Source: Heliophilum fasciatum
Lineage (GTDB): Bacteria > Bacillota > Desulfitobacteriia > Heliobacteriales > Heliobacteriaceae
DNA length: 52,670 nucleotides
NCBI RefSeq assembly: GCF_004341395.1
Contig: NZ_SLXT01000022.1
Location: 1-52,670 of the forward strand
Direction: 5' to 3'
Shown one piece after another: positions 1 through 52,670 of this stretch. The first letter of the stretch is position 1, and each line of letters starts with the position of its first letter. The notes beneath the pieces are model-generated. The model did not search any database. It was given only the letters and a program-made list of their open reading frames with translations, and had not been told where the DNA came from. Both the position numbers and the translations under genes were made by a program.

Positions 1-95
1 AGATGGTGGCTCTCGTTCCGTGAACATGGCTCTATTTTCCCGTGAAGGTGGCTCTATTTTTCCGATAAAGTGGCTCTTTCACGCCGAAATACTCA
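1..95. mobile_element. End of an IS21-like insertion sequence (partial)
   Basis: The heptamer TGGCTCT occurs four times at 7-13, 27-33, 49-55 and 71-77, that is every 20-22 bases, each followed by a T-rich stretch. Multiple subterminal direct repeats containing TGGCTC are typical of IS21-family ends (known of the family). The outer end is probably at the CA dinucleotide 94-95, because the regulator gene to the right loses its homologous sequence there. No transposase is visible, since the element lies to the left of the window. Seen: the repeats. Inferred: family and exact boundary. Confidence 0.5.
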
Positions 96-867
96 CGTAG
101 TGGCGCGCGGCCTGTTCCAGCGCTTCGTAGCTACGCTGGTCATCGCTGCGGAACTGTGTGATCGCTCGCATCACGGACAGATAGTCACAGTCGGCCCCAT
201 GGATCATCAGGCAGTACGAACTGTTAGCATATTCAAGAACCACCTGATCTTTTAATCGGGCGAAAACAGAACGGATCTTATGTATGGACGCTTGTAAGAT
301 GGCGATGGCCTTTTTTATTTCGTATCCCGGCCAAAGATGTTCGATGATCGTATTTTTATGAACACGGGTTCCCTGGTGCATCAAGAGGTAGGCGAAAACT
401 TCCTCCGCTTTCATCCGTTCCCACTTGACGGGGATATCGTCGATCCATGCGGCAAAGTGGCCAAAGCACTGAATCCGCAGCGTCGTTGCCGGTTTGACCA
501 GTTTGGCACAAACCGATTGCAGCTTTGTGAGCATTTTGCCAAAGCGTTCCGGGTTGATCGGCTTGAGCAAGTAATCGACGGCATTTAAGTCGAAGGCGCG
601 CACGGCGTATTGGCTGTAGGCAGTGATAAAGACCAGATGAATTAACGGATTGGCTTCGAGCAGTTTTTCCGCTAACGTCATGCCATCCATCGCAGGCATC
701 TCTACGTCGATAAAAGCTACATGCGGCGCCGTTGCAGCGATTTCATGGAAGGCCTCAAGAGGATTTTCATACTCCTTAACGACTTGAATCCAGCCGGTTT
801 GGGCCAAGCGTTCACGGATATATTCCAATGTAAACCATTCATCATCAACAACGATCGCTCGAATCAT
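79..867 (-). CDS. Response regulator with C-terminal SARP-type DNA-binding domain, 3'-truncated
   Basis: Residues 1-120 form a receiver domain: acidic pair VVDDEW near residues 6-11, phospho-acceptor Asp in VAFIDVEMPAMDG, and a Lys in LLKPINP. Residues about 130-215 resemble the winged-helix DNA-binding domain of SARP/transcriptional activators (TLRIQCFGHF, LWPG). The protein then enters what looks like the start of a bacterial transcriptional activation (BTAD) domain but ends after the residues ARHY with VSISA and a stop. Relatives are usually about 100 residues longer. The stop lies within the IS21-like end at 1-95, so the tail is probably insertion-derived. It sits 107 bp downstream of the hybrid kinase gene on the same strand and is its likely partner. 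Activity without the full BTAD is uncertain. Confidence 0.8.
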   Translation of the reverse strand: MIRAIVVDDEWFTLEYIRERLAQTGWIQVVKEYENPLEAFHEIAATAPHVAFIDVEMPAMDGMTLAEKLLEANPLIHLVFITAYSQYAVRAFDLNAVDYLLKPINPERFGKMLTKLQSVCAKLVKPATTLRIQCFGHFAAWIDDIPVKWERMKAEEVFAYLLMHQGTRVHKNTIIEHLWPGYEIKKAIAILQASIHKIRSVFARLKDQVVLEYANSSYCLMIHGADCDYLSVMRAITQFRSDDQRSYEALEQAARHYVSISA

Positions 868-904
868 GCGGACTTACCTCCATAGGGTTGTTGATCGCGT
901 AGTA

Positions 905-916
905 GGGCAATTGCCC
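905..916. promoter_or_regulatory. Perfect 12-bp palindrome between kinase and regulator genes
   Basis: GGGCAATTGCCC lies in the 107-bp gap between the hybrid kinase and the response regulator. It could be a small RNA hairpin in a shared transcript or a regulator-binding site. Only the symmetry is seen; function is unknown. Confidence 0.3.
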
Positions 917-974
917 AATCCTATTTTACGTTACGGTTTGGGGGGGCCGAGCATCAAGACTGGTAAATTCCTTT

Positions 975-3584
975 CTATTCCAACAACTGCTGCAAGGCAA
1001 TGATCACTTGCTCGTGACTTTGTTGAAGCTGGGCAAACAAACGGTCCGTATCATCAAGACGATTCGTTCGGCCTGCATATTCCAACTGGTGGCAATATTT
1101 AGAAAAGTTGATGGCACCAATACCGGCGCTGCAGGATTTTAAGGCATGGCTTGATTGTTCGATCATTTGGGGATTATTTTGTTGTACGGCATCACCCAGT
1201 TTTTTCATTAAGCTCCTTGATTCCTGGATGTACGATGTGATCAACGTACCTAGGAACAGGGGATCATCGTCGCCGGCTAAGTCCGCAAGTTCGGCAAGGA
1301 CACTTGTGGTGAGAATGGTCGCATCCATGCTGGCCGGATCCGTACTACCCAGAGGGGCGGAGCCGGTGACAGCGGTCGGATCTTTTACCAACCAGCGCTG
1401 AAGCACGGTAATTAACTCTCCTCGGTGTAAGGGCTTGCTGAGATAATCATCCATACCGGCTTCCAGACAGCGTTCGCGGTCGCCCTGCATGGCCAAGGCC
1501 GTCATGGCGATGATCGGTACACGCTGGCCCAAGCCGATTTCGGCATCGCGAATAATCTGCGTGGTTTGAAAACCATCGAGTTCGGGCATCTGACAATCCA
1601 TAAAAATCAGATCGTACGCAAAATCCCAGCGGGCTTCGACGGCTTCGAGACCGTTATCGACTGTATGAACAGTAAGACCAATCTTTTGCAGAAGCACTTG
1701 TGCTAATTTTTGGTTTACCACATTATCCTCGACAAGTAACACTGTGCCGGTAAAGTGTTCTGGGGGAGGGGGAAGTGGAGCGGCAGCGATAACCTTTGGT
1801 TCCGTTGGCGTGGCAGGCTCGTGACGTGCAGGTGCGACGATGGAAAAGGGAAGGGAGAACCAGAAGGTCGAGCCCTTGCCAATCTCACTGGTAACGCCAA
1901 TATCCCCACCCATGAGGTGGACCAGTTTTTTCGAAATGGCCAACCCCAGTCCGGTTCCGCCGAACAAGCGGGAGGTGGAGGTATCAGCTTGAATAAAGGG
2001 TGTAAAGAGGTGCTTGAGCAAATCGCTTGGAATCCCAATGCCCGTATCGATTACAGCAAAATTAATCCAAAGGATATGGTCTCGGCGAGACTTGAAATCG
2101 GCACGAATCGTAACCTGACCGGTAGAGGTAAATTTAATCGCGTTGCCGACGAGGTTAAATAAGATTTGTCGCAACCGTGTGGGATCGCCTTGCAGGACTT
2201 GATCAATCTCCGGCGAGATTGCCACCGACAAGGTGAGCCCTTTTTGGGTAGCTGTACTGGTAAGCAAGTTCGCTACACCGTTAACGACCGAATGGAGGTT
2301 AAAATGGATCTGTTCTAACTCCAGTTTTCCCGATTCCACTTTCGAGAAGTCTAAAATATCATTAATGACATTGAGTAACACGTTGGCAGATTCATGAATC
2401 AAAGCAGCATATTCTTGCTGCTCCGGCGTTAACTTGGTTTCCAGCATTAGACTATTCATGCCGATAATGCCGTTCATCGGTGTACGAATCTCGTGGCTCA
2501 TGACGGCGAGAAAATCACTTTTCGCGCGGTTGGCTGCTTCGGCTTTATGCACAGCATGCTTTTTCTTGGTCATATCACTGATTAAAATCACTTTCCCGAC
2601 CTGGCGCCCGTGATTGATAACTGGTGACAAGCGAGTAGACAGCACATAGGTTTTGGATTCCTGCGTAACTGCAATTTCCTGCTCCATTATGGACAAGTTG
2701 ATCTGTTCGACCAGCGCAGGGTAATCGGCGAGAACGGTAGTTACGTTCTCGCCGATGGCGGACGAATGCATGCAGGGCAGAAACGAAGCGGCCATCGGGT
2801 TATAGTTAACAATTCCATCCCTATCATCAAGAATGATGACGCCATCGCGGATATTTTCAAAAATGTTTTCATGGGCCACGGCGAAATTAAAAAAGCCGCC
2901 ATGGAAAAGAGCTGCCAATTGCATCATCCCGGTCAAACAAAAGAGGATCGGCGCAAGGTCAAGGCCCATCGGACTGTTGCCGGTGATATAGATCACATCA
3001 CCGAACAAGGGCAGAAGCACACTGGCGATCAGGTAGGCAATGCGGCGGCGGTAGTGGGGGGCAACTTGATTGCGCAAGCGGATCAGCAAGACGATACCGG
3101 TAAAGAAGCATAAATAGATATAGCCGATATTGATCCAAAACCAAGGACCTGGCAAGGTCATTACCACGGGGGGAAAGTGTTCAATGCCGGCAGGAAGGGT
3201 TGTATAGTATAAATGGTGCCATTCGTTCGTATAGAAAACCAAATAGGTGAGCAAAGGCATGATAAACAGACCCAGCAACGTTTTCCGATTAAGAAACTGC
3301 TTGGCCTGACAATAGTACAAGACCATGATCAACCAAAATGCAGAAATCACCGGTATGGCCGCATATTCAATACGCAGCCAAAAAAGCGCTTCTTCGATGG
3401 AAGAACTGGTTAATTCGAAAGCATAACCAAAAGCGTAAAGACCGGTCGCGATATTTAAACCGACATATGCTTTGATGCAAGGATTATTTTGCATATATAC
3501 ATACGCACAAACCGCCAATAAAAAGGCGCTTGCACTGGATAAAAGCGCAATATTTTTAAACATGATTACCGTTGGAATATCCAC
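975..3584 (-). CDS. Hybrid sensor histidine kinase (7TM sensor, PAS, HisKA, HATPase, receiver, HPt)
   Basis: An 869-residue membrane phosphorelay kinase. Residues about 8-235 contain seven hydrophobic segments like the histidine-kinase N-terminal 7TM region. A PAS domain (about 240-345) follows. The dimerisation/phospho-acceptor helix has [11 protein letters not shown]. The ATPase domain shows the N box (VGNAIKFT), G1 (DTGIGIP) and G2 ([13 protein letters not shown]). A receiver domain follows (VLLVEDN; phospho-Asp in [16 protein letters not shown]). The C-terminal histidine phosphotransfer domain has [12 protein letters not shown]. All catalytic residues are present, so a complete His-Asp-His relay could pass phosphate to the downstream regulator at 79-867. 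A start at Met8 is also possible. The ligand is unknown. Confidence 0.9.
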
Positions 3585-3696
3585 GCAAACACCGCCTCAA
3601 ATCGTGGAAGAATCCTGTTGGAGAAAAATAGGACAAAGGAATATATCAATAATTCGATTTAAGAGAAGACTTTCCTGTTGATTTTATGGAGCCCAA

Positions 3697-3729
3697 TAAA
3701 AAAAGGCTTGCATGACTGCAAACCTTTTG
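3697..3729 (-). terminator. Rho-independent terminator of the lipoprotein gene
   Basis: On the minus strand a stem AAAGGTTTGCA / TGCAAGCCTTT with a 4-base loop is followed by a T run. It lies about 50 bp past the stop of the lipoprotein gene at 3782. Confidence 0.7.
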
Positions 3730-3781
3730 TATCCTGTATTGACGGCTATAAGGTGAACGTAGTCTGTGCTTCGTCTGGTGA

Positions 3782-4357
3782 TCAGGGATCTTCGGCGCTC
3801 TGCGCCGTAAAGGTCAAGCCGAAGGCTTTGGCCCCTTTGACGACGTAGCGCTTGTCCCGCATCACCATATCGGTCTTCATGTTGGCAAAGTCAAAGCTGT
3901 CCGACAGCAAGCTTAGGCCGCGGTAGATCTCTTTGTATTCGCTTTCAGTCAAGTCCGGATTGGTGGCTTTGGTGACGATTTTAATGCCGGCTTCGTAGGT
4001 TTCATCCATGACGCCGATGAGGGAGACGTTGCGCAAGAAGCCGTTGGTCTTATTAACGGCGGCAATCAATTCCAGTTTCTCACCCAGCGGGTATTTGATC
4101 ACGTTTTGGACAGCGCCGTCTTCCACGACCATGTTGTCGATACGGAGCTTGTATTGCTCTTTTTCACTGATGGCGTTGAAACGGCTCTTAAATTCATCAG
4201 GGGTGATCCCGAGATTCGGCACAGGTTTACTGGCGGCAGGTGGAGCGGTAGGTGCCGGTGATGTAGTGGTAGACGGTGTGTTGCAACCAACAAGCATAAC
4301 ACAAAGGGCCATCGCCGTCGTCACGGTCAAGAGACGCAAGGCTTTGTGGAGGGCCAT
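3782..4357 (-). CDS. Predicted lipoprotein of unknown function
   Basis: A 191-residue exported protein. The start is placed at 4357 because an AAAGGGGAA ribosome-binding site sits at proper distance; the open frame extends 12 codons further without one. The N-terminus has a basic start, a hydrophobic core and a lipobox LVGC, so it should be lipidated and anchored to the outer face of the membrane. A Thr/Pro/Ala-rich linker follows, then a 140-residue mature domain with no motif I recognise. The gene stands alone, followed by its own terminator. Family unknown. Confidence 0.75.
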   Translation of the reverse strand: MALHKALRLLTVTTAMALCVMLVGCNTPSTTTSPAPTAPPAASKPVPNLGITPDEFKSRFNAISEKEQYKLRIDNMVVEDGAVQNVIKYPLGEKLELIAAVNKTNGFLRNVSLIGVMDETYEAGIKIVTKATNPDLTESEYKEIYRGLSLLSDSFDFANMKTDMVMRDKRYVVKGAKAFGLTFTAQSAEDP

Positions 4358-4454
4358 AGAAGTTCCCCTTTCATTGATGAAAATATGAAGCATACCTTGC
4401 TATATTACCATGATCAAGGAGAAATCGAAAGATGCCGAGGCAAGCGCCGCTTCC

Positions 4455-4583
4455 CCGGCCAATAGGCCGGTGCAACTGATAAAAAAGCATAGGCATGAGG
4501 GGGAAACGGCTTCGTTAGGGACGAAACCGTTCAAAAAAGCCGCGCCGGCGATGAGACGATCGCCAAGGTGCGGCTCTTTTTTG
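4455..4583. promoter_or_regulatory. Series of hairpins ending in a terminator-like stem (leader candidate)
   Basis: Three hairpins follow one another in the gap between divergent genes: CCGGCC-AATA-GGCCGG at 4455-4470; AACGG-C-TTCGT / ACGAA-A-CCGTT at 4505-4531; and AAAAAAGCCGC / GCGGCTcTTTTTT at 4533-4583, which resembles a terminator on either strand. The plus-strand gene starting at 4659 begins about 75 bases later. I could not match the sequence to a known riboswitch class. It may be an attenuator or just a terminator with neighbouring stems. Confidence 0.4.
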
Positions 4584-4658
4584 TTTGTGGCAGGCGCAAT
4601 CTGCCGGTCAACCACATAATATGCAAGACCAGTGAGGTGCGAAAGAGGTGAGACGGTG

Positions 4659-5036
4659 ATGGGTGATTCGCTGATTTTGACGCTGGGGTTACTGGCTGTG
4701 CTGGCGCTGGTATCGCTGGCCACATGGACGGTACGGCTTTATGGCCCGGTACTTGCCCGGTATCTGCATATTCATGCGTCCATTGCCGAGCGACAGCAGA
4801 TCTACTGGTGGGCCAAGGCGGCTGTTGTTTATGGCCGCCGGCACTGGGCGGACTGCTCTGCGGAAGAACAACGGCAACGCATGGGCTTGTGGTTGGCGGA
4901 ACGACTGGCGGATCAAGGTATCGTCGAGGGCGACGAAGCGCGTCAAGGCATGTTGGCACTGGCGCTGGAACAAGCGGAGCACCAACAGTCCCTGCGCATG
5001 GCGGGAATCGGCCGGAAAAAGCTTAACGGGGATTGA
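4659..5036 (+). CDS. Small membrane protein resembling LLH-type phage holins
   Basis: A 125-residue protein. The start ATG at 4659 is preceded by GAGGTG with 8-base spacing; a longer frame from 4632 lacks a good site. Residues about 5-28 are a single hydrophobic segment. The rest is a soluble helical tail with a pattern of a WAK helix, then LAERLADQGIVEGDEAR and a final amphipathic helix. This order, one membrane helix followed by a helix-turn with GI-(x)-E-(x)-A spacing, resembles LLH-family phage holins. No other phage genes are nearby, so a domesticated role or chance resemblance is equally possible. Its 3' end overlaps the convergent gene at 5023 by 14 bases. Confidence 0.5.
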   Translation: MGDSLILTLGLLAVLALVSLATWTVRLYGPVLARYLHIHASIAERQQIYWWAKAAVVYGRRHWADCSAEEQRQRMGLWLAERLADQGIVEGDEARQGMLALALEQAEHQQSLRMAGIGRKKLNGD

Positions 5037-6510
5037 GATGAGCCGGTATCATATCGATAATCAGTTCTACCAGACGGTTGGCTTTGTGTACTTGATGAAA
5101 AACATCTTTGGTGATTAAATCGCCTTTGGAGATCAGGATGCGCCCTTGCTCATCAAGTAGATCGGCGCCGGCGCGGTTGCCTAAGATGTAGCGCATCTGC
5201 TGCTCGGCCAAGGATGACGGAAGTGGTTCTTCTGGGGCTGGTTCCGGTGCAGGCTCCGGTTCCGGGGCGAGGAAACGCGAGGGAAGCAATTCAAAGGTGG
5301 ACGGTTCGGCGGCAGCGACCGGTGGCGATGGGGGAAACTCCAACAAGGAAATGGGCTCATCGTCCTTAGGTAATAAGGAAGCGGGCTCATCGTTCACGGG
5401 TAGCAGGGAAGTGGGTACATCGTCCACGGGCGATAAGGAAGTTGGCTCATCGTCCACGGCTAATAAGGCATCCAGATTAAGACGCATGCCAACCAGCGGT
5501 TCTGATGCTGATGGTCCTTTTACCGGAGAAGCATCGGCTTCAGGTTCTGGTGCCGTGGTTTTGTCAGGGAGCGCAGGGGCGGTTGCCGAAACTTCCTCGG
5601 TCCATCGCGAAAAGGGTGCTGGCAAAAAGGAATCATCCGTTACCCAATCGATCAGGGGAATTCGTTCCTTTTCGGAAAGCCAATCAAGCTCAGGAACAAG
5701 GCTAGTTTTCGGTTCCGGCTCAAGCTCGGGAACAAGGTTGGTTTTCGGTTCCGGCTCAAGCTCAGGAACAAGGCTAGTTTTCAGTTCCGGCTCAAGCTCG
5801 GGAACAAGGTTGGTTTTCGGTTCCGGCTCAAGCTCGGGAACAAGGTTGGTTTCCGGCTCCGGCTCAAGCTCGGGAACAAGGTTGATTTCCGGTTCCGGCT
5901 CAAGCTCGGGAACAAGGTTGGTTTCCGGCTCTGGCTTAAGCTCGGGAACGAGGTCGGTTCCCGGCGTCCAATCCAGCATAGGAACCGGCTTGGTTTCCGG
6001 TGTCCAGTCGAGCATGGGCAGCGAGCGTGGTTCCGGTGCAAGTTCAATGACAGGGACTGCGGTCACGCTGGGCTTGGACAAGGCCGGTGAAGGTACCGGT
6101 TTGGGCTTCGGCTCTAGCGGCAGGGCCAGCGCTTCTTGAAGTACCTGCGCAAAAGCCAGGGACCATTCAGCGGTTTCTTTTTCAATGGCTGCAGCTTCGG
6201 CTTCCAGTTCTCGGACGCGCTTTTGGGCGGCTTCCCGCCATGTACGTGCCGCCGCTTCGGCCGCCTGTTCCAGTTCCTGGGCGGTGTGTTTCGCAATCGA
6301 CTGTGCTTCGTTCAGTAAGCCCAGCGATCCGTAGGGTGTACTTGAAACAGATCGGAGCTCAGCCAGCGTCCTTTGAAGTTCCTGCAGTTCTGCTTGCAGA
6401 TCGGCCCATTCGTCTTGCGCCTCCTGCCACTGATCGAGGCAATCGGCCGTGACGCGCTCAATCAGATCATGAACTTCAGGTTTTTGCCAACCAAACAATT
6501 GAGAGCGCAA
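5023..6510 (-). CDS. Coiled-coil protein with Pro-Glu repeats, possible DivIVA-associated protein
   Basis: A 495-residue acidic protein starting at a TTG with an AGGTGA site upstream. Residues about 10-135 form an Ala/Glu/Gln-rich coiled coil. Residues about 180-275 hold seven copies of a 12-residue unit close to LVPELEPEPKTN. A second, looser 10-residue repeat of type DDEPTSLLPV lies around 345-390. The C-terminal 60 residues (LLDEQGRILISKGDLIT) form a compact module whose motif is also visible at the N-termini of both HD-GYP proteins in this window. It lies 15 bp downstream of the DivIVA-like gene at 6526 and is probably cotranscribed. Its role is unknown; a spacer or scaffold at the cell pole or division site is one possibility. 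Confidence 0.65.
   Translation of the reverse strand: MRSQLFGWQKPEVHDLIERVTADCLDQWQEAQDEWADLQAELQELQRTLAELRSVSSTPYGSLGLLNEAQSIAKHTAQELEQAAEAAARTWREAAQKRVRELEAEAAAIEKETAEWSLAFAQVLQEALALPLEPKPKPVPSPALSKPSVTAVPVIELAPEPRSLPMLDWTPETKPVPMLDWTPGTDLVPELKPEPETNLVPELEPEPEINLVPELEPEPETNLVPELEPEPKTNLVPELEPELKTSLVPELEPEPKTNLVPELEPEPKTSLVPELDWLSEKERIPLIDWVTDDSFLPAPFSRWTEEVSATAPALPDKTTAPEPEADASPVKGPSASEPLVGMRLNLDALLAVDDEPTSLSPVDDVPTSLLPVNDEPASLLPKDDEPISLLEFPPSPPVAAAEPSTFELLPSRFLAPEPEPAPEPAPEEPLPSSLAEQQMRYILGNRAGADLLDEQGRILISKGDLITKDVFHQVHKANRLVELIIDMIPAHLNPR
5688..5958 (-). repeat. 36-bp tandem repeat encoding the Pro-Glu repeat
   Basis: About seven copies of a 36-base unit (12 codons) lie in frame within the coiled-coil protein gene. 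Adjacent copies differ by one or a few bases, which suggests recent expansion or contraction by slippage or recombination. Copy number should vary between strains. Confidence 0.8.
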
Positions 6511-6525
6511 AGGGGATCACCTGCT

Positions 6526-7122
6526 TTACTTAATTTCAAAACCAGAAGCGAACCGGCCGAAGTCAACATCATCGTCCAGAAAGCCGGCGCCGACGCGGCG
6601 TGAGCGTGCCCCCCGTTTACCCGATACATTTTCGATGCGCGGGATAACGTCATCGCGTGATTCCAACAATTCGGGCTTTGCCGTGGTGGTGATTTTCACA
6701 GGCAACACTTGTTGATAATGACGAATTAAACTTTGAAAATCGCGAACAAACTGTTCGTGCTGTTTTTTCAGACGGTTTAATTCGGCCCGTTTTTGATCGA
6801 CCAAAGCCTGTGCTTCCGCAATCAGCCGATCGGCTTCTTGCTTCGCTTGTGCTTCCATGGCCCGTTTTTTCTCTTGGGCTTGGATCAGAATCAAAGCGAT
6901 TTGCGATTCCCGATGCTGCAGATCCTGTTGCTGTTGCTGCAATGCGTCAATTTCTTTAGTCAAGCGCTCACGTTGCAACAATCCTTCGTCAATCATGGCA
7001 TGCTGCGCTTTTAACTTGCTGGCATATTCATTTTGAATACGCTCGACTTCCGTCATCACATCGTCGGGCCGAAAGCCCAAAAGCGTCTTGCGCAAATTCC
7101 ATTGCTTGGTTGCGTCACCCAT
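6526..7122 (-). CDS. DivIVA-like coiled-coil protein
   Basis: A 198-residue protein. The start at 7122 is fixed by AAGGAGG eight bases upstream; the upstream extension of the frame would read through that site. Residues about 10-35 (TLLGFRPDDVMTEVERIQ) resemble the membrane-binding head of DivIVA/GpsB proteins, where a GYRPEDV-type motif precedes the coiled coil. Residues about 40-140 are a long Gln/Glu/Lys-rich coiled coil. The tail is basic (KRGARSRR) followed by a short acidic/aromatic end. The downstream neighbour is also coiled-coil, so the two may form one polar or septal assembly. The assignment rests on the head motif and is moderate. Confidence 0.6.
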   Translation of the reverse strand: MGDATKQWNLRKTLLGFRPDDVMTEVERIQNEYASKLKAQHAMIDEGLLQRERLTKEIDALQQQQQDLQHRESQIALILIQAQEKKRAMEAQAKQEADRLIAEAQALVDQKRAELNRLKKQHEQFVRDFQSLIRHYQQVLPVKITTTAKPELLESRDDVIPRIENVSGKRGARSRRVGAGFLDDDVDFGRFASGFEIK

Positions 7123-7321
7123 GAATTCATCCTCCTTGACGGTAGCACTGACCAAAATTCAGAGAAACGGCTACAGAATTCGACATGAAATACGATCTAA
7201 GTACTTCGCGAAGGTGACGCATAAATCCTGTTACACAAACATTTTATTCATATACATAGCATTCCAATTTAAATAATGCCAAGTATAAATCATGCCAAGA
7301 TGAATCCGGAAGAATCGCTGA

Positions 7322-8146
7322 TTACTGATCAGCAGGGGAAAAAAGTGCCAGGACTTCGCCCACCTTATGGCGGTTCTGACCGTCACGGCTGATAAAACGC
7401 TGTACATGGATCGTTTCGATCTGGGCACCGGCATAGAGCTGGCGGGCCAGGGGCGTATCATGGTTCGAAAGCAACACGGGAATTCCTCGGGCGGCCAGGC
7501 GACGGGCCAGGTGAGCCAAACGTTCCTGTTCGGCCAGGGAAAAGCCATCGGTTGCATAGCCGGTAAAATTGGATGTCGAAGAGAGCGGCAGGTACGGCGG
7601 ATCCATATAACAGACATCGCCCGGCTCGACGATGGCTTCGATATCTTCAAAATCAAGGACGCGAAAGTCGGCCTGGGCAAAGCGCTCCACAAAGGTATGT
7701 AACTCTTTGGCCGGAAAATAGGGACGGCTATAGCGGCCAAAGGGGACGTTGAACTTTCCCTTGCGATTAAAACGGACAAGGCCGTTGTAGCCATGGCGAT
7801 TCAAATAGATTAAAAGCAGCGCTCTTTCATAGGCATCGGTCGATTGATTGAAGCGATCGCGCAGTTCATAGTAACGGGCGGCATCGTTATTGGCAGGACC
7901 AAAAAGCGCCTGTGCATCGCCGATCACTTGATCGGGCTGGCGGATCAGCGTCCGGTACAAGCCGATCAAGACCGGGTTGATATCGCCGATCACATGGCGA
8001 TCAAAAGGCGCGTTGAGCGATACGGCGCAAGAGCCGGCAAAAGGCTCAATCAGCCGGCGTCCCAGCGGTAACTTGGTCAAAATCGGTAGCAAAATATGAT
8101 ATTTATTTCCTGGCCATTTCATAAAGGGTCGTAGCAATTCGCCCAT
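7322..8146 (-). CDS. dam: DNA adenine methylase of the Dam/D12 class
   Basis: A 274-residue N6-adenine DNA methyltransferase. The N-terminal MKWPGNK matches the MKWaGGK block of Dam-type enzymes. The SAM-binding motif is EPFAGSCAV, and the catalytic motif is DPPY in CYMDPPYLPLS. The length fits Dam (about 270-280). The start ATG has AAGGAGATG upstream. No cognate endonuclease gene is adjacent, so it is an orphan that may mark GATC sites for regulation or mismatch repair; GATC specificity is inferred from the family, not shown here. The UvrD-type helicase gene is divergent, 324 bp away. Confidence 0.88.
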   Translation of the reverse strand: MGELLRPFMKWPGNKYHILLPILTKLPLGRRLIEPFAGSCAVSLNAPFDRHVIGDINPVLIGLYRTLIRQPDQVIGDAQALFGPANNDAARYYELRDRFNQSTDAYERALLLIYLNRHGYNGLVRFNRKGKFNVPFGRYSRPYFPAKELHTFVERFAQADFRVLDFEDIEAIVEPGDVCYMDPPYLPLSSTSNFTGYATDGFSLAEQERLAHLARRLAARGIPVLLSNHDTPLARQLYAGAQIETIHVQRFISRDGQNRHKVGEVLALFSPADQ

Positions 8147-8318
8147 AAGCGCATCTCCTTATGCATCGCGGCTAAGGGCATTGTAACAATGGCAGGTGCG
8201 TTGTTCAACCGTAAGGGATGGGTTTTTTCGACGCCTTAGACGCAGCGCACAGAGAGGTAGCGCAGTTGACCACAGCGCGGGGATGGCAGAGGCAAGAGGA
8301 AATTATACACCTTGGCGC

Positions 8319-8347
8319 TTGAAGGGATTTTTCGCAAAACGTACAAT
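8319..8347 (+). promoter_or_regulatory. Candidate sigma-A promoter for the helicase gene
   Basis: TTGAAG, a 17-base spacer and TACAAT lie in the 324-bp gap between dam and the helicase gene. The rest of this gap shows no convincing gene. The -35 is weak (4/6). Confidence 0.4.
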
Positions 8348-8470
8348 GAAGGGAATAAAAAGCCTGCTCAAACGCAGCTAAAACAGGGCGGAACGTGAAG
8401 ACAGGCTCCGGCAATGCGTGAAGTGCGGGCCAACAGGGCTCGATGTTGCAGGAATGAAATGAGGAACCTC

Positions 8471-10573
8471 ATGAGAAGTACAGAAACGATGAAAAGAACG
8501 GAAACGATCCATCCATCACCGCCGCCGTTGATGTTAGAAAAACTCGTCGCCCCGGAAGCGCCGCTGGCCGAGACGCTGACCTCGCGTCAACTTGTGCCGG
8601 ACAGTGACCCGGACGGTGCCTATTTTCGCGCCTTGGAGCAAGCGGGGATGCACTTGAATCGTCATCAAATCGCTGCTGTTCGCCACGGTAAAGGACCGCT
8701 CTTGCTCCTGGCCGGTGCCGGAACAGGCAAAACCACCACCGTAGTGGCCCGCGTCGGCTATTTGCTTTGGCAAGGTGTGCCGGCGAAACGCATTCTCTTA
8801 CTTACCTTTACCCGCAAGGCGGCCGAAGAAATGCAAAGCCGCATCGCCCGCATTCCCGGCATTGCGCCGGCGTTGGCGCGGGGCGTTGTGGCCGGCACCT
8901 ATCACTCGATTTTCCTGCGCCTCCTGCAGTCACGGGGCTATAACCAGCGCATTTTGAGCAGTGACGCTTTTCGCGAAACGATCATCAAGCGTATCCTCCG
9001 CCAGATGAAGCTGCAAGACAGTTACCCGGCTGAAACGCTGCTGGCTTTGTTTGGCTACTACAAAAACAATTTGATGACCTATCAGGATTATGGCGGTCAG
9101 GGTCAGGAAGAACTGGATCAAGAGATCCGCACGATCTGGATGGCCTATGAACAGTTCAAGACGGAAAATCACTACATTGACTTTGACGACATGATGATCG
9201 AGATGCGTCAACTGCTGTTGCGCGATGCCGCATTACTGCAAACGTTGCGGGATCGCTTTGATTTTATCTTTGTGGACGAGTACCAGGACACGACGCCGAC
9301 GCAAGACAGCATCGTCAAGATGATCGCGACGCCCAAGAACAACCTTTGTGTGGTCGGTGATGATCAGCAGTCGATCTACGGTTTTCGCGGTGCCGCTGCC
9401 AGCATCATTCAGGACTTTGCCAAGGAGTTTCCCCGGGCGGCGCTCATCCCCTTGACGATCAATTATCGCTCGACGAGTCAGATCGTGGGGCTGACGGATA
9501 AGGTGATTTTGCACAATCGTAGCCGCATTGCCAAAGTCATGGAAGCGACTGTGCAGGGCAAACGGCCACCGTTGTTTTTGCGCCCCCGCGACAGCGAAGA
9601 TGAAGCGGAGCAGTTGATCGCGATCATGGCGCGCGGCGTTCGTGAGCTTAATTACCGCTGGGCGCATTTTGTGATTCTCTATCGCACCACGGCCTACTGC
9701 CGGGCCATGCTGGAAAAGCTGACGGAGCGTCATATTCCCTTCGTCTATCATGGCGGCCAAGAAAGTTTCTATGAACAGCGTACGGTCAAGCCGGTGCTCG
9801 ATTACCTGCGGTTGGCCCTGCGTTCTGATGATTTGGCAGCGGTGGAAGGCATTTTGCCTTCGTTATACTTGAACCGGGAAGATACGATGCGCTATCTGGA
9901 GGCGCAGATGGCCGCTTGTCCTGCCATGGCGCCGCTGGGATTGCTGCTGACACTGCCGGGGCTCAAGGAGTTTCAAGTCAAGCAGATCAAGGAGCGCATT
10001 GACCTGATCGGCCGGTTGGCGGCATTGACGCCGAGGGCGGCCATTCGCTTGGTGCGCCAGCAGTATGATAAGTATATGGAAGCGGATCAACGAAGTACCT
10101 TGACGGTGCACCGGGAAGCGATCCGGGAAGCCTTGGACGAGCTGGAAACAGCGGCGCAAAAGCATCGCACTGTGGCGGCTTTTTTGGCTTTTGTCGAACA
10201 GATGATTGCTGAGAGCAAGGGGCGGGAGCGGCAGGCGGAAGACGGTGATGCCGTGCAGCTTATGTCGATCCACAAAGCCAAGGGGCTGGAGTTTCACACG
10301 GTTTTTGTGATCGGTCTCATCGAAGGGGTGATCCCGCACAGTGCGGCTCTCGGCGCTGATCAGTGCAGCGACCGGATCAGCAAGACAGCGGGCAAAAGCA
10401 AGGTGCGCGAAGCGATCGAAGAAGAGTGCCGCATCTGCTATGTGGCGCTGACGCGGGCAAAGCGGCAATTGTTTATCAGTGCGCCAGAAATGTATCGGGG
10501 TAAGGATACGAAGGTGTCGCGGTTTGTCGAGGATATGATCAAGCGGGGCGGGAAGAAGGGGAGGCGATACTAG
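8471..10573 (+). CDS. UvrD/PcrA/Rep-type superfamily 1 DNA helicase
   Basis: A roughly 700-residue 3'-5' DNA helicase. All SF1A motifs are present in order: motif I LLLAGAGTGKTTT, Ia TFTRKAAEEM, II FIFVDEYQDTTP, III VVGDDQQSIYGFRGA, IV NYRSTSQIV, V MSIHKAKGLEF and VI ICYVALTRAKRQLF. The start is uncertain: ATG 8471 has GAGGA upstream, but the frame is open from 8414 with ATGs at 8414 and 8459. A Q motif (LNRHQIAAVRH) precedes motif I. It is slightly shorter than PcrA, and I do not see the PcrA C-terminal RNA-polymerase-binding tail. It probably acts in DNA repair or recombination. Confidence 0.9.
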   Translation: MRSTETMKRTETIHPSPPPLMLEKLVAPEAPLAETLTSRQLVPDSDPDGAYFRALEQAGMHLNRHQIAAVRHGKGPLLLLAGAGTGKTTTVVARVGYLLWQGVPAKRILLLTFTRKAAEEMQSRIARIPGIAPALARGVVAGTYHSIFLRLLQSRGYNQRILSSDAFRETIIKRILRQMKLQDSYPAETLLALFGYYKNNLMTYQDYGGQGQEELDQEIRTIWMAYEQFKTENHYIDFDDMMIEMRQLLLRDAALLQTLRDRFDFIFVDEYQDTTPTQDSIVKMIATPKNNLCVVGDDQQSIYGFRGAAASIIQDFAKEFPRAALIPLTINYRSTSQIVGLTDKVILHNRSRIAKVMEATVQGKRPPLFLRPRDSEDEAEQLIAIMARGVRELNYRWAHFVILYRTTAYCRAMLEKLTERHIPFVYHGGQESFYEQRTVKPVLDYLRLALRSDDLAAVEGILPSLYLNREDTMRYLEAQMAACPAMAPLGLLLTLPGLKEFQVKQIKERIDLIGRLAALTPRAAIRLVRQQYDKYMEADQRSTLTVHREAIREALDELETAAQKHRTVAAFLAFVEQMIAESKGRERQAEDGDAVQLMSIHKAKGLEFHTVFVIGLIEGVIPHSAALGADQCSDRISKTAGKSKVREAIEEECRICYVALTRAKRQLFISAPEMYRGKDTKVSRFVEDMIKRGGKKGRRY

Positions 10574-10681
10574 TAACTCCTTTTGGTGAATGATTAGCGT
10601 CCGTCTAGGAACGTAATGAAAACAAGTAGGGGATCATTTGAACTAATTTTTGAAGATCGCGTTTGGAGGGGGGGAGCCTGC

Positions 10682-12940
10682 ATGAAGAAGATAACTTCAG
10701 TGATCATTGCATTTGCCTTACTGTTCTTATCCGGTGCAGCCTATTCCGCTGAGGGTTATACGTATACGGCGGAAGCACAGAAGCTTAATGACTTGGGCTT
10801 GTATAAAGGCATCAGCACAACGACGTTTGACCCGGATCTAGGCACTGTGCTTAATCGGGAAACCGGTGTGGTTATGCTTTTACGAATATTTGGTTTGGAA
10901 GCTGACGCGCAAGCGATTACCGATGCTGATGTGACACTTGCAAAATTTGTGGATGCTGCAACGATCTCCAGTTGGGCCAAAAATTCGGTTGCCTATGCCG
11001 TTAAAAATGGGCTAGTTCAGGGATATCCGGACGGAACTTTTGGACCGAAAGTCGCCTTGAATGGAAAAGCCTACTGCACACTTATTTTGAGGCAGTTGGG
11101 ATACACTCCCGATTACAGCAATGCACCGGCGGAACTGGCTGAGAAGGGAGGCCTTACTCCTGCGGAGGCGACGAAGTTTGCCGATAACGAGTTAATTAAG
11201 GATAACTTAGTGGGGATTTCGTTTGGCGCGTTAAGTGCAGCCGATAAAGATGGTAAAACGGTAATTGAAAACCTGGTTGCGAAAAAAGTGATTGATGAAG
11301 CTGCAGCAGTAGATGCTGGCCTTTTTGTACCGGCGTCTCCGAGTACAACGAATCCACTACCCGTTTCCGGTAGAGTTTCATCCGGTAGAAGCGGTAGTAG
11401 CCATCATCATGACGATAATGACGACAATCGCGAGCAGTCAAGTGTTGGAACATTCCAATTTGCTCCGAGCACGGTGACTGCTTCGGAAACGGATGGAACA
11501 GCAACGATTATCATAATCAGAACTGGCGGAAGCTCCGGAGCAGCCACGCTGAACTATTCTGTTACCGGCACTGCTACCGAATCTTTGGATTACATGGTTA
11601 CTCCCACGATTGTGGGTACGGATGGTACGATTCGCTTTGCTGACGGAGAAACAAGCAAAACGATACAAATAACCTTGTTGGATGATGGCACAGTTGAGGG
11701 CGATGAAACCGTTATCGTAACCTTGACGCATACAACAGCAGGTATTTTAGGTACGGATAAAACGGCAGTGCTGACCATCATGAGTGAAGATAAGCCGATT
11801 GTTCCGTTAGAAAGCCCGAAAAATCTATGCGTTGATGGAACCACAGTCTATTGGGACGCGGTAGAGCATGCGGAAAGCTATACCGTCGATGTCGTCAATG
11901 CGGTATACGCCGTAGTAAAAGACAATGTGGCGGTCGTTGATCCCTCCATCGACATAGCGGCGGATCTCATCGCACCTTTACCTGACGGTAAGTACACGGT
12001 GAAAGTCACGGCGATTGGGGATGGGATCACCTATAGCAACTCAGATGAATCAATGGCTTCTTCGCCAGTGACCATTGATACTACACCACCGATATTGAGT
12101 GAAACAGGAGCAAGTAACGTAACCGATACTTCGGCTACATTAAACTTCACTTCTGATGAAGCGGGCATCTATTACTACCTGCTTTATGCAGTGGAAGATG
12201 GACCGCCGGATACGGCCACAATTAAAGCGCAAGGAACATCAGGCATTGCGGAAGCGTCAGCAAACATAGCTAACATAAGTGATCTAACCGTAGGAACTAA
12301 CTACATGGCATATGTGATTGTAGAGGATTCGGCCACAAATCTATCCAAGGTATCACCGATAGGATTCTCAACAACTACAGCCGCGGCAGAAGCGGCGGTA
12401 TCAGCATATGAAATGGCACCGATCCGTACGTTGGTAGGAGTGGAAGACGCTGAAAAATTGAAAGCGGCAGCGGTTAGTGCAGCAGAAGTAGTGGGCGATA
12501 GTCAGGTCAAAGCAGCGTTTGAGGTGAGAATCGCCGATCAAGCAACATTGATCTCGAATGCAAGAAGTCGGATTGAAGGGGAGTTTGAACGGCTGGGAAA
12601 TATTGCATCCCGAATGAATCTTTTGGCACTTAATGCAGCTATCGAAGCAGCCAGAGCCGGAGAACAGGGAAAGGGATTTGCGGTTATCGCCAATGAAATA
12701 AGAACACTTGCTGGAGAGACAACTCAAATATTAGAAGAAGCTAAAACAACCGGAATAGAAACGGAAAAGAATGAACTCGAAAAAATTGCAGAGCAGTTGA
12801 ATCTTTTGGCACTTAAGGCAGCAGAAGAAGCAGACAGGGTCGGAGAACAGGGAAGGGGATTTGCGGTTGTCGCCAGTGAATTTAGAAAACTTGCTGAAGA
12901 TATGACAGGCGAATTATCTAAAGCTGAGCTTGTTAAGTAG
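10682..12940 (+). CDS. Secreted SLH / Calx-beta surface protein with chemoreceptor-tip repeats at its C-terminus
   Basis: A 752-residue protein. Start ATG 10682 follows a GGAGGGGGGAG site. Residues 1-22 are a signal peptide ending AYS-AEG. Two S-layer homology repeats follow (about 25-75 and 80-140, with [15 protein letters not shown]), which bind cell-wall polymer. After a Ser/Gly/His-rich linker (about 225-250) comes a Calx-beta domain (about 255-370), then two beta-sandwich, fibronectin-like modules (about 378-570). From about residue 630 the sequence changes to the hairpin tip of methyl-accepting chemotaxis proteins ([18 protein letters not shown]...), repeated 61 residues later in a diverged copy. 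The tip normally works in the cytoplasm with CheA/CheW, so its place on an exported protein is very odd. No membrane anchor is seen after the signal peptide. Confidence 0.85.
12613..12904 (+). repeat. Tandem duplication encoding chemoreceptor-tip copies
   Basis: Two copies of about 108 bases, starting near 12613 and 12796, are offset by 183 bases (61 codons) and remain very similar at the DNA level. The first copy matches the chemoreceptor consensus closely. In the second, the helix residues have drifted ([16 protein letters not shown] becomes [16 protein letters not shown]). Confidence 0.8.
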
Positions 12941-13025
12941 CCTACTCCATTCCGAAGAGGGTGGATTATCAGGATATATGGACGTTGCTGGGGATGCTGA
13001 AGTGATAAGGGAATGGTGGGGACGT

Positions 13026-13059
13026 AAAAAGACCAGGGCAAAATTGCTCTGGTCTTTGA
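13026..13059 (+). terminator. Rho-independent terminator after the SLH protein gene
   Basis: AAAGACCAG...GCAA / TTGC...CTGGTCTTT forms a strong hairpin about 85 bp past the stop at 12940. A-rich and T-rich flanks could let it serve the convergent gene as well. Confidence 0.7.
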
Positions 13060-13143
13060 TTATTCGGTGAATATACGTAATGACTCTGCTTCAACAGCAG
13101 CAGATTAACCGGAAGTATAAAAAATTTCGTGTAAAGAAGCTTT

Positions 13144-13488
13144 TTATCGCGCACGCCGAAGTTCCTTGAGTTGGGCTTCCGTATCAACTGAGCGAAAGGC
13201 AAGCTCACCGACCACACGCTCTATTTGTTGTATGGGTTGAACTAAGCCGTCCATGCGTTGGTCCAAGCCATCCATACGGTTTTCCAGTTTATTCATTCGT
13301 TGATCTAATCCGTCCATGCGTTGGTCCAAGCTATCCATGCGGTTTTCCAGTTTATCCATTCGTTGATCTAATCCGTCAAACTTTTGACGCATTTCCTCTC
13401 TTGTTTCCTCGAGAAGAGAATTTGTATTGCCGACAATGCGAATTAGGTCACCCATCATTGTTTCTAAGCGATTGAGACGGTCACTCAA
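13144..13488 (-). CDS. Small heptad-repeat coiled-coil protein
   Basis: A 114-residue protein. The AGGAGG site lies inside the first codons of the longer frame that begins at 13506, so the start is put at TTG 13488, eight bases after it. Residues about 38-92 are a run of seven-residue units of the types LDQRMDG and LENRMDK, giving an almost ideal long coiled coil; a short basic tail follows. There is no signal peptide or membrane segment. Similar MD-rich heptad proteins are widespread in Bacillota and of unknown function. No obvious operon partner. Confidence 0.7.
   Translation of the reverse strand: MSDRLNRLETMMGDLIRIVGNTNSLLEETREEMRQKFDGLDQRMDKLENRMDSLDQRMDGLDQRMNKLENRMDGLDQRMDGLVQPIQQIERVVGELAFRSVDTEAQLKELRRAR
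13251..13376 (-). repeat. 63-bp direct repeat encoding three heptads
   Basis: Two nearly identical 63-base units start at 13251 and 13314 and encode 21 residues (three heptads) each. A partial third copy flanks them. The unit length is a multiple of 21 bases, so changes in copy number keep the coiled-coil register. Confidence 0.8.
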
Positions 13489-13599
13489 TATAGGCACCTC
13501 CTGCATAAGGTTGTGAATTCACACTATGGGTTGCAAGCATCAATAGACTATACTTATTATAAACTTATGGTGTGTAAATTTCAATAAAAATTAAACATA

Positions 13600-13893
13600 T
13601 TATGGGATTTGGGGATCGTCTTCAAATTGAAATCGGCTAACAATCATCTCATTGAGTTGACGGTTGGAATTGACGATTTTCAAATTAGCTTTGATGTAGT
13701 CAAAAGAAAAATCATTGAGCAATGGAATCAAAGCAGAGTTGATAAAAGAAGAAGTAACTGCACTAATTCCTGAAAATGATAGAACGACTTGAAAGCCTGC
13801 TTGAAAAGCCGAGTGGATTTGTTTATAGATGATATCCCCGTCCTGGTTCGAATAGCATTGATCAACATGATCCAGAACATTGATTGTTACCAA
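13600..13893 (-). CDS. STAS-like (DUF4325-type) small protein
   Basis: A 97-residue protein starting at TTG 13893, preceded by GAGGGGGT. The central stretch (VVLSFSGISAVTSSFINSA) has the beta strand, Ser-Ser-Phe-Ile-Asn and helix pattern of the STAS-like DUF4325 family, which resembles anti-sigma-factor antagonists. Members are often encoded beside ATPase or restriction genes, but the partner kinase/ATPase is not seen here. It lies immediately before the type I restriction operon and on the opposite strand. Function unknown. Confidence 0.6.
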   Translation of the reverse strand: MVTINVLDHVDQCYSNQDGDIIYKQIHSAFQAGFQVVLSFSGISAVTSSFINSALIPLLNDFSFDYIKANLKIVNSNRQLNEMIVSRFQFEDDPQIP

Positions 13894-14152
13894 TTCAAAT
13901 CTACCCCCTCATCAAAAATATAATCTAATTTATCGGTTTTTAGTCGGATATCAAGCAGTGTACCTGGGTAATAGCCATGGTTCTCTTGTGCAAATAGCTA
14001 TAGACCATGGGTTTGGGTGCGTAAGGGTCTACGCTACGCATCCCCGCACTCCGTGGAGAAAATAGCACAAGCAGGATGAAAGAGGGAATCTTGCCGATTT
14101 TGTCGAATAGAAAAACCAAAAAATCAAAACAAACGCGACAGGAGCAATAACC
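13894..14152. other. Intergenic region before the restriction operon, with an inverted repeat
   Basis: No gene is seen in these 259 bases. CCATGGT at 13975-13981 and ACCATGG at 14004-14010 form an inverted repeat separated by 22 bases, a possible regulator site or RNA hairpin. hsdM has AGGAG-like sequence just before its ATG. Confidence 0.3.
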
Positions 14153-15622
14153 ATGCTAACAGGCGAAGTACGCAACAAAATCGATAAAATCTGGTCCGAC
14201 CTCTGGGCCGGTGGCATCACCAATCCCATCACCGTCATCGAACAGCTTACCTATCTCATGTTCATCCGCTCCCTCGATGAAAAAGACCTGGAAACGGAGC
14301 GCTTTGAAGCGGTAAGCGGCGAAACGTTGCCGAAAATCTTCCCGACCGATGATGCCGGTCAAGCCATGCGCTGGAGCAAGTTCAAAACCAAAGACGCCCG
14401 CGACATTTTTGCCATTGTCAGCGACAAAGTCTTTCCCTTCATCAAAACGATGAACGGCGAAAATACATCGGCCTTCACCCGCTACATGCAAGATGCGCTG
14501 TTTTTGATTCCTACACCGCAAGTTTTGCAAAAGATCATCACCGGCTTAGATGAGCTTTATGAACACGATATTCACGATCTGGACATGCAAGGCGACCTCT
14601 ACGAGTACATGCTCGGCAAACTGGCCACGGCCGGACAAAACGGTCAGTTCCGCACGCCCAAACATATCCGCGATATGATGGTGCGCCTGCTAGCGCCGAC
14701 GCCGGACGATCGGATCTGCGACCCCGCTTGCGGTACAGCGGGCTTTCTCGTTTCGTCTGCCGAGTATATCCGTGACAACTATGAGCCCACCATGACCGCC
14801 GAGCAGTGGGACCATTTTGCCGGAGAGATGTTCACCGGTTTTGACATGGATCGGACTATGCTGCGCCTGTCCACGATGAACTTGATGCTCCACTCGATTA
14901 CCCATCCCCATATCGACTATGTAGACAGCGTGTCCAAACAAAACAGCATCACCGCGGCTTACGATCTGATCCTGGCGAACCCGCCTTTTACCGGCACCGT
15001 CGATGCCGAAAGCATTCACGATAACTTGAAGGCCGTCACCGATACCAAAAAAACGGAGCTACTGTTTGTGGCGCTTTTCTTGCGCATGCTGCGTAAGGGC
15101 GGGCGCTGCGCTTGCATTGTGCCCGATGGAGTACTGTTTGGCTCGACAAAGGCGCATAAAGCACTGCGCAAGGAACTCGTCGAAAATCACCAGTTGCAAG
15201 CGGTGATCTCCATGCCCAGCGGCGTTTTTAAGCCATATGCTGGTGTGAGCACAGCTGTGCTGGTCTTTGCCAAAACCGGGGCTGGCGGTACCGACAAAGT
15301 TTGGTTTTATGACATGAAGGCCGACGGTTTTTCCCTGGATGATAAACGTTCGCCGATTGAAGCCAATGATATTCCCGATCTGCTGGCCCGTTTCCATAAC
15401 CTACAAGGCGAAGCCGATCGCCAGCCCACGGAGCAGAGCTTTTTGGTGGACAAGGCGGCGATTGAAGCCAACGGTTATGATTTATCGATCAACCGCTATA
15501 AAGAAGTCGAGTATGAAAAAGTGGTGTATGATCCGCCGGCAGTGATTATGGATCGTCTCGATAAGCAGAACCTGGAGATTGCAGCAAAGATGGAGGAATT
15601 GAGGGGGCTTATCGGTGAGTAA
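14153..15622 (+). CDS. hsdM: Type I restriction-modification system, methyltransferase subunit
   Basis: A 489-residue N6-adenine methyltransferase subunit. The N-terminal helical domain (TGEVRNKIDKIWSDLWAGG) is followed by the methylase core with SAM-binding motif DPACGTAGFL (about 198) and the catalytic NPPF (about 277). Length is normal for HsdM. Together with HsdS it methylates the recognition site and with HsdR it cuts unmodified DNA. Its last codons overlap the GTG start of hsdS by 8 bases, which implies translational coupling. It is the first gene of the operon. Confidence 0.95.
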   Translation: MLTGEVRNKIDKIWSDLWAGGITNPITVIEQLTYLMFIRSLDEKDLETERFEAVSGETLPKIFPTDDAGQAMRWSKFKTKDARDIFAIVSDKVFPFIKTMNGENTSAFTRYMQDALFLIPTPQVLQKIITGLDELYEHDIHDLDMQGDLYEYMLGKLATAGQNGQFRTPKHIRDMMVRLLAPTPDDRICDPACGTAGFLVSSAEYIRDNYEPTMTAEQWDHFAGEMFTGFDMDRTMLRLSTMNLMLHSITHPHIDYVDSVSKQNSITAAYDLILANPPFTGTVDAESIHDNLKAVTDTKKTELLFVALFLRMLRKGGRCACIVPDGVLFGSTKAHKALRKELVENHQLQAVISMPSGVFKPYAGVSTAVLVFAKTGAGGTDKVWFYDMKADGFSLDDKRSPIEANDIPDLLARFHNLQGEADRQPTEQSFLVDKAAIEANGYDLSINRYKEVEYEKVVYDPPAVIMDRLDKQNLEIAAKMEELRGLIGE

Positions 15623-16787
15623 GTGGGAAAAGGTTAAGTTGGGTAGCGTTGGCCAGTTTAAAAGCGGAGGTACCCCTTCAAGAAGCAAAAATGAATACTT
15701 TGAAGGAAACATACCGTGGATTACGACGGTTGCTTTAAAGAAAACATATATTGATGAAAATGATGCCATGGCATTCATTTCAGCAGAGGCTATTGAAAAT
15801 AGTGCTACAAAGATAATTGCAGCAAATTCTATCATGGTTGGAACTAGGGTCGGTATTGGCAAAGTATCAATTAATAAAGTTCCTATGTGCACCAGTCAGG
15901 ATATTATCTCAATAGAGAATATTGATGAAAAACAACTAGATAAGCAATATTTGGTTCATTGTATCAAAAGTTATAATTGTTTTTTTGATACACAAAAGCG
16001 GGGAGCAACAATTCAGGGAATCAGTAGCGATGTTTTAAAATCAATTGATATTCCTATTCCTCCTCTGAAAATTCAAAGAGAAATTGCCAACACCCTAGAT
16101 ACTGCCACATCAGTTCTTGTCATGCGCAAACAGCAGCTTGCAGATCTAGACAAACTTACTCAATCCATCTTTTACAATATGTTCGGTGATCCTGTTATCA
16201 ATGAAAATAGATGGGATACGGGCATAATTAAAGATCTGGCTGAAAAAATTCAATATGGAACAAGCGAGAAAGCTTCTGTAGATAAATTAACATATCCGAT
16301 AGTAAGAATGAACAACATAACATATCAAGGTAATATGGATTTTTCGGATATGAAATTTATTGATTTAAGTGAAAGTGACAAAAAGAAATATCTTGTATAT
16401 AAAGGGGATTTGCTGTTTAACAGGACTAATAGTAAGGAACTTGTGGGGAAAACTGCTGTTTACAGACAAGAAACACCTATGGCTTTTGCTGGATATTTAA
16501 TTCGATTAGTGCCGAACGAAAAGGCAAATAGCGAATTTATATCTGCATATCTTAATTCATCATATGGGAAAAAGCTGCTTTTCAAAATGGCCAAAAACAT
16601 TGTAGGTATGGCGAATATCAATGCGCAAGAGTTAAGCAATATAAAAATATATATTCCTCCAATTGCCCTCCAAAACCAATTCGCCACCATCGTCACCAAA
16701 ATCGAAGAACAAAAAGCTCTCGTCAAACAAGCCATCGACGAAACGCGGTACCTCTTTGACAGCTTAATGAGCGAGTATTTTGAATAA
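15615..16787 (+). CDS. hsdS: Type I restriction-modification system, specificity subunit
   Basis: A 390-residue DNA-recognition subunit. Two target-recognition domains (about 1-150 and 200-350) each end in a conserved helix (IPIPPLKIQREIANTLD near 152-168 and IPPIALQNQFATIVTKIEEQ near 350-369), the usual HsdS half-subunit pattern. Start GTG 15615 overlaps hsdM. The recognition domains are strikingly AT-rich compared with hsdM, hsdR and the helical spacers, as expected if they were swapped in from another source. The recognition sequence cannot be read from the protein. Confidence 0.92.
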   Translation: MSKWEKVKLGSVGQFKSGGTPSRSKNEYFEGNIPWITTVALKKTYIDENDAMAFISAEAIENSATKIIAANSIMVGTRVGIGKVSINKVPMCTSQDIISIENIDEKQLDKQYLVHCIKSYNCFFDTQKRGATIQGISSDVLKSIDIPIPPLKIQREIANTLDTATSVLVMRKQQLADLDKLTQSIFYNMFGDPVINENRWDTGIIKDLAEKIQYGTSEKASVDKLTYPIVRMNNITYQGNMDFSDMKFIDLSESDKKKYLVYKGDLLFNRTNSKELVGKTAVYRQETPMAFAGYLIRLVPNEKANSEFISAYLNSSYGKKLLFKMAKNIVGMANINAQELSNIKIYIPPIALQNQFATIVTKIEEQKALVKQAIDETRYLFDSLMSEYFE

Positions 16788-16807
16788 CCTGTAACGAGGT
16801 GAACTCA

Positions 16808-19800
16808 ATGCCTGCAAATTTTGATTTCTTACAAGAAAAACCGGAATATGCCTTATTCGCTACCGCTTGCATCGAAGCGGAGCGCGTGCTGGCCACCTCG
16901 CCGGCCATGTCGGCCATCGGCAGCCGCAAGGCTTTTGAGCTAGCCGTCAAATGGGTCTACGCTGCCGACAACACCCTTCGTGCGCCTTATAAGAACAATT
17001 TGCAGTCATTGATTCACGAACCATCCTTCAAATTCGCCGTCGATCAGCGCACCTGGAGTAAACTGCCCTACATCATCAAGCTCGGCAACCTGGCCGTCCA
17101 TACGGAAAAAGCCATCAGTTCGGGAGAAGCCATCGGGGCGCTCGCGGCATTGTTTGAATTCGTCCAGTGGATCGATTATTGCTACGGCGCGACCTATGAC
17201 GATCGCCGTTTTGACGAAGCGCTGCTGCCCGCGGCCAAAGTCATCCTGGACGAAGGGGCGATCAAAGCCGGGGAAAGCCTGCTGGAACAAAAGGAAGCTG
17301 AAATCGAAGCGCTCCGTGCCCGGATTGCCGCCATGAGCGATCAACTTACGGCCGGCAAAGAAGAACATCAGGAAGAACGCCACTTCACACCGGAAGACCT
17401 TTCGGAGTTCCACACGCGCAAAAAATACATCGACGTGGACTTAAAGCTGCTGGGTTGGAAGTTCGGTGATGATGTCAAGGAAGAAGTAGAACTTCCGGGC
17501 ATGCCTAATGCCCAAGGCGTCGGCCGCGCCGATTATGTGCTTTACGGCAAAGACAACCTGCCTCTTGCCGTGATCGAAGCGAAGCGTACCTCCAAAGACC
17601 CGCGGCAAGGCAGCCAGCAGGCCAAGCTCTACGCCGACTGCCTGGAGCGCATGACCGGGCGGCGACCGATGATTTTCACCACCAACGGTTTTGAAACCTA
17701 TTTCTCCGACGGCACAGCGCCGGAACGCCAGGTCAGCGGCATTTTCGCCAAAAGGGATCTGGAAAAGCTGCTTCACCGTCGCGGCCAAGGCAAAGGCAGA
17801 GCGCTTCGTGATATCACCATCAGCGACAAGATCACCGATCGCTACTATCAAAAGGAAGCGATCCGCGCTGTTGGTGATCACATCACCCAGGGGCACCGCA
17901 AAGCCTTGCTCGTCATGGCTACCGGCACCGGCAAAACCCGCACGGCCGCCAGTTTGACTGATGTGCTGTCCCGTGGCGGCTATGTGACCAATGTGTTGTT
18001 TTTGGCTGACCGGACGGCGCTGGTCAAACAAGCCAAGGACGATTTCAAGCGGCATCTGCCCGATATGTCGCTTTGCAATCTCGTCAGCAACAAAGATGAT
18101 CGCAACGCCCGCATCGTCTTTTCCACCTATCCCACCATGCTCAACGCCATCGACAGCATCAAAAACGATGACGGCAAGCTTTTATTTACGCCGGCTCATT
18201 TTGATTTGATCATCATTGATGAAGCCCATCGCAGCATCTTCAAAAAATACCGTGTGATCTTTGAATACTTTGATGCGATCATTGTCGGGTTGACGGCCAC
18301 GCCCAAGACGGATGTTGATCGCAATACCTACGATTTTTTTGAGATGGAAAAAGGCGTACCGACCTATGCTTATCCCTACGAAACGGCCGTCGAGCACGAT
18401 CATGTGCTGGTGCCTTACTACAATATTGAAGTCAAAACTAAATTCCTGGAGCAGGGCATCCGTTATGACGAGCTTTCCGACGAAGACAAAGCCCGCTATG
18501 AAGAAGATTTCACTGATGAAGACGGTGCCATGCCCGACTTCATCCCTTCGCCGGAATTAAATGAATACATTTTCAACCATGGGACGATCGACATGGTCTT
18601 GCAAGATCTGATGACGCAAGGCCTGAAAGTGGCCGGCGGCGACCGGCTGGGCAAAACGATCATCTTTGCCCAGCGCAAAGAGCATGCGCAAGTGATCGTG
18701 GATCGCTTTGCCAAGCTGTACCCGCAGTACGGTGGTGCCTTTGCCAAGCGTGTGGTCTGTGACGATAACTATGCCCAGACGATCATTGACGATTTTAAGC
18801 AAGCGGAAAAAGCGCCCCATATTGCTGTGTCTGTGGATATGATGGATACGGGCATCGATGTGCCCGAAGTGGTCAACCTGGTTTTTTTCAAGCGCGTGCG
18901 CTCCAAGACCAAGTTCTGGCAGATGATCGGCCGCGGTACACGGCTTTGTAAAAACCTTTTTGGCGACGGCCAAGATAAAAAGCATTTTGTCATCTTTGAC
19001 TATCTCGGCAACTTTGAATTTTTCCGTCAGCATCAAGAAGGCTTGCCTGGCAACGAAACCGAGAGCCTTTCTGAAGCGATCTTCGCTAAGCGGGTGCGCT
19101 TGATTCATCATCTTCAGCAGGCTGCTTTTATCGATGAACCCTTTCAGGCGCTGCGCGCGGAATGGATCGCCATCGTCGTGGGGCAGATTCAAGCGTTAAA
19201 TACGGAACTGGTCGCCGTCAAGTTGCAGCGGCGCTTTGTGGAGCGATACAAAGAGACCGCCGCTTTTGCTTGCTTGAGCGATACTGATAAAAGTGATTTG
19301 ATCAAGTACCTGGCACCGCTGGTTTATATGGAAGATACCGATGAGTTTGCCAAGCGCTTTGACAACTTTATGTACGGCATGATGCTGGCTCAGATCGAAG
19401 GCACGGCGCAGTTTAAGAAGGGCAGGAAGCAACTGCTCACCATCTGCACGGAACTTTCCCGGCGGGCGGTGATTCCGCAGATCAAAGCCAAACTGGATCT
19501 GATCAACACCATCGGTACCGAGGAATTCTGGAAGAACGTCAATCTGCTCTGTTTAGAGCATGTCCGGGCGGAACTGCGCAGTTTGATCCAATTCATCGTC
19601 GATGAAGGCAAAGGCGGCCTTATCTATACGAATCTGGCTGATCAGGTGCTGGAAGTTAAAGAAGGGGAAGCTCTTTATCAAGCCTATGACTTTGAAGATT
19701 ATAAGCTCAAAGTTAACCGCTATATTGAAAATCACCGTGACCATGTGGCGATTCACAAGCTGCGCAACAATATGCCCCTTACGGCGCTGGACTATCGGAG

Positions 19801-20158
19801 CTTGGAGCAGATCTTTACGGGGGAACTGGGTACGGCCGACGATTACCGGCGGGAGTTTCACGATACGCCTTTTGGCTTGCTTGTGCGTAAGATTGCTAAG
19901 TTGGAATATGAAGCAGCTTCTGCTGCCTTTTCGGAATTTATCAATGATCAGTCGCTGACGCAGGCGCAGATCGTCTTTGTCAAGAAGGTGATCGATTATG
20001 TGGTGCAAAATGGTTACATTGAAGATGTGAAGGAGTTGTTAAAGACGCCTTTTGATAAGCCCCAAACGTTTACCCGGCTTTTTGACGAGACGAAGCAGAA
20101 GAAGATCATGGATCTGGTGAAGCATATTAAGGAGAATGCTGTGAAGGTTGTGGGGTAA
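16808..20158 (+). CDS. hsdR: Type I restriction-modification system, restriction/translocase subunit
   Basis: A 1116-residue motor-nuclease. Start ATG 16808 follows GAGGTGA; a GTG three codons upstream is less likely. Residues about 1-125 look like a DUF4145-type N-terminal domain, then a coiled coil. The nuclease domain has a PD-(D/E)xK core with ADYVLYG and VIEAKRT (near 238-260). The helicase has Walker A ATGTGKTRTA, the DEAH-type motif IIIDEAHRS, the TATP motif and the motif VI block MIGRGTRLC. The C-terminal region mediates assembly with HsdM. It starts 20 bp after hsdS. The domain order resembles EcoEI-like HsdR. It appears complete. Confidence 0.94.
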   Translation: MPANFDFLQEKPEYALFATACIEAERVLATSPAMSAIGSRKAFELAVKWVYAADNTLRAPYKNNLQSLIHEPSFKFAVDQRTWSKLPYIIKLGNLAVHTEKAISSGEAIGALAALFEFVQWIDYCYGATYDDRRFDEALLPAAKVILDEGAIKAGESLLEQKEAEIEALRARIAAMSDQLTAGKEEHQEERHFTPEDLSEFHTRKKYIDVDLKLLGWKFGDDVKEEVELPGMPNAQGVGRADYVLYGKDNLPLAVIEAKRTSKDPRQGSQQAKLYADCLERMTGRRPMIFTTNGFETYFSDGTAPERQVSGIFAKRDLEKLLHRRGQGKGRALRDITISDKITDRYYQKEAIRAVGDHITQGHRKALLVMATGTGKTRTAASLTDVLSRGGYVTNVLFLADRTALVKQAKDDFKRHLPDMSLCNLVSNKDDRNARIVFSTYPTMLNAIDSIKNDDGKLLFTPAHFDLIIIDEAHRSIFKKYRVIFEYFDAIIVGLTATPKTDVDRNTYDFFEMEKGVPTYAYPYETAVEHDHVLVPYYNIEVKTKFLEQGIRYDELSDEDKARYEEDFTDEDGAMPDFIPSPELNEYIFNHGTIDMVLQDLMTQGLKVAGGDRLGKTIIFAQRKEHAQVIVDRFAKLYPQYGGAFAKRVVCDDNYAQTIIDDFKQAEKAPHIAVSVDMMDTGIDVPEVVNLVFFKRVRSKTKFWQMIGRGTRLCKNLFGDGQDKKHFVIFDYLGNFEFFRQHQEGLPGNETESLSEAIFAKRVRLIHHLQQAAFIDEPFQALRAEWIAIVVGQIQALNTELVAVKLQRRFVERYKETAAFACLSDTDKSDLIKYLAPLVYMEDTDEFAKRFDNFMYGMMLAQIEGTAQFKKGRKQLLTICTELSRRAVIPQIKAKLDLINTIGTEEFWKNVNLLCLEHVRAELRSLIQFIVDEGKGGLIYTNLADQVLEVKEGEALYQAYDFEDYKLKVNRYIENHRDHVAIHKLRNNMPLTALDYRSLEQIFTGELGTADDYRREFHDTPFGLLVRKIAKLEYEAASAAFSEFINDQSLTQAQIVFVKKVIDYVVQNGYIEDVKELLKTPFDKPQTFTRLFDETKQKKIMDLVKHIKENAVKVVG

Positions 20159-20263
20159 GTAATCATGCCTAAGAAAACGCTACTTTGTTGAAACGCGCTT
20201 ATTATGGATATAATCGGATCATGGGCTGGAATATACCGCGATGAGATGCAGAAAGGGTTAGAA

Positions 20264-21292
20264 ATGATGGCAAGAGCAGATCTATTAAAAAAAATATTTC
20301 GCGGGTATATGCTGGGTGACCGTCAGATGTTTACGGAAGCAGCCAACGATATCATTGATGAAGAACGCAAAAAAGCCCATGTGATTTTAGCCAATGAACT
20401 CACGCGTATTCTGGAAAACGGTAAGCCGCTTACGACCGGTGGTGCCTTTTATCCGCTGGAGCCGTTACCGAAAGATGTGGATCGTGGAACGGAATTATTG
20501 GAAGTCCGGCAACCGGATCGTTACTTGGATGATTTGATTTTGCTTCCGGAACAGCGAGAGTGTTTGGAGGAAGTGGCCCATGAGTTTCGAGGATGGGACA
20601 TCTTAGAAGCCAATGGGCTGCGGCCACGGCATAAGCTGTTGTTTTGTGGCCCGCCCGGCTGTGGTAAGACGGCATCGGCGGAAGCCTTATCAAGCGAATT
20701 AGGGATTCCTTTGCTGTATGTACGTTTTGATGCGGTTGTGTCGAGCTTGCTTGGGGAAACGTCAGCTAATCTGCGGAAGGTTTTTGAATATGCCGCACGG
20801 GGTTCTTGGGTGCTTTTTTTTGATGAGTTTGATGCGATCGGCCGTTCCCGCGATGATGAGTCTGAACATGGTGAATTAAAGCGGGTGGTCAATTCCTTCT
20901 TGCAGATGCTGGATCGGTTTGCCGGGCGCTCGCTGGTGATTGCGGCGACGAACTTTGAACAATCGCTTGACCCGGCACTTTGGCGCCGATTCGACGAAAT
21001 CATCCGCTTTGATAAGCCGGGGATTGAGCAAATTGCGCAATTGTTACGCAAAAAGCTGGCATCGAAAGGCCGCGCCGATATTTCATTGGACACGTTTGCT
21101 GGGCGGTTGAGTGGGATGAGTCATGCGGAAATCGAACGGATTTGTTTTGATGTTCTGCGGATGACGGTGTTACAAGGTGCATCAAGTTATTCGCTTGACG
21201 ACCTGATGAAAGTGATCAAAAAGCAAGAGGGTCGTAAACAGCTATTAAAGAGTATTGTTGATGGGGAGAAACCGCATATCGCCAAGGAGTGA
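20264..21292 (+). CDS. AAA family ATPase paired with a subtilase (putative defence module)
   Basis: A 342-residue AAA ATPase. The start is put at ATG 20264 (or 20267) because AAAGGG precedes it; the frame is open from 20204 without a site. The N-terminal helical region (MARADLLKKIF) is followed by Walker A GPPGCGKTASAEAL, Walker B LFFDEFDAIG, a sensor-1 Asn in IAATNFEQ and an arginine-finger block WRRFDE. The gene is seven bases from the subtilase gene that follows, and such ATPase/S8-peptidase pairs recur as a two-gene module. Here the pair follows hsdR directly, which suggests a defence island. The target is unknown, and the partner is broken. Confidence 0.8.
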   Translation: MMARADLLKKIFRGYMLGDRQMFTEAANDIIDEERKKAHVILANELTRILENGKPLTTGGAFYPLEPLPKDVDRGTELLEVRQPDRYLDDLILLPEQRECLEEVAHEFRGWDILEANGLRPRHKLLFCGPPGCGKTASAEALSSELGIPLLYVRFDAVVSSLLGETSANLRKVFEYAARGSWVLFFDEFDAIGRSRDDESEHGELKRVVNSFLQMLDRFAGRSLVIAATNFEQSLDPALWRRFDEIIRFDKPGIEQIAQLLRKKLASKGRADISLDTFAGRLSGMSHAEIERICFDVLRMTVLQGASSYSLDDLMKVIKKQEGRKQLLKSIVDGEKPHIAKE

Positions 21293-21299
21293 GTGATAT

Positions 21300-22919
21300 A
21301 TGGCCGTACCACCGGGACATTTTGATCACATTCGCTGGCAACGCTTACCGGAAGTAGCACCAAGGCGAACGAGGTCCGTTATGCCGCCAGGGCCACCTTT
21401 ACAGGAGGATTTTGCTCGCCATGGTCGGCGTATTTTGTACAAAGTTCAAAATACGATTCAAGAAGAAATCGGCAAGCGCGAGGACTTAGGCATCGATCCA
21501 TCACGGCTATTGGTACTTCAACTTTCATTTTTACATGTGAATGAAAGACAGTTATTAGAGCGCCTTGGGCTTACGATTGTTGAAGAAATCGAAAAAAAAA
21601 TTGCGCTGGAAGTACCATACTACACGTTAACGGTAGCATTTAACACAGCTAAGGCACTGGAACAGTTTTTAGACAAAACGGTATCAGGCTGTTATGGAAT
21701 TAGCGATACAGAACGTATACGAGCTTCCAATGGGGATATTGATCCGTTAAAGCTTACATTGACCTTTCTTGACTTGGAAGCAGCTAAAAGGTTTGCTGAT
21801 GATCAACAAATTACCACAACCTACGGGTTGGAGATCAGAAATAAGCAACCCCAAAAGAAATCCTCCCGCACTGCATACCGATTGCTTGTGCAATTTAGTG
21901 ATGCCCATGTGTTGCAAAATTTTCAGCGGGAATTGGAGATGTATCGGCAAGGGCAAATGAATGCCGGTGAATTGACGGCGAATCAGCGGCGTGAGTTATT
22001 TGATGCGATGGAGGATTTTCGCGGACTGACCAGGGAAGATCGAATGGGAGAGCGTATTCGCACAGAGGGAATTAAAGGCGAAGGACCTTTCTTTTTTGAT
22101 GTTGATTTATGGTTCCCTGGAAGGAGTGGTGAACATCTCCGTGAAGTTGAAAGACAATTTCGCAAAGTTGTGGAGCGAACTGGTGGACAGGTAACGGATT
22201 CTCCTAGTGTAGTCGCTGAATCAATGTTGTTAACGAAGGTGCAAGGTTCATTGGCTACGTTGGAGACCCTGCTCAATTATGATCGGGTTGCTCTTGTCGA
22301 TCTTCCACCTCAATTTCCTGCTGCGCAATTTAGTATTTTTCAAGATATTGAATTACCGCAAGATACACTGGAATTACCCAGTGACGCACCTTTGGCTTGC
22401 GTTGTTGATTCAGGTGTCGTTGCCGGGCACCCGTTATTACAAGGAACCGTTGTTGATGAGCGGGATTTTGATTCCGGTGAGAACACCCCAACCGATCTTG
22501 TTGGACATGGAACTCATGTGGCAGGTAGTGTGGTATACGGTGATATTGCTCGATGTGTACAGAGCAATGTTTGGAATCCGCGAGTACGACTTCTTAGCGC
22601 AAAAGTGATGAGGAGGGGCCAGCATAACGATGTAGAATTTGCTGATGAACAACGGGTAGAGACGCAAGTACGAAAGGCGATTCTTACATTTGCCCGGGAA
22701 TACGGTTGTCGAATTTTTAATCTTTCATTTGGACATGCCTTTCGTCCTTATCGAGGTGGGCGACAGTTACCTTGGGCGTTGATGCTTGATGAATTAGCTA
22801 GAGCGGAGAATATTGTGATCATCGTCTCAGCAGGTAATGTATCGAGTCCGGGCATTCCGACAAACACAAGAAACGCGGTCATAATCATGAAAATAAAGCG
22901 ATTCAACCATCGTTGGTAA
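21300..22919 (+). pseudogene. Subtilisin-like (S8) serine peptidase, 3'-truncated
   Basis: A 539-residue frame starting at ATG 21300 with AAGGAG upstream. An N-terminal domain of about 350 residues without known motifs precedes the peptidase domain. The catalytic Asp is in CVVDSGV and the His in GHGTHVAGS. The oxyanion region IIVSAGN is present. The frame then ends in VIIMKIKRFNHRW, before the GTSxAxP block that holds the nucleophile Ser. Relatives continue for roughly 200 residues more. The 3' part has been replaced by sequence leading into a UDG-like gene, so this looks like a deletion junction near 22860-22920. The product is probably inactive as a peptidase. Confidence 0.8.
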
Positions 22920-23338
22920 TCCGGGGTGAGGGCCGACGAACAAGCAAAATGATGCATGTTGGTATTAAGAAAACACAATCCAAATTAGGATATAATGAGC
23001 CCACAGCTACGATCGTCTGGAAGTCAATCATTGATAGTAAAAGAAATGCAACGGATATTATTTTATGGAACATATTTCCCTTTCATCCGTATAAAGATGG
23101 GTTATTATCGAATCGAACGCCATTAGATGCGGAATTAGTAGAAGGGATAAAGTATTTGAATTTGTTACGGAATTTAGTTAAAGATGCCGTGATAATAACT
23201 ATTGGCAAGAAATCGCATGAGACTTTGTTGAGTTGTGAAATAGAGCATTTTGCCGTACCGCATCCGGCAAACGGTGGGGCTAATAAGTATCGACAGGAAA
23301 TAGCAAAATTGCTTAAAGTAATGGTGTCCAATAACTAA
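22913..23338 (+). pseudogene. Uracil-DNA-glycosylase-like protein, 5'-truncated
   Basis: A 141-residue frame from TTG 22913, overlapping the subtilase end by 7 bases. It carries the second half of a UDG-superfamily protein: EPTATIVWKSI, then ILWNIFPFHPYKDGLLSNRTP, and near the end the active-site block AVPHPANGGANKYRQ. The N-terminal part, which holds the GEAPG-type water-activating motif and the pocket loop, is missing. Relatives are about 200 residues long. It probably belongs to the same deletion event as the subtilase. DNA is AT-richer than most of the window. Confidence 0.75.
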
Positions 23339-23391
23339 ACTTCATGTTGACTATAAACAAACGGTCCTACGATCGGTAAGGAGGTATTCTT

Positions 23392-24528
23392 ATGCGAAAA
23401 ATCAGGAGAAAAATTTATTTCCTCCTGCTCGCCGCCATGCTTGCCGGTACCACACCGGCCCTAGCCACTGAACCAACTACATCAACCTTGACCGCCGAAC
23501 CAACCGCACCGGCCATAGCGGCCGAACCAGCTACACCAGCCCTGACTGCCACACCAGCCACACAGGCAGTAACGGTACAACTAAACGGGGTAATCATGCC
23601 ATGGCAAGGCCGCATCATCGATGATCGCACCGTTGTCCCCTTGCGTGCCTTGGCTACGACCTTGGGGCTGGCCGTCGAATGGCACGAGCGTGAACAGAAA
23701 ATCATCCTCCGCGATCCCAAGACCACGATACAACTTCAGATTGGCCAGTACTTTGCCAATGTGAACGGTCACAGATCCTTGCTGACGGTACCGCCGCAAA
23801 TCATTGAAGATCAAACGTACATTCCACTCCGCTTTATCACCCAAAATCTTCATACCCATGCGGTGTGGGATGCTGCCACATCAACGGTTTTCTTGACAAC
23901 GGTCACCGAGAATCCGGTGACCATTGAACCGGTCACCGATGACATGGAAGGTCCGCCGGCCAAGGTGGAAATTCAATATCCCCGGCTAAGAGGCTTGGCT
24001 GATCAAGCCATCGAAGCCAAGTTAAATCAACAGATCCGTGATCGCGTCATGGAATTCAAAAAAGCCACTCTCGCTCAAGCGGAAGAAAACCGGCAAGAAT
24101 TGAGCGCCTATCCGGATGCGCCGATTGATCGCTTTTACATCGGCAGCAACTATGAAATCACCTTCAATCAAGCCGACCTGCTCAGTATCCGCTTTACCGA
24201 TGCAACCTACTTCGGCGGCGCCCACGGCATGCATTACCTTCGTTCCTTGACGGCTAACCTTAAAACGGGACAAATCTACCAATTGGATGACTTGTTTCGC
24301 CACAAAGATTACCAAGCCCCAATCAACCAGGCGATTATGGCACAGAACAAAGAGCGCGATTGGCCTTTCGATCCACCTTTTCTCTCCATCGATGATCAAC
24401 AAGAATTTTACCTGTCACCGGACGGCATCGTGATTTACTTCCAAGTCTATCGATATACACCTTACGCTGTTGGCGCACCGGAGTTCACGATCCCGTACAA
24501 GGATCTTCACCATTTGCTGGCACTGTAG
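23392..24528 (+). CDS. Secreted copper-amine-oxidase-like N-domain protein with DUF3298/RsiV-type domain
   Basis: A 378-residue exported protein, ATG 23392 after AAGGAGG. Residues 1-25 are a signal peptide ending ALA-TEP. A low-complexity linker of T/A/P/E repeats (about 27-62) follows. Residues about 63-170 form the copper-amine-oxidase N-terminal-like fold found in many Clostridia surface proteins (DDRTVVPLRALATTLG and YIPLRFITQNL). Residues about 185-378 resemble the DUF4163/DUF3298 pair of RsiV-like proteins (FGGAHGMHYLRS; FYLSPDGIVIYF). There is no membrane anchor, so it may be released or bound through the wall. Substrate unknown. Confidence 0.8.
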   Translation: MRKIRRKIYFLLLAAMLAGTTPALATEPTTSTLTAEPTAPAIAAEPATPALTATPATQAVTVQLNGVIMPWQGRIIDDRTVVPLRALATTLGLAVEWHEREQKIILRDPKTTIQLQIGQYFANVNGHRSLLTVPPQIIEDQTYIPLRFITQNLHTHAVWDAATSTVFLTTVTENPVTIEPVTDDMEGPPAKVEIQYPRLRGLADQAIEAKLNQQIRDRVMEFKKATLAQAEENRQELSAYPDAPIDRFYIGSNYEITFNQADLLSIRFTDATYFGGAHGMHYLRSLTANLKTGQIYQLDDLFRHKDYQAPINQAIMAQNKERDWPFDPPFLSIDDQQEFYLSPDGIVIYFQVYRYTPYAVGAPEFTIPYKDLHHLLAL

Positions 24529-24546
24529 CCCTAAGCGTACAATTAG

Positions 24547-24571
24547 CCCCACCTTGGTAATCAAGGTGGGG
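24547..24571 (+). terminator. Hairpin after the copper-amine-oxidase-like gene
   Basis: CCCCACCTTG / CAAGGTGGGG with a 5-base loop lies 19 bp past the stop codon. There is no T run, so it is a weak terminator or an mRNA-stabilising hairpin. Confidence 0.4.
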
Positions 24572-24655
24572 AACCCGGAGCGTTATTTGGTTTGTTTCAA
24601 CAAGAGATGGAGGCGACTCCGGTAAGAGTAAACTCCTTCAATCACTAATGGAAAA

Positions 24656-24691
24656 ATAAAAAGCCGCCTTGGGCAGGCAGCTTTTTTTATT
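24656..24691 (-). terminator. Terminator of flaG
   Basis: An AAAAGCCGCCT / AGGCaGCTTTTT-type hairpin, with a T run on both strands, lies directly after the flaG stop at 24694. It may also end plus-strand transcripts. Confidence 0.7.
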
Positions 24692-24693
24692 GG

Positions 24694-25113
24694 TTACGCT
24701 TTTTTATCGAGTAAGGCACCGACAAATTCTCTGATTCTGGCCATGGTATCAAGAAATTCGCGACTGGGGATCTCCTTCAATACGCGGTTGTCTCGCTGAT
24801 CCACCACTTGCACCATCAGGCGCTCGGTTTTATCATGCCAAGCAAAGCGCAGGTCCGTATTGATGGCACTTAAAAATTGATTGGCGTCATCCATCAGCTT
24901 GGAAAGCTGATCTTTGGATAGAGTTTTTTCTGCTTCGGTTGCTTGGTTGCGCGTATTCTCCGCTACTGCTGCGTCCGGTGCCTTGGTGGCTTTTACTTCC
25001 GAAGGCACAGGGCTCGGTGCTGTAACGGGGGGATTGCCTGCAGGAGGGGATACTGCAGGGTTGGAGACAGCCCCAAATCCGCCGGTGCTGGTTACGGGGG
25101 ACATGGCCATCAT
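24694..25113 (-). CDS. flaG: Flagellar protein FlaG
   Basis: A 139-residue protein. The start lies in a run of GTG-ATG-ATG-ATG at 25119-25108; the ATG at 25113 has the best spacing from GGAG. The first 70 residues are Pro/Ala/Thr-rich and disordered. The C-terminal 70 residues are the FlaG domain (RFAWHDKTERLMVQVVD, VLKEIPSREFLD), which is found next to flagellin genes and affects filament length. Here no other flagellar gene is nearby, so it stands apart from the main cluster. FlaG is about 110-140 residues in relatives. Confidence 0.85.
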   Translation of the reverse strand: MMAMSPVTSTGGFGAVSNPAVSPPAGNPPVTAPSPVPSEVKATKAPDAAVAENTRNQATEAEKTLSKDQLSKLMDDANQFLSAINTDLRFAWHDKTERLMVQVVDQRDNRVLKEIPSREFLDTMARIREFVGALLDKKA

Positions 25114-25228
25114 CATCACGCTCCATGATTAAGCTCTTAACTTATGATGAAAAATCAGAAAATAACTTCGTTATAATACTATCATAAACATTTACGCTTT
25201 ACTATCAGTAAACGAAGGAGTGCAGCAC

Positions 25229-26389
25229 TTGTCGGATATATTTTTTGAATCGATTATTACAGCGAAGTTTCTTCGGCGCCCGAACCGCTTTATTGTGGAA
25301 TGTTTGCTTAATGGGGAGGAACGGCGGGCCTATTTACCTAATCCGGGGCGGCTCTGGGAACTGCTGTTTCCGGGGACGCTGTTGTATCTGACGGCCAATG
25401 GACCGGAGCAAAAAACGCCCTTTACTGTCGTTGGCGTGGACCGGGACGGACAGGTGATCATGCTGCATACCCATAAGACGAATGATGTGGTGCACCGCTT
25501 GCTGCGGGAGCGTCGGATTCCGGGTCTGGAAGAATGGACGGTGGTTCGCCCGGAGGTATCGGTAGGTAAGCATCGTTTCGATTTTTTGCTTCAGCGGCAG
25601 GGCAAGCCTTTTTATCTGGAAGTGAAATCGTGTACGCTCTTTGAAGGGGCCTTGGCGATGTTCCCCGATGCGGTGACGGAACGGGGCCGGCAGCACTTGG
25701 AAGCGCTGGCGCACATGGCTGCAGACGATGGTATCGATTGCGGTGTGCTTTTTTTGGTGCAGTGGCCGCGGGCGCAATGTTTTTTGCCGGACTATCATAC
25801 GGATTATGCCTTTGCCCGCACTTTTTTGGCGGTCAAGGATCGGTTGTGGATGAGCGCAGTGGCGATATCTTGGAATCAAGAGCTACGCTTGGACGAAGGG
25901 ATTGGCGCGATGACGATTCCTTGGGGGTTTCTTGATGAGGAAGTGCAGGACGGCGGTTGTTACTTGCTCCTGTTGACGCTGGATAAGGAAACGCCTGTGA
26001 CGATCGGGAAGCTCGGTGAACGCACTTTGCCACCGGGGCACTATGTCTATGTGGGCAGTGCCCGGAAAAACTTGACCCAGCGGGTGGAGCGTCATCTGCG
26101 CAAGCGTAAGAATTTTCACTGGCACATTGATTACTTGCGTGATCGGGCCAGCCGGTGTACGGCGCTGGCGGTGCGGACGACGGAAGACTTGGAATGTACC
26201 CTGGCCGCTGCGGTACAGGTGCTGGCGGTTGATGAAGTGGCGGGCTTTGGCGCCTCCGATTGCCGGTGTACGAGCCATCTGTTTCGCTTTGATGCGGAGC
26301 CGGTCAGGGATCGCCGCTTTATGGCCATGGTGCAGCATTTTCGCATGGGACGGTTGGAGGAGCGGTTGTTGCACCACGATGAACGGTAG
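25229..26389 (+). CDS. sfsA: SfsA nuclease fused to a DUF123 GIY-YIG domain
   Basis: A 386-residue fusion. Start TTG 25229 is eight bases after AAGGAG; the GTG at 25220 is too close. Residues about 1-225 are SfsA, the sugar-fermentation-stimulation family now regarded as a nuclease: RRAYLPNPGRLWELL, THKTNDVVHRLL, PFYLEVKSCTL (PD-(D/E)xK-like E-x-K) and FPDAVTERGRQHL. Residues about 240-370 are a DUF123 GIY-YIG-like endonuclease domain (GHYVYVGSARKNLTQRVERH; HWHIDYLRD), with Cys residues in the tail (SDCRCTSHLF). Both domains look complete. The gene is a single unit, flanked by flaG (divergent) and a crotonase. Two nuclease folds in one chain suggest a nucleic-acid processing role. Confidence 0.88.
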   Translation: MSDIFFESIITAKFLRRPNRFIVECLLNGEERRAYLPNPGRLWELLFPGTLLYLTANGPEQKTPFTVVGVDRDGQVIMLHTHKTNDVVHRLLRERRIPGLEEWTVVRPEVSVGKHRFDFLLQRQGKPFYLEVKSCTLFEGALAMFPDAVTERGRQHLEALAHMAADDGIDCGVLFLVQWPRAQCFLPDYHTDYAFARTFLAVKDRLWMSAVAISWNQELRLDEGIGAMTIPWGFLDEEVQDGGCYLLLLTLDKETPVTIGKLGERTLPPGHYVYVGSARKNLTQRVERHLRKRKNFHWHIDYLRDRASRCTALAVRTTEDLECTLAAAVQVLAVDEVAGFGASDCRCTSHLFRFDAEPVRDRRFMAMVQHFRMGRLEERLLHHDER

Positions 26390-26541
26390 GGTTGGTTTGA
26401 AGCAGGATTTGGCCAGGGTTTGTTGAATCTTAAGCGATGGATCTGTGGTTGTGTTTCTGGTGAACGCTGTTATTTTTACGCTCGTCACCGTTGTGCACAG
26501 GGAAACGCTGTCGGGACAACATCATGTAGGAGGAAACAAAC

Positions 26542-27327
26542 ATGGACTTAAAAAACCTGATCTGGGAACAAGAGGGCCGGGTCGCGATCGTTACCTTCAG
26601 CCGGCCGAAAGCGCTCAATGCATTAAACGAAGAAACGTTCAATGAGTTGGCACGCGTGATCGATCGGGTGGAATCGGATGATACGGTTGGGGCACTGGTC
26701 TTAACGGGTGCCGGTGAAAAAGCTTTTGTTGCTGGTGCTGATATTGGTGAACTGCAAGCGCTCGAAACGTCGATGGCTTTTGTGGCCAAGGCGCGGCGGG
26801 GTCAAAACCTCTTTGCTCGGCTGGAGGATTTGAGTAAACCGGTTATCGCAGCGATCAACGGTTTTGCCCTTGGTGGCGGACTGGAACTGGCCTTGGCCTG
26901 CGATATTCGTTTTGCTGCCGATTCGGCCCGTATGGGCTTGCCGGAGATCAACCTCGGGCTGATTCCCGGTTATGGCGGGACACAGCGACTGGCGCGCCTC
27001 ATCGGTGAAGGACAAGCCAAAATGTTGATTTTCAGTGGGAAACCGGTGACGGCAACACGGGCGCTGGAACTGGGAATCGTGGAAAACGTGCTCCCGGCTG
27101 GTGAACTGCTGGCGGAAGCGAAAAAGCTGGCTGCTGAGTTGGCTGAGAAAGCACCGGTGGCGCTGGCCCTGGCCAAACGAGCCATCCATGACGGCCTCGC
27201 CACGGATATGGGTACGGGATGTTCCTTGGAAGCGCACTGCTTCAGTGTGGCCGGGGGAACGGAAGACTGTAAGGAAGGCATGAAGGCTTTCTTTGAGAAA
27301 CGTCCTGCTCAATTTAAGGGACGCTGA
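26542..27327 (+). CDS. Enoyl-CoA hydratase/crotonase family protein
   Basis: A 261-residue crotonase, ATG 26542 after GGAGGAAACAAAC. It has the oxyanion-hole block KAFVAGADIGEL, the glycine-rich FALGGGLELALACDIR with the first catalytic Glu, and PEINLGLIPGYGGTQRL with the second Glu. Both glutamates being present argues for true hydratase activity on short-chain enoyl-CoA, such as crotonyl-CoA in butyrate metabolism. No other beta-oxidation or butyrate gene is adjacent, so the substrate is not settled by context. The length is typical. Confidence 0.9.
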   Translation: MDLKNLIWEQEGRVAIVTFSRPKALNALNEETFNELARVIDRVESDDTVGALVLTGAGEKAFVAGADIGELQALETSMAFVAKARRGQNLFARLEDLSKPVIAAINGFALGGGLELALACDIRFAADSARMGLPEINLGLIPGYGGTQRLARLIGEGQAKMLIFSGKPVTATRALELGIVENVLPAGELLAEAKKLAAELAEKAPVALALAKRAIHDGLATDMGTGCSLEAHCFSVAGGTEDCKEGMKAFFEKRPAQFKGR

Positions 27328-27449
27328 TACATAACTGACTGTTTCAGGCGTTACGCCTGCGTGCAAGCAGGCGGCAATGGGGAGGTTAAACGGACTGCTG
27401 ACAGCTAAATAAAAGCACAAGCCTAACAGGGAATAAAATCCACGAGCAG

Positions 27450-27488
27450 AAAAAGCCGCCAAGCTGTGAACCAGCTGGCGGCTTTTAA
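27450..27488. terminator. Bidirectional terminator between crotonase and arsA
   Basis: AAAAGCCGCCA-a-GCTG / CAGC-TGGCGGCTTTT forms a long symmetrical hairpin with A and T tails, between two convergent stops. Confidence 0.8.
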
Positions 27489-27495
27489 TTTGTCT

Positions 27496-29250
27496 TCAAT
27501 CTTTAAAATCACCAATATTTTGGATGGAGGGATCCTGTAACCAGGGAATCACTACGAAGTGATCGTGACTAATTTGTTGCACTTTCTCGATCCATGTTTT
27601 TTCAGCCTCTGCCCGGGTGACAAGCATGGGATTATCGGTCTCGGCCGCGGCAAGGGATTGATTGACCACCCACCATTGATTGGTAATACCAGCTCGGCGT
27701 AAATCCTCGCGCAGTCGCATCGCTTCAAAAACAGGGGTTGCTTCGGGCAAGGTAACGATGACGACTTCCGTTTGTTTTTCATCGCGCAATCGGGGCAATA
27801 ATCGCTGCACCGATAGGGGTGTTTCGCCTTTGGTCCGTTGCACTTCCCGGTGATAACTGAGGGTGGCGTCGAGCAGTAACAGCGTATGGCCGGTAGGCGC
27901 CGTATCGATAATCACAACTTCATTTTCGGCTTTATCGACGATTTCGGCAAAAGCGCGGAAGACAGCGATCTCTTGGGTGCAGGGTGATCGCAAATCTTCT
28001 TCAATATAGGCAATATCGTCGTCGCTCATGGTTTCGCGGGCCTTGGCGAGTACTTCGTTTTGGTAGTTTTTTAGTTCCTGCTTTTCATCGACATGGCTAA
28101 GGGTGATATTTTCAGCTCCGGCAAACACATAACCGAGATGATCGGCGGGGTCGGTGGAAGTTAAATGCACCTGAACGCCCTTCTTCGCCAGGGCGACGGC
28201 AATGGTGGCAGCGACCGAAGTTTTGCCGACGCCGCCCTTACCCATCGTAAAAATGACTTTTTTACCTGCTGCGTATAGATCATCGACGAGAGCATTGATG
28301 GGTTTCAGGTTCGTTAGTTGGCTTTCCCCGTGGGCACTGAGATAATCATCGCTGTTCAAGAACGCCCGTATTTTATCCAAGCCCAAAATGTTATAGGAGC
28401 GCAGGGGGATCATATAAGTCTTTTGCGCTTTGAGTCCTTCCGGCATCGTGGCGATAGCTTGCTGTTGCTTTGATCGGATTTTTTGCGATAGTTCATCGGA
28501 TGCTTCACTTAAGATGCCGTTGATGATCAGCAGTTGATTATGGATGCCTAAATCGCGCAATTCCCGGCTGGAACGTTCTGCTTCCAGCAGCGGCGTTTCT
28601 TCCGGCCTGGAAACGAGGATCAGGGTGGTTTTAGCTTGATCGGCAAGATTGACAACGGCATGTTTATACATATCTTTTTTATCTTCCAGACCGGCCAGTT
28701 GGCCGAGACAGGAAGCTCCATGGGTGCTTTCGGCGATGAAATTACTCCAGGCGGAAGGCAGTTGCAGCATGCGCAGGGTATGCCCGGTGGGGGCGGTGTC
28801 AAAGATGATGTAATCAAATTCTTTTTCTGTCTTTTTGTCGGTGATAAAGTGGGAAAACTGGTCAAAGGCCGCAATTTCAATGGTACAAGAGCCCGAAAGT
28901 TGTTCTTCCATACTGGCAATGACGCTGTCAGGCAGTTTTCCCCGATAGGGAGCAACAACGGATTCACGGTATTCGCGGGCGGCTTCTTCCGGATCAAGGT
29001 TGGCCACGACAAGTCCGGGAACGCCTGCGATCGGCATACCCTTGCCATGTAACGCTGTATGAAAAACGTCTTGCAAATTGGAAGCCGGGTCGGTGCTGAT
29101 CAGCAGCACCTTGTTACCACGGTCGGCCAAATTGACAGCGACAGCGCAAGCGGTCGATGTTTTGCCGACGCCGCCTTTGCCGGTGAAAAACAAATACTGG
29201 GTGAGATTAATTTTATTGATGTCAAAGGATTCTAATCGGGTATTGATCAT
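27496..29250 (-). CDS. arsA: ArsA arsenite-transport ATPase, two-domain form
   Basis: A 584-residue ATPase. The start is put at ATG 29250, which overlaps the arsD stop as ATGA; a further upstream extension of the frame lies inside arsD. It is built of two homologous halves, each with a deviant P-loop (FFTGKGGVGKTS near residue 22 and FTMGKGGVGKTS near 334) and the signature DTAPTGHTLRML / DTAPTGHTLLLL. A Cys between them (SCTIE) and a second (PCTQE) match arsenite-site cysteines. ArsA drives export through the ArsB/Acr3 permease, which is not encoded in this window. Confidence 0.93.
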   Translation of the reverse strand: MINTRLESFDINKINLTQYLFFTGKGGVGKTSTACAVAVNLADRGNKVLLISTDPASNLQDVFHTALHGKGMPIAGVPGLVVANLDPEEAAREYRESVVAPYRGKLPDSVIASMEEQLSGSCTIEIAAFDQFSHFITDKKTEKEFDYIIFDTAPTGHTLRMLQLPSAWSNFIAESTHGASCLGQLAGLEDKKDMYKHAVVNLADQAKTTLILVSRPEETPLLEAERSSRELRDLGIHNQLLIINGILSEASDELSQKIRSKQQQAIATMPEGLKAQKTYMIPLRSYNILGLDKIRAFLNSDDYLSAHGESQLTNLKPINALVDDLYAAGKKVIFTMGKGGVGKTSVAATIAVALAKKGVQVHLTSTDPADHLGYVFAGAENITLSHVDEKQELKNYQNEVLAKARETMSDDDIAYIEEDLRSPCTQEIAVFRAFAEIVDKAENEVVIIDTAPTGHTLLLLDATLSYHREVQRTKGETPLSVQRLLPRLRDEKQTEVVIVTLPEATPVFEAMRLREDLRRAGITNQWWVVNQSLAAAETDNPMLVTRAEAEKTWIEKVQQISHDHFVVIPWLQDPSIQNIGDFKD

Positions 29251-29615
29251 GAACAGCACCCCGTCGAACCGCAGCAACAATCGTTGGCGGCGGCAGGCGG
29301 TTTGGTGTCGAGCGTGATTTCCAGCCATTTTTCGATTTCTTCATTGGTGGGGTACTCTTTGGTCTTGGCTACGGCTCCATCGACCAGTGTTACCGGTAAG
29401 ATGTGGGCGCCTTCTTTTTGGAGAAGATCACTGATCACTTGATTGGCGATAAAATCTTGCGGCTCGATGGATAAGCCGTGGCGCTTAATGATAATTCCTT
29501 TTTCTTTTAAGGCGCTAATCACCGTAGCGATGCGCAGCAGTTCCGTATCGATGGAAGGTCCGCAAACTCCTGTAGGGCAACACATGGCCGGGTCAAAAAT
29601 TTCGATTTTCTTCAT
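29247..29615 (-). CDS. arsD: ArsD arsenic metallochaperone
   Basis: A 122-residue protein. AAGGAGG precedes ATG 29615, which excludes the longer frame. The vicinal Cys pair and following Cys of ArsD are present (MCCPTGVCG), and the C-terminus has more cysteines (DCCCGSTGCC). It hands arsenite or antimonite to ArsA, whose gene overlaps it by 4 bases. Its stop lies inside the arsA start, which indicates translational coupling. Confidence 0.93.
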   Translation of the reverse strand: MKKIEIFDPAMCCPTGVCGPSIDTELLRIATVISALKEKGIIIKRHGLSIEPQDFIANQVISDLLQKEGAHILPVTLVDGAVAKTKEYPTNEEIEKWLEITLDTKPPAAANDCCCGSTGCCS

Positions 29616-29628
29616 GATCAATTCCTCC

Positions 29629-29964
29629 TTATTTATCGGCAGTACGCTCTGGGCGGCTGCATGGTGTACAGATACAATCAACCTTGTCATTGGTATTGGT
29701 TATATGGTTGATAAAATGTATGGCTTCATCGGTTCGGTCTCGATTAAGTGTGTATCTCATCCAGGCTCCATCGCGAACGCCATGGACCAAGCCGCTTTCG
29801 GTCAGTATTTTCATATGGTAGCTGAGGGTTGACTGAGAAATGCTGAATCTTTCCAAGATATCGCATGCGCACATCTCACCACATGACAGCATGTCAATGA
29901 TCTTCAGACGTGTTTCATCGGATAAGGCCTTAAATACGGGAACATAATCGGCGTGCGCGTTCAT
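29629..29964 (-). CDS. arsR: ArsR/SmtB family arsenic-responsive repressor
   Basis: A 111-residue winged-helix repressor with recognition helix ISQSTLSYHMKIL and the metalloid site CACDIL in the MCACDILERF block, matching the ArsR pattern CxCxL. A C-terminal CICTPC motif provides three more cysteines. It begins the arsRDA operon, 13 bases ahead of arsD, and would release DNA on binding arsenite. ATG 29964 is preceded by AGGAGGTGA. Confidence 0.92.
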   Translation of the reverse strand: MNAHADYVPVFKALSDETRLKIIDMLSCGEMCACDILERFSISQSTLSYHMKILTESGLVHGVRDGAWMRYTLNRDRTDEAIHFINHITNTNDKVDCICTPCSRPERTADK

Positions 29965-30002
29965 CGAGGGTCACCTCCTGTTATATTTATATGCCTCGAT
30001 TA

Positions 30003-30056
30003 CATCTAAATGTTTCGATATGTCTAGATGCTATCACTCATATCGATGATTGTCAA
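30003..30056 (-). promoter_or_regulatory. arsRDA promoter and operator
   Basis: On the minus strand a perfect -35 TTGACA (30056-30051), a 17-base spacer and -10 TAGCAT (30033-30028) lie upstream of arsR. The inverted repeat CATCTA-N16-TAGATG (30030-30003) overlaps the -10 box, the expected place for an ArsR operator. Only the sequence symmetry is seen; binding is inferred. Confidence 0.6.
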
Positions 30057-30069
30057 TGTCGTGCACGAA

Positions 30070-30108
30070 GAAAGAAGCCGCCAAGCGATCACAAGCTGAC
30101 GGCTTTTG
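30070..30108. terminator. Hairpin between arsR promoter and cfa
   Basis: AAGCCGCCAAGC / AGCTGACGGCTTTT forms an imperfect stem next to the cfa 3' end. It resembles the hairpin at 27450-27488 on the other side of the ars operon. Confidence 0.5.
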
Positions 30109-30131
30109 GTATTCATGGGTTGTGGGACGTT

Positions 30132-31421
30132 CTAAACAGAGGTATACTCCCGAGTCAATCGGAGATGATTATTCAATCCTTTCGAAAAAAGTATTTGATG
30201 TACTGCAAGTCCACTATGCCGGAACGATCCGGCGCAGGATTGCAAATACATGCGCCACATCCGAATGAATCGATCGTCGTATTTTTCCCTTACCTGCTCC
30301 AGGCTTTGCTCAAAGTTTTCCGCCCAGCGATCCAAGGTCATGGCATAGTGAATGCGCAGCGATTCGACGTCCAGCAGGTGAAAATCATAGTCCGGCAACA
30401 TCCAAATGGTCTCACGAAGCGTAGGGATGTAGCTCCCCGGAAAGATATATTTTTCCACCCACGGGTTGGTGGGGCCTTCGGTGGTGTAGGTAATCGTGTG
30501 CAGGAGCGATACTCCGCCCGGCGTTAACATGTCTTTGACGGCTGTCATGTAGAGCGGCATGCCGACCTGTCCTACATGCTCAAACATGCCCACGCTGACG
30601 ATCCGATCAAAGTGAACTCCCGTTTTTGCCAGTTCCCGGTAATCCATCAATTTCACATCGACGAGATGCTCAAGTTGCATCTCCTCAATCCGTTGTTTGG
30701 CTTTGGCAAATTGTTCATGGCTGACGGTAATACCTGTAGCCTTTACCCCATAGTGCTGCGCGGCGCGGATAATCAGCCATCCCCAGCCACTGCCAATGTC
30801 TAAAAGCCTTTGTCCCGGTTGCAGTTGCAGTTTTTGGAGGGTATAATCGATCTTTTGCAGTTGCGCTTGCTCCAGGGAATCCTGGGGAGTCTGAAAATAG
30901 GCGCAAGAATAGCTCATTGTGGGATCGAGCCAGAGGGAAAAGAAATCATTGCCGAGGTCGTAATGGTGTTGAACGTCTTTTTTCTGTTTTTCAATGGACA
31001 CTTTCCGCAACAGGGAATTAATTTTTTGCCCGGTTCTGCCCAAGGTGATTTTATCTAAAAGCCGCTTGTTTAAATAGAGCAGCCTGACGACATCATCGAT
31101 CTGGCCGTCCAATTCAATCAAACCATCCGTATAAGCCTCGCCAAAAACCAAGGCTGGGTTTTTCACCAGTTTTCCGATGACCGAGCGGTCGCGGATCATC
31201 AGCTTAAAAAAAGACGGGCCTTCGCCGTATTTTTCTTCCGTTCCATCCCAAAACAACACTTCGAATGCTCCTTGTTCGATATAGCCACAGAGCGTATGAA
31301 GCATTTTCTTTTCGAGTTCTCCTGTTCTTTCGAATACATATTTACTTGCGCGGCTCATGGGGGGCGCCTCGATAAAACCGGTTGGTTCAGACGCGTCACG
31401 GTTTTCAGTGGAAACAGGCAT
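30132..31421 (-). CDS. cfa: Cyclopropane-fatty-acyl-phospholipid synthase
   Basis: A 429-residue SAM-dependent enzyme that adds a methylene to unsaturated membrane lipids. A lipid-binding N-terminal domain (about 35-150) precedes the methyltransferase domain: HHYDLGNDFFSLWLDPTMSYSCAYF, SAM motif LLDIGSGWGWLI, and SVGMFEHVG with the Glu that contributes to the active site. The Cys in YSCAYF is the usual conserved one. ATG 31421 follows GAGGAGCG. The length is normal. It runs away from the ars operon and is not part of it. Confidence 0.92.
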   Translation of the reverse strand: MPVSTENRDASEPTGFIEAPPMSRASKYVFERTGELEKKMLHTLCGYIEQGAFEVLFWDGTEEKYGEGPSFFKLMIRDRSVIGKLVKNPALVFGEAYTDGLIELDGQIDDVVRLLYLNKRLLDKITLGRTGQKINSLLRKVSIEKQKKDVQHHYDLGNDFFSLWLDPTMSYSCAYFQTPQDSLEQAQLQKIDYTLQKLQLQPGQRLLDIGSGWGWLIIRAAQHYGVKATGITVSHEQFAKAKQRIEEMQLEHLVDVKLMDYRELAKTGVHFDRIVSVGMFEHVGQVGMPLYMTAVKDMLTPGGVSLLHTITYTTEGPTNPWVEKYIFPGSYIPTLRETIWMLPDYDFHLLDVESLRIHYAMTLDRWAENFEQSLEQVREKYDDRFIRMWRMYLQSCAGSFRHSGLAVHQILFSKGLNNHLRLTREYTSV

Positions 31422-31577
31422 CGATATTCGCTCCTCGTTTTAAACTTTGCATTTTATTATGTACGGAGTTGCTCCATTTAATGTAAATGCGCAGGCGGCT
31501 CAAATTCCTGGATGGACCCTTTCCGCAGGGTACATACTATTTCCAGGGTAGCATCACTGGGCAAAGGGGCATTGGCC

Positions 31578-31646
31578 ATGCTGCTGCTTTTATTGGTATT
31601 GGTAATCGGCGGATTGATCTGGAGCGTAGGCAAAGGAGTGGACTAA
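31578..31646 (+). CDS. Tiny single-membrane-span protein (22 residues)
   Basis: A 22-codon frame, MLLLLLVLVIGGLIW followed by a short polar tail SVGKGVD, with AAAGGGG eight bases upstream of the ATG. It is a single hydrophobic helix. The next tiny gene begins 4 bases after its stop. Similar small proteins serve as subunits of membrane complexes or as regulators, but no homologue is recognised. Confidence 0.4.
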   Translation: MLLLLLVLVIGGLIWSVGKGVD

Positions 31647-31649
31647 CTG

Positions 31650-31754
31650 ATGGCTGCCGATCGCGTATTGGCATTCATCTTGCTGGTGGTGCTTAGTTCG
31701 GCGATCATCTATGCGCTGTATTCCTCTTGGTTTGTCACCAAAACAAAGTCCTAG
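31650..31754 (+). CDS. Tiny single-membrane-span protein (34 residues)
   Basis: A 34-residue frame: MAADRVLAFILLVVLSSAII, then YALYSSWFVTKTKS. One hydrophobic helix is bounded by a basic C-terminus, so the tail probably faces the cytoplasm. AGGAG lies 11 bases upstream, inside the preceding tiny gene. It ends about 50 bp before the MazG-like gene. Coupled arrangement supports translation; function unknown. Confidence 0.4.
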   Translation: MAADRVLAFILLVVLSSAIIYALYSSWFVTKTKS

Positions 31755-31804
31755 AACAGTCAGCGCTGGACAAGTGGGCCGGAACAAGCTATTGTAGGAG
31801 CGAG

Positions 31805-32146
31805 GTGATCGATGTGGGGCAACCAACACAACCAACGCTCCAGGATGTACAAGCACAGGTGGATCGCTATATCAGTCAGTATAAAGAAGGTTATTTTGAC
31901 CCACAGGTACTGATTTTGCGTTTTTGCGAAGAACTGGGTGAACTCTCACGGGAAGTCTCTCACCGGTATGGGCCTAAGAAAAAAAAGCCCAGTGAAGCGG
32001 ACGGGGATATGGCGCTGGAACTGGGCGACTTGTTGTTTATTCTGGTTTGTTTTGCTAACGCCCAGGGCTATGACCTGGCCGATATTTTTGAACGGACCAT
32101 GGCCAAGTACGAGACGCGTGATCGTGGCCGCTGGACGCCGAAGTAA
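31805..32146 (+). CDS. MazG-like nucleotide pyrophosphohydrolase
   Basis: About 113 residues. The frame is open from 31727, but TAGGAG and GAGGTGA place the start at GTG 31805 or 31814. The helical domain shows the MazG/all-alpha NTP pyrophosphatase pattern: FCEELGELSREVSH (EExxE-like metal site) and later ALELGDLLFILVCFANAQG (ExxD). Such single-domain enzymes cleave nucleoside triphosphates to monophosphates and pyrophosphate, for house-cleaning or stress control. The substrate cannot be told from sequence. Confidence 0.8.
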   Translation: MIDVGQPTQPTLQDVQAQVDRYISQYKEGYFDPQVLILRFCEELGELSREVSHRYGPKKKKPSEADGDMALELGDLLFILVCFANAQGYDLADIFERTMAKYETRDRGRWTPK

Positions 32147-32202
32147 GTCTGGTATTCTTAGCGTTGGCTTTTCAATGCTATCATCTTTTTTTCAAAAGGC
32201 TG

Positions 32203-32231
32203 TTGACTTTGTCCCATTGAGTAGCTATAAT
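32203..32231 (+). promoter_or_regulatory. Promoter of tRNA-Thr
   Basis: TTGACT, a 17-base spacer and a perfect TATAAT end 26 bases before the tRNA. Confidence 0.8.
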
Positions 32232-32257
32232 TATTCTTGCGCTTACGGCGTATGGTT

Positions 32258-32332
32258 GCCGATGTGGCTCAGGGGTAGAGCAGCTCACTCGTAATGAGCA
32301 GGTCGCCGGTTCGAATCCGGCCATCGGCTCCA
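32258..32332 (+). tRNA. tRNA-Thr (anticodon CGT)
   Basis: A 75-base cloverleaf with the acceptor stem GCCGATG / CATCGGC, D arm GCTCAGGGGTAGAGC, anticodon stem GCTCA / TGAGC around loop CTCGTAA, T arm CCGGTTCGAATCCGG and an encoded CCA end. The anticodon CGT reads ACG threonine codons. It has its own promoter upstream and a terminator downstream. Confidence 0.97.
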
Positions 32333-32343
32333 GTGAAATTAAG

Positions 32344-32374
32344 GTCTTCGGGGTTTTCCCCGAAGGCTTTTTTC
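32344..32374 (+). terminator. Terminator of tRNA-Thr
   Basis: CTTCGGGG-TTTT-CCCCGAAG followed by GC and a T run, 12 bases past the tRNA. Confidence 0.85.
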
Positions 32375-32462
32375 GTTTTTTAAACAGTAGTACATTGTTA
32401 ATTTTTCGAGACGGGGAAGGAAAGCGATAGCATAATATCCAATTGTAATATAGCGATTCGCT

Positions 32463-32493
32463 ACCAAGTATTCCGTGGAGCTTGGTGATTTTT
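32463..32493 (+). terminator. Hairpin with T run upstream of the CxxCH protein gene
   Basis: ACCAAG / CTTGGT around a 12-base loop is followed by a run of T, about 30 bases before the start codon at 32523. It may be a terminator or attenuator in the leader; no ligand class is recognised. Confidence 0.35.
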
Positions 32494-32522
32494 TTATGTA
32501 TGGTAAGGAGGAACATGTTTAA

Positions 32523-33206
32523 ATGAACAAGAAAACTGCAATTGCTCTTTTAACGGCAGGTGTACTGGTCGTAGGCGCCACCGTTGCCGGGGCGACAGAA
32601 TCAATCCGCTTGGTCGTTAACGGCAAGGAAGTTCAATCGGATGTGCCGCCGCAAATCGTCAATGATCGCGTGGTTGTGCCACTGCGTGCCGTAGGAGAGG
32701 CATTAAAAGCAGACGTAAAATGGGATGGAGAGACGTCCACCGTCACTGTCGATCTGCCGACCCAGGGTAATGAGAATAACGAGGATCGCGAGAAAATGGC
32801 CAAAATCGCCAAAGGTTTTGCCGAGTGGCAACAGCATGCCAGAACTCAAATGGAACTGATCGATGCGCGTATGGAAAAATCCACAGGCATGACCGGCAAA
32901 GAAGCTGCTAAAGAGTATGCAGCGATCCAAGCGATCCTCGAAAAAGAAATCATTCAAAAAGCCAAGGAGATTTATCCTCCGTACAAACATAGCAAAGCCC
33001 ATAATGAGTTTGTCGACGGTGCCTACCGTCTGGAAGCCGGTAGCCGCCTGTTAGCGATGGCGTTAGAAGAAGAGCAAAAAGGCAATACCGAAATTGGCAA
33101 TACATTGGCTGAAGCGGCCGATAGCTTTTTCAGCAATGAAAGCAAAATGGACAAATTCCTGTCCATGAACTGCGCTGAATGTCATGATAAAGGGGAGAAA
33201 AAATAA
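32523..33206 (+). CDS. Secreted copper-amine-oxidase-like protein with a C-terminal CxxCH haem motif
   Basis: A 227-residue exported protein, ATG 32523 after AAGGAGG. Residues 1-24 are a signal peptide ending VAGA-TES. Residues about 25-80 are a short copper-amine-oxidase N-terminal-like domain (VNDRVVVPLRAVGEALKA). A helical domain follows, rich in Lys and Glu. The last residues contain MNCAECHDKG, a CxxCH motif able to bind one c-type haem if the export side has a cytochrome c maturation system. The axial partner might be the nearby Met or a distant His. No oxidoreductase neighbour is present. A mono-haem cytochrome is inferred, not shown. Confidence 0.75.
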   Translation: MNKKTAIALLTAGVLVVGATVAGATESIRLVVNGKEVQSDVPPQIVNDRVVVPLRAVGEALKADVKWDGETSTVTVDLPTQGNENNEDREKMAKIAKGFAEWQQHARTQMELIDARMEKSTGMTGKEAAKEYAAIQAILEKEIIQKAKEIYPPYKHSKAHNEFVDGAYRLEAGSRLLAMALEEEQKGNTEIGNTLAEAADSFFSNESKMDKFLSMNCAECHDKGEKK

Positions 33207-33228
33207 GCAACCCCCCATAAATGTAGAA

Positions 33229-33268
33229 ACACCAACACAGGAAGCGCTTGCTGTGTTGGTGTTTTTTA
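33229..33268 (+). terminator. Terminator after the CxxCH protein gene
   Basis: AACACCAACACAG / CTGTGTTGGTGTT with a 10-base loop and a T run; a near-perfect stem of 13 pairs. Confidence 0.85.
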
Positions 33269-33302
33269 TGTTCTTAGCGCTTTATTCGCTTTTCCTGCTT
33301 CT

Positions 33303-35063
33303 TTACCTAATCCGTGGAAACCGCACGGAAAAAGTAGTCCCTTGCGAAGAGCTTTGCACTTCGATGTTGGCTTGATGACGTGCGGCGATGCTGTAGCAAA
33401 TGGCGAGGCCCAATCCCGTGCCCTTATCTTTGGTCGTAAAAAAAGGCGTGCCGAGTTTTTTTAGGTGTTCCGGCGAGATGCCAGAGCCATAGTCGCTTAC
33501 CTGAAGCAGCACATGGCTACGGGTGGCTGATGTGGCGATGATCAACCGGCCACCCGGTGCCATGGCTTCAAATCCGTTGTGCACCAGGTTGAGGAGCAAT
33601 TGACGAATCTCTTTTTGATTGAGCAGCAGTTGGGGGATCGGTTGGCAATTGAAGATCACTTGATGGGAGAACTGCACGGCATCCGTTACCAGCAACGGTT
33701 CCATGGCTTCAAGCAATTGGTTAAGATCACAACGCTGTTGATCGCCGGGATGGGTTCGTGCGATGGAAAGAAACTCAGTGATGATGTGGTTCGCGCGATC
33801 CAGTTCTTTGATCATGAGGTCCATATGATGCGAACTGAGCGGGCTGTCAGGCTTACGTTGATAAATCTGCAGATATCCACGAACGGTAGTCATGGGATTG
33901 CGAATTTCGTGGGCGATACCGGCCGCTGTTTCTCCCAACAGATGAAGTTGATCGAGGCGGTTGATTTCGTTCCTGTATTTTTTTAGTTCAGTTATATCTT
34001 GGGCAACGGCAAAGATGCAGGGTTGATCATCCACATGGATGATGTCTGCGGATAAATAAACGGTATGCTTCTCGCCGTTTTTTGCTAAGAAAGTGATTTC
34101 AGCATTACGAACGGGGCATTGGGCAAAAAGGGCATAAAGGCGTTGCAATACTTCCTGATCAAAGGTAGGGATTTCCTCGATATGCTTGCCCAGGACTTCG
34201 GCCTTCGTGTATCCGGAGAGCTTTTGCCATGTATTGTTGACATCCAGATACCGATGGTCGCCAAGAGAGACGATCGCACCCATATTCGGGCTGGCCTCAA
34301 AAGCTTTGAGGTACCGTTCTTCGGAGAGTCGCAGGGCCCCTTCGATTTTTTTTCTTTCCGTGATATCCCGTGCCACCGTCAATACGGCCGGTTGACCGTT
34401 AAACGTAATAGGCACTGAATGAACTTCGATGTAGGTGACTTTGCCCTTGGTGCTTTGTAACATAAGCTCGCCGGGAGGAAGCGGTTGTTGCTGTTCTTTG
34501 AGAAGACGTAATCGTTCATTGGCATAGGAGAGGCTCTCCGGATGAATCAACGTAAGGGGGCTTTGCCCCAGTAAGTCGTCAGGACTGGTGAGGCCGACGA
34601 AGTTCGCACATTGTTGATTGGCGAAAAGAATACGTCCCTCTTGATGGATGAGGATCCCGTCTGGTGAATGTTCCACCAGTAACCGATAGCGAATTTCACT
34701 TTCACGTAGGGCGTGCTCAAAGCTTTTTGCGCTGATATCCAAGTAGGCCAGTGCAATGTGCTTGGTTTCGGGCAAGGGAGTAATGGTCATGACGATGGTC
34801 TTTTTCTGTCCCAAGCGGTTGATAAACTGGTACACATAGCGTGGTTGTTCTTGTTCGATGGCTTGTTGCCATGATTCTTCCGCCACTTCGAGGCGGGAGC
34901 GATCATCGGGGGCGACAAAATCTTTCCAGTTCAGTTGACGCTCCATTTCCTGCTTTGGATAGCCTGACAAGGAGATAAAGCGCTGGTTGGCATGGGTGAT
35001 CGTTCCTGTGTGGTCGATAAGTACAATGGGATTGCTGTTTTGTTCAAAAAACTCTTGAAACAT
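33303..35063 (-). CDS. PAS-domain sensor histidine kinase
   Basis: A 586-residue kinase with no membrane segment, so it senses a cytoplasmic signal. Three PAS domains come first (about 1-115, 120-240 and 245-360; VLIDHTGTITHANQRF; ILFANQQCANFVG; YLDVNNTWQKLSG). The HisKA helix has the H box GIAHEIRNPMTTVRGY. The ATPase has LLLNLVHNGFEAM, DYGSGI and [12 protein letters not shown]. The order resembles the sporulation kinases KinA/KinE of Bacillus. No response regulator is adjacent, so it is an orphan kinase; a link to Spo0A is possible but unproven. Confidence 0.9.
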   Translation of the reverse strand: MFQEFFEQNSNPIVLIDHTGTITHANQRFISLSGYPKQEMERQLNWKDFVAPDDRSRLEVAEESWQQAIEQEQPRYVYQFINRLGQKKTIVMTITPLPETKHIALAYLDISAKSFEHALRESEIRYRLLVEHSPDGILIHQEGRILFANQQCANFVGLTSPDDLLGQSPLTLIHPESLSYANERLRLLKEQQQPLPPGELMLQSTKGKVTYIEVHSVPITFNGQPAVLTVARDITERKKIEGALRLSEERYLKAFEASPNMGAIVSLGDHRYLDVNNTWQKLSGYTKAEVLGKHIEEIPTFDQEVLQRLYALFAQCPVRNAEITFLAKNGEKHTVYLSADIIHVDDQPCIFAVAQDITELKKYRNEINRLDQLHLLGETAAGIAHEIRNPMTTVRGYLQIYQRKPDSPLSSHHMDLMIKELDRANHIITEFLSIARTHPGDQQRCDLNQLLEAMEPLLVTDAVQFSHQVIFNCQPIPQLLLNQKEIRQLLLNLVHNGFEAMAPGGRLIIATSATRSHVLLQVSDYGSGISPEHLKKLGTPFFTTKDKGTGLGLAICYSIAARHQANIEVQSSSQGTTFSVRFPRIR

Positions 35064-35306
35064 GGTGCGACGATCCCCTCTTTAATTTCCAAACTGATTA
35101 CCTCATTGTACCAAATAAAGTGATTGTTTAACCATTGTAGAGATGTAATAAAGCCGGAGTCAAGTCCTGAATGAATTCGGTTGCGTCCAAGCCAGGTCTG
35201 CGTCCAAGCCCTAGGGCTAATCCCGTCACCCTGATGCATAGGATACTAAGGATATGGTTTGCGTACTTACGACAAGCCCTCAGACCAAAAGACAGGGGGA
35301 GCTGCG

Positions 35307-37202
35307 ATGGATTTTTTAGGGAAACTGGAACAGTACCGACAGCGTGGTCAAGAACTCGCGTGGAGCGGGTCCTTTCGTGAGTACCTCGCCCTGGTCAAAG
35401 CGCGGCCCTACATCACTCAACTCTCCCACTCGCGCATCTACAACATGATCGTCAGCGAAGGCGTCGTAGAAAACGAAGATGTCCGCCGCTACAAGTTTTT
35501 TGAACAGGATATTTTCGGCCTGGACCGGACCCTCGAAACCCTCGTCGAAGAATACTTTCACTCTGCTGCCCGGCGCACGGAAGTGCGTAAGCGCATTTTG
35601 CTGCTCATGGGGCCTGTCTCTGGCGGGAAGTCCACCATCGTCATGATGCTTAAACGCGGCATGGAGCGCTTCAGCCGCACCGAACAAGGCGCCATCTTCG
35701 CGATTGCCGGTTGCCCCATGCACGAAGAGCCGCTCCACTTAATACCCGAGGAACTGCGCGGCGACTTTCAGCGCGAATACGGCGTGTATATCGAAGGGAG
35801 CCTTTGCCCTCATTGCCGCATGCGCATGGAAACGGAATGGCACGGGCGCATCGAAGATGTTACGGTTGAACGCATCTTTCTGTCGGAAGAAAACCGCATC
35901 GGCATCGGCACCTTCAGCCCCTCAGACCCGAAAAGCCAGGATATTGCCGATCTGACCGGTTCCATCGACTTTGCTACCATCGCCGAATACGGCTCGGAAT
36001 CAGACCCGCGGGCCTACCGTTTTGACGGAGAACTCAATAAAGCCAATAGAGGTTTAATGGAATTCCAAGAAATGTTAAAAGCGGATGAAAAATTCCTTTG
36101 GCACCTTTTATCCCTTTCCCAAGAAGGCAACTTCAAAGCCGGGCGCTTCGCGTTGATCAGCGCCGACGAACTGATCGTCGCGCATACCAACGAAAACGAA
36201 TACAAAAGCTTTGTCAGCAACAAAAAAAATGAAGCGCTCCTTTCCCGCATGATCGTCGTCAAAATCCCCTATAACCTCAAAGTCAGCGACGAAGTGAAAA
36301 TCTACGAAAAACTGATCGGCCAATCCGATCTCCAACATATCCATATCGCACCGCACGCCTTGCACACGGCCGCTATTTTTTCCGTGCTGTCCCGGCTGAG
36401 CGAATCCAAAAAACAGGGGATGGACCTCGTCAAAAAGATGCGCCTCTACGATGGGGAGGCCGTCGAAGGCTTCAAACCCAAAGACCTTACGGAACTCCAG
36501 AATGAATCGCCTGATGAAGGCATGAGCGGTGTGGACCCCCGTTACGTGATCAACCGCATCTCCACAGCGCTGATCCGCAAAGACACGGTCTGCATCAATG
36601 CCCTCGATGTGCTGCGGGCGCTCAAAGACGGCCTCGATCAGCACCCCTCGATCAGCAAAGAAGAACGGGAGCGCCTCCTTAACTTTATCGGCGCCGCCCG
36701 CCGCGAGTTTGACGATATGGCCAAAAAAGAAGTGCAAAAAGCCTTTGTCTACGCTTACGAAGAATCAGCGAAAACCATCTTGTGCAACTATCTCGACAAC
36801 GTTGAAGCCTTTTGCAACGCCAGCAAGCTCAAAGACCCAATCACCGATGAAGAGCTCGATCCCGATGAAAAATTAATGCGCTCTATCGAAGAACAAATTG
36901 GCATCAGCGAAAACGCCAAAAAAGCCTTCCGCGAAGAAATCCTGATTCGCCTTTCCACCTACGCCCGCAAAGGCAAATCCTTTGAATATACCTCCCACGA
37001 ACGGCTCAAAGAAGCCATTGAGAAAAAGCTCTTTGCCGATCTGAAAGACGTCGTCAAGATCACCACGTCCACGCGCACGCCCGATGGCACGCAACTCAAG
37101 CGAATTAATGAAGTAACCGCTCGCTTAATTGAAGAACATGGGTACTGCCCGGCCTGCGCCAACGAACTTTTGCGCTACATCGGATCGCTGCTCAATCGAT
37201 AG
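35307..37202 (+). CDS. prkA: PrkA-type serine protein kinase / AAA protease-like protein
   Basis: A 631-residue protein. ATG 35307 follows GGGGGAGC; the frame is open from 35259 without a site. An AAA+ core occupies the first 380 residues, with Walker A MGPVSGGKST and a Walker B-like region further on (FALISADELIVAH). The remaining part resembles the kinase-like C-terminal domain of PrkA. The CPHCRMRME cysteines are conserved in the family. prkA, yhbH and spoVR form a conserved stationary-phase and sporulation set (yeaG, yeaH and ycgB in E. coli). It is the first gene, 14 bp before yhbH. Confidence 0.93.
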   Translation: MDFLGKLEQYRQRGQELAWSGSFREYLALVKARPYITQLSHSRIYNMIVSEGVVENEDVRRYKFFEQDIFGLDRTLETLVEEYFHSAARRTEVRKRILLLMGPVSGGKSTIVMMLKRGMERFSRTEQGAIFAIAGCPMHEEPLHLIPEELRGDFQREYGVYIEGSLCPHCRMRMETEWHGRIEDVTVERIFLSEENRIGIGTFSPSDPKSQDIADLTGSIDFATIAEYGSESDPRAYRFDGELNKANRGLMEFQEMLKADEKFLWHLLSLSQEGNFKAGRFALISADELIVAHTNENEYKSFVSNKKNEALLSRMIVVKIPYNLKVSDEVKIYEKLIGQSDLQHIHIAPHALHTAAIFSVLSRLSESKKQGMDLVKKMRLYDGEAVEGFKPKDLTELQNESPDEGMSGVDPRYVINRISTALIRKDTVCINALDVLRALKDGLDQHPSISKEERERLLNFIGAARREFDDMAKKEVQKAFVYAYEESAKTILCNYLDNVEAFCNASKLKDPITDEELDPDEKLMRSIEEQIGISENAKKAFREEILIRLSTYARKGKSFEYTSHERLKEAIEKKLFADLKDVVKITTSTRTPDGTQLKRINEVTARLIEEHGYCPACANELLRYIGSLLNR

Positions 37203-37216
37203 AAGGAGGGAGGCTC

Positions 37217-38437
37217 TTGCGATCACCGATCCCGCCCGGCGGCCCTCATCCTTCCCAGTCTGTACAACTCGCCGATGAGATTCCCCTCTCCACCCAGGGC
37301 GACTTCAGCATTTCCCGGGAAGACTGGTCGCTCCATCGGAAAGGCCAAATCGACCAGGCCCGTCATCAGACCCGCGTCAAAGAAGCCCTGCGGAAAAATC
37401 TGCACCAGATCATCGCCGAAGAAGGCATCGTTCTCAGCGACGGCAAAAAAACGATTAAAGTACCCATCCGCTCGCTGGAAGAATATCGGTTTCGTTATGA
37501 TCACAACAAACAAAAGCATGCCGGCCAAGGTGACGGCGACAGTGCCGTCGGCGATGTGATCCGGCGTGATCCCGGCGGCAGCGGCGGTAAAAGTACCGGC
37601 GGTGCCGGATCGGACCCGGGCCTTGACTACTACGAAACGGAAGTCAACATCGAAGAGCTTCAGGACCTGCTTTTTACCGACCTTAGCTTACCAAACCTGG
37701 AGCGCAAGCAATCGCCGGAGTTGGAAACGGCCACTTATCAGTTTGTTGATATCCGCAAAAAAGGATTAAGCGGCAACATCGATCGCAAGCGTACGCTGCT
37801 GGAAGCGTTCAAACGCAATGCCCGTTTCGGCAAACCGGGCTTTTCACCGGTCACGCAAGACGATCTGCGCTATAAAACGTGGGAAATCCAGCCGCAATAC
37901 GAATCCAACGCCGTGGTGCTGGCCATCATGGACACTTCGGGGTCCATGGGCTCCTTTGAAAAATACATTGCCCGCACCTTTTTCTTTTGGATGACCCGGT
38001 TTTTGCGTACCAAATACCGCGCCGTGCAGATCCGTTTTATCGCCCACCATACGGAAGCCAAAGAAGTGACAGAAGAAGAGTTTTTCACCAAAGGTGAATC
38101 CGGCGGTACCCGTTGTTCTTCGGCGTACCAATATGCCTTGCAGTTGATCGATGCCCACTATCCACCGAAGGATTATAATATTTATGCCTTTCACTTTTCC
38201 GACGGCGATAACCTTTCGACGGACAACGAACAATGCGTACGCTTGATTCAGCAACTCTTGGAAAAAACCAATCAGTTTGGTTACGGTGAGATCGTTCGTT
38301 CCCATTTTTCCAGCAGCTTAATGAATGCCTTACGGAAAATTCAGCATCCCCATTTTACCGCCTTAACCGTCCGCGAACGAGGCGAAGTCTATCATGCCCT
38401 TTGTACCTTTTTCAAACCAACGCCAGCGGTCCCTTGA
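37217..38437 (+). CDS. yhbH: YhbH/YeaH family (DUF444) protein
   Basis: A 406-residue protein starting at TTG 37217 after GAAGGAGGGAGG. N-terminal region (ISREDWSLHRKGQIDQARH) and central linker are followed by a von Willebrand A-like domain (about 230-400) with the metal-ion site MDTSGSMGSFEK and SDGDNLSTDN. The Gly-rich stretch at about 108-135 is flexible. In other bacteria this protein works with PrkA and SpoVR, and in Bacillus it is a sporulation protein. Its target is not known. Confidence 0.92.
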   Translation: MRSPIPPGGPHPSQSVQLADEIPLSTQGDFSISREDWSLHRKGQIDQARHQTRVKEALRKNLHQIIAEEGIVLSDGKKTIKVPIRSLEEYRFRYDHNKQKHAGQGDGDSAVGDVIRRDPGGSGGKSTGGAGSDPGLDYYETEVNIEELQDLLFTDLSLPNLERKQSPELETATYQFVDIRKKGLSGNIDRKRTLLEAFKRNARFGKPGFSPVTQDDLRYKTWEIQPQYESNAVVLAIMDTSGSMGSFEKYIARTFFFWMTRFLRTKYRAVQIRFIAHHTEAKEVTEEEFFTKGESGGTRCSSAYQYALQLIDAHYPPKDYNIYAFHFSDGDNLSTDNEQCVRLIQQLLEKTNQFGYGEIVRSHFSSSLMNALRKIQHPHFTALTVRERGEVYHALCTFFKPTPAVP

Positions 38438-38489
38438 CGGGTTGGCATAGTCCCAAGGGGATGTACCATCAACAAACCATCAATAAATA

Positions 38490-38529
38490 GGAAGCGTCCG
38501 GCTTGAACAGCAGCGGGCGCTTTTTTTTG
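38490..38529 (+). terminator. Terminator after yhbH
   Basis: AAGCGTCC / GGGCGCTT with a T run, about 50 bp past the stop. It would separate prkA-yhbH from the HD-GYP gene. Confidence 0.7.
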
Positions 38530-38641
38530 TTGTAAGAATCCTGTAAGTAGCCAGTGGTAGCATGGGCAATAATAAGTATGTCCATGGAAGTTATGGTTCG
38601 AGAAATCGTAATTATCGCGCTCAGTTGGGGGGGTGGGGAAA

Positions 38642-39739
38642 ATGCCAAGAATGGCCATTACCATGAAATATCAGCAAGGACAGCGGATTGCTGAAGATGT
38701 CTATATGCAAGACGGACGCTTGGTATTTCCTAAAGGTACATTGTTGACGCAAACCATATATAACCAGATTCGCCAATGGGAAAAATCTGGTTTGTTGCTT
38801 AGTTCCGAAACCACCGACAACTATGAACAACAATATACGTCCCTGCGACGCCCTGACTATTGTGAAACGTATATTCAATCGTTGCTGGAAGGTGTCGATG
38901 ATCTCTTTGAAAAGATACGCAAAGGAGACGCGATCAAAGAGAATCAACTGCGTGATTTGGCGAAAGATATCTATATCAATGTACATGCGGACGAGCGGCT
39001 CAGCATGCGCGTGCCGCGGGGGTGGACGCCGGAAAACTACATCGTTCATCACTCCGTCGATGTTTGCTTGCTAAGCGCTGTGATTGCTTTGCATCTGGGG
39101 TTACCGGAAGCGGAAACCGTCGAATTGATTACCGGGGCGCTGCTCCATGATCTCGGTATGTATGATATGCCCCAGTATCTCATGAAGAAAAAAGGCAAAT
39201 TATCACCGCCGGAATTGGCCAGTTTGCATCAACATCCGACCCGGGGTATTGAAAAAATCGAAAAAAGCGGCATCAAACTAACGCCGAATGAACGTGCTTG
39301 TATCCTTTCCCATCATGAGCGCACGAATGGGCAAGGGTACCCGCAGGGCTTACCTTATGCGTTGATCCCCCTAGGCGCGCGCATCGTCGCCGTGGCGGAC
39401 AGCTTCTCCGCAATGACTGCCCAACGGGCCTATCGGAACCGTATGGATTATTACCGGGCCATTTATGAGATCAGTGATGGCGACGGGGGACATCTGGATC
39501 GCCACGTAGTTCACGTTTTATCGGGCCAATTGCGCCATCTTATCCTCAATACACGGGTTCGGCTCTCCACCGGTGAGATCGGTTACGTTGTCGAATTTCA
39601 TGAGAACAATCCCTTGCAACCATCGGTGCTGATTACGGAAGACGCGCAAGGCCAGCCGGTAGTCAGTCGGTATTTGCGTAATCTTCAAGAAAAGCAAACC
39701 GTGTTTATCCAAGCAGTGATGGATGCACATGAAACTTGA
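38642..39739 (+). CDS. HD-GYP domain cyclic-di-GMP phosphodiesterase
   Basis: A 365-residue protein, ATG 38642 after a GGGGGGGTGGGG region. The first 60 residues contain the small module GQRIAEDVYMQDGRLVFPKG. The HD-GYP domain (about 140-300) has ALLHDLGMYDMP with the HD metal site, LHQHPTRG, and the signature HHERTNGQGYPQGLP. It should hydrolyse c-di-GMP to pGpG or GMP. It sits between yhbH and spoVR, which is not a usual place. A short C-terminal extension binds no recognised ligand. Confidence 0.92.
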   Translation: MPRMAITMKYQQGQRIAEDVYMQDGRLVFPKGTLLTQTIYNQIRQWEKSGLLLSSETTDNYEQQYTSLRRPDYCETYIQSLLEGVDDLFEKIRKGDAIKENQLRDLAKDIYINVHADERLSMRVPRGWTPENYIVHHSVDVCLLSAVIALHLGLPEAETVELITGALLHDLGMYDMPQYLMKKKGKLSPPELASLHQHPTRGIEKIEKSGIKLTPNERACILSHHERTNGQGYPQGLPYALIPLGARIVAVADSFSAMTAQRAYRNRMDYYRAIYEISDGDGGHLDRHVVHVLSGQLRHLILNTRVRLSTGEIGYVVEFHENNPLQPSVLITEDAQGQPVVSRYLRNLQEKQTVFIQAVMDAHET

Positions 39740-39768
39740 AATTCTTTTTACAAAATCGTCAAAAACCG

Positions 39769-39797
39769 TTGACAAAATCACAGGGCAGGCGTAGGAT
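39769..39797 (+). promoter_or_regulatory. Promoter of the structured RNA
   Basis: Perfect TTGACA at 39769-39774, a 17-base spacer and TAGGAT at 39792-39797. Transcription would begin near 39804. Confidence 0.65.
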
Positions 39798-39803
39798 ATA
39801 ACC

Positions 39804-39955
39804 AAGAGGAACAGCCAGAGGGGCTGGCCCCAACGTCTAGAAATAGACGGTGGGCAGAGGACAGCGGAACGCATGGCTGAGCCTCATCATAACCCGGTCA
39901 GCCAGACCGGAAGAGGGACGTACCTTAAGAAAGGTAGGTCCCTCGCTATTTTATG
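39804..39955 (+). ncRNA. Unidentified structured RNA (leader or stand-alone) before spoVR
   Basis: A closing helix GAGG-aa-CAGCC / GGCTG-ag-CCTC (39806-39816 with 39875-39885) encloses a hairpin GGGG / CCCC (39820-39831) and CGTCTA-GAAA-TAGACG (39834-39849, a GNRA loop). Outside the helix a 6-bp hairpin CCGGTC-AGCCA-GACCGG follows (39894-39910). A 13-bp stem with one mismatch (39913-39919 and 39921-39926 with 39931-39936 and 39938-39944) and a U-rich tail looks like a terminator. The quasi-symmetric ACAGCC, GGGCAG and ACAGCG elements recall metal-type riboswitches, but no class could be assigned. It ends about 65 bases before spoVR. Confidence 0.55.
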
Positions 39956-40017
39956 GCAGAAAAAAAGGGGAATCCCTCGCTTCGCTTGCATAGACATAAG
40001 CAGAGGAGGGATGCCTA

Positions 40018-41429
40018 TGGCACAGGACCCAACCCAAGCGACCATGCAGCGCATGGCCGTCTCAATTCCCCAGATCATGGCCATCGCGCGCAATTTTGGT
40101 CTTGACTTTTATGATATGCGCTTTGAGATTTGTCCCGCCGAAGTGATTTATACCTTAGGCGCATACGGTATGCCGACGCGCTTTAATCATTGGTCCTTCG
40201 GCAAAACCTTTCATAAGATGAAGATGGCCTACGACTTTAACCTGTCGCGCATTTATGAACTGGTCATTAACTCCAATCCCTGCTACGCTTTTTTGCTGGA
40301 AGGCAACACGGCCATTCAAAATGAATTGATTGTTGCCCATGTTCTTGCTCATTGTGATTTTTTCAAGCACAACTGTGCTTTTGCCGGTACGGCTCGGTAC
40401 ATGGTGGATTCCATGGCCGCATCGGCGGACCGGATTCGCAACTACGAGTTCCAGTACGGATTGGACAATGTGGAAAAGTTCCTCGATGCAGCGATGGCCA
40501 TTCAAGAACATATCGATCCTCACTATCGAACGATCAAGCAGCCTGCTCCAACGAAGCTTGGCCCAAGCCCGGCCCAAGCCGCCAGTGATCCGGCCGAATC
40601 ACCGGCCGTATTAAGCCCAAGCCCGGCTGGGGCCAGTAAAGACGCAGCCGATGCAGGCAAAAAAGCTGCAGAATCCGGCAAAGATCCCGTGAAACCACGT
40701 AGACCGGCGCAACCTCAAAAAGATCTTCTCCTGTTTATCATGGAGCACGGTCATTTTCTCACCGAATGGCAGCAAGACATTCTTTCAATTATACGCAGTG
40801 AAATGTGCTATTTTTGGCCGCAGATGCGTACCAAAGTGATGAATGAGGGGTGGGCCACTTTTTGGCATTTAAGGATCATGCGGGAAATGGACGTCAGTCC
40901 TGCCGATGATTGGGAATGGGCCAAAATGCACGCTCAGGTGGTGCAACCGTCGAGGCAATCGCTGAATCCCTACCATCTGGGATTACGTATCTTTGAAGAT
41001 ATTGAACGACGGTGGGGGCGGGAGAAGATCTTCGAAGTTCGTGAGATGGAAACCGATACGGCCTTCCTGCGCAATTACCTTACTCGTGAACTGGTTGACG
41101 AACTGGATTTGTACCTGTACAAAAAGGTCGGCAATCAGTGGCAGATCGTGGAGAAAAACTGGGAAGCCATTCGCGATGAGTTGGTCCATCGCTTGACCAA
41201 CGCCGGCTTCCCGACGATCTATGTGGAAGACGGTGACGAAAACCGTGCCGGTGAACTGCGGCTTCGTCATGCTTTCGAAGGCGTCGAGTTGGATATCCCC
41301 TATCTGGAACGAACATTGCCTCACGTCTATACGCTGTGGGGACGGACGGTTCATTTTGAAACGGTATTGGAAGGGAAGAAAGTGCTCTTCTCTTATAATG
41401 GGGAAAAGGTACAACGCAAGTACATTTAG
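40018..41429 (+). CDS. spoVR: SpoVR family protein
   Basis: A 470-residue protein; ATG 40018 follows GAGGAGGGATGCCT. The longer frame from 39873 would cross the structured RNA and has no site. Core blocks of the family are present: ARNFGLDFYDMRFEI, YGMPTRFNHWSFGK, YAFLLEGNT, VLAHCDFFKHN, LSIIRSEMCYFWPQMRTKVMNEGWATFWH. An Ala/Pro/Lys-rich linker of about 60 residues (about 175-235) interrupts the middle. In Bacillus, SpoVR affects the spore cortex; with PrkA and YhbH it belongs to a conserved stress module. Terminator follows. Confidence 0.92.
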
Positions 41430-41493
41430 GCGTGGGCCACTCCGCTGCAAAGAGGCAACAGGCCTTTTTAAGGCGCATCACAAGACCCATCCC

Positions 41494-41536
41494 AAGGAGC
41501 ACTCAGTCGCAAGATGGGGTGCTCCTTGGCTTTTCT
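41494..41536 (+). terminator. Terminator after spoVR
   Basis: AAGGAGCAC / GTGCTCCTT stem with T-rich tail, about 65 bp past the stop. Confidence 0.7.
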
Positions 41537-41624
41537 GGAAAACCAAGTACAAGATCATATCGACAAGGATTTTTTAGAGTTTTGTAGAAAAAAAGAAATA
41601 CATCGCTTGAGGAGGAGGCTGTTC

Positions 41625-42485
41625 ATGTTCACGAAGTGGGTCAAGAAAGTCGTCCTCGTTTGCGCTGTCTCCTTGCTTGGTACACTTGCTATCGGATGTG
41701 GTGGCAGCGGAACGCCCGCGTCTACTTCCGGCGGCAGTGCGGCAACCCCGAGTACGGCAACCTCGGCGAGTAGCGACATGCTCAAAACGATCCAAGACCG
41801 GGGCTACCTCATTGCCGGCGTCAAACACGATGTGCCCGCGATGGGCCAACTCAGACCGGGGGGACTAGAACCCGAAGGTTTTGAAATTGATTTGATGAAA
41901 GCATTAGCCAAAAAGATCTTCGGCGATGAAAACAAAATCAAATTGGAAAAAGTGGAGTCTAAGACGCGCATCTCCATGCTACAAAACGGTCAGGTTGACA
42001 TCGTTGCCGGCACAACGACGATTACCGAAGAGCGCAAGCAACAAGTGGACTTCTCTGACGTTTATTTTCTGGCCGGTCAATCGTTGCTGGCCCAAAAAGG
42101 TGGCTCGGTCCAGAGCGTGAATGACTTGAAAGGCAAAGTCGTCGCGACGGTCCAAGGTTCTACCAGTGCCATGAACATTCGCCAAATGGCACCGGATGCG
42201 CAAGTTTTGGAATTTCCAACGTACACGGAAGCCTTCCTTGCCCTCAAGCAAGGCCGAACTGACGCGATGACCACCGATAACTCGATCCTCATGGGCTTTG
42301 CGGCCAATGAACCGGACTATGAACTGATGGGCGGCCCCTTTTCCCAAGAACCCTATGGACTGGCCTTTCAAAAGGGCCACCCGGAATGGGTCAAATATTG
42401 CAATGACTTTTTGAAAGAAATGAAAGACAGCGGCAAGTACGCTGAACTGTATAAGAAATGGTTCAAAGCCGAACCGCCGAAATAA
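41625..42485 (+). CDS. Amino-acid ABC transporter substrate-binding lipoprotein (family 3)
   Basis: A 286-residue binding protein. ATG 41625 follows GGAGG; the frame is open from 41514 but crosses the spoVR terminator. Signal peptide and lipobox LAIGC (about 20-24) are followed by a Ser/Thr/Gly linker. The mature domain has the polar-amino-acid-binding pattern: GYLIAGVKHDVPAMG, GFEIDLMKALAKKI, ISMLQNGQVDIVAGTTTIT (Arg/Thr ligand loop) and EPYGLAFQKG. No permease or ATPase gene is nearby, so it is an orphan component. The ligand is probably glutamate, glutamine, aspartate or a similar amino acid. Confidence 0.9.
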   Translation: MFTKWVKKVVLVCAVSLLGTLAIGCGGSGTPASTSGGSAATPSTATSASSDMLKTIQDRGYLIAGVKHDVPAMGQLRPGGLEPEGFEIDLMKALAKKIFGDENKIKLEKVESKTRISMLQNGQVDIVAGTTTITEERKQQVDFSDVYFLAGQSLLAQKGGSVQSVNDLKGKVVATVQGSTSAMNIRQMAPDAQVLEFPTYTEAFLALKQGRTDAMTTDNSILMGFAANEPDYELMGGPFSQEPYGLAFQKGHPEWVKYCNDFLKEMKDSGKYAELYKKWFKAEPPK

Positions 42486-42508
42486 TCGAGTTATGTTATA
42501 TCGAAGCC

Positions 42509-42543
42509 AAAAGGGAGTGGACAGCCGATTCACTCCCTTTTAT
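42509..42543 (+). terminator. Terminator after the binding-protein gene
   Basis: AAAAGGGAGTG / CACTCCCTTTT with an 11-base loop. Confidence 0.8.
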
Positions 42544-42736
42544 GTATCGTCGTCGCTTAAATGATAGGGATTTTTTTTGCTATAAGAAGGAATCTAATCG
42601 TTGATCTAGAATAATGTTCACGTTATTGCTTATACAAATTATCAACATACCGTAGACAATGGCCGAGCCGATCGGGTACCACTCGGAGAGCATCGCTGGA
42701 TGATACTCAAGGATTTGAGGTAAAGAAGGTGGAGAC

Positions 42737-45700
42737 ATGCAAATTAATGAAGTACCGGAGGTATCCCAAGATCTTTGGGTCTTAGTTATCGGTGCTTCGG
42801 CCGGCGGTTTGCGGGCAATTCAAGAAGTACTTAATCGGTTAACACCGGATGAGAATTTAGCCGTTTTTGTGGTGCAGCATTTATCCCCACGGTATCCTTC
42901 CCACTTAACATCGATCTTAAAACGAACGGCATCGATGGAAGTGAAAGAAGCCGTTCACCAAGAGATGATCAAAGGCGGCACGATTTATGTAGCGACGCCG
43001 AATCATCATTTGGTGCTTCATGATCAACGGATCCTTCTCGATGGGGAATCGGAGAAAGTCAAATTTGCCCGGCCATCCATTGATGTGCTTTTTGAATCGG
43101 CAGCGCAAGTCTACGGATCCAAAACGATCGGCTTAATTCTCTCCGGTACGGGATCGGACGGCAGCAATGGGATTATCAGCATCAAAGAGCATGGCGGATT
43201 TACCATCGCGCAGGAGTCGTCCAACTCTTGTTATAACGCGATGCCGCAAAATGCGATTAATACGGGAGCCATCGATTTTGTTCTTCCCCTCAATGAAATC
43301 CCGCGAATCATCTCCCAGATTATTAAAGATACTGATTCGGTCAACGACGAGTTAAAGCTCGATGAACACTTGGCGATCATCGAGTTATTGCGCCGCAACT
43401 TGAATGTAGATGTATTGAATTATCGGCGATCGACCTTCAAGCGGCGCGTGCGCAAGCGCATGACCCAATTACATATGGATACGATCCAAGAGTACATCGA
43501 TTATCTGCGTTCCCACCCGGAAGAGGCGGAAGAACTGCATGATGATCTCCTGATCAACGTGACCCACTTTTTGCGCGATGAAGGTGCCTTCGATTCGCTG
43601 CGCGATAATATTCTTAGCCCGCTCATTGAAAAGATTGGCAATGGTGAAACCTTGCGAATCTGGTCCGTCGGGTGCTCCACCGGAGAAGAACCGTACTCCA
43701 TCGCCTTTATCGTGGCGGATCTGCTGGAGCAGGCCCGTAAAAATATCGAAGTGAAGATCTATGCCACCGATCTCGATGAACCGGCTATCCTGGAAGCACG
43801 GCGCGGCATTTACAACGAAAGCAAAGTACGATCGATGCCGGAAGGATACAAAGACAAATACATGATCGCTTCCGGAGAATTCTATAAAGTTAAAAAACAA
43901 ATTCGCTCCTGGGTGATCTTCGGCGTACAGGACATTACGCACTCAGCCCCCATCGCCAAGGTCGATGTGATCGTTTGTCGCAATATGTTGATTTACTTTG
44001 AAAAAGAGCTCCAGAAAAAGATTCTCACCATGTTCCATTATGCGCTCAACCCCGGGGGCTATCTGTTCTTAGGTAAATCGGAAACCACCTCGATCTTGCC
44101 GGAGCACTTTGAAGCGATTGATCGCCGGTGGAAACTGTATAAATCGCGACCGGTGTTAGGGCACCGCATTCCCTTTATACGCAATCGCAATACCTGGCTG
44201 GAACAAGCGCCAAATGAACCGCAACTGAACATGCGCAAGGTCAGCGAGATCGTCGTGGAAAATATTCCTTCGCCGATCCTCGTGTTTAATGAAACGCTGG
44301 AATTGATCCTCTATAATCGCCGCGGCCAAGATATGCTGCAAGGCATGGGCCTTTTTGATGAAACCGGCGCGGTCCGGGCCGAGCATGTGGCACTGGAGAT
44401 TTTTAATACTGCTATCCAATCGGAGATCAAAGAAACAATCACAACGGGGATCAACATGGCCCCGCGGGAAATTACTTTGCCTCATAAAGACATCCAGCGC
44501 AACTATCTGCTCAGCATCATGCTGGATAACGACGAGGGCCGCCGTGCAGTGCTGATTGCGCTTTTTATGCCGCTTTCACGGCGCTCTCATACCATAAACT
44601 ATGTCATCAATCACCCGATGGATAACATCGAAAAGGAACTGGAAGATGCCATTACCTTGGCCGAGGAGTTACAAGCGGCCAATGAAGAGCTCGAAACTAC
44701 CAATGAAGAACTGCAAGCCGCCAACGAGGAACTGGAAACAACCAATGAAGAGCTCGAGGCATCGAACGAGGAACTAGAGACGACCAACGAAGAACTGGAA
44801 GCGGCGAATGAAGAGTTAGAGACGATCAACGAAGAACTGGAAGTACGAACCTTAGAACTGCAATCAGTCTCGGGACTTAAGAATTCGGTGTTGTCGAGTA
44901 TCAATGTAGCCGTCATCGCCGTGGATATGGAAGGCAGCATTCTGGAGTGGAATCCGGCGGCGTCGCAGCTTTTTGATGTGCCTAATTACAAAGCGCTGCA
45001 GCGCAATCTTTTCAGCATGCCTTTACCACCGGAATTTGGCGATATGAAGCTGTATCTTGAGCGGTTGGCCGCCGGCCATGCCGAAGCGCTTAATCACATT
45101 GTAACGACGTGGCACAAAAAAACGCTCCATGTGGATTACGTACCGCTGCACAATGAAGAGCTCGATGTGGCTGGTTTGCTGATTGTCGCTTATGATATTA
45201 CAGAACAACATGCACTGCAATTAAAAATTGAAGCGGCCCTCAGCACCGAACGGCGATTAGGCGAAGAACTGATGCTGGCCAAAGCCGATGCTGAACGGGC
45301 CAATCACATGAAGACGGAGTTTATCGCGGAGTTATCTCATGACCTGCGCAGTTCCTTGAATGTTGTGCTGGGAATGAGCCAGATGGGGCAAGAGCGAGTT
45401 CGGGAAAACAGAAGCGACGACGAAGAGTTCAGTAAAGACGTGGATGAGTATTTCGTGATCACCCAACGAGCGGCAGAGAATCTGTATAATCTCCTGGCGC
45501 AGGTACTTGAACTTTCGTCGATCGAACTGGGCAAAAAAACAATTGAAAACAAAGTATTTTCCGCGAACCAGCTGATCGATCAGATTAGTTCCGTCATTGC
45601 CTACAAAGCCCGGCGTGCCCAACTGCAATACTTCGTGCAAAATGACATTGAGCCTCGGTATATGATGGAAGCGGATTTTGCCAAGCTTTGTCAGGTGCTG

Positions 45701-46447
45701 ATCAACATGCTGGATAATGCCATTAAGTACTCACAGCCCGAGGGCACGGTGCGGTTTCAACTGATCCGTGAAGGCGATTTTTGTGTGATTACTGTTGCTG
45801 ACCAGGGGATGGGGATGACGCCGGAAACGTTGAAACGTGTCTTTGATCCCTTTTATCGCGGGAAGGAAGTCAAAGCGGTGGCGGGTACCGGTCTGGGAAT
45901 GGCCATCACGCATAAACTGGTCAGTGTGTTAGGTGGGGAAATTCGTGTGAGTTCGGTGCTCAACGAAGGAACCCAAGTGGTGGTGCGCGTTCCGGTCCGG
46001 TTTGTCCAAGTGCCGCAAGATCCTGTTGCACCGGGCGGGTCGATGGCCGCCAGTTTGCGTGAAAAGTTAAGGGATCGTCATGTACTGATCATCGACAGTG
46101 ACAACATATCGCAGATCATCTTGCGCCGAGCCATGACGGCACTTGGGATGCATGTCATGGCAGCTATGACAATTGAAGATGCCCTTGTCCAAGCTACCCA
46201 ACAGCTGCCCGACCTCGTGTTGATGGAGAAAGAATGCGATGACGGCGAAGGAAGCGATTTTGTCGATCAGTGGCTAGCCCGCCATGGCAAGCGGCCACCG
46301 GTGTTGTTGGTCACGAGTGATATTTTCCATGTAGGCCTTAACGACGAATGGCGTCAGTATGCCGACGAATTGCTCGGTAAACCCTTGACGCTGGATGAAT
46401 TACACAAACGCCTGTGGTATATTTTTCAAAAAGAACAAGAGGGATAA
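42737..46447 (+). CDS. CheB-CheR-PAS-histidine kinase-receiver fusion
   Basis: A 1236-residue cytoplasmic signalling protein. Residues about 10-200 are a CheB methylesterase domain with Ser (GASAGG), His (VVQHLSP) and Asp (GTGSDGSNG). Residues about 210-475 are a CheR methyltransferase (WSVGCSTGEEPYS; CRNMLIYF). PAS-like regions flank a coiled coil of ANEELETTNEEL repeats (about 640-705). HisKA (ELSHDLRSSLNVVLGM) and HATPase (NMLDNAIKYSQ; DQGMGM; GTGLGMAIT) follow. The C-terminal receiver (about 1115-1236) has VLMEKECDDG where the phospho-Asp is expected, so Glu replaces Asp. It probably tunes a non-classical chemosensory system; no chemoreceptor gene is adjacent. Confidence 0.9.
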   Translation: MQINEVPEVSQDLWVLVIGASAGGLRAIQEVLNRLTPDENLAVFVVQHLSPRYPSHLTSILKRTASMEVKEAVHQEMIKGGTIYVATPNHHLVLHDQRILLDGESEKVKFARPSIDVLFESAAQVYGSKTIGLILSGTGSDGSNGIISIKEHGGFTIAQESSNSCYNAMPQNAINTGAIDFVLPLNEIPRIISQIIKDTDSVNDELKLDEHLAIIELLRRNLNVDVLNYRRSTFKRRVRKRMTQLHMDTIQEYIDYLRSHPEEAEELHDDLLINVTHFLRDEGAFDSLRDNILSPLIEKIGNGETLRIWSVGCSTGEEPYSIAFIVADLLEQARKNIEVKIYATDLDEPAILEARRGIYNESKVRSMPEGYKDKYMIASGEFYKVKKQIRSWVIFGVQDITHSAPIAKVDVIVCRNMLIYFEKELQKKILTMFHYALNPGGYLFLGKSETTSILPEHFEAIDRRWKLYKSRPVLGHRIPFIRNRNTWLEQAPNEPQLNMRKVSEIVVENIPSPILVFNETLELILYNRRGQDMLQGMGLFDETGAVRAEHVALEIFNTAIQSEIKETITTGINMAPREITLPHKDIQRNYLLSIMLDNDEGRRAVLIALFMPLSRRSHTINYVINHPMDNIEKELEDAITLAEELQAANEELETTNEELQAANEELETTNEELEASNEELETTNEELEAANEELETINEELEVRTLELQSVSGLKNSVLSSINVAVIAVDMEGSILEWNPAASQLFDVPNYKALQRNLFSMPLPPEFGDMKLYLERLAAGHAEALNHIVTTWHKKTLHVDYVPLHNEELDVAGLLIVAYDITEQHALQLKIEAALSTERRLGEELMLAKADAERANHMKTEFIAELSHDLRSSLNVVLGMSQMGQERVRENRSDDEEFSKDVDEYFVITQRAAENLYNLLAQVLELSSIELGKKTIENKVFSANQLIDQISSVIAYKARRAQLQYFVQNDIEPRYMMEADFAKLCQVLINMLDNAIKYSQPEGTVRFQLIREGDFCVITVADQGMGMTPETLKRVFDPFYRGKEVKAVAGTGLGMAITHKLVSVLGGEIRVSSVLNEGTQVVVRVPVRFVQVPQDPVAPGGSMAASLREKLRDRHVLIIDSDNISQIILRRAMTALGMHVMAAMTIEDALVQATQQLPDLVLMEKECDDGEGSDFVDQWLARHGKRPPVLLVTSDIFHVGLNDEWRQYADELLGKPLTLDELHKRLWYIFQKEQEG
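44665..44838 (+). repeat. Coding repeat of the ANEELE(T/A) coiled coil
   Basis: About eight 21-base units encode seven-residue heptads of the type (Q/E)A(A/T)NEEL. This is a signalling helix commonly found between CheR and kinase parts of such fusions. The copies are diverged at third positions. Confidence 0.7.
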
Positions 46448-46465
46448 ACCCCTATAAAGAAAAAT

Positions 46466-46525
46466 GCGCTCCCTGCGTGAACGATGGGCCTTACAGGTCA
46501 TCGCTTATGCAGGGAGCGCTGTTTT
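46466..46525 (+). terminator. Terminator after the CheB-CheR fusion
   Basis: GCGCTCCCTGC (46466-46476) pairs with GCAGGGAGCGC (46509-46519), with an inner stem CGATG / CATCG and a T run. It lies between two convergent genes. Confidence 0.8.
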
Positions 46526-46592
46526 GGGGTGAAGACAGGGGATGTGCAGCACGGGCCGAAAAGTGAGGATTGCGAATCATGAGGATTGCGTA

Positions 46593-47240
46593 TCATAGGG
46601 ATTTGTTTTTTTGAGCTATGGCCCGTTGTTTGGCAAAAACGTATTGAACGATGCGATCTTGATCGTGGTGTAGGATGTCAAGAAACTCGACACCGGCAAC
46701 ATAGGAGGAGCTTTGCTCCACACGCCGGATTTCTCCCCAGAGGCGCAAGATATCTTGCTCCAGGGGGACATCGATGACGATTTGCTGTCCTATTTCCAAC
46801 TGAGTTTCACAGGAGAGGCAAACGCCACCACCGGATAAGTTACGCAAATAGGATGGTTCCCACTGCCATTCATTCATCGGTTTGTCTTCTTCGACTTTGG
46901 CAAACTGAGTTTGCACACTGAGGGGCAAACGATAAAAATTGCGCCGTTGCAATTTCTCAACTTTCAGCGGCAGTTTTACGGTCATGAGCGGGAGCGGCGA
47001 TCCTTGTCGTTGGATAATGGTCCCGCGGTAAAGCCAAATGGCGCTGTCAGTGATCTTGCAAAACTCGACCTTCTCACCGATATGCAATGGGATGATTTCG
47101 CCTTCTTTGAGGGGCAAGCTAAGAACAATCCCCTCGTCGGTAAAATCTTCGACATGGCTATAATATCTTCCAGCATAGAGACTTTCGTCACTGATCATGA
47201 TTTGAATCTGATCGTTGATTTTTAATGTTTGATCACTCAA
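46593..47240 (-). CDS. PilZ-domain c-di-GMP-binding protein (YcgR-like)
   Basis: A 215-residue protein starting at TTG 47240 after GGGAGG. Residues about 5-95 resemble the PilZN/YcgR N-terminal domain. The PilZ domain (about 97-205) has the c-di-GMP-binding arginines in LQRRNFYRLP, and the second motif reads NLSGGGVC where D/NxSxxG is expected. YcgR-like proteins slow the flagellar motor when c-di-GMP is high, so this fits with the two HD-GYP genes of the window. It lies convergent to the CheB-CheR gene. Confidence 0.85.
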   Translation of the reverse strand: MSDQTLKINDQIQIMISDESLYAGRYYSHVEDFTDEGIVLSLPLKEGEIIPLHIGEKVEFCKITDSAIWLYRGTIIQRQGSPLPLMTVKLPLKVEKLQRRNFYRLPLSVQTQFAKVEEDKPMNEWQWEPSYLRNLSGGGVCLSCETQLEIGQQIVIDVPLEQDILRLWGEIRRVEQSSSYVAGVEFLDILHHDQDRIVQYVFAKQRAIAQKNKSL

Positions 47241-47409
47241 TTGTAATGCCTCCCGTTATTCGATTATTCACATCATAAGTTATAAAGAAGCATGACTGTA
47301 AAGGGTTGAGTTATATCCTTTTATCTGTTAAATTGTAAACAATAGAAAGTCGAAATACTGTTATTTTATCATGGACGATATCCGAATATAAGTCAATAAA
47401 AAAATAATG

Positions 47410-48516
47410 TTATGTTATAGAAGTTGGTAATGAACGGATCTCATCTTCGGTTAAAATTTTAGTTACAAATACAGTGAGAGCTTTCATCAAATTGACCTCA
47501 TATTTCTTCGGGATGATCATCCCGCTTTGATCAATGAAGCAGCGCACCACCGGGCGTGTTGGATAGGCTTTGGGCACATCGATGATAACACCAATTTCGC
47601 CGGTACTGAGCGAAACGGTGCTGCCGATCGGATAGATGGCGATATTCTGTAAAAAGAGCCCCGTGATTTCCGGATCCAGTTCGCTGGTGCTGATCGCCAT
47701 GACTTTTTCATAGGCTTCATAGGGAAAAAGACCGCGATGATAAACACGATCCGAGACAAGTGCATCATAAATATCGGCAATCATCACGATGCGGGCATAT
47801 TCATGAATGGCCGAGCCTTTTAAGCCGCGGGGATAACCGGTACCGTCAAAGCGTTCATGATGTTGAAACGCCACATGGGCGGAAAGGAGGGAAACCTCGA
47901 TGCGCTGTTTGCGCAAGATGGAAAAACCGTGCTCGGCATGCTTTTGGATTGCAAGGCGCTCTTCCGCGGAATATAAGCCGGGCTTATTGAGCAACTCAAT
48001 GGGGATCAGCATCTTGCCAATATCGTGGAGCAATGCACCGCAGGCCAGATCGTGCAATTGCAGTTCATTATAGCCCATGGTAATTCCGGTCATGAGGGCA
48101 AGAATGGCGACATTGACGGAGTGACCGAAGGTATAGGAGTCAAAGGAGCGAATATCGGCAGCATGGTAAAGCATATTAGGATTGGCGAGCACTTCATCGA
48201 TGATATCGCAAACGACTTTTTTAATTTGTTTTGGCTCAAAGGCGGGATTTTGGGTAAGTTGGATCTTTTGAAAGCTCTTGCGAATTTGATCGTCTGCGTT
48301 GCGACGAATTTGTTCGCTGACTACTTCGGGGATTTCAAGGTCATTTGTCCAAGCAGATTTCACATAAATTGCGGGGATTCCAAATTCATGCAGTCGGTGA
48401 ATAAAATTGGGTGTGAGTGTTACACCGGCACTGAGAAGAATGCGCCCATCGGAACTGTAGATATTGCGAGCAAGAACAACGCCAGGCTCGGCAAAATCGA
48501 GTGAGATTTTGTGCAT
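47410..48516 (-). CDS. HD-GYP domain cyclic-di-GMP phosphodiesterase (second copy)
   Basis: A 368-residue protein; ATG 48516 has AGGTG upstream, and the frame is open for ten codons further. The N-terminal module GVVLARNIYSSDGRILLSAG matches the other HD-GYP protein at 38642. The HD-GYP core has ALLHDIGKMLIP, KHAEHGFSIL and HHERFDGTGYPRGL. It should degrade c-di-GMP. It is divergent to the actP operon, with a palindrome between them, and runs toward the PilZ gene at 46593 with a 169-bp gap. Confidence 0.92.
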   Translation of the reverse strand: MHKISLDFAEPGVVLARNIYSSDGRILLSAGVTLTPNFIHRLHEFGIPAIYVKSAWTNDLEIPEVVSEQIRRNADDQIRKSFQKIQLTQNPAFEPKQIKKVVCDIIDEVLANPNMLYHAADIRSFDSYTFGHSVNVAILALMTGITMGYNELQLHDLACGALLHDIGKMLIPIELLNKPGLYSAEERLAIQKHAEHGFSILRKQRIEVSLLSAHVAFQHHERFDGTGYPRGLKGSAIHEYARIVMIADIYDALVSDRVYHRGLFPYEAYEKVMAISTSELDPEITGLFLQNIAIYPIGSTVSLSTGEIGVIIDVPKAYPTRPVVRCFIDQSGMIIPKKYEVNLMKALTVFVTKILTEDEIRSLPTSIT

Positions 48517-48591
48517 GTTGCTACACCTGCGCTTTCTGGATACCAACTAATACAAGTGTACGATGTCCATTTCTTTTTGCCTAGGGGATTT

Positions 48592-48605
48592 CCCTACCGG
48601 TAGGG
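48592..48605. promoter_or_regulatory. Perfect 14-bp palindrome between HD-GYP and actP operon
   Basis: CCCTACCGGTAGGG lies in the 271-bp gap between divergent genes, 55 bases upstream of the actP -35 box. It is a candidate regulator site for one or both genes. The rest of the gap holds the actP promoter and no further gene. Confidence 0.45.
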
Positions 48606-48659
48606 TAAAATAAGCCAATAGTCTAAAAAAAGATTATTCTGAATTTTTAAAAAACGGTA

Positions 48660-48688
48660 TTGACAGAGAGGTGGTGAGACGATAGAAT
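48660..48688 (+). promoter_or_regulatory. Promoter of the DUF485-actP operon
   Basis: Perfect TTGACA (48660-48665), a 17-base spacer and TAGAAT (48683-48688). Confidence 0.7.
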
Positions 48689-48787
48689 TTCATTACGTCG
48701 TACAGCAGTACAGACAGCACGCTCAGAACAGATAATTATCCAAATTATCTGAAGATTGGGCCAATAATGGGAAAGGAGTTGTGTCTA

Positions 48788-49177
48788 ATGAGTGAAACAA
48801 AAGCGGTTCCTGTAGGGGATGCTCGTTGGGCGCACCCCACGAAGGCGCAGGGGCCGAATGAGATGGAATCTCAATGGAAGGAAATCAGTGAAAGTCCAGA
48901 GTTCAAAGGATTGATGTCGGCGAAGGCTAAATTTCTGATTCCCGCGATTCTTTTTTCTTTCGCTTACTATTTTATGTTGCCCATCAGCGTCGGGTATTTC
49001 CCACAAATCATGAACAAGAAGATTATTGGACCGATTAACCTTGCTTATCTGTTTGCGTTGTCTCAATTTTTTGTCGCTTGGGCCGTTGCTTTTGTCTACG
49101 CACATGTGGCCGGCAATCATTTTGATGTTACCGTCGATGCGATCAAAGCAAAATATCGGGGGAGGAGCGCACGATGA
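48788..49177 (+). CDS. DUF485 membrane protein
   Basis: A 129-residue protein. AAAGGAG lies inside the longer frame from 48767, so the start is ATG 48788. Two hydrophobic helices span about 55-80 and 90-115. The motif KFLIPAILFSFAYYFMLPI is characteristic of DUF485 proteins, which are encoded next to ActP-type acetate symporters. It overlaps actP by 4 bases (ATGA) and is probably an accessory subunit. Confidence 0.88.
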   Translation: MSETKAVPVGDARWAHPTKAQGPNEMESQWKEISESPEFKGLMSAKAKFLIPAILFSFAYYFMLPISVGYFPQIMNKKIIGPINLAYLFALSQFFVAWAVAFVYAHVAGNHFDVTVDAIKAKYRGRSAR

Positions 49178-50703
49178 AATTAATCACCTATGGGTTGTTT
49201 GGATTAATTGTTGCCATCACTTTAGGAATCACCTACTGGGCAGCACGGCGTACCAATTCGACTTCGGAATTTTATGCGGCCGGCGGTAACTTAAACGGTG
49301 TGCAAAACGGTTTTGCCATTGCCGGCGATTATATGAGTGCGGCATCCTTTCTCGGGATTGCCGGTTTGATTGCCTTGAATGGTTATGATGGTTTTCTTTA
49401 CTCTGTCGGTTGGCTGGTTGCTTATATCTCCGTGTTGCTGATTGTAGCCGAGCCGTTGCGTAACTCCGGAAAATACACGATGGCCGATGTGCTGGCTTAT
49501 CGTCTCAAGCCGAAGCCGGTGCGGACGGCAGCAGCCCTGAGTACATTAACCATTTCCACGGTGTACTTGATCGCCCAAATGGTCGGTGCCGGTAGCCTGA
49601 TTCAATTACTTATGGGGATTCCTTATGAATGGGCCATTATTATTGTCGGCACGATGATGGTGTTATATGTAGCTTTTGGTGGTATGCTGGCGACCACGTG
49701 GGTACAAATCGTCAAAGCTGGCCTTTTAATGACCGGTGCCACGATGATGGGGATCATGGTCATGTGGAAGTTCAACTTTAATGTCGTTGATTTCTTCCAA
49801 GTGATTTCGAATAAATACGGTCAAGACTTCCTTGAGCCGGGTAAACTGTACAAAAACCCGATTGAAACGATTTCGCTGGGCCTGGCGCTTGTACTGGGTA
49901 CGGCAGGTATGCCGCACATCTTGATGCGCTTTTACACGGTGCCGACGGCCAAAGTAGCGCGGCAATCGGTGATCTGGGCGATGGTGTTGATCGGTGCGTT
50001 CTACATCCTGACGACCTTCCTCGGTTTTGGCGCAGCCGCTTTCATGACGCCGGAGTTTATCAAGTCCTTTGATAAAGGCGGTAACATGGCAGCGCCGTTG
50101 CTGGCCCAGTTCCTCGGCGGTGGCGCCGGTACCGTCGGTGGGGAAGCGATGCTTTCGTTCATCGTCGCGGTGGCTTTTGCAACGATCTTGGCCGTTGTGG
50201 CTGGTTTGACCTTGGCCGCTTCCAGTGCCTTTGCTCATGACTTCTACGTCAACGTGCTCAAAGGCGGACGCGTCGATGAAGCATCGCAATTGAAAGTGGC
50301 CCGTATGGCGACTTTCGGTGTTGGTGCTGCAGCTATTGCGTTGGGGCTCTTATCGAAAGGGCAAAACGTGGCGCACTTGGTGGCTCTGGCCTTCGCTGTT
50401 GCTTCGGCAGCCAATGTGCCGGTTGTCGTTTTCTCGGTCTTCTGGAAAAAGTTCAACACGGCCGGTGCGGTTACGGGGATCATCGTCGGCTTAGTGTCCT
50501 CGATTGGTCTCGTGGCTGTCAGCCCCAACTACTTCCCGCCAGAGCAAGCCTTATTCCCGCTGAAAAACCCGGGCATCGTCAGCATTCCGCTGGGCTTCCT
50601 CGCTGCTTATGTCGGTGCGTTGCTTTTCCCGGATAAGGAAGCGGAAAGCAAATTCGACGAGCTTTATGTACGGGCCAATACGGGGATCGGTGCTGAAAAC
50701 TAA
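49174..50703 (+). CDS. actP: Acetate/solute:cation symporter ActP
   Basis: A 509-residue transporter of the sodium:solute symporter family with about 13 membrane helices. Recognisable blocks are FYAAGGNLNGVQNGFAIAGD, YMSAASFLGIAGLI, TLTISTVYLIAQMVGAG and GTAGMPHILMRFYTVP. It takes up acetate or a similar short-chain acid with a cation. The overlap with the DUF485 gene makes it the second gene of a two-gene operon. No acetyl-CoA synthetase gene follows. The start overlaps the preceding stop (ATGA). Confidence 0.9.
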   Translation: MKLITYGLFGLIVAITLGITYWAARRTNSTSEFYAAGGNLNGVQNGFAIAGDYMSAASFLGIAGLIALNGYDGFLYSVGWLVAYISVLLIVAEPLRNSGKYTMADVLAYRLKPKPVRTAAALSTLTISTVYLIAQMVGAGSLIQLLMGIPYEWAIIIVGTMMVLYVAFGGMLATTWVQIVKAGLLMTGATMMGIMVMWKFNFNVVDFFQVISNKYGQDFLEPGKLYKNPIETISLGLALVLGTAGMPHILMRFYTVPTAKVARQSVIWAMVLIGAFYILTTFLGFGAAAFMTPEFIKSFDKGGNMAAPLLAQFLGGGAGTVGGEAMLSFIVAVAFATILAVVAGLTLAASSAFAHDFYVNVLKGGRVDEASQLKVARMATFGVGAAAIALGLLSKGQNVAHLVALAFAVASAANVPVVVFSVFWKKFNTAGAVTGIIVGLVSSIGLVAVSPNYFPPEQALFPLKNPGIVSIPLGFLAAYVGALLFPDKEAESKFDELYVRANTGIGAEN

Positions 50704-50816
50704 CCAGCCGTAAACATGATATGGAATTTTTTTCGGTCCCCTGATGACTAGCAGGAAAAAGCAGCGTTGATGAAGAAGCTTAGTCCGTGGTATCAAGGGG
50801 ATAACCAAATAGTGCA

Positions 50817-50916
50817 CCGCTGGGGGAGCTCGGGTCGGACCGGGCTGAGAGGGAACAGTTGGCGATTGTTCCGACCCTTTTAACCTGATCTGGAAAATAC
50901 CAGCGTAGGAAAGCGG
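50817..50916 (+). promoter_or_regulatory. TPP riboswitch (THI box)
   Basis: It contains the conserved GGGCTGAGAGG, the ACCTGATCTGG block and the ACCAGCGTAGGAAAG end, with P1 CCGCT / AGCGG closing the element. It lies upstream of thiC with a terminator hairpin between. On binding thiamine pyrophosphate it should favour the terminator. Confidence 0.97.
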
Positions 50917-50949
50917 GAAAGAGCTCATCGTATGAACAAACATGTATAT

Positions 50950-50985
50950 GAGGCCCTTCCTGTCTTATGCAGGAAGGGCCTTTTG
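50950..50985 (+). terminator. TPP-controlled terminator ahead of thiC
   Basis: AGGCCCTTCCTG / CAGGAAGGGCCT with a 7-base loop and a short T run, 34 bases after the riboswitch. This overlaps the 5' part of the longer thiC frame, supporting a start at 51014. Confidence 0.85.
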
Positions 50986-51013
50986 CATGGAGCAAATGAA
51001 GGAGGAGCAGTCG

Positions 51014-52324
51014 ATGGCGAAGCGGCAGTGGGGCGAGACGTTATACGTGCTTGCCCAAAAAGGTGTAATGACGGAAGAAATGCAACAGGTCGCTGAAAAA
51101 GAAGGGGTTTCCCCTGAATATGTGATGAGTGAAGTGGCGGCCGGGCGCGTCGTCATTCCGGTCAATATTGTCCGTCCCCGGGCGCAGTATGACGGGATCG
51201 GCAAAGGCTTAACGACTAAAGTCAATGCGAATATCGGTACGTCGTTGGGGACGTCCGGCGTGGAACGGGAGATTCACAAGCTGCAACTGGCGGTGGAGTG
51301 TGGTGCTCACGCGGTGATGGATCTCAGTACGGGACCGGATATCGACGGTGTACGGCAAGCGTTGATCAAAGATTGCCCGGTCGCTTTCGGTACGGTGCCG
51401 ATCTATCAAGCTACGGTGGAGGCCTTGGAAGCATCGGGTGCTTTTATTCACATGACGCCGGAGCAGATGATGGATGCGGTACGTAAGCAAGCGGAAGACG
51501 GCGTTGACTTTATGACGATTCACTGCGGATTGACCCGAGAAGCGATCGAGCGCTTGCGTAGCCACCCACGGATTGCCGATATTGTATCGCGGGGCGGATC
51601 GTTCTTGACGGGATGGATGCTGCAGCATGACAAAGAAAACCCGTTCTTTGAGCGATTTGATGAGATCTTGGAGATTGCGCGGCGCTATGATATTACGTTA
51701 AGCCTCGGTGATGCGTTGCGTCCCGGTTGTGTGGCCGATGCGACTGATCGTGGCCAGATTCAGGAGTTGATCATTTTAGGTGAACTGGTTGATCGCTGCC
51801 GTCAAGCCGGCGTGCAGGTAATGGTCGAAGGCCCAGGCCACATGGCACTGCATCAGATCGAGATGAACATCAAATTGCAAAAACGACTTTGTGAGGATGC
51901 ACCTTTTTATGTGCTTGGACCGCTCGTTACGGATATTGCACCGGGTTATGATCACATCACGTCGGCCATCGGCGGGGCCATTGCGGCATCGGCCGGTGCG
52001 GATTTCCTTTGTTATGTCACACCGGCAGAGCATTTGAGTCTGCCGAACGACGAAGATGTGCGTATGGGTGTCATTGCCTCGCGGATCGCCGGGCATGCAG
52101 CCGACTTGGCCAAAGGAATTCCTTCGGCTGTTCAACGGGATCGCGCTATGGGGATGGCCCGTAAAGCCCTTAACTGGACGAAACAGCGCGAATTAGCCAT
52201 CGATCCTCGGCCCTTTGAGGCGCATCCTCATACCCGTACTGAGGAAGGCTGCTCTATGTGCGGCCCCTACTGCGCCATGCGTATCGTCAGTGATCATTTA
52301 GGAAAACCGATGACGCATTGTTAG
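51014..52324 (+). CDS. thiC: Phosphomethylpyrimidine synthase ThiC
   Basis: A 436-residue radical-SAM enzyme that turns aminoimidazole ribotide into the thiamine pyrimidine (HMP-P). ATG 51014 follows AAGGAGG; the frame is open from 50942 but that part is the terminator. Core blocks are ANIGTSLGTSGVEREIHKLQ, DLSTGPDIDGVRQALI, TIHCGLTR, SLGDALRPGC and MVEGPGHMALHQIEMN. The C-terminal iron-sulfur motif is CSMCGPYCAMR, with a CX2CX3C spacing as in short-form ThiC. The TPP riboswitch indicates the thiamine role rather than the B12-ligand paralogue BzaF. Confidence 0.94.
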   Translation: MAKRQWGETLYVLAQKGVMTEEMQQVAEKEGVSPEYVMSEVAAGRVVIPVNIVRPRAQYDGIGKGLTTKVNANIGTSLGTSGVEREIHKLQLAVECGAHAVMDLSTGPDIDGVRQALIKDCPVAFGTVPIYQATVEALEASGAFIHMTPEQMMDAVRKQAEDGVDFMTIHCGLTREAIERLRSHPRIADIVSRGGSFLTGWMLQHDKENPFFERFDEILEIARRYDITLSLGDALRPGCVADATDRGQIQELIILGELVDRCRQAGVQVMVEGPGHMALHQIEMNIKLQKRLCEDAPFYVLGPLVTDIAPGYDHITSAIGGAIAASAGADFLCYVTPAEHLSLPNDEDVRMGVIASRIAGHAADLAKGIPSAVQRDRAMGMARKALNWTKQRELAIDPRPFEAHPHTRTEEGCSMCGPYCAMRIVSDHLGKPMTHC

Positions 52325-52371
52325 TGAATGTGGAGTAGTTTAATCATCTAAAAACTGTATTAAGAAAAAGA

Positions 52372-52400
52372 TTGACGGCGGTGAGGAGACGTGTTAAGAT
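52372..52400 (+). promoter_or_regulatory. rRNA promoter P1
   Basis: TTGACG, a 17-base spacer and TAAGAT, 250 bases before the 16S start. Confidence 0.65.
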
Positions 52401-52473
52401 ACTCCTCGCCGCCGAAAACGGTGGTAGCAACTTGGTTCGAATGCCGCTTCTAAAGAGAGGATAAAAAAACCTC

Positions 52474-52502
52474 TTGCGTAGCACGAATGAGTATGCTAGA
52501 AT
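52474..52502 (+). promoter_or_regulatory. rRNA promoter P2
   Basis: TTGCGT, a 17-base spacer and TAGAAT, about 145 bases before the 16S start. Tandem promoters are common for rRNA operons. The rest of the 320-base leader after thiC shows no gene. Confidence 0.6.
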
Positions 52503-52647
52503 CTATAAATGTCGCCGCGAGTTGAAACAACACGAACGAAGTCGGCACAACTTGGTCCTTGAAAATCAAACAGTTGAAAAAGCGTGATAACCTTTAATTC
52601 ATTTATTCCAGTTAGTAAGTAAACGAGCTTGACTCGAACACTTCATA

Positions 52648-52670
52648 TTTTATGGAGAGTTTGATCCTGG
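52648..52670 (+). rRNA. 16S ribosomal RNA, 5' end (partial)
   Basis: The last bases read TTTATGGAGAGTTTGATCCTGG, the universally conserved beginning of bacterial 16S rRNA; the gene continues past the window. The leading TTTATGGAGAG form is that of Bacillota. Confidence 0.95.

Follow-up and report, generated by a model that had tools for sequence, protein, structure and literature searches.

An uncatalogued structured small RNA of about 150 nt is encoded on the plus strand at 39804-39953 of the window (the whole 52,670-nt stretch of Heliophilum fasciatum DNA analysed here), between an HD-GYP gene and spoVR (Table 1). We consider it probable, from comparison of homologous loci, that this RNA acts in trans as a stand-alone small regulatory RNA and represents a new family, confined as far as we searched to phototrophic heliobacteria. 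The earlier note on this DNA had proposed an unidentified structured RNA at the site, and that proposal was borne out: no Rfam family matched, homologues occur in eight genomes, and the stems are conserved with covariation.

Table 1 Features of the RNA locus in the window.
Feature	Position	Strand	Evidence or remark
HD-GYP-type gene, upstream neighbour (Pfam HD_5/HD)	38633..39739	+	homologous (43% identity) to the Heliorestis acidaminivorans gene that precedes the RNA
-35 element TTGACA of dedicated sigma-A-type promoter	39769..39774	+	promoter scan; TTGAC[A/G/T] in 8/8 homologues
-10 element TAGGAT	39792..39797	+	TANNAT-type hexamer, then exactly 6 nt and AAGAGG, in 8/8 homologues
Structured small RNA	39804..39953	+	homologues in 8 genomes, common fold, covariation
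5' domain (P1-P4)	39806..39885	+	folding, single-sequence folds, covariation
P1 GAGG/CCUC	39806-39809 with 39882-39885	+	
P2 CAGCCA/UGGCUG	39812-39817 with 39874-39879	+	
P3 GCUG/CAGC	39823-39826 with 39862-39865	+	
P4 hairpin CGUCUA-GAAA-UAGACG	39834-39849	+	
Most conserved inner strand GGACAGCGGAACG	39859..39871	+	invariant alignment columns
P5 hairpin CCGGUC-AGCCA-GACCGG (CCGGUC/GACCGG)	39894..39910	+	conservation less strict in the Heliorestis group
Terminator-like hairpin GAGGGACGUACCUU/AAGGUAGGUCCCUC with weak U tail CUAUUUUA	39913..39953	+	fold, covariation, homologues scanned as terminators
CATAGACAT, candidate -10 element of a separate spoVR promoter	39989..39997	+	conservation of the CATAGAC motif; function inferred
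spoVR, downstream neighbour	40017..41429	+	Pfam SpoVR, E 1.5e-134

Promoter, fold and covariation

The promoter scan of the window separated TTGACA and TAGGAT by 17 nt, and the arrangement TTGACN-17 nt-TANNAT-6 nt-AAGAGG was identical in all eight homologues around a spacer whose sequence has diverged. On sequence evidence, the RNA therefore has the promoter of its own that is expected of an intergenic bacterial sRNA, in agreement with the sigma-A promoter called by the earlier note. Because the geometry is fixed in all eight, we place the start at the base of helix P1, most likely at about 39804, the first A of AAGAGG and two bases before P1. The RNA had previously been given a start at 39769, but that position is the -35 box. 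The block ACAGGGCAGG (39780-39789) belongs to the promoter spacer and lies outside the predicted transcript.

Folding of 39804-39953 gave an energy of -71.8 kcal/mol (z -6.8), and none of 200 shuffled sequences was as low. In the predicted fold of the window sequence, P1 and P2 form the base of a long imperfect hairpin enclosing P3 and P4, followed by P5 and the terminator-like hairpin. When each of the eight sequences was folded alone, P1-P2, the inner hairpin and the terminator-like hairpin were recovered every time (z -3.9 to -7.8), and the P5 region of the genome labelled G001 folded differently. RNAalifold gave 40 consensus pairs, 14 of them changed on both sides, a number reached by 0 of 500 shuffles; 93.5% of cells were paired, compared with 38-50% when partners were slid by 1-3 columns. 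The terminator helix (helix 5) contributed seven pairs with changes on both sides, and P1 and P2 are nearly invariant, so that most of the covariation is contributed by P4 and the terminator hairpin. The conserved secondary structure expected of an intergenic bacterial sRNA is thus present, and the stems on which the earlier note had staked its reading are conserved and covarying across homologous loci.

In relatives the most conserved inner strand reads G[GA]ACRGC[GA]G[GA]NCG, in which CRGC is the 3' side of P3 and the whole strand occupies the 3' side of the inner loop. The GNRA loop noted previously does cap P4 in the window, as GAAA, but other homologues have different P4 loops. In the proposed terminator, the stem (7+6 bp at 39913-39944, then CUAUUUUA) is strong, conserved and covarying, but its U tract is weak, and a simple terminator scan, which listed the stem in three relatives, omitted the window's own plus-strand stem and those of both Heliobacterium genomes.

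A further stretch downstream can also pair perfectly, over 7 bp, with the 3' strand of P2 (UGGCUGA/UCAGCCA, window 39874-39880 with 39898-39904). A second P2 partner was also seen in the Heliorestis group (CUGGUCC/GGACCAG, L027 and L028, minus strand, ~1500-1535), at a position that differs from that in the window. The second 7-bp partner may reflect chance or a folding intermediate.

Distribution and gene neighbourhood

An initial DNA search of relatives returned four clear homologues, all in the same family. A covariance-model search then found exactly one copy in each of eight of the nine heliobacterial genomes, with E values of 3.8e-18 to 5.7e-23 in six of them and of 2.3e-5 and 0.0047 in two Heliorestis-group genomes, where the weaker copies are syntenic. 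The model was built from five sequences, so that five of the six strong matches are training sequences and match by construction; the sixth, in G008, is independent. Named genomes include Heliobacterium mobile (G006), H. chlorum (G002) and Heliorestis acidaminivorans (G005), along with G004, which we take to be H. modesticaldum Ice1.

The same type of search found no copy in 74 other genomes of the class. Among 398 genomes of the phylum only family members matched, leaving none in the 394 from outside the family, under stricter filters that also missed the G001 copy. When 84,980 species were scanned for the exact pattern, the only ones returned were Heliobacterium mobile, H. chlorum and Heliorestis acidaminivorans; the scan missed other RNA-carrying genomes of the family, whose records may be outside the collection or left out. 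Viral contigs and plasmids gave no match to the RNA. In G003, the ninth heliobacterial genome, a weak match (E 0.59) was rejected because it lies inside a hemL-like coding gene, and at the syntenic site an unfiltered search of the HD-GYP-spoVR locus gave no credible match. The bacteriochlorophyll gene bchN is present in all eight RNA-carrying genomes, and G003 (87% complete) has neither bchN nor the RNA. This co-occurrence is a correlation confounded by ancestry and, with a single genome on the negative side, only a lead.

In all eight genomes spoVR lies downstream of the RNA on the same strand. The next gene after the RNA encodes a response-regulator/GGDEF protein (RR-GGDEF, a diguanylate cyclase) in six of the eight. 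No close RR-GGDEF orthologue was found in the window's genome, where spoVR follows directly, and in G004 a decayed receiver-domain remnant (L041 4420-4600), the product of recent gene loss, sits between the RNA and spoVR; only in these two genomes is spoVR the next intact gene. Upstream, the RNA is preceded by an HD-GYP gene in the window and G005, by a NUBPL/MinD-like ATPase gene in G002, G004, G006, G007 and G008, and by a ThrE-like gene in G001. In G003 the HD-GYP gene adjoins spoVR with no RNA between them. From these arrangements we infer that the ancestral order was probably HD-GYP, RNA, RR-GGDEF, spoVR, with later losses.

The motif CATAGAC occurs just upstream of spoVR in six genomes (the window and contigs L044, L047, L045, L063 and L041), and a similar CATATCTAT is found in G003. 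In several genomes an apparent terminator lies between RR-GGDEF and this motif. Together, the conserved motif and the apparent preceding terminator point to a separate spoVR promoter. The motif is also a candidate -10 element for a sporulation sigma factor.

Stand-alone RNA or leader

The main alternative to a stand-alone RNA is a cis-acting leader. The RNA would then form the 5' untranslated region of the gene that follows it, ancestrally RR-GGDEF and in the window spoVR, and whether polymerase passes the terminator would depend on a protein or another kind of signal that acts on P1-P4. We regard this as unlikely. Strand and order are the same in 8/8 genomes, the RNA always lying upstream of, and on the same strand as, RR-GGDEF and/or spoVR, which favours a leader and counts against a stand-alone RNA. 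However, a cis-acting attenuator leader is expected to precede the same gene throughout, and across the eight genomes the downstream gene is not the same. The RNA is also kept intact in the two genomes in which RR-GGDEF is absent (the window's) or decayed (G004), and in Heliobacterium about 220 less conserved nucleotides separate the RNA from the gene.

The earlier note had placed the RNA as a leader preceding spoVR, with a small RNA as the alternative. The RNA is probably not a spoVR leader: the adjacent gene varies, spoVR has its own conserved motif, often with an apparent separate terminator upstream, and in one species pair conservation ends at the RNA terminator. Between H. mobile and H. 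chlorum, identity is 97.4% inside the RNA and 60.2% over the next ~100 nt. Between G004 and G007 it is 92.5% in the RNA and 90.7% in the following 75 nt, a pair too close to define an edge; with this flank nearly as conserved as the RNA, the sharp 3' boundary rests on one species pair. The small-RNA alternative is the better reading.

A leader working by attenuation would also need a switch. When the 3' arm of the terminator was removed in silico, P1-P3 were unaffected in seven of the eight homologues, so that the analysis revealed no antiterminator shared by the homologues; in those seven P1-P3 can coexist with the terminator, which argues against a conserved switch. The exception, G001, in which P1-P3 were remodelled in the transcript truncated at the terminator, speaks for a leader. 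No upstream segment is conserved as a pairing partner for the 5' arm of the terminator; the partner varies between genomes, unlike the arrangement in a classical attenuator.

Features of the Heliorestis group also speak for a leader. There the 7-bp alternative pairing CUGGUCC/GGACCAG could displace P1/P2, and in two genomes RR-GGDEF starts ~20 nt past the hairpin, with its ribosome-binding site ~15-20 nt past the terminator stem. As so short a distance leaves no room for a separate promoter, read-through from the RNA's promoter is the likeliest source of RR-GGDEF transcripts in these genomes, and dual use is possible; in Heliorestis the RNA may also act as a leader.

For the stand-alone RNA that we favour, RNA polymerase with the housekeeping sigma factor would start at AAGAGG (39804), and the transcript would fold into the long imperfect 5' hairpin (P1-P4), the small hairpin P5 and the intrinsic-terminator-like hairpin, ending near 39953. 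If expressed, the RNA would presumably act in trans, most likely by mRNA pairing or protein binding through the invariant GGACRGC-GG-CG strand together with exposed segments nearby. In a crude test, pairing of exposed strands with the start regions of spoVR and RR-GGDEF was not clearly above that of shuffled sequences.

Service as a decoy for a protein, such as a sponge that takes up CsrA through GGA motifs around P3, appears very improbable. In most homologues the 3' strand of P3 does lie between two GGA motifs and CsrA is encoded in all the genomes, but the motifs are few, one is absent in G004, none is a hairpin-loop ANGGA site, and G003 has CsrA yet lacks the RNA. As CsrA and Hfq are both encoded in each of the nine genomes, having them does not set the RNA-carrying genomes apart.

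We consider a new class of metabolite or metal riboswitch, along the lines of NiCo, extremely unlikely: a compact conserved domain with an invariant purine-rich internal strand does precede a terminator-like hairpin, but neither NiCo nor any other riboswitch matched this RNA even at E 10, the adjacent genes do not form a transport or metabolic set from a single pathway, a mutually exclusive fold shared by the homologues was not found, and the RNA is a single-copy element of a single family. The ligand-binding core suggested by the earlier note is likewise unsupported, since the homologues share no switch linking the folded domain to the terminator, and the repeated ACAG and GGCAG blocks cited for it are partly promoter (ACAGGGCAGG) and partly non-conserved.

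A coding reading was also rejected. Although an open frame in register with spoVR begins within the RNA (39873), H. mobile and H. chlorum differ by a 1-nt indel in the equivalent stretch, and the frame overlaps covarying helices.

Comparison with known RNAs and significance

Searches of the window and its relatives against Rfam 15, at gathering and relaxed thresholds (E up to 10), gave only sub-threshold chance matches, so that no known family, NiCo included, accounts for the RNA. It is similar to 6S RNA (RF00013) in length, in its long imperfect hairpin and as an independent housekeeping-type transcript; it differs in having no RF00013 match and no large central bubble. Identity with 6S RNA was rejected, as 6S RNA scored over the cut-off at other loci in 9/9 genomes and at this locus in none. 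Like the NiCo riboswitch, which the earlier note had named for checking, it is a multi-helix RNA with GGCAG/ACAG-like blocks, but cmscan did not report it as NiCo at the gathering threshold or up to E 10, no metal-transport gene adjoins it, and its helices form one stacked imperfect hairpin with separate 3' hairpins. It also resembles lineage-specific intergenic sRNAs of the Bacillota, which share a sigma-A promoter, a structured 5' domain, an intrinsic-terminator-like end, single copy number and a narrow distribution, although the present RNA is unrelated in sequence or structure to any Rfam 15 family.

Heliobacteria are phototrophic, endospore-forming Bacillota, and this single-copy RNA is kept, with promoter and fold intact, in all eight phototrophic genomes examined. 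In the literature searched, with most subscription journals outside reach, we found no earlier report of the RNA or its transcript and no regulatory-RNA work on heliobacteria. The RNA offers a well-defined gene for deletion or mapping, and an entry for it as a new RNA family could follow. In sporulating B. subtilis, SpoVR was reported to crosslink RNA (PMC12456014), so SpoVR is a candidate partner that merits testing. It is a highly speculative idea that the RNA is a phototrophy-linked regulator unique to heliobacteria, possibly partnered by a protein encoded nearby such as SpoVR, and ties spore formation or c-di-GMP signalling to the phototrophic lifestyle.

Several further features of these loci were noted. 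The genes prkA, yhbH (DUF444) and spoVR are often neighbours elsewhere; in the window (35259-41429) the HD-GYP gene and the RNA break up the series. The window's spoVR is unsplit and intact. In H. chlorum and Heliorestis acidaminivorans spoVR is in two parts on different contigs (L069 68-955 and L070 6611-7192; L071 7566-8426 and L072 3566-4144, respectively), split after ...RTKIMNEGW at the same site in both and away from contig ends, and in Heliorestis three serine-recombinase-like ORFs lie near the N-terminal part. By analogy, the split resembles that caused by a skin-type element excised during sporulation. Elsewhere in the window, a TPP riboswitch (RF00059, 74.4 bits) occupies 50812-50928 on the plus strand.
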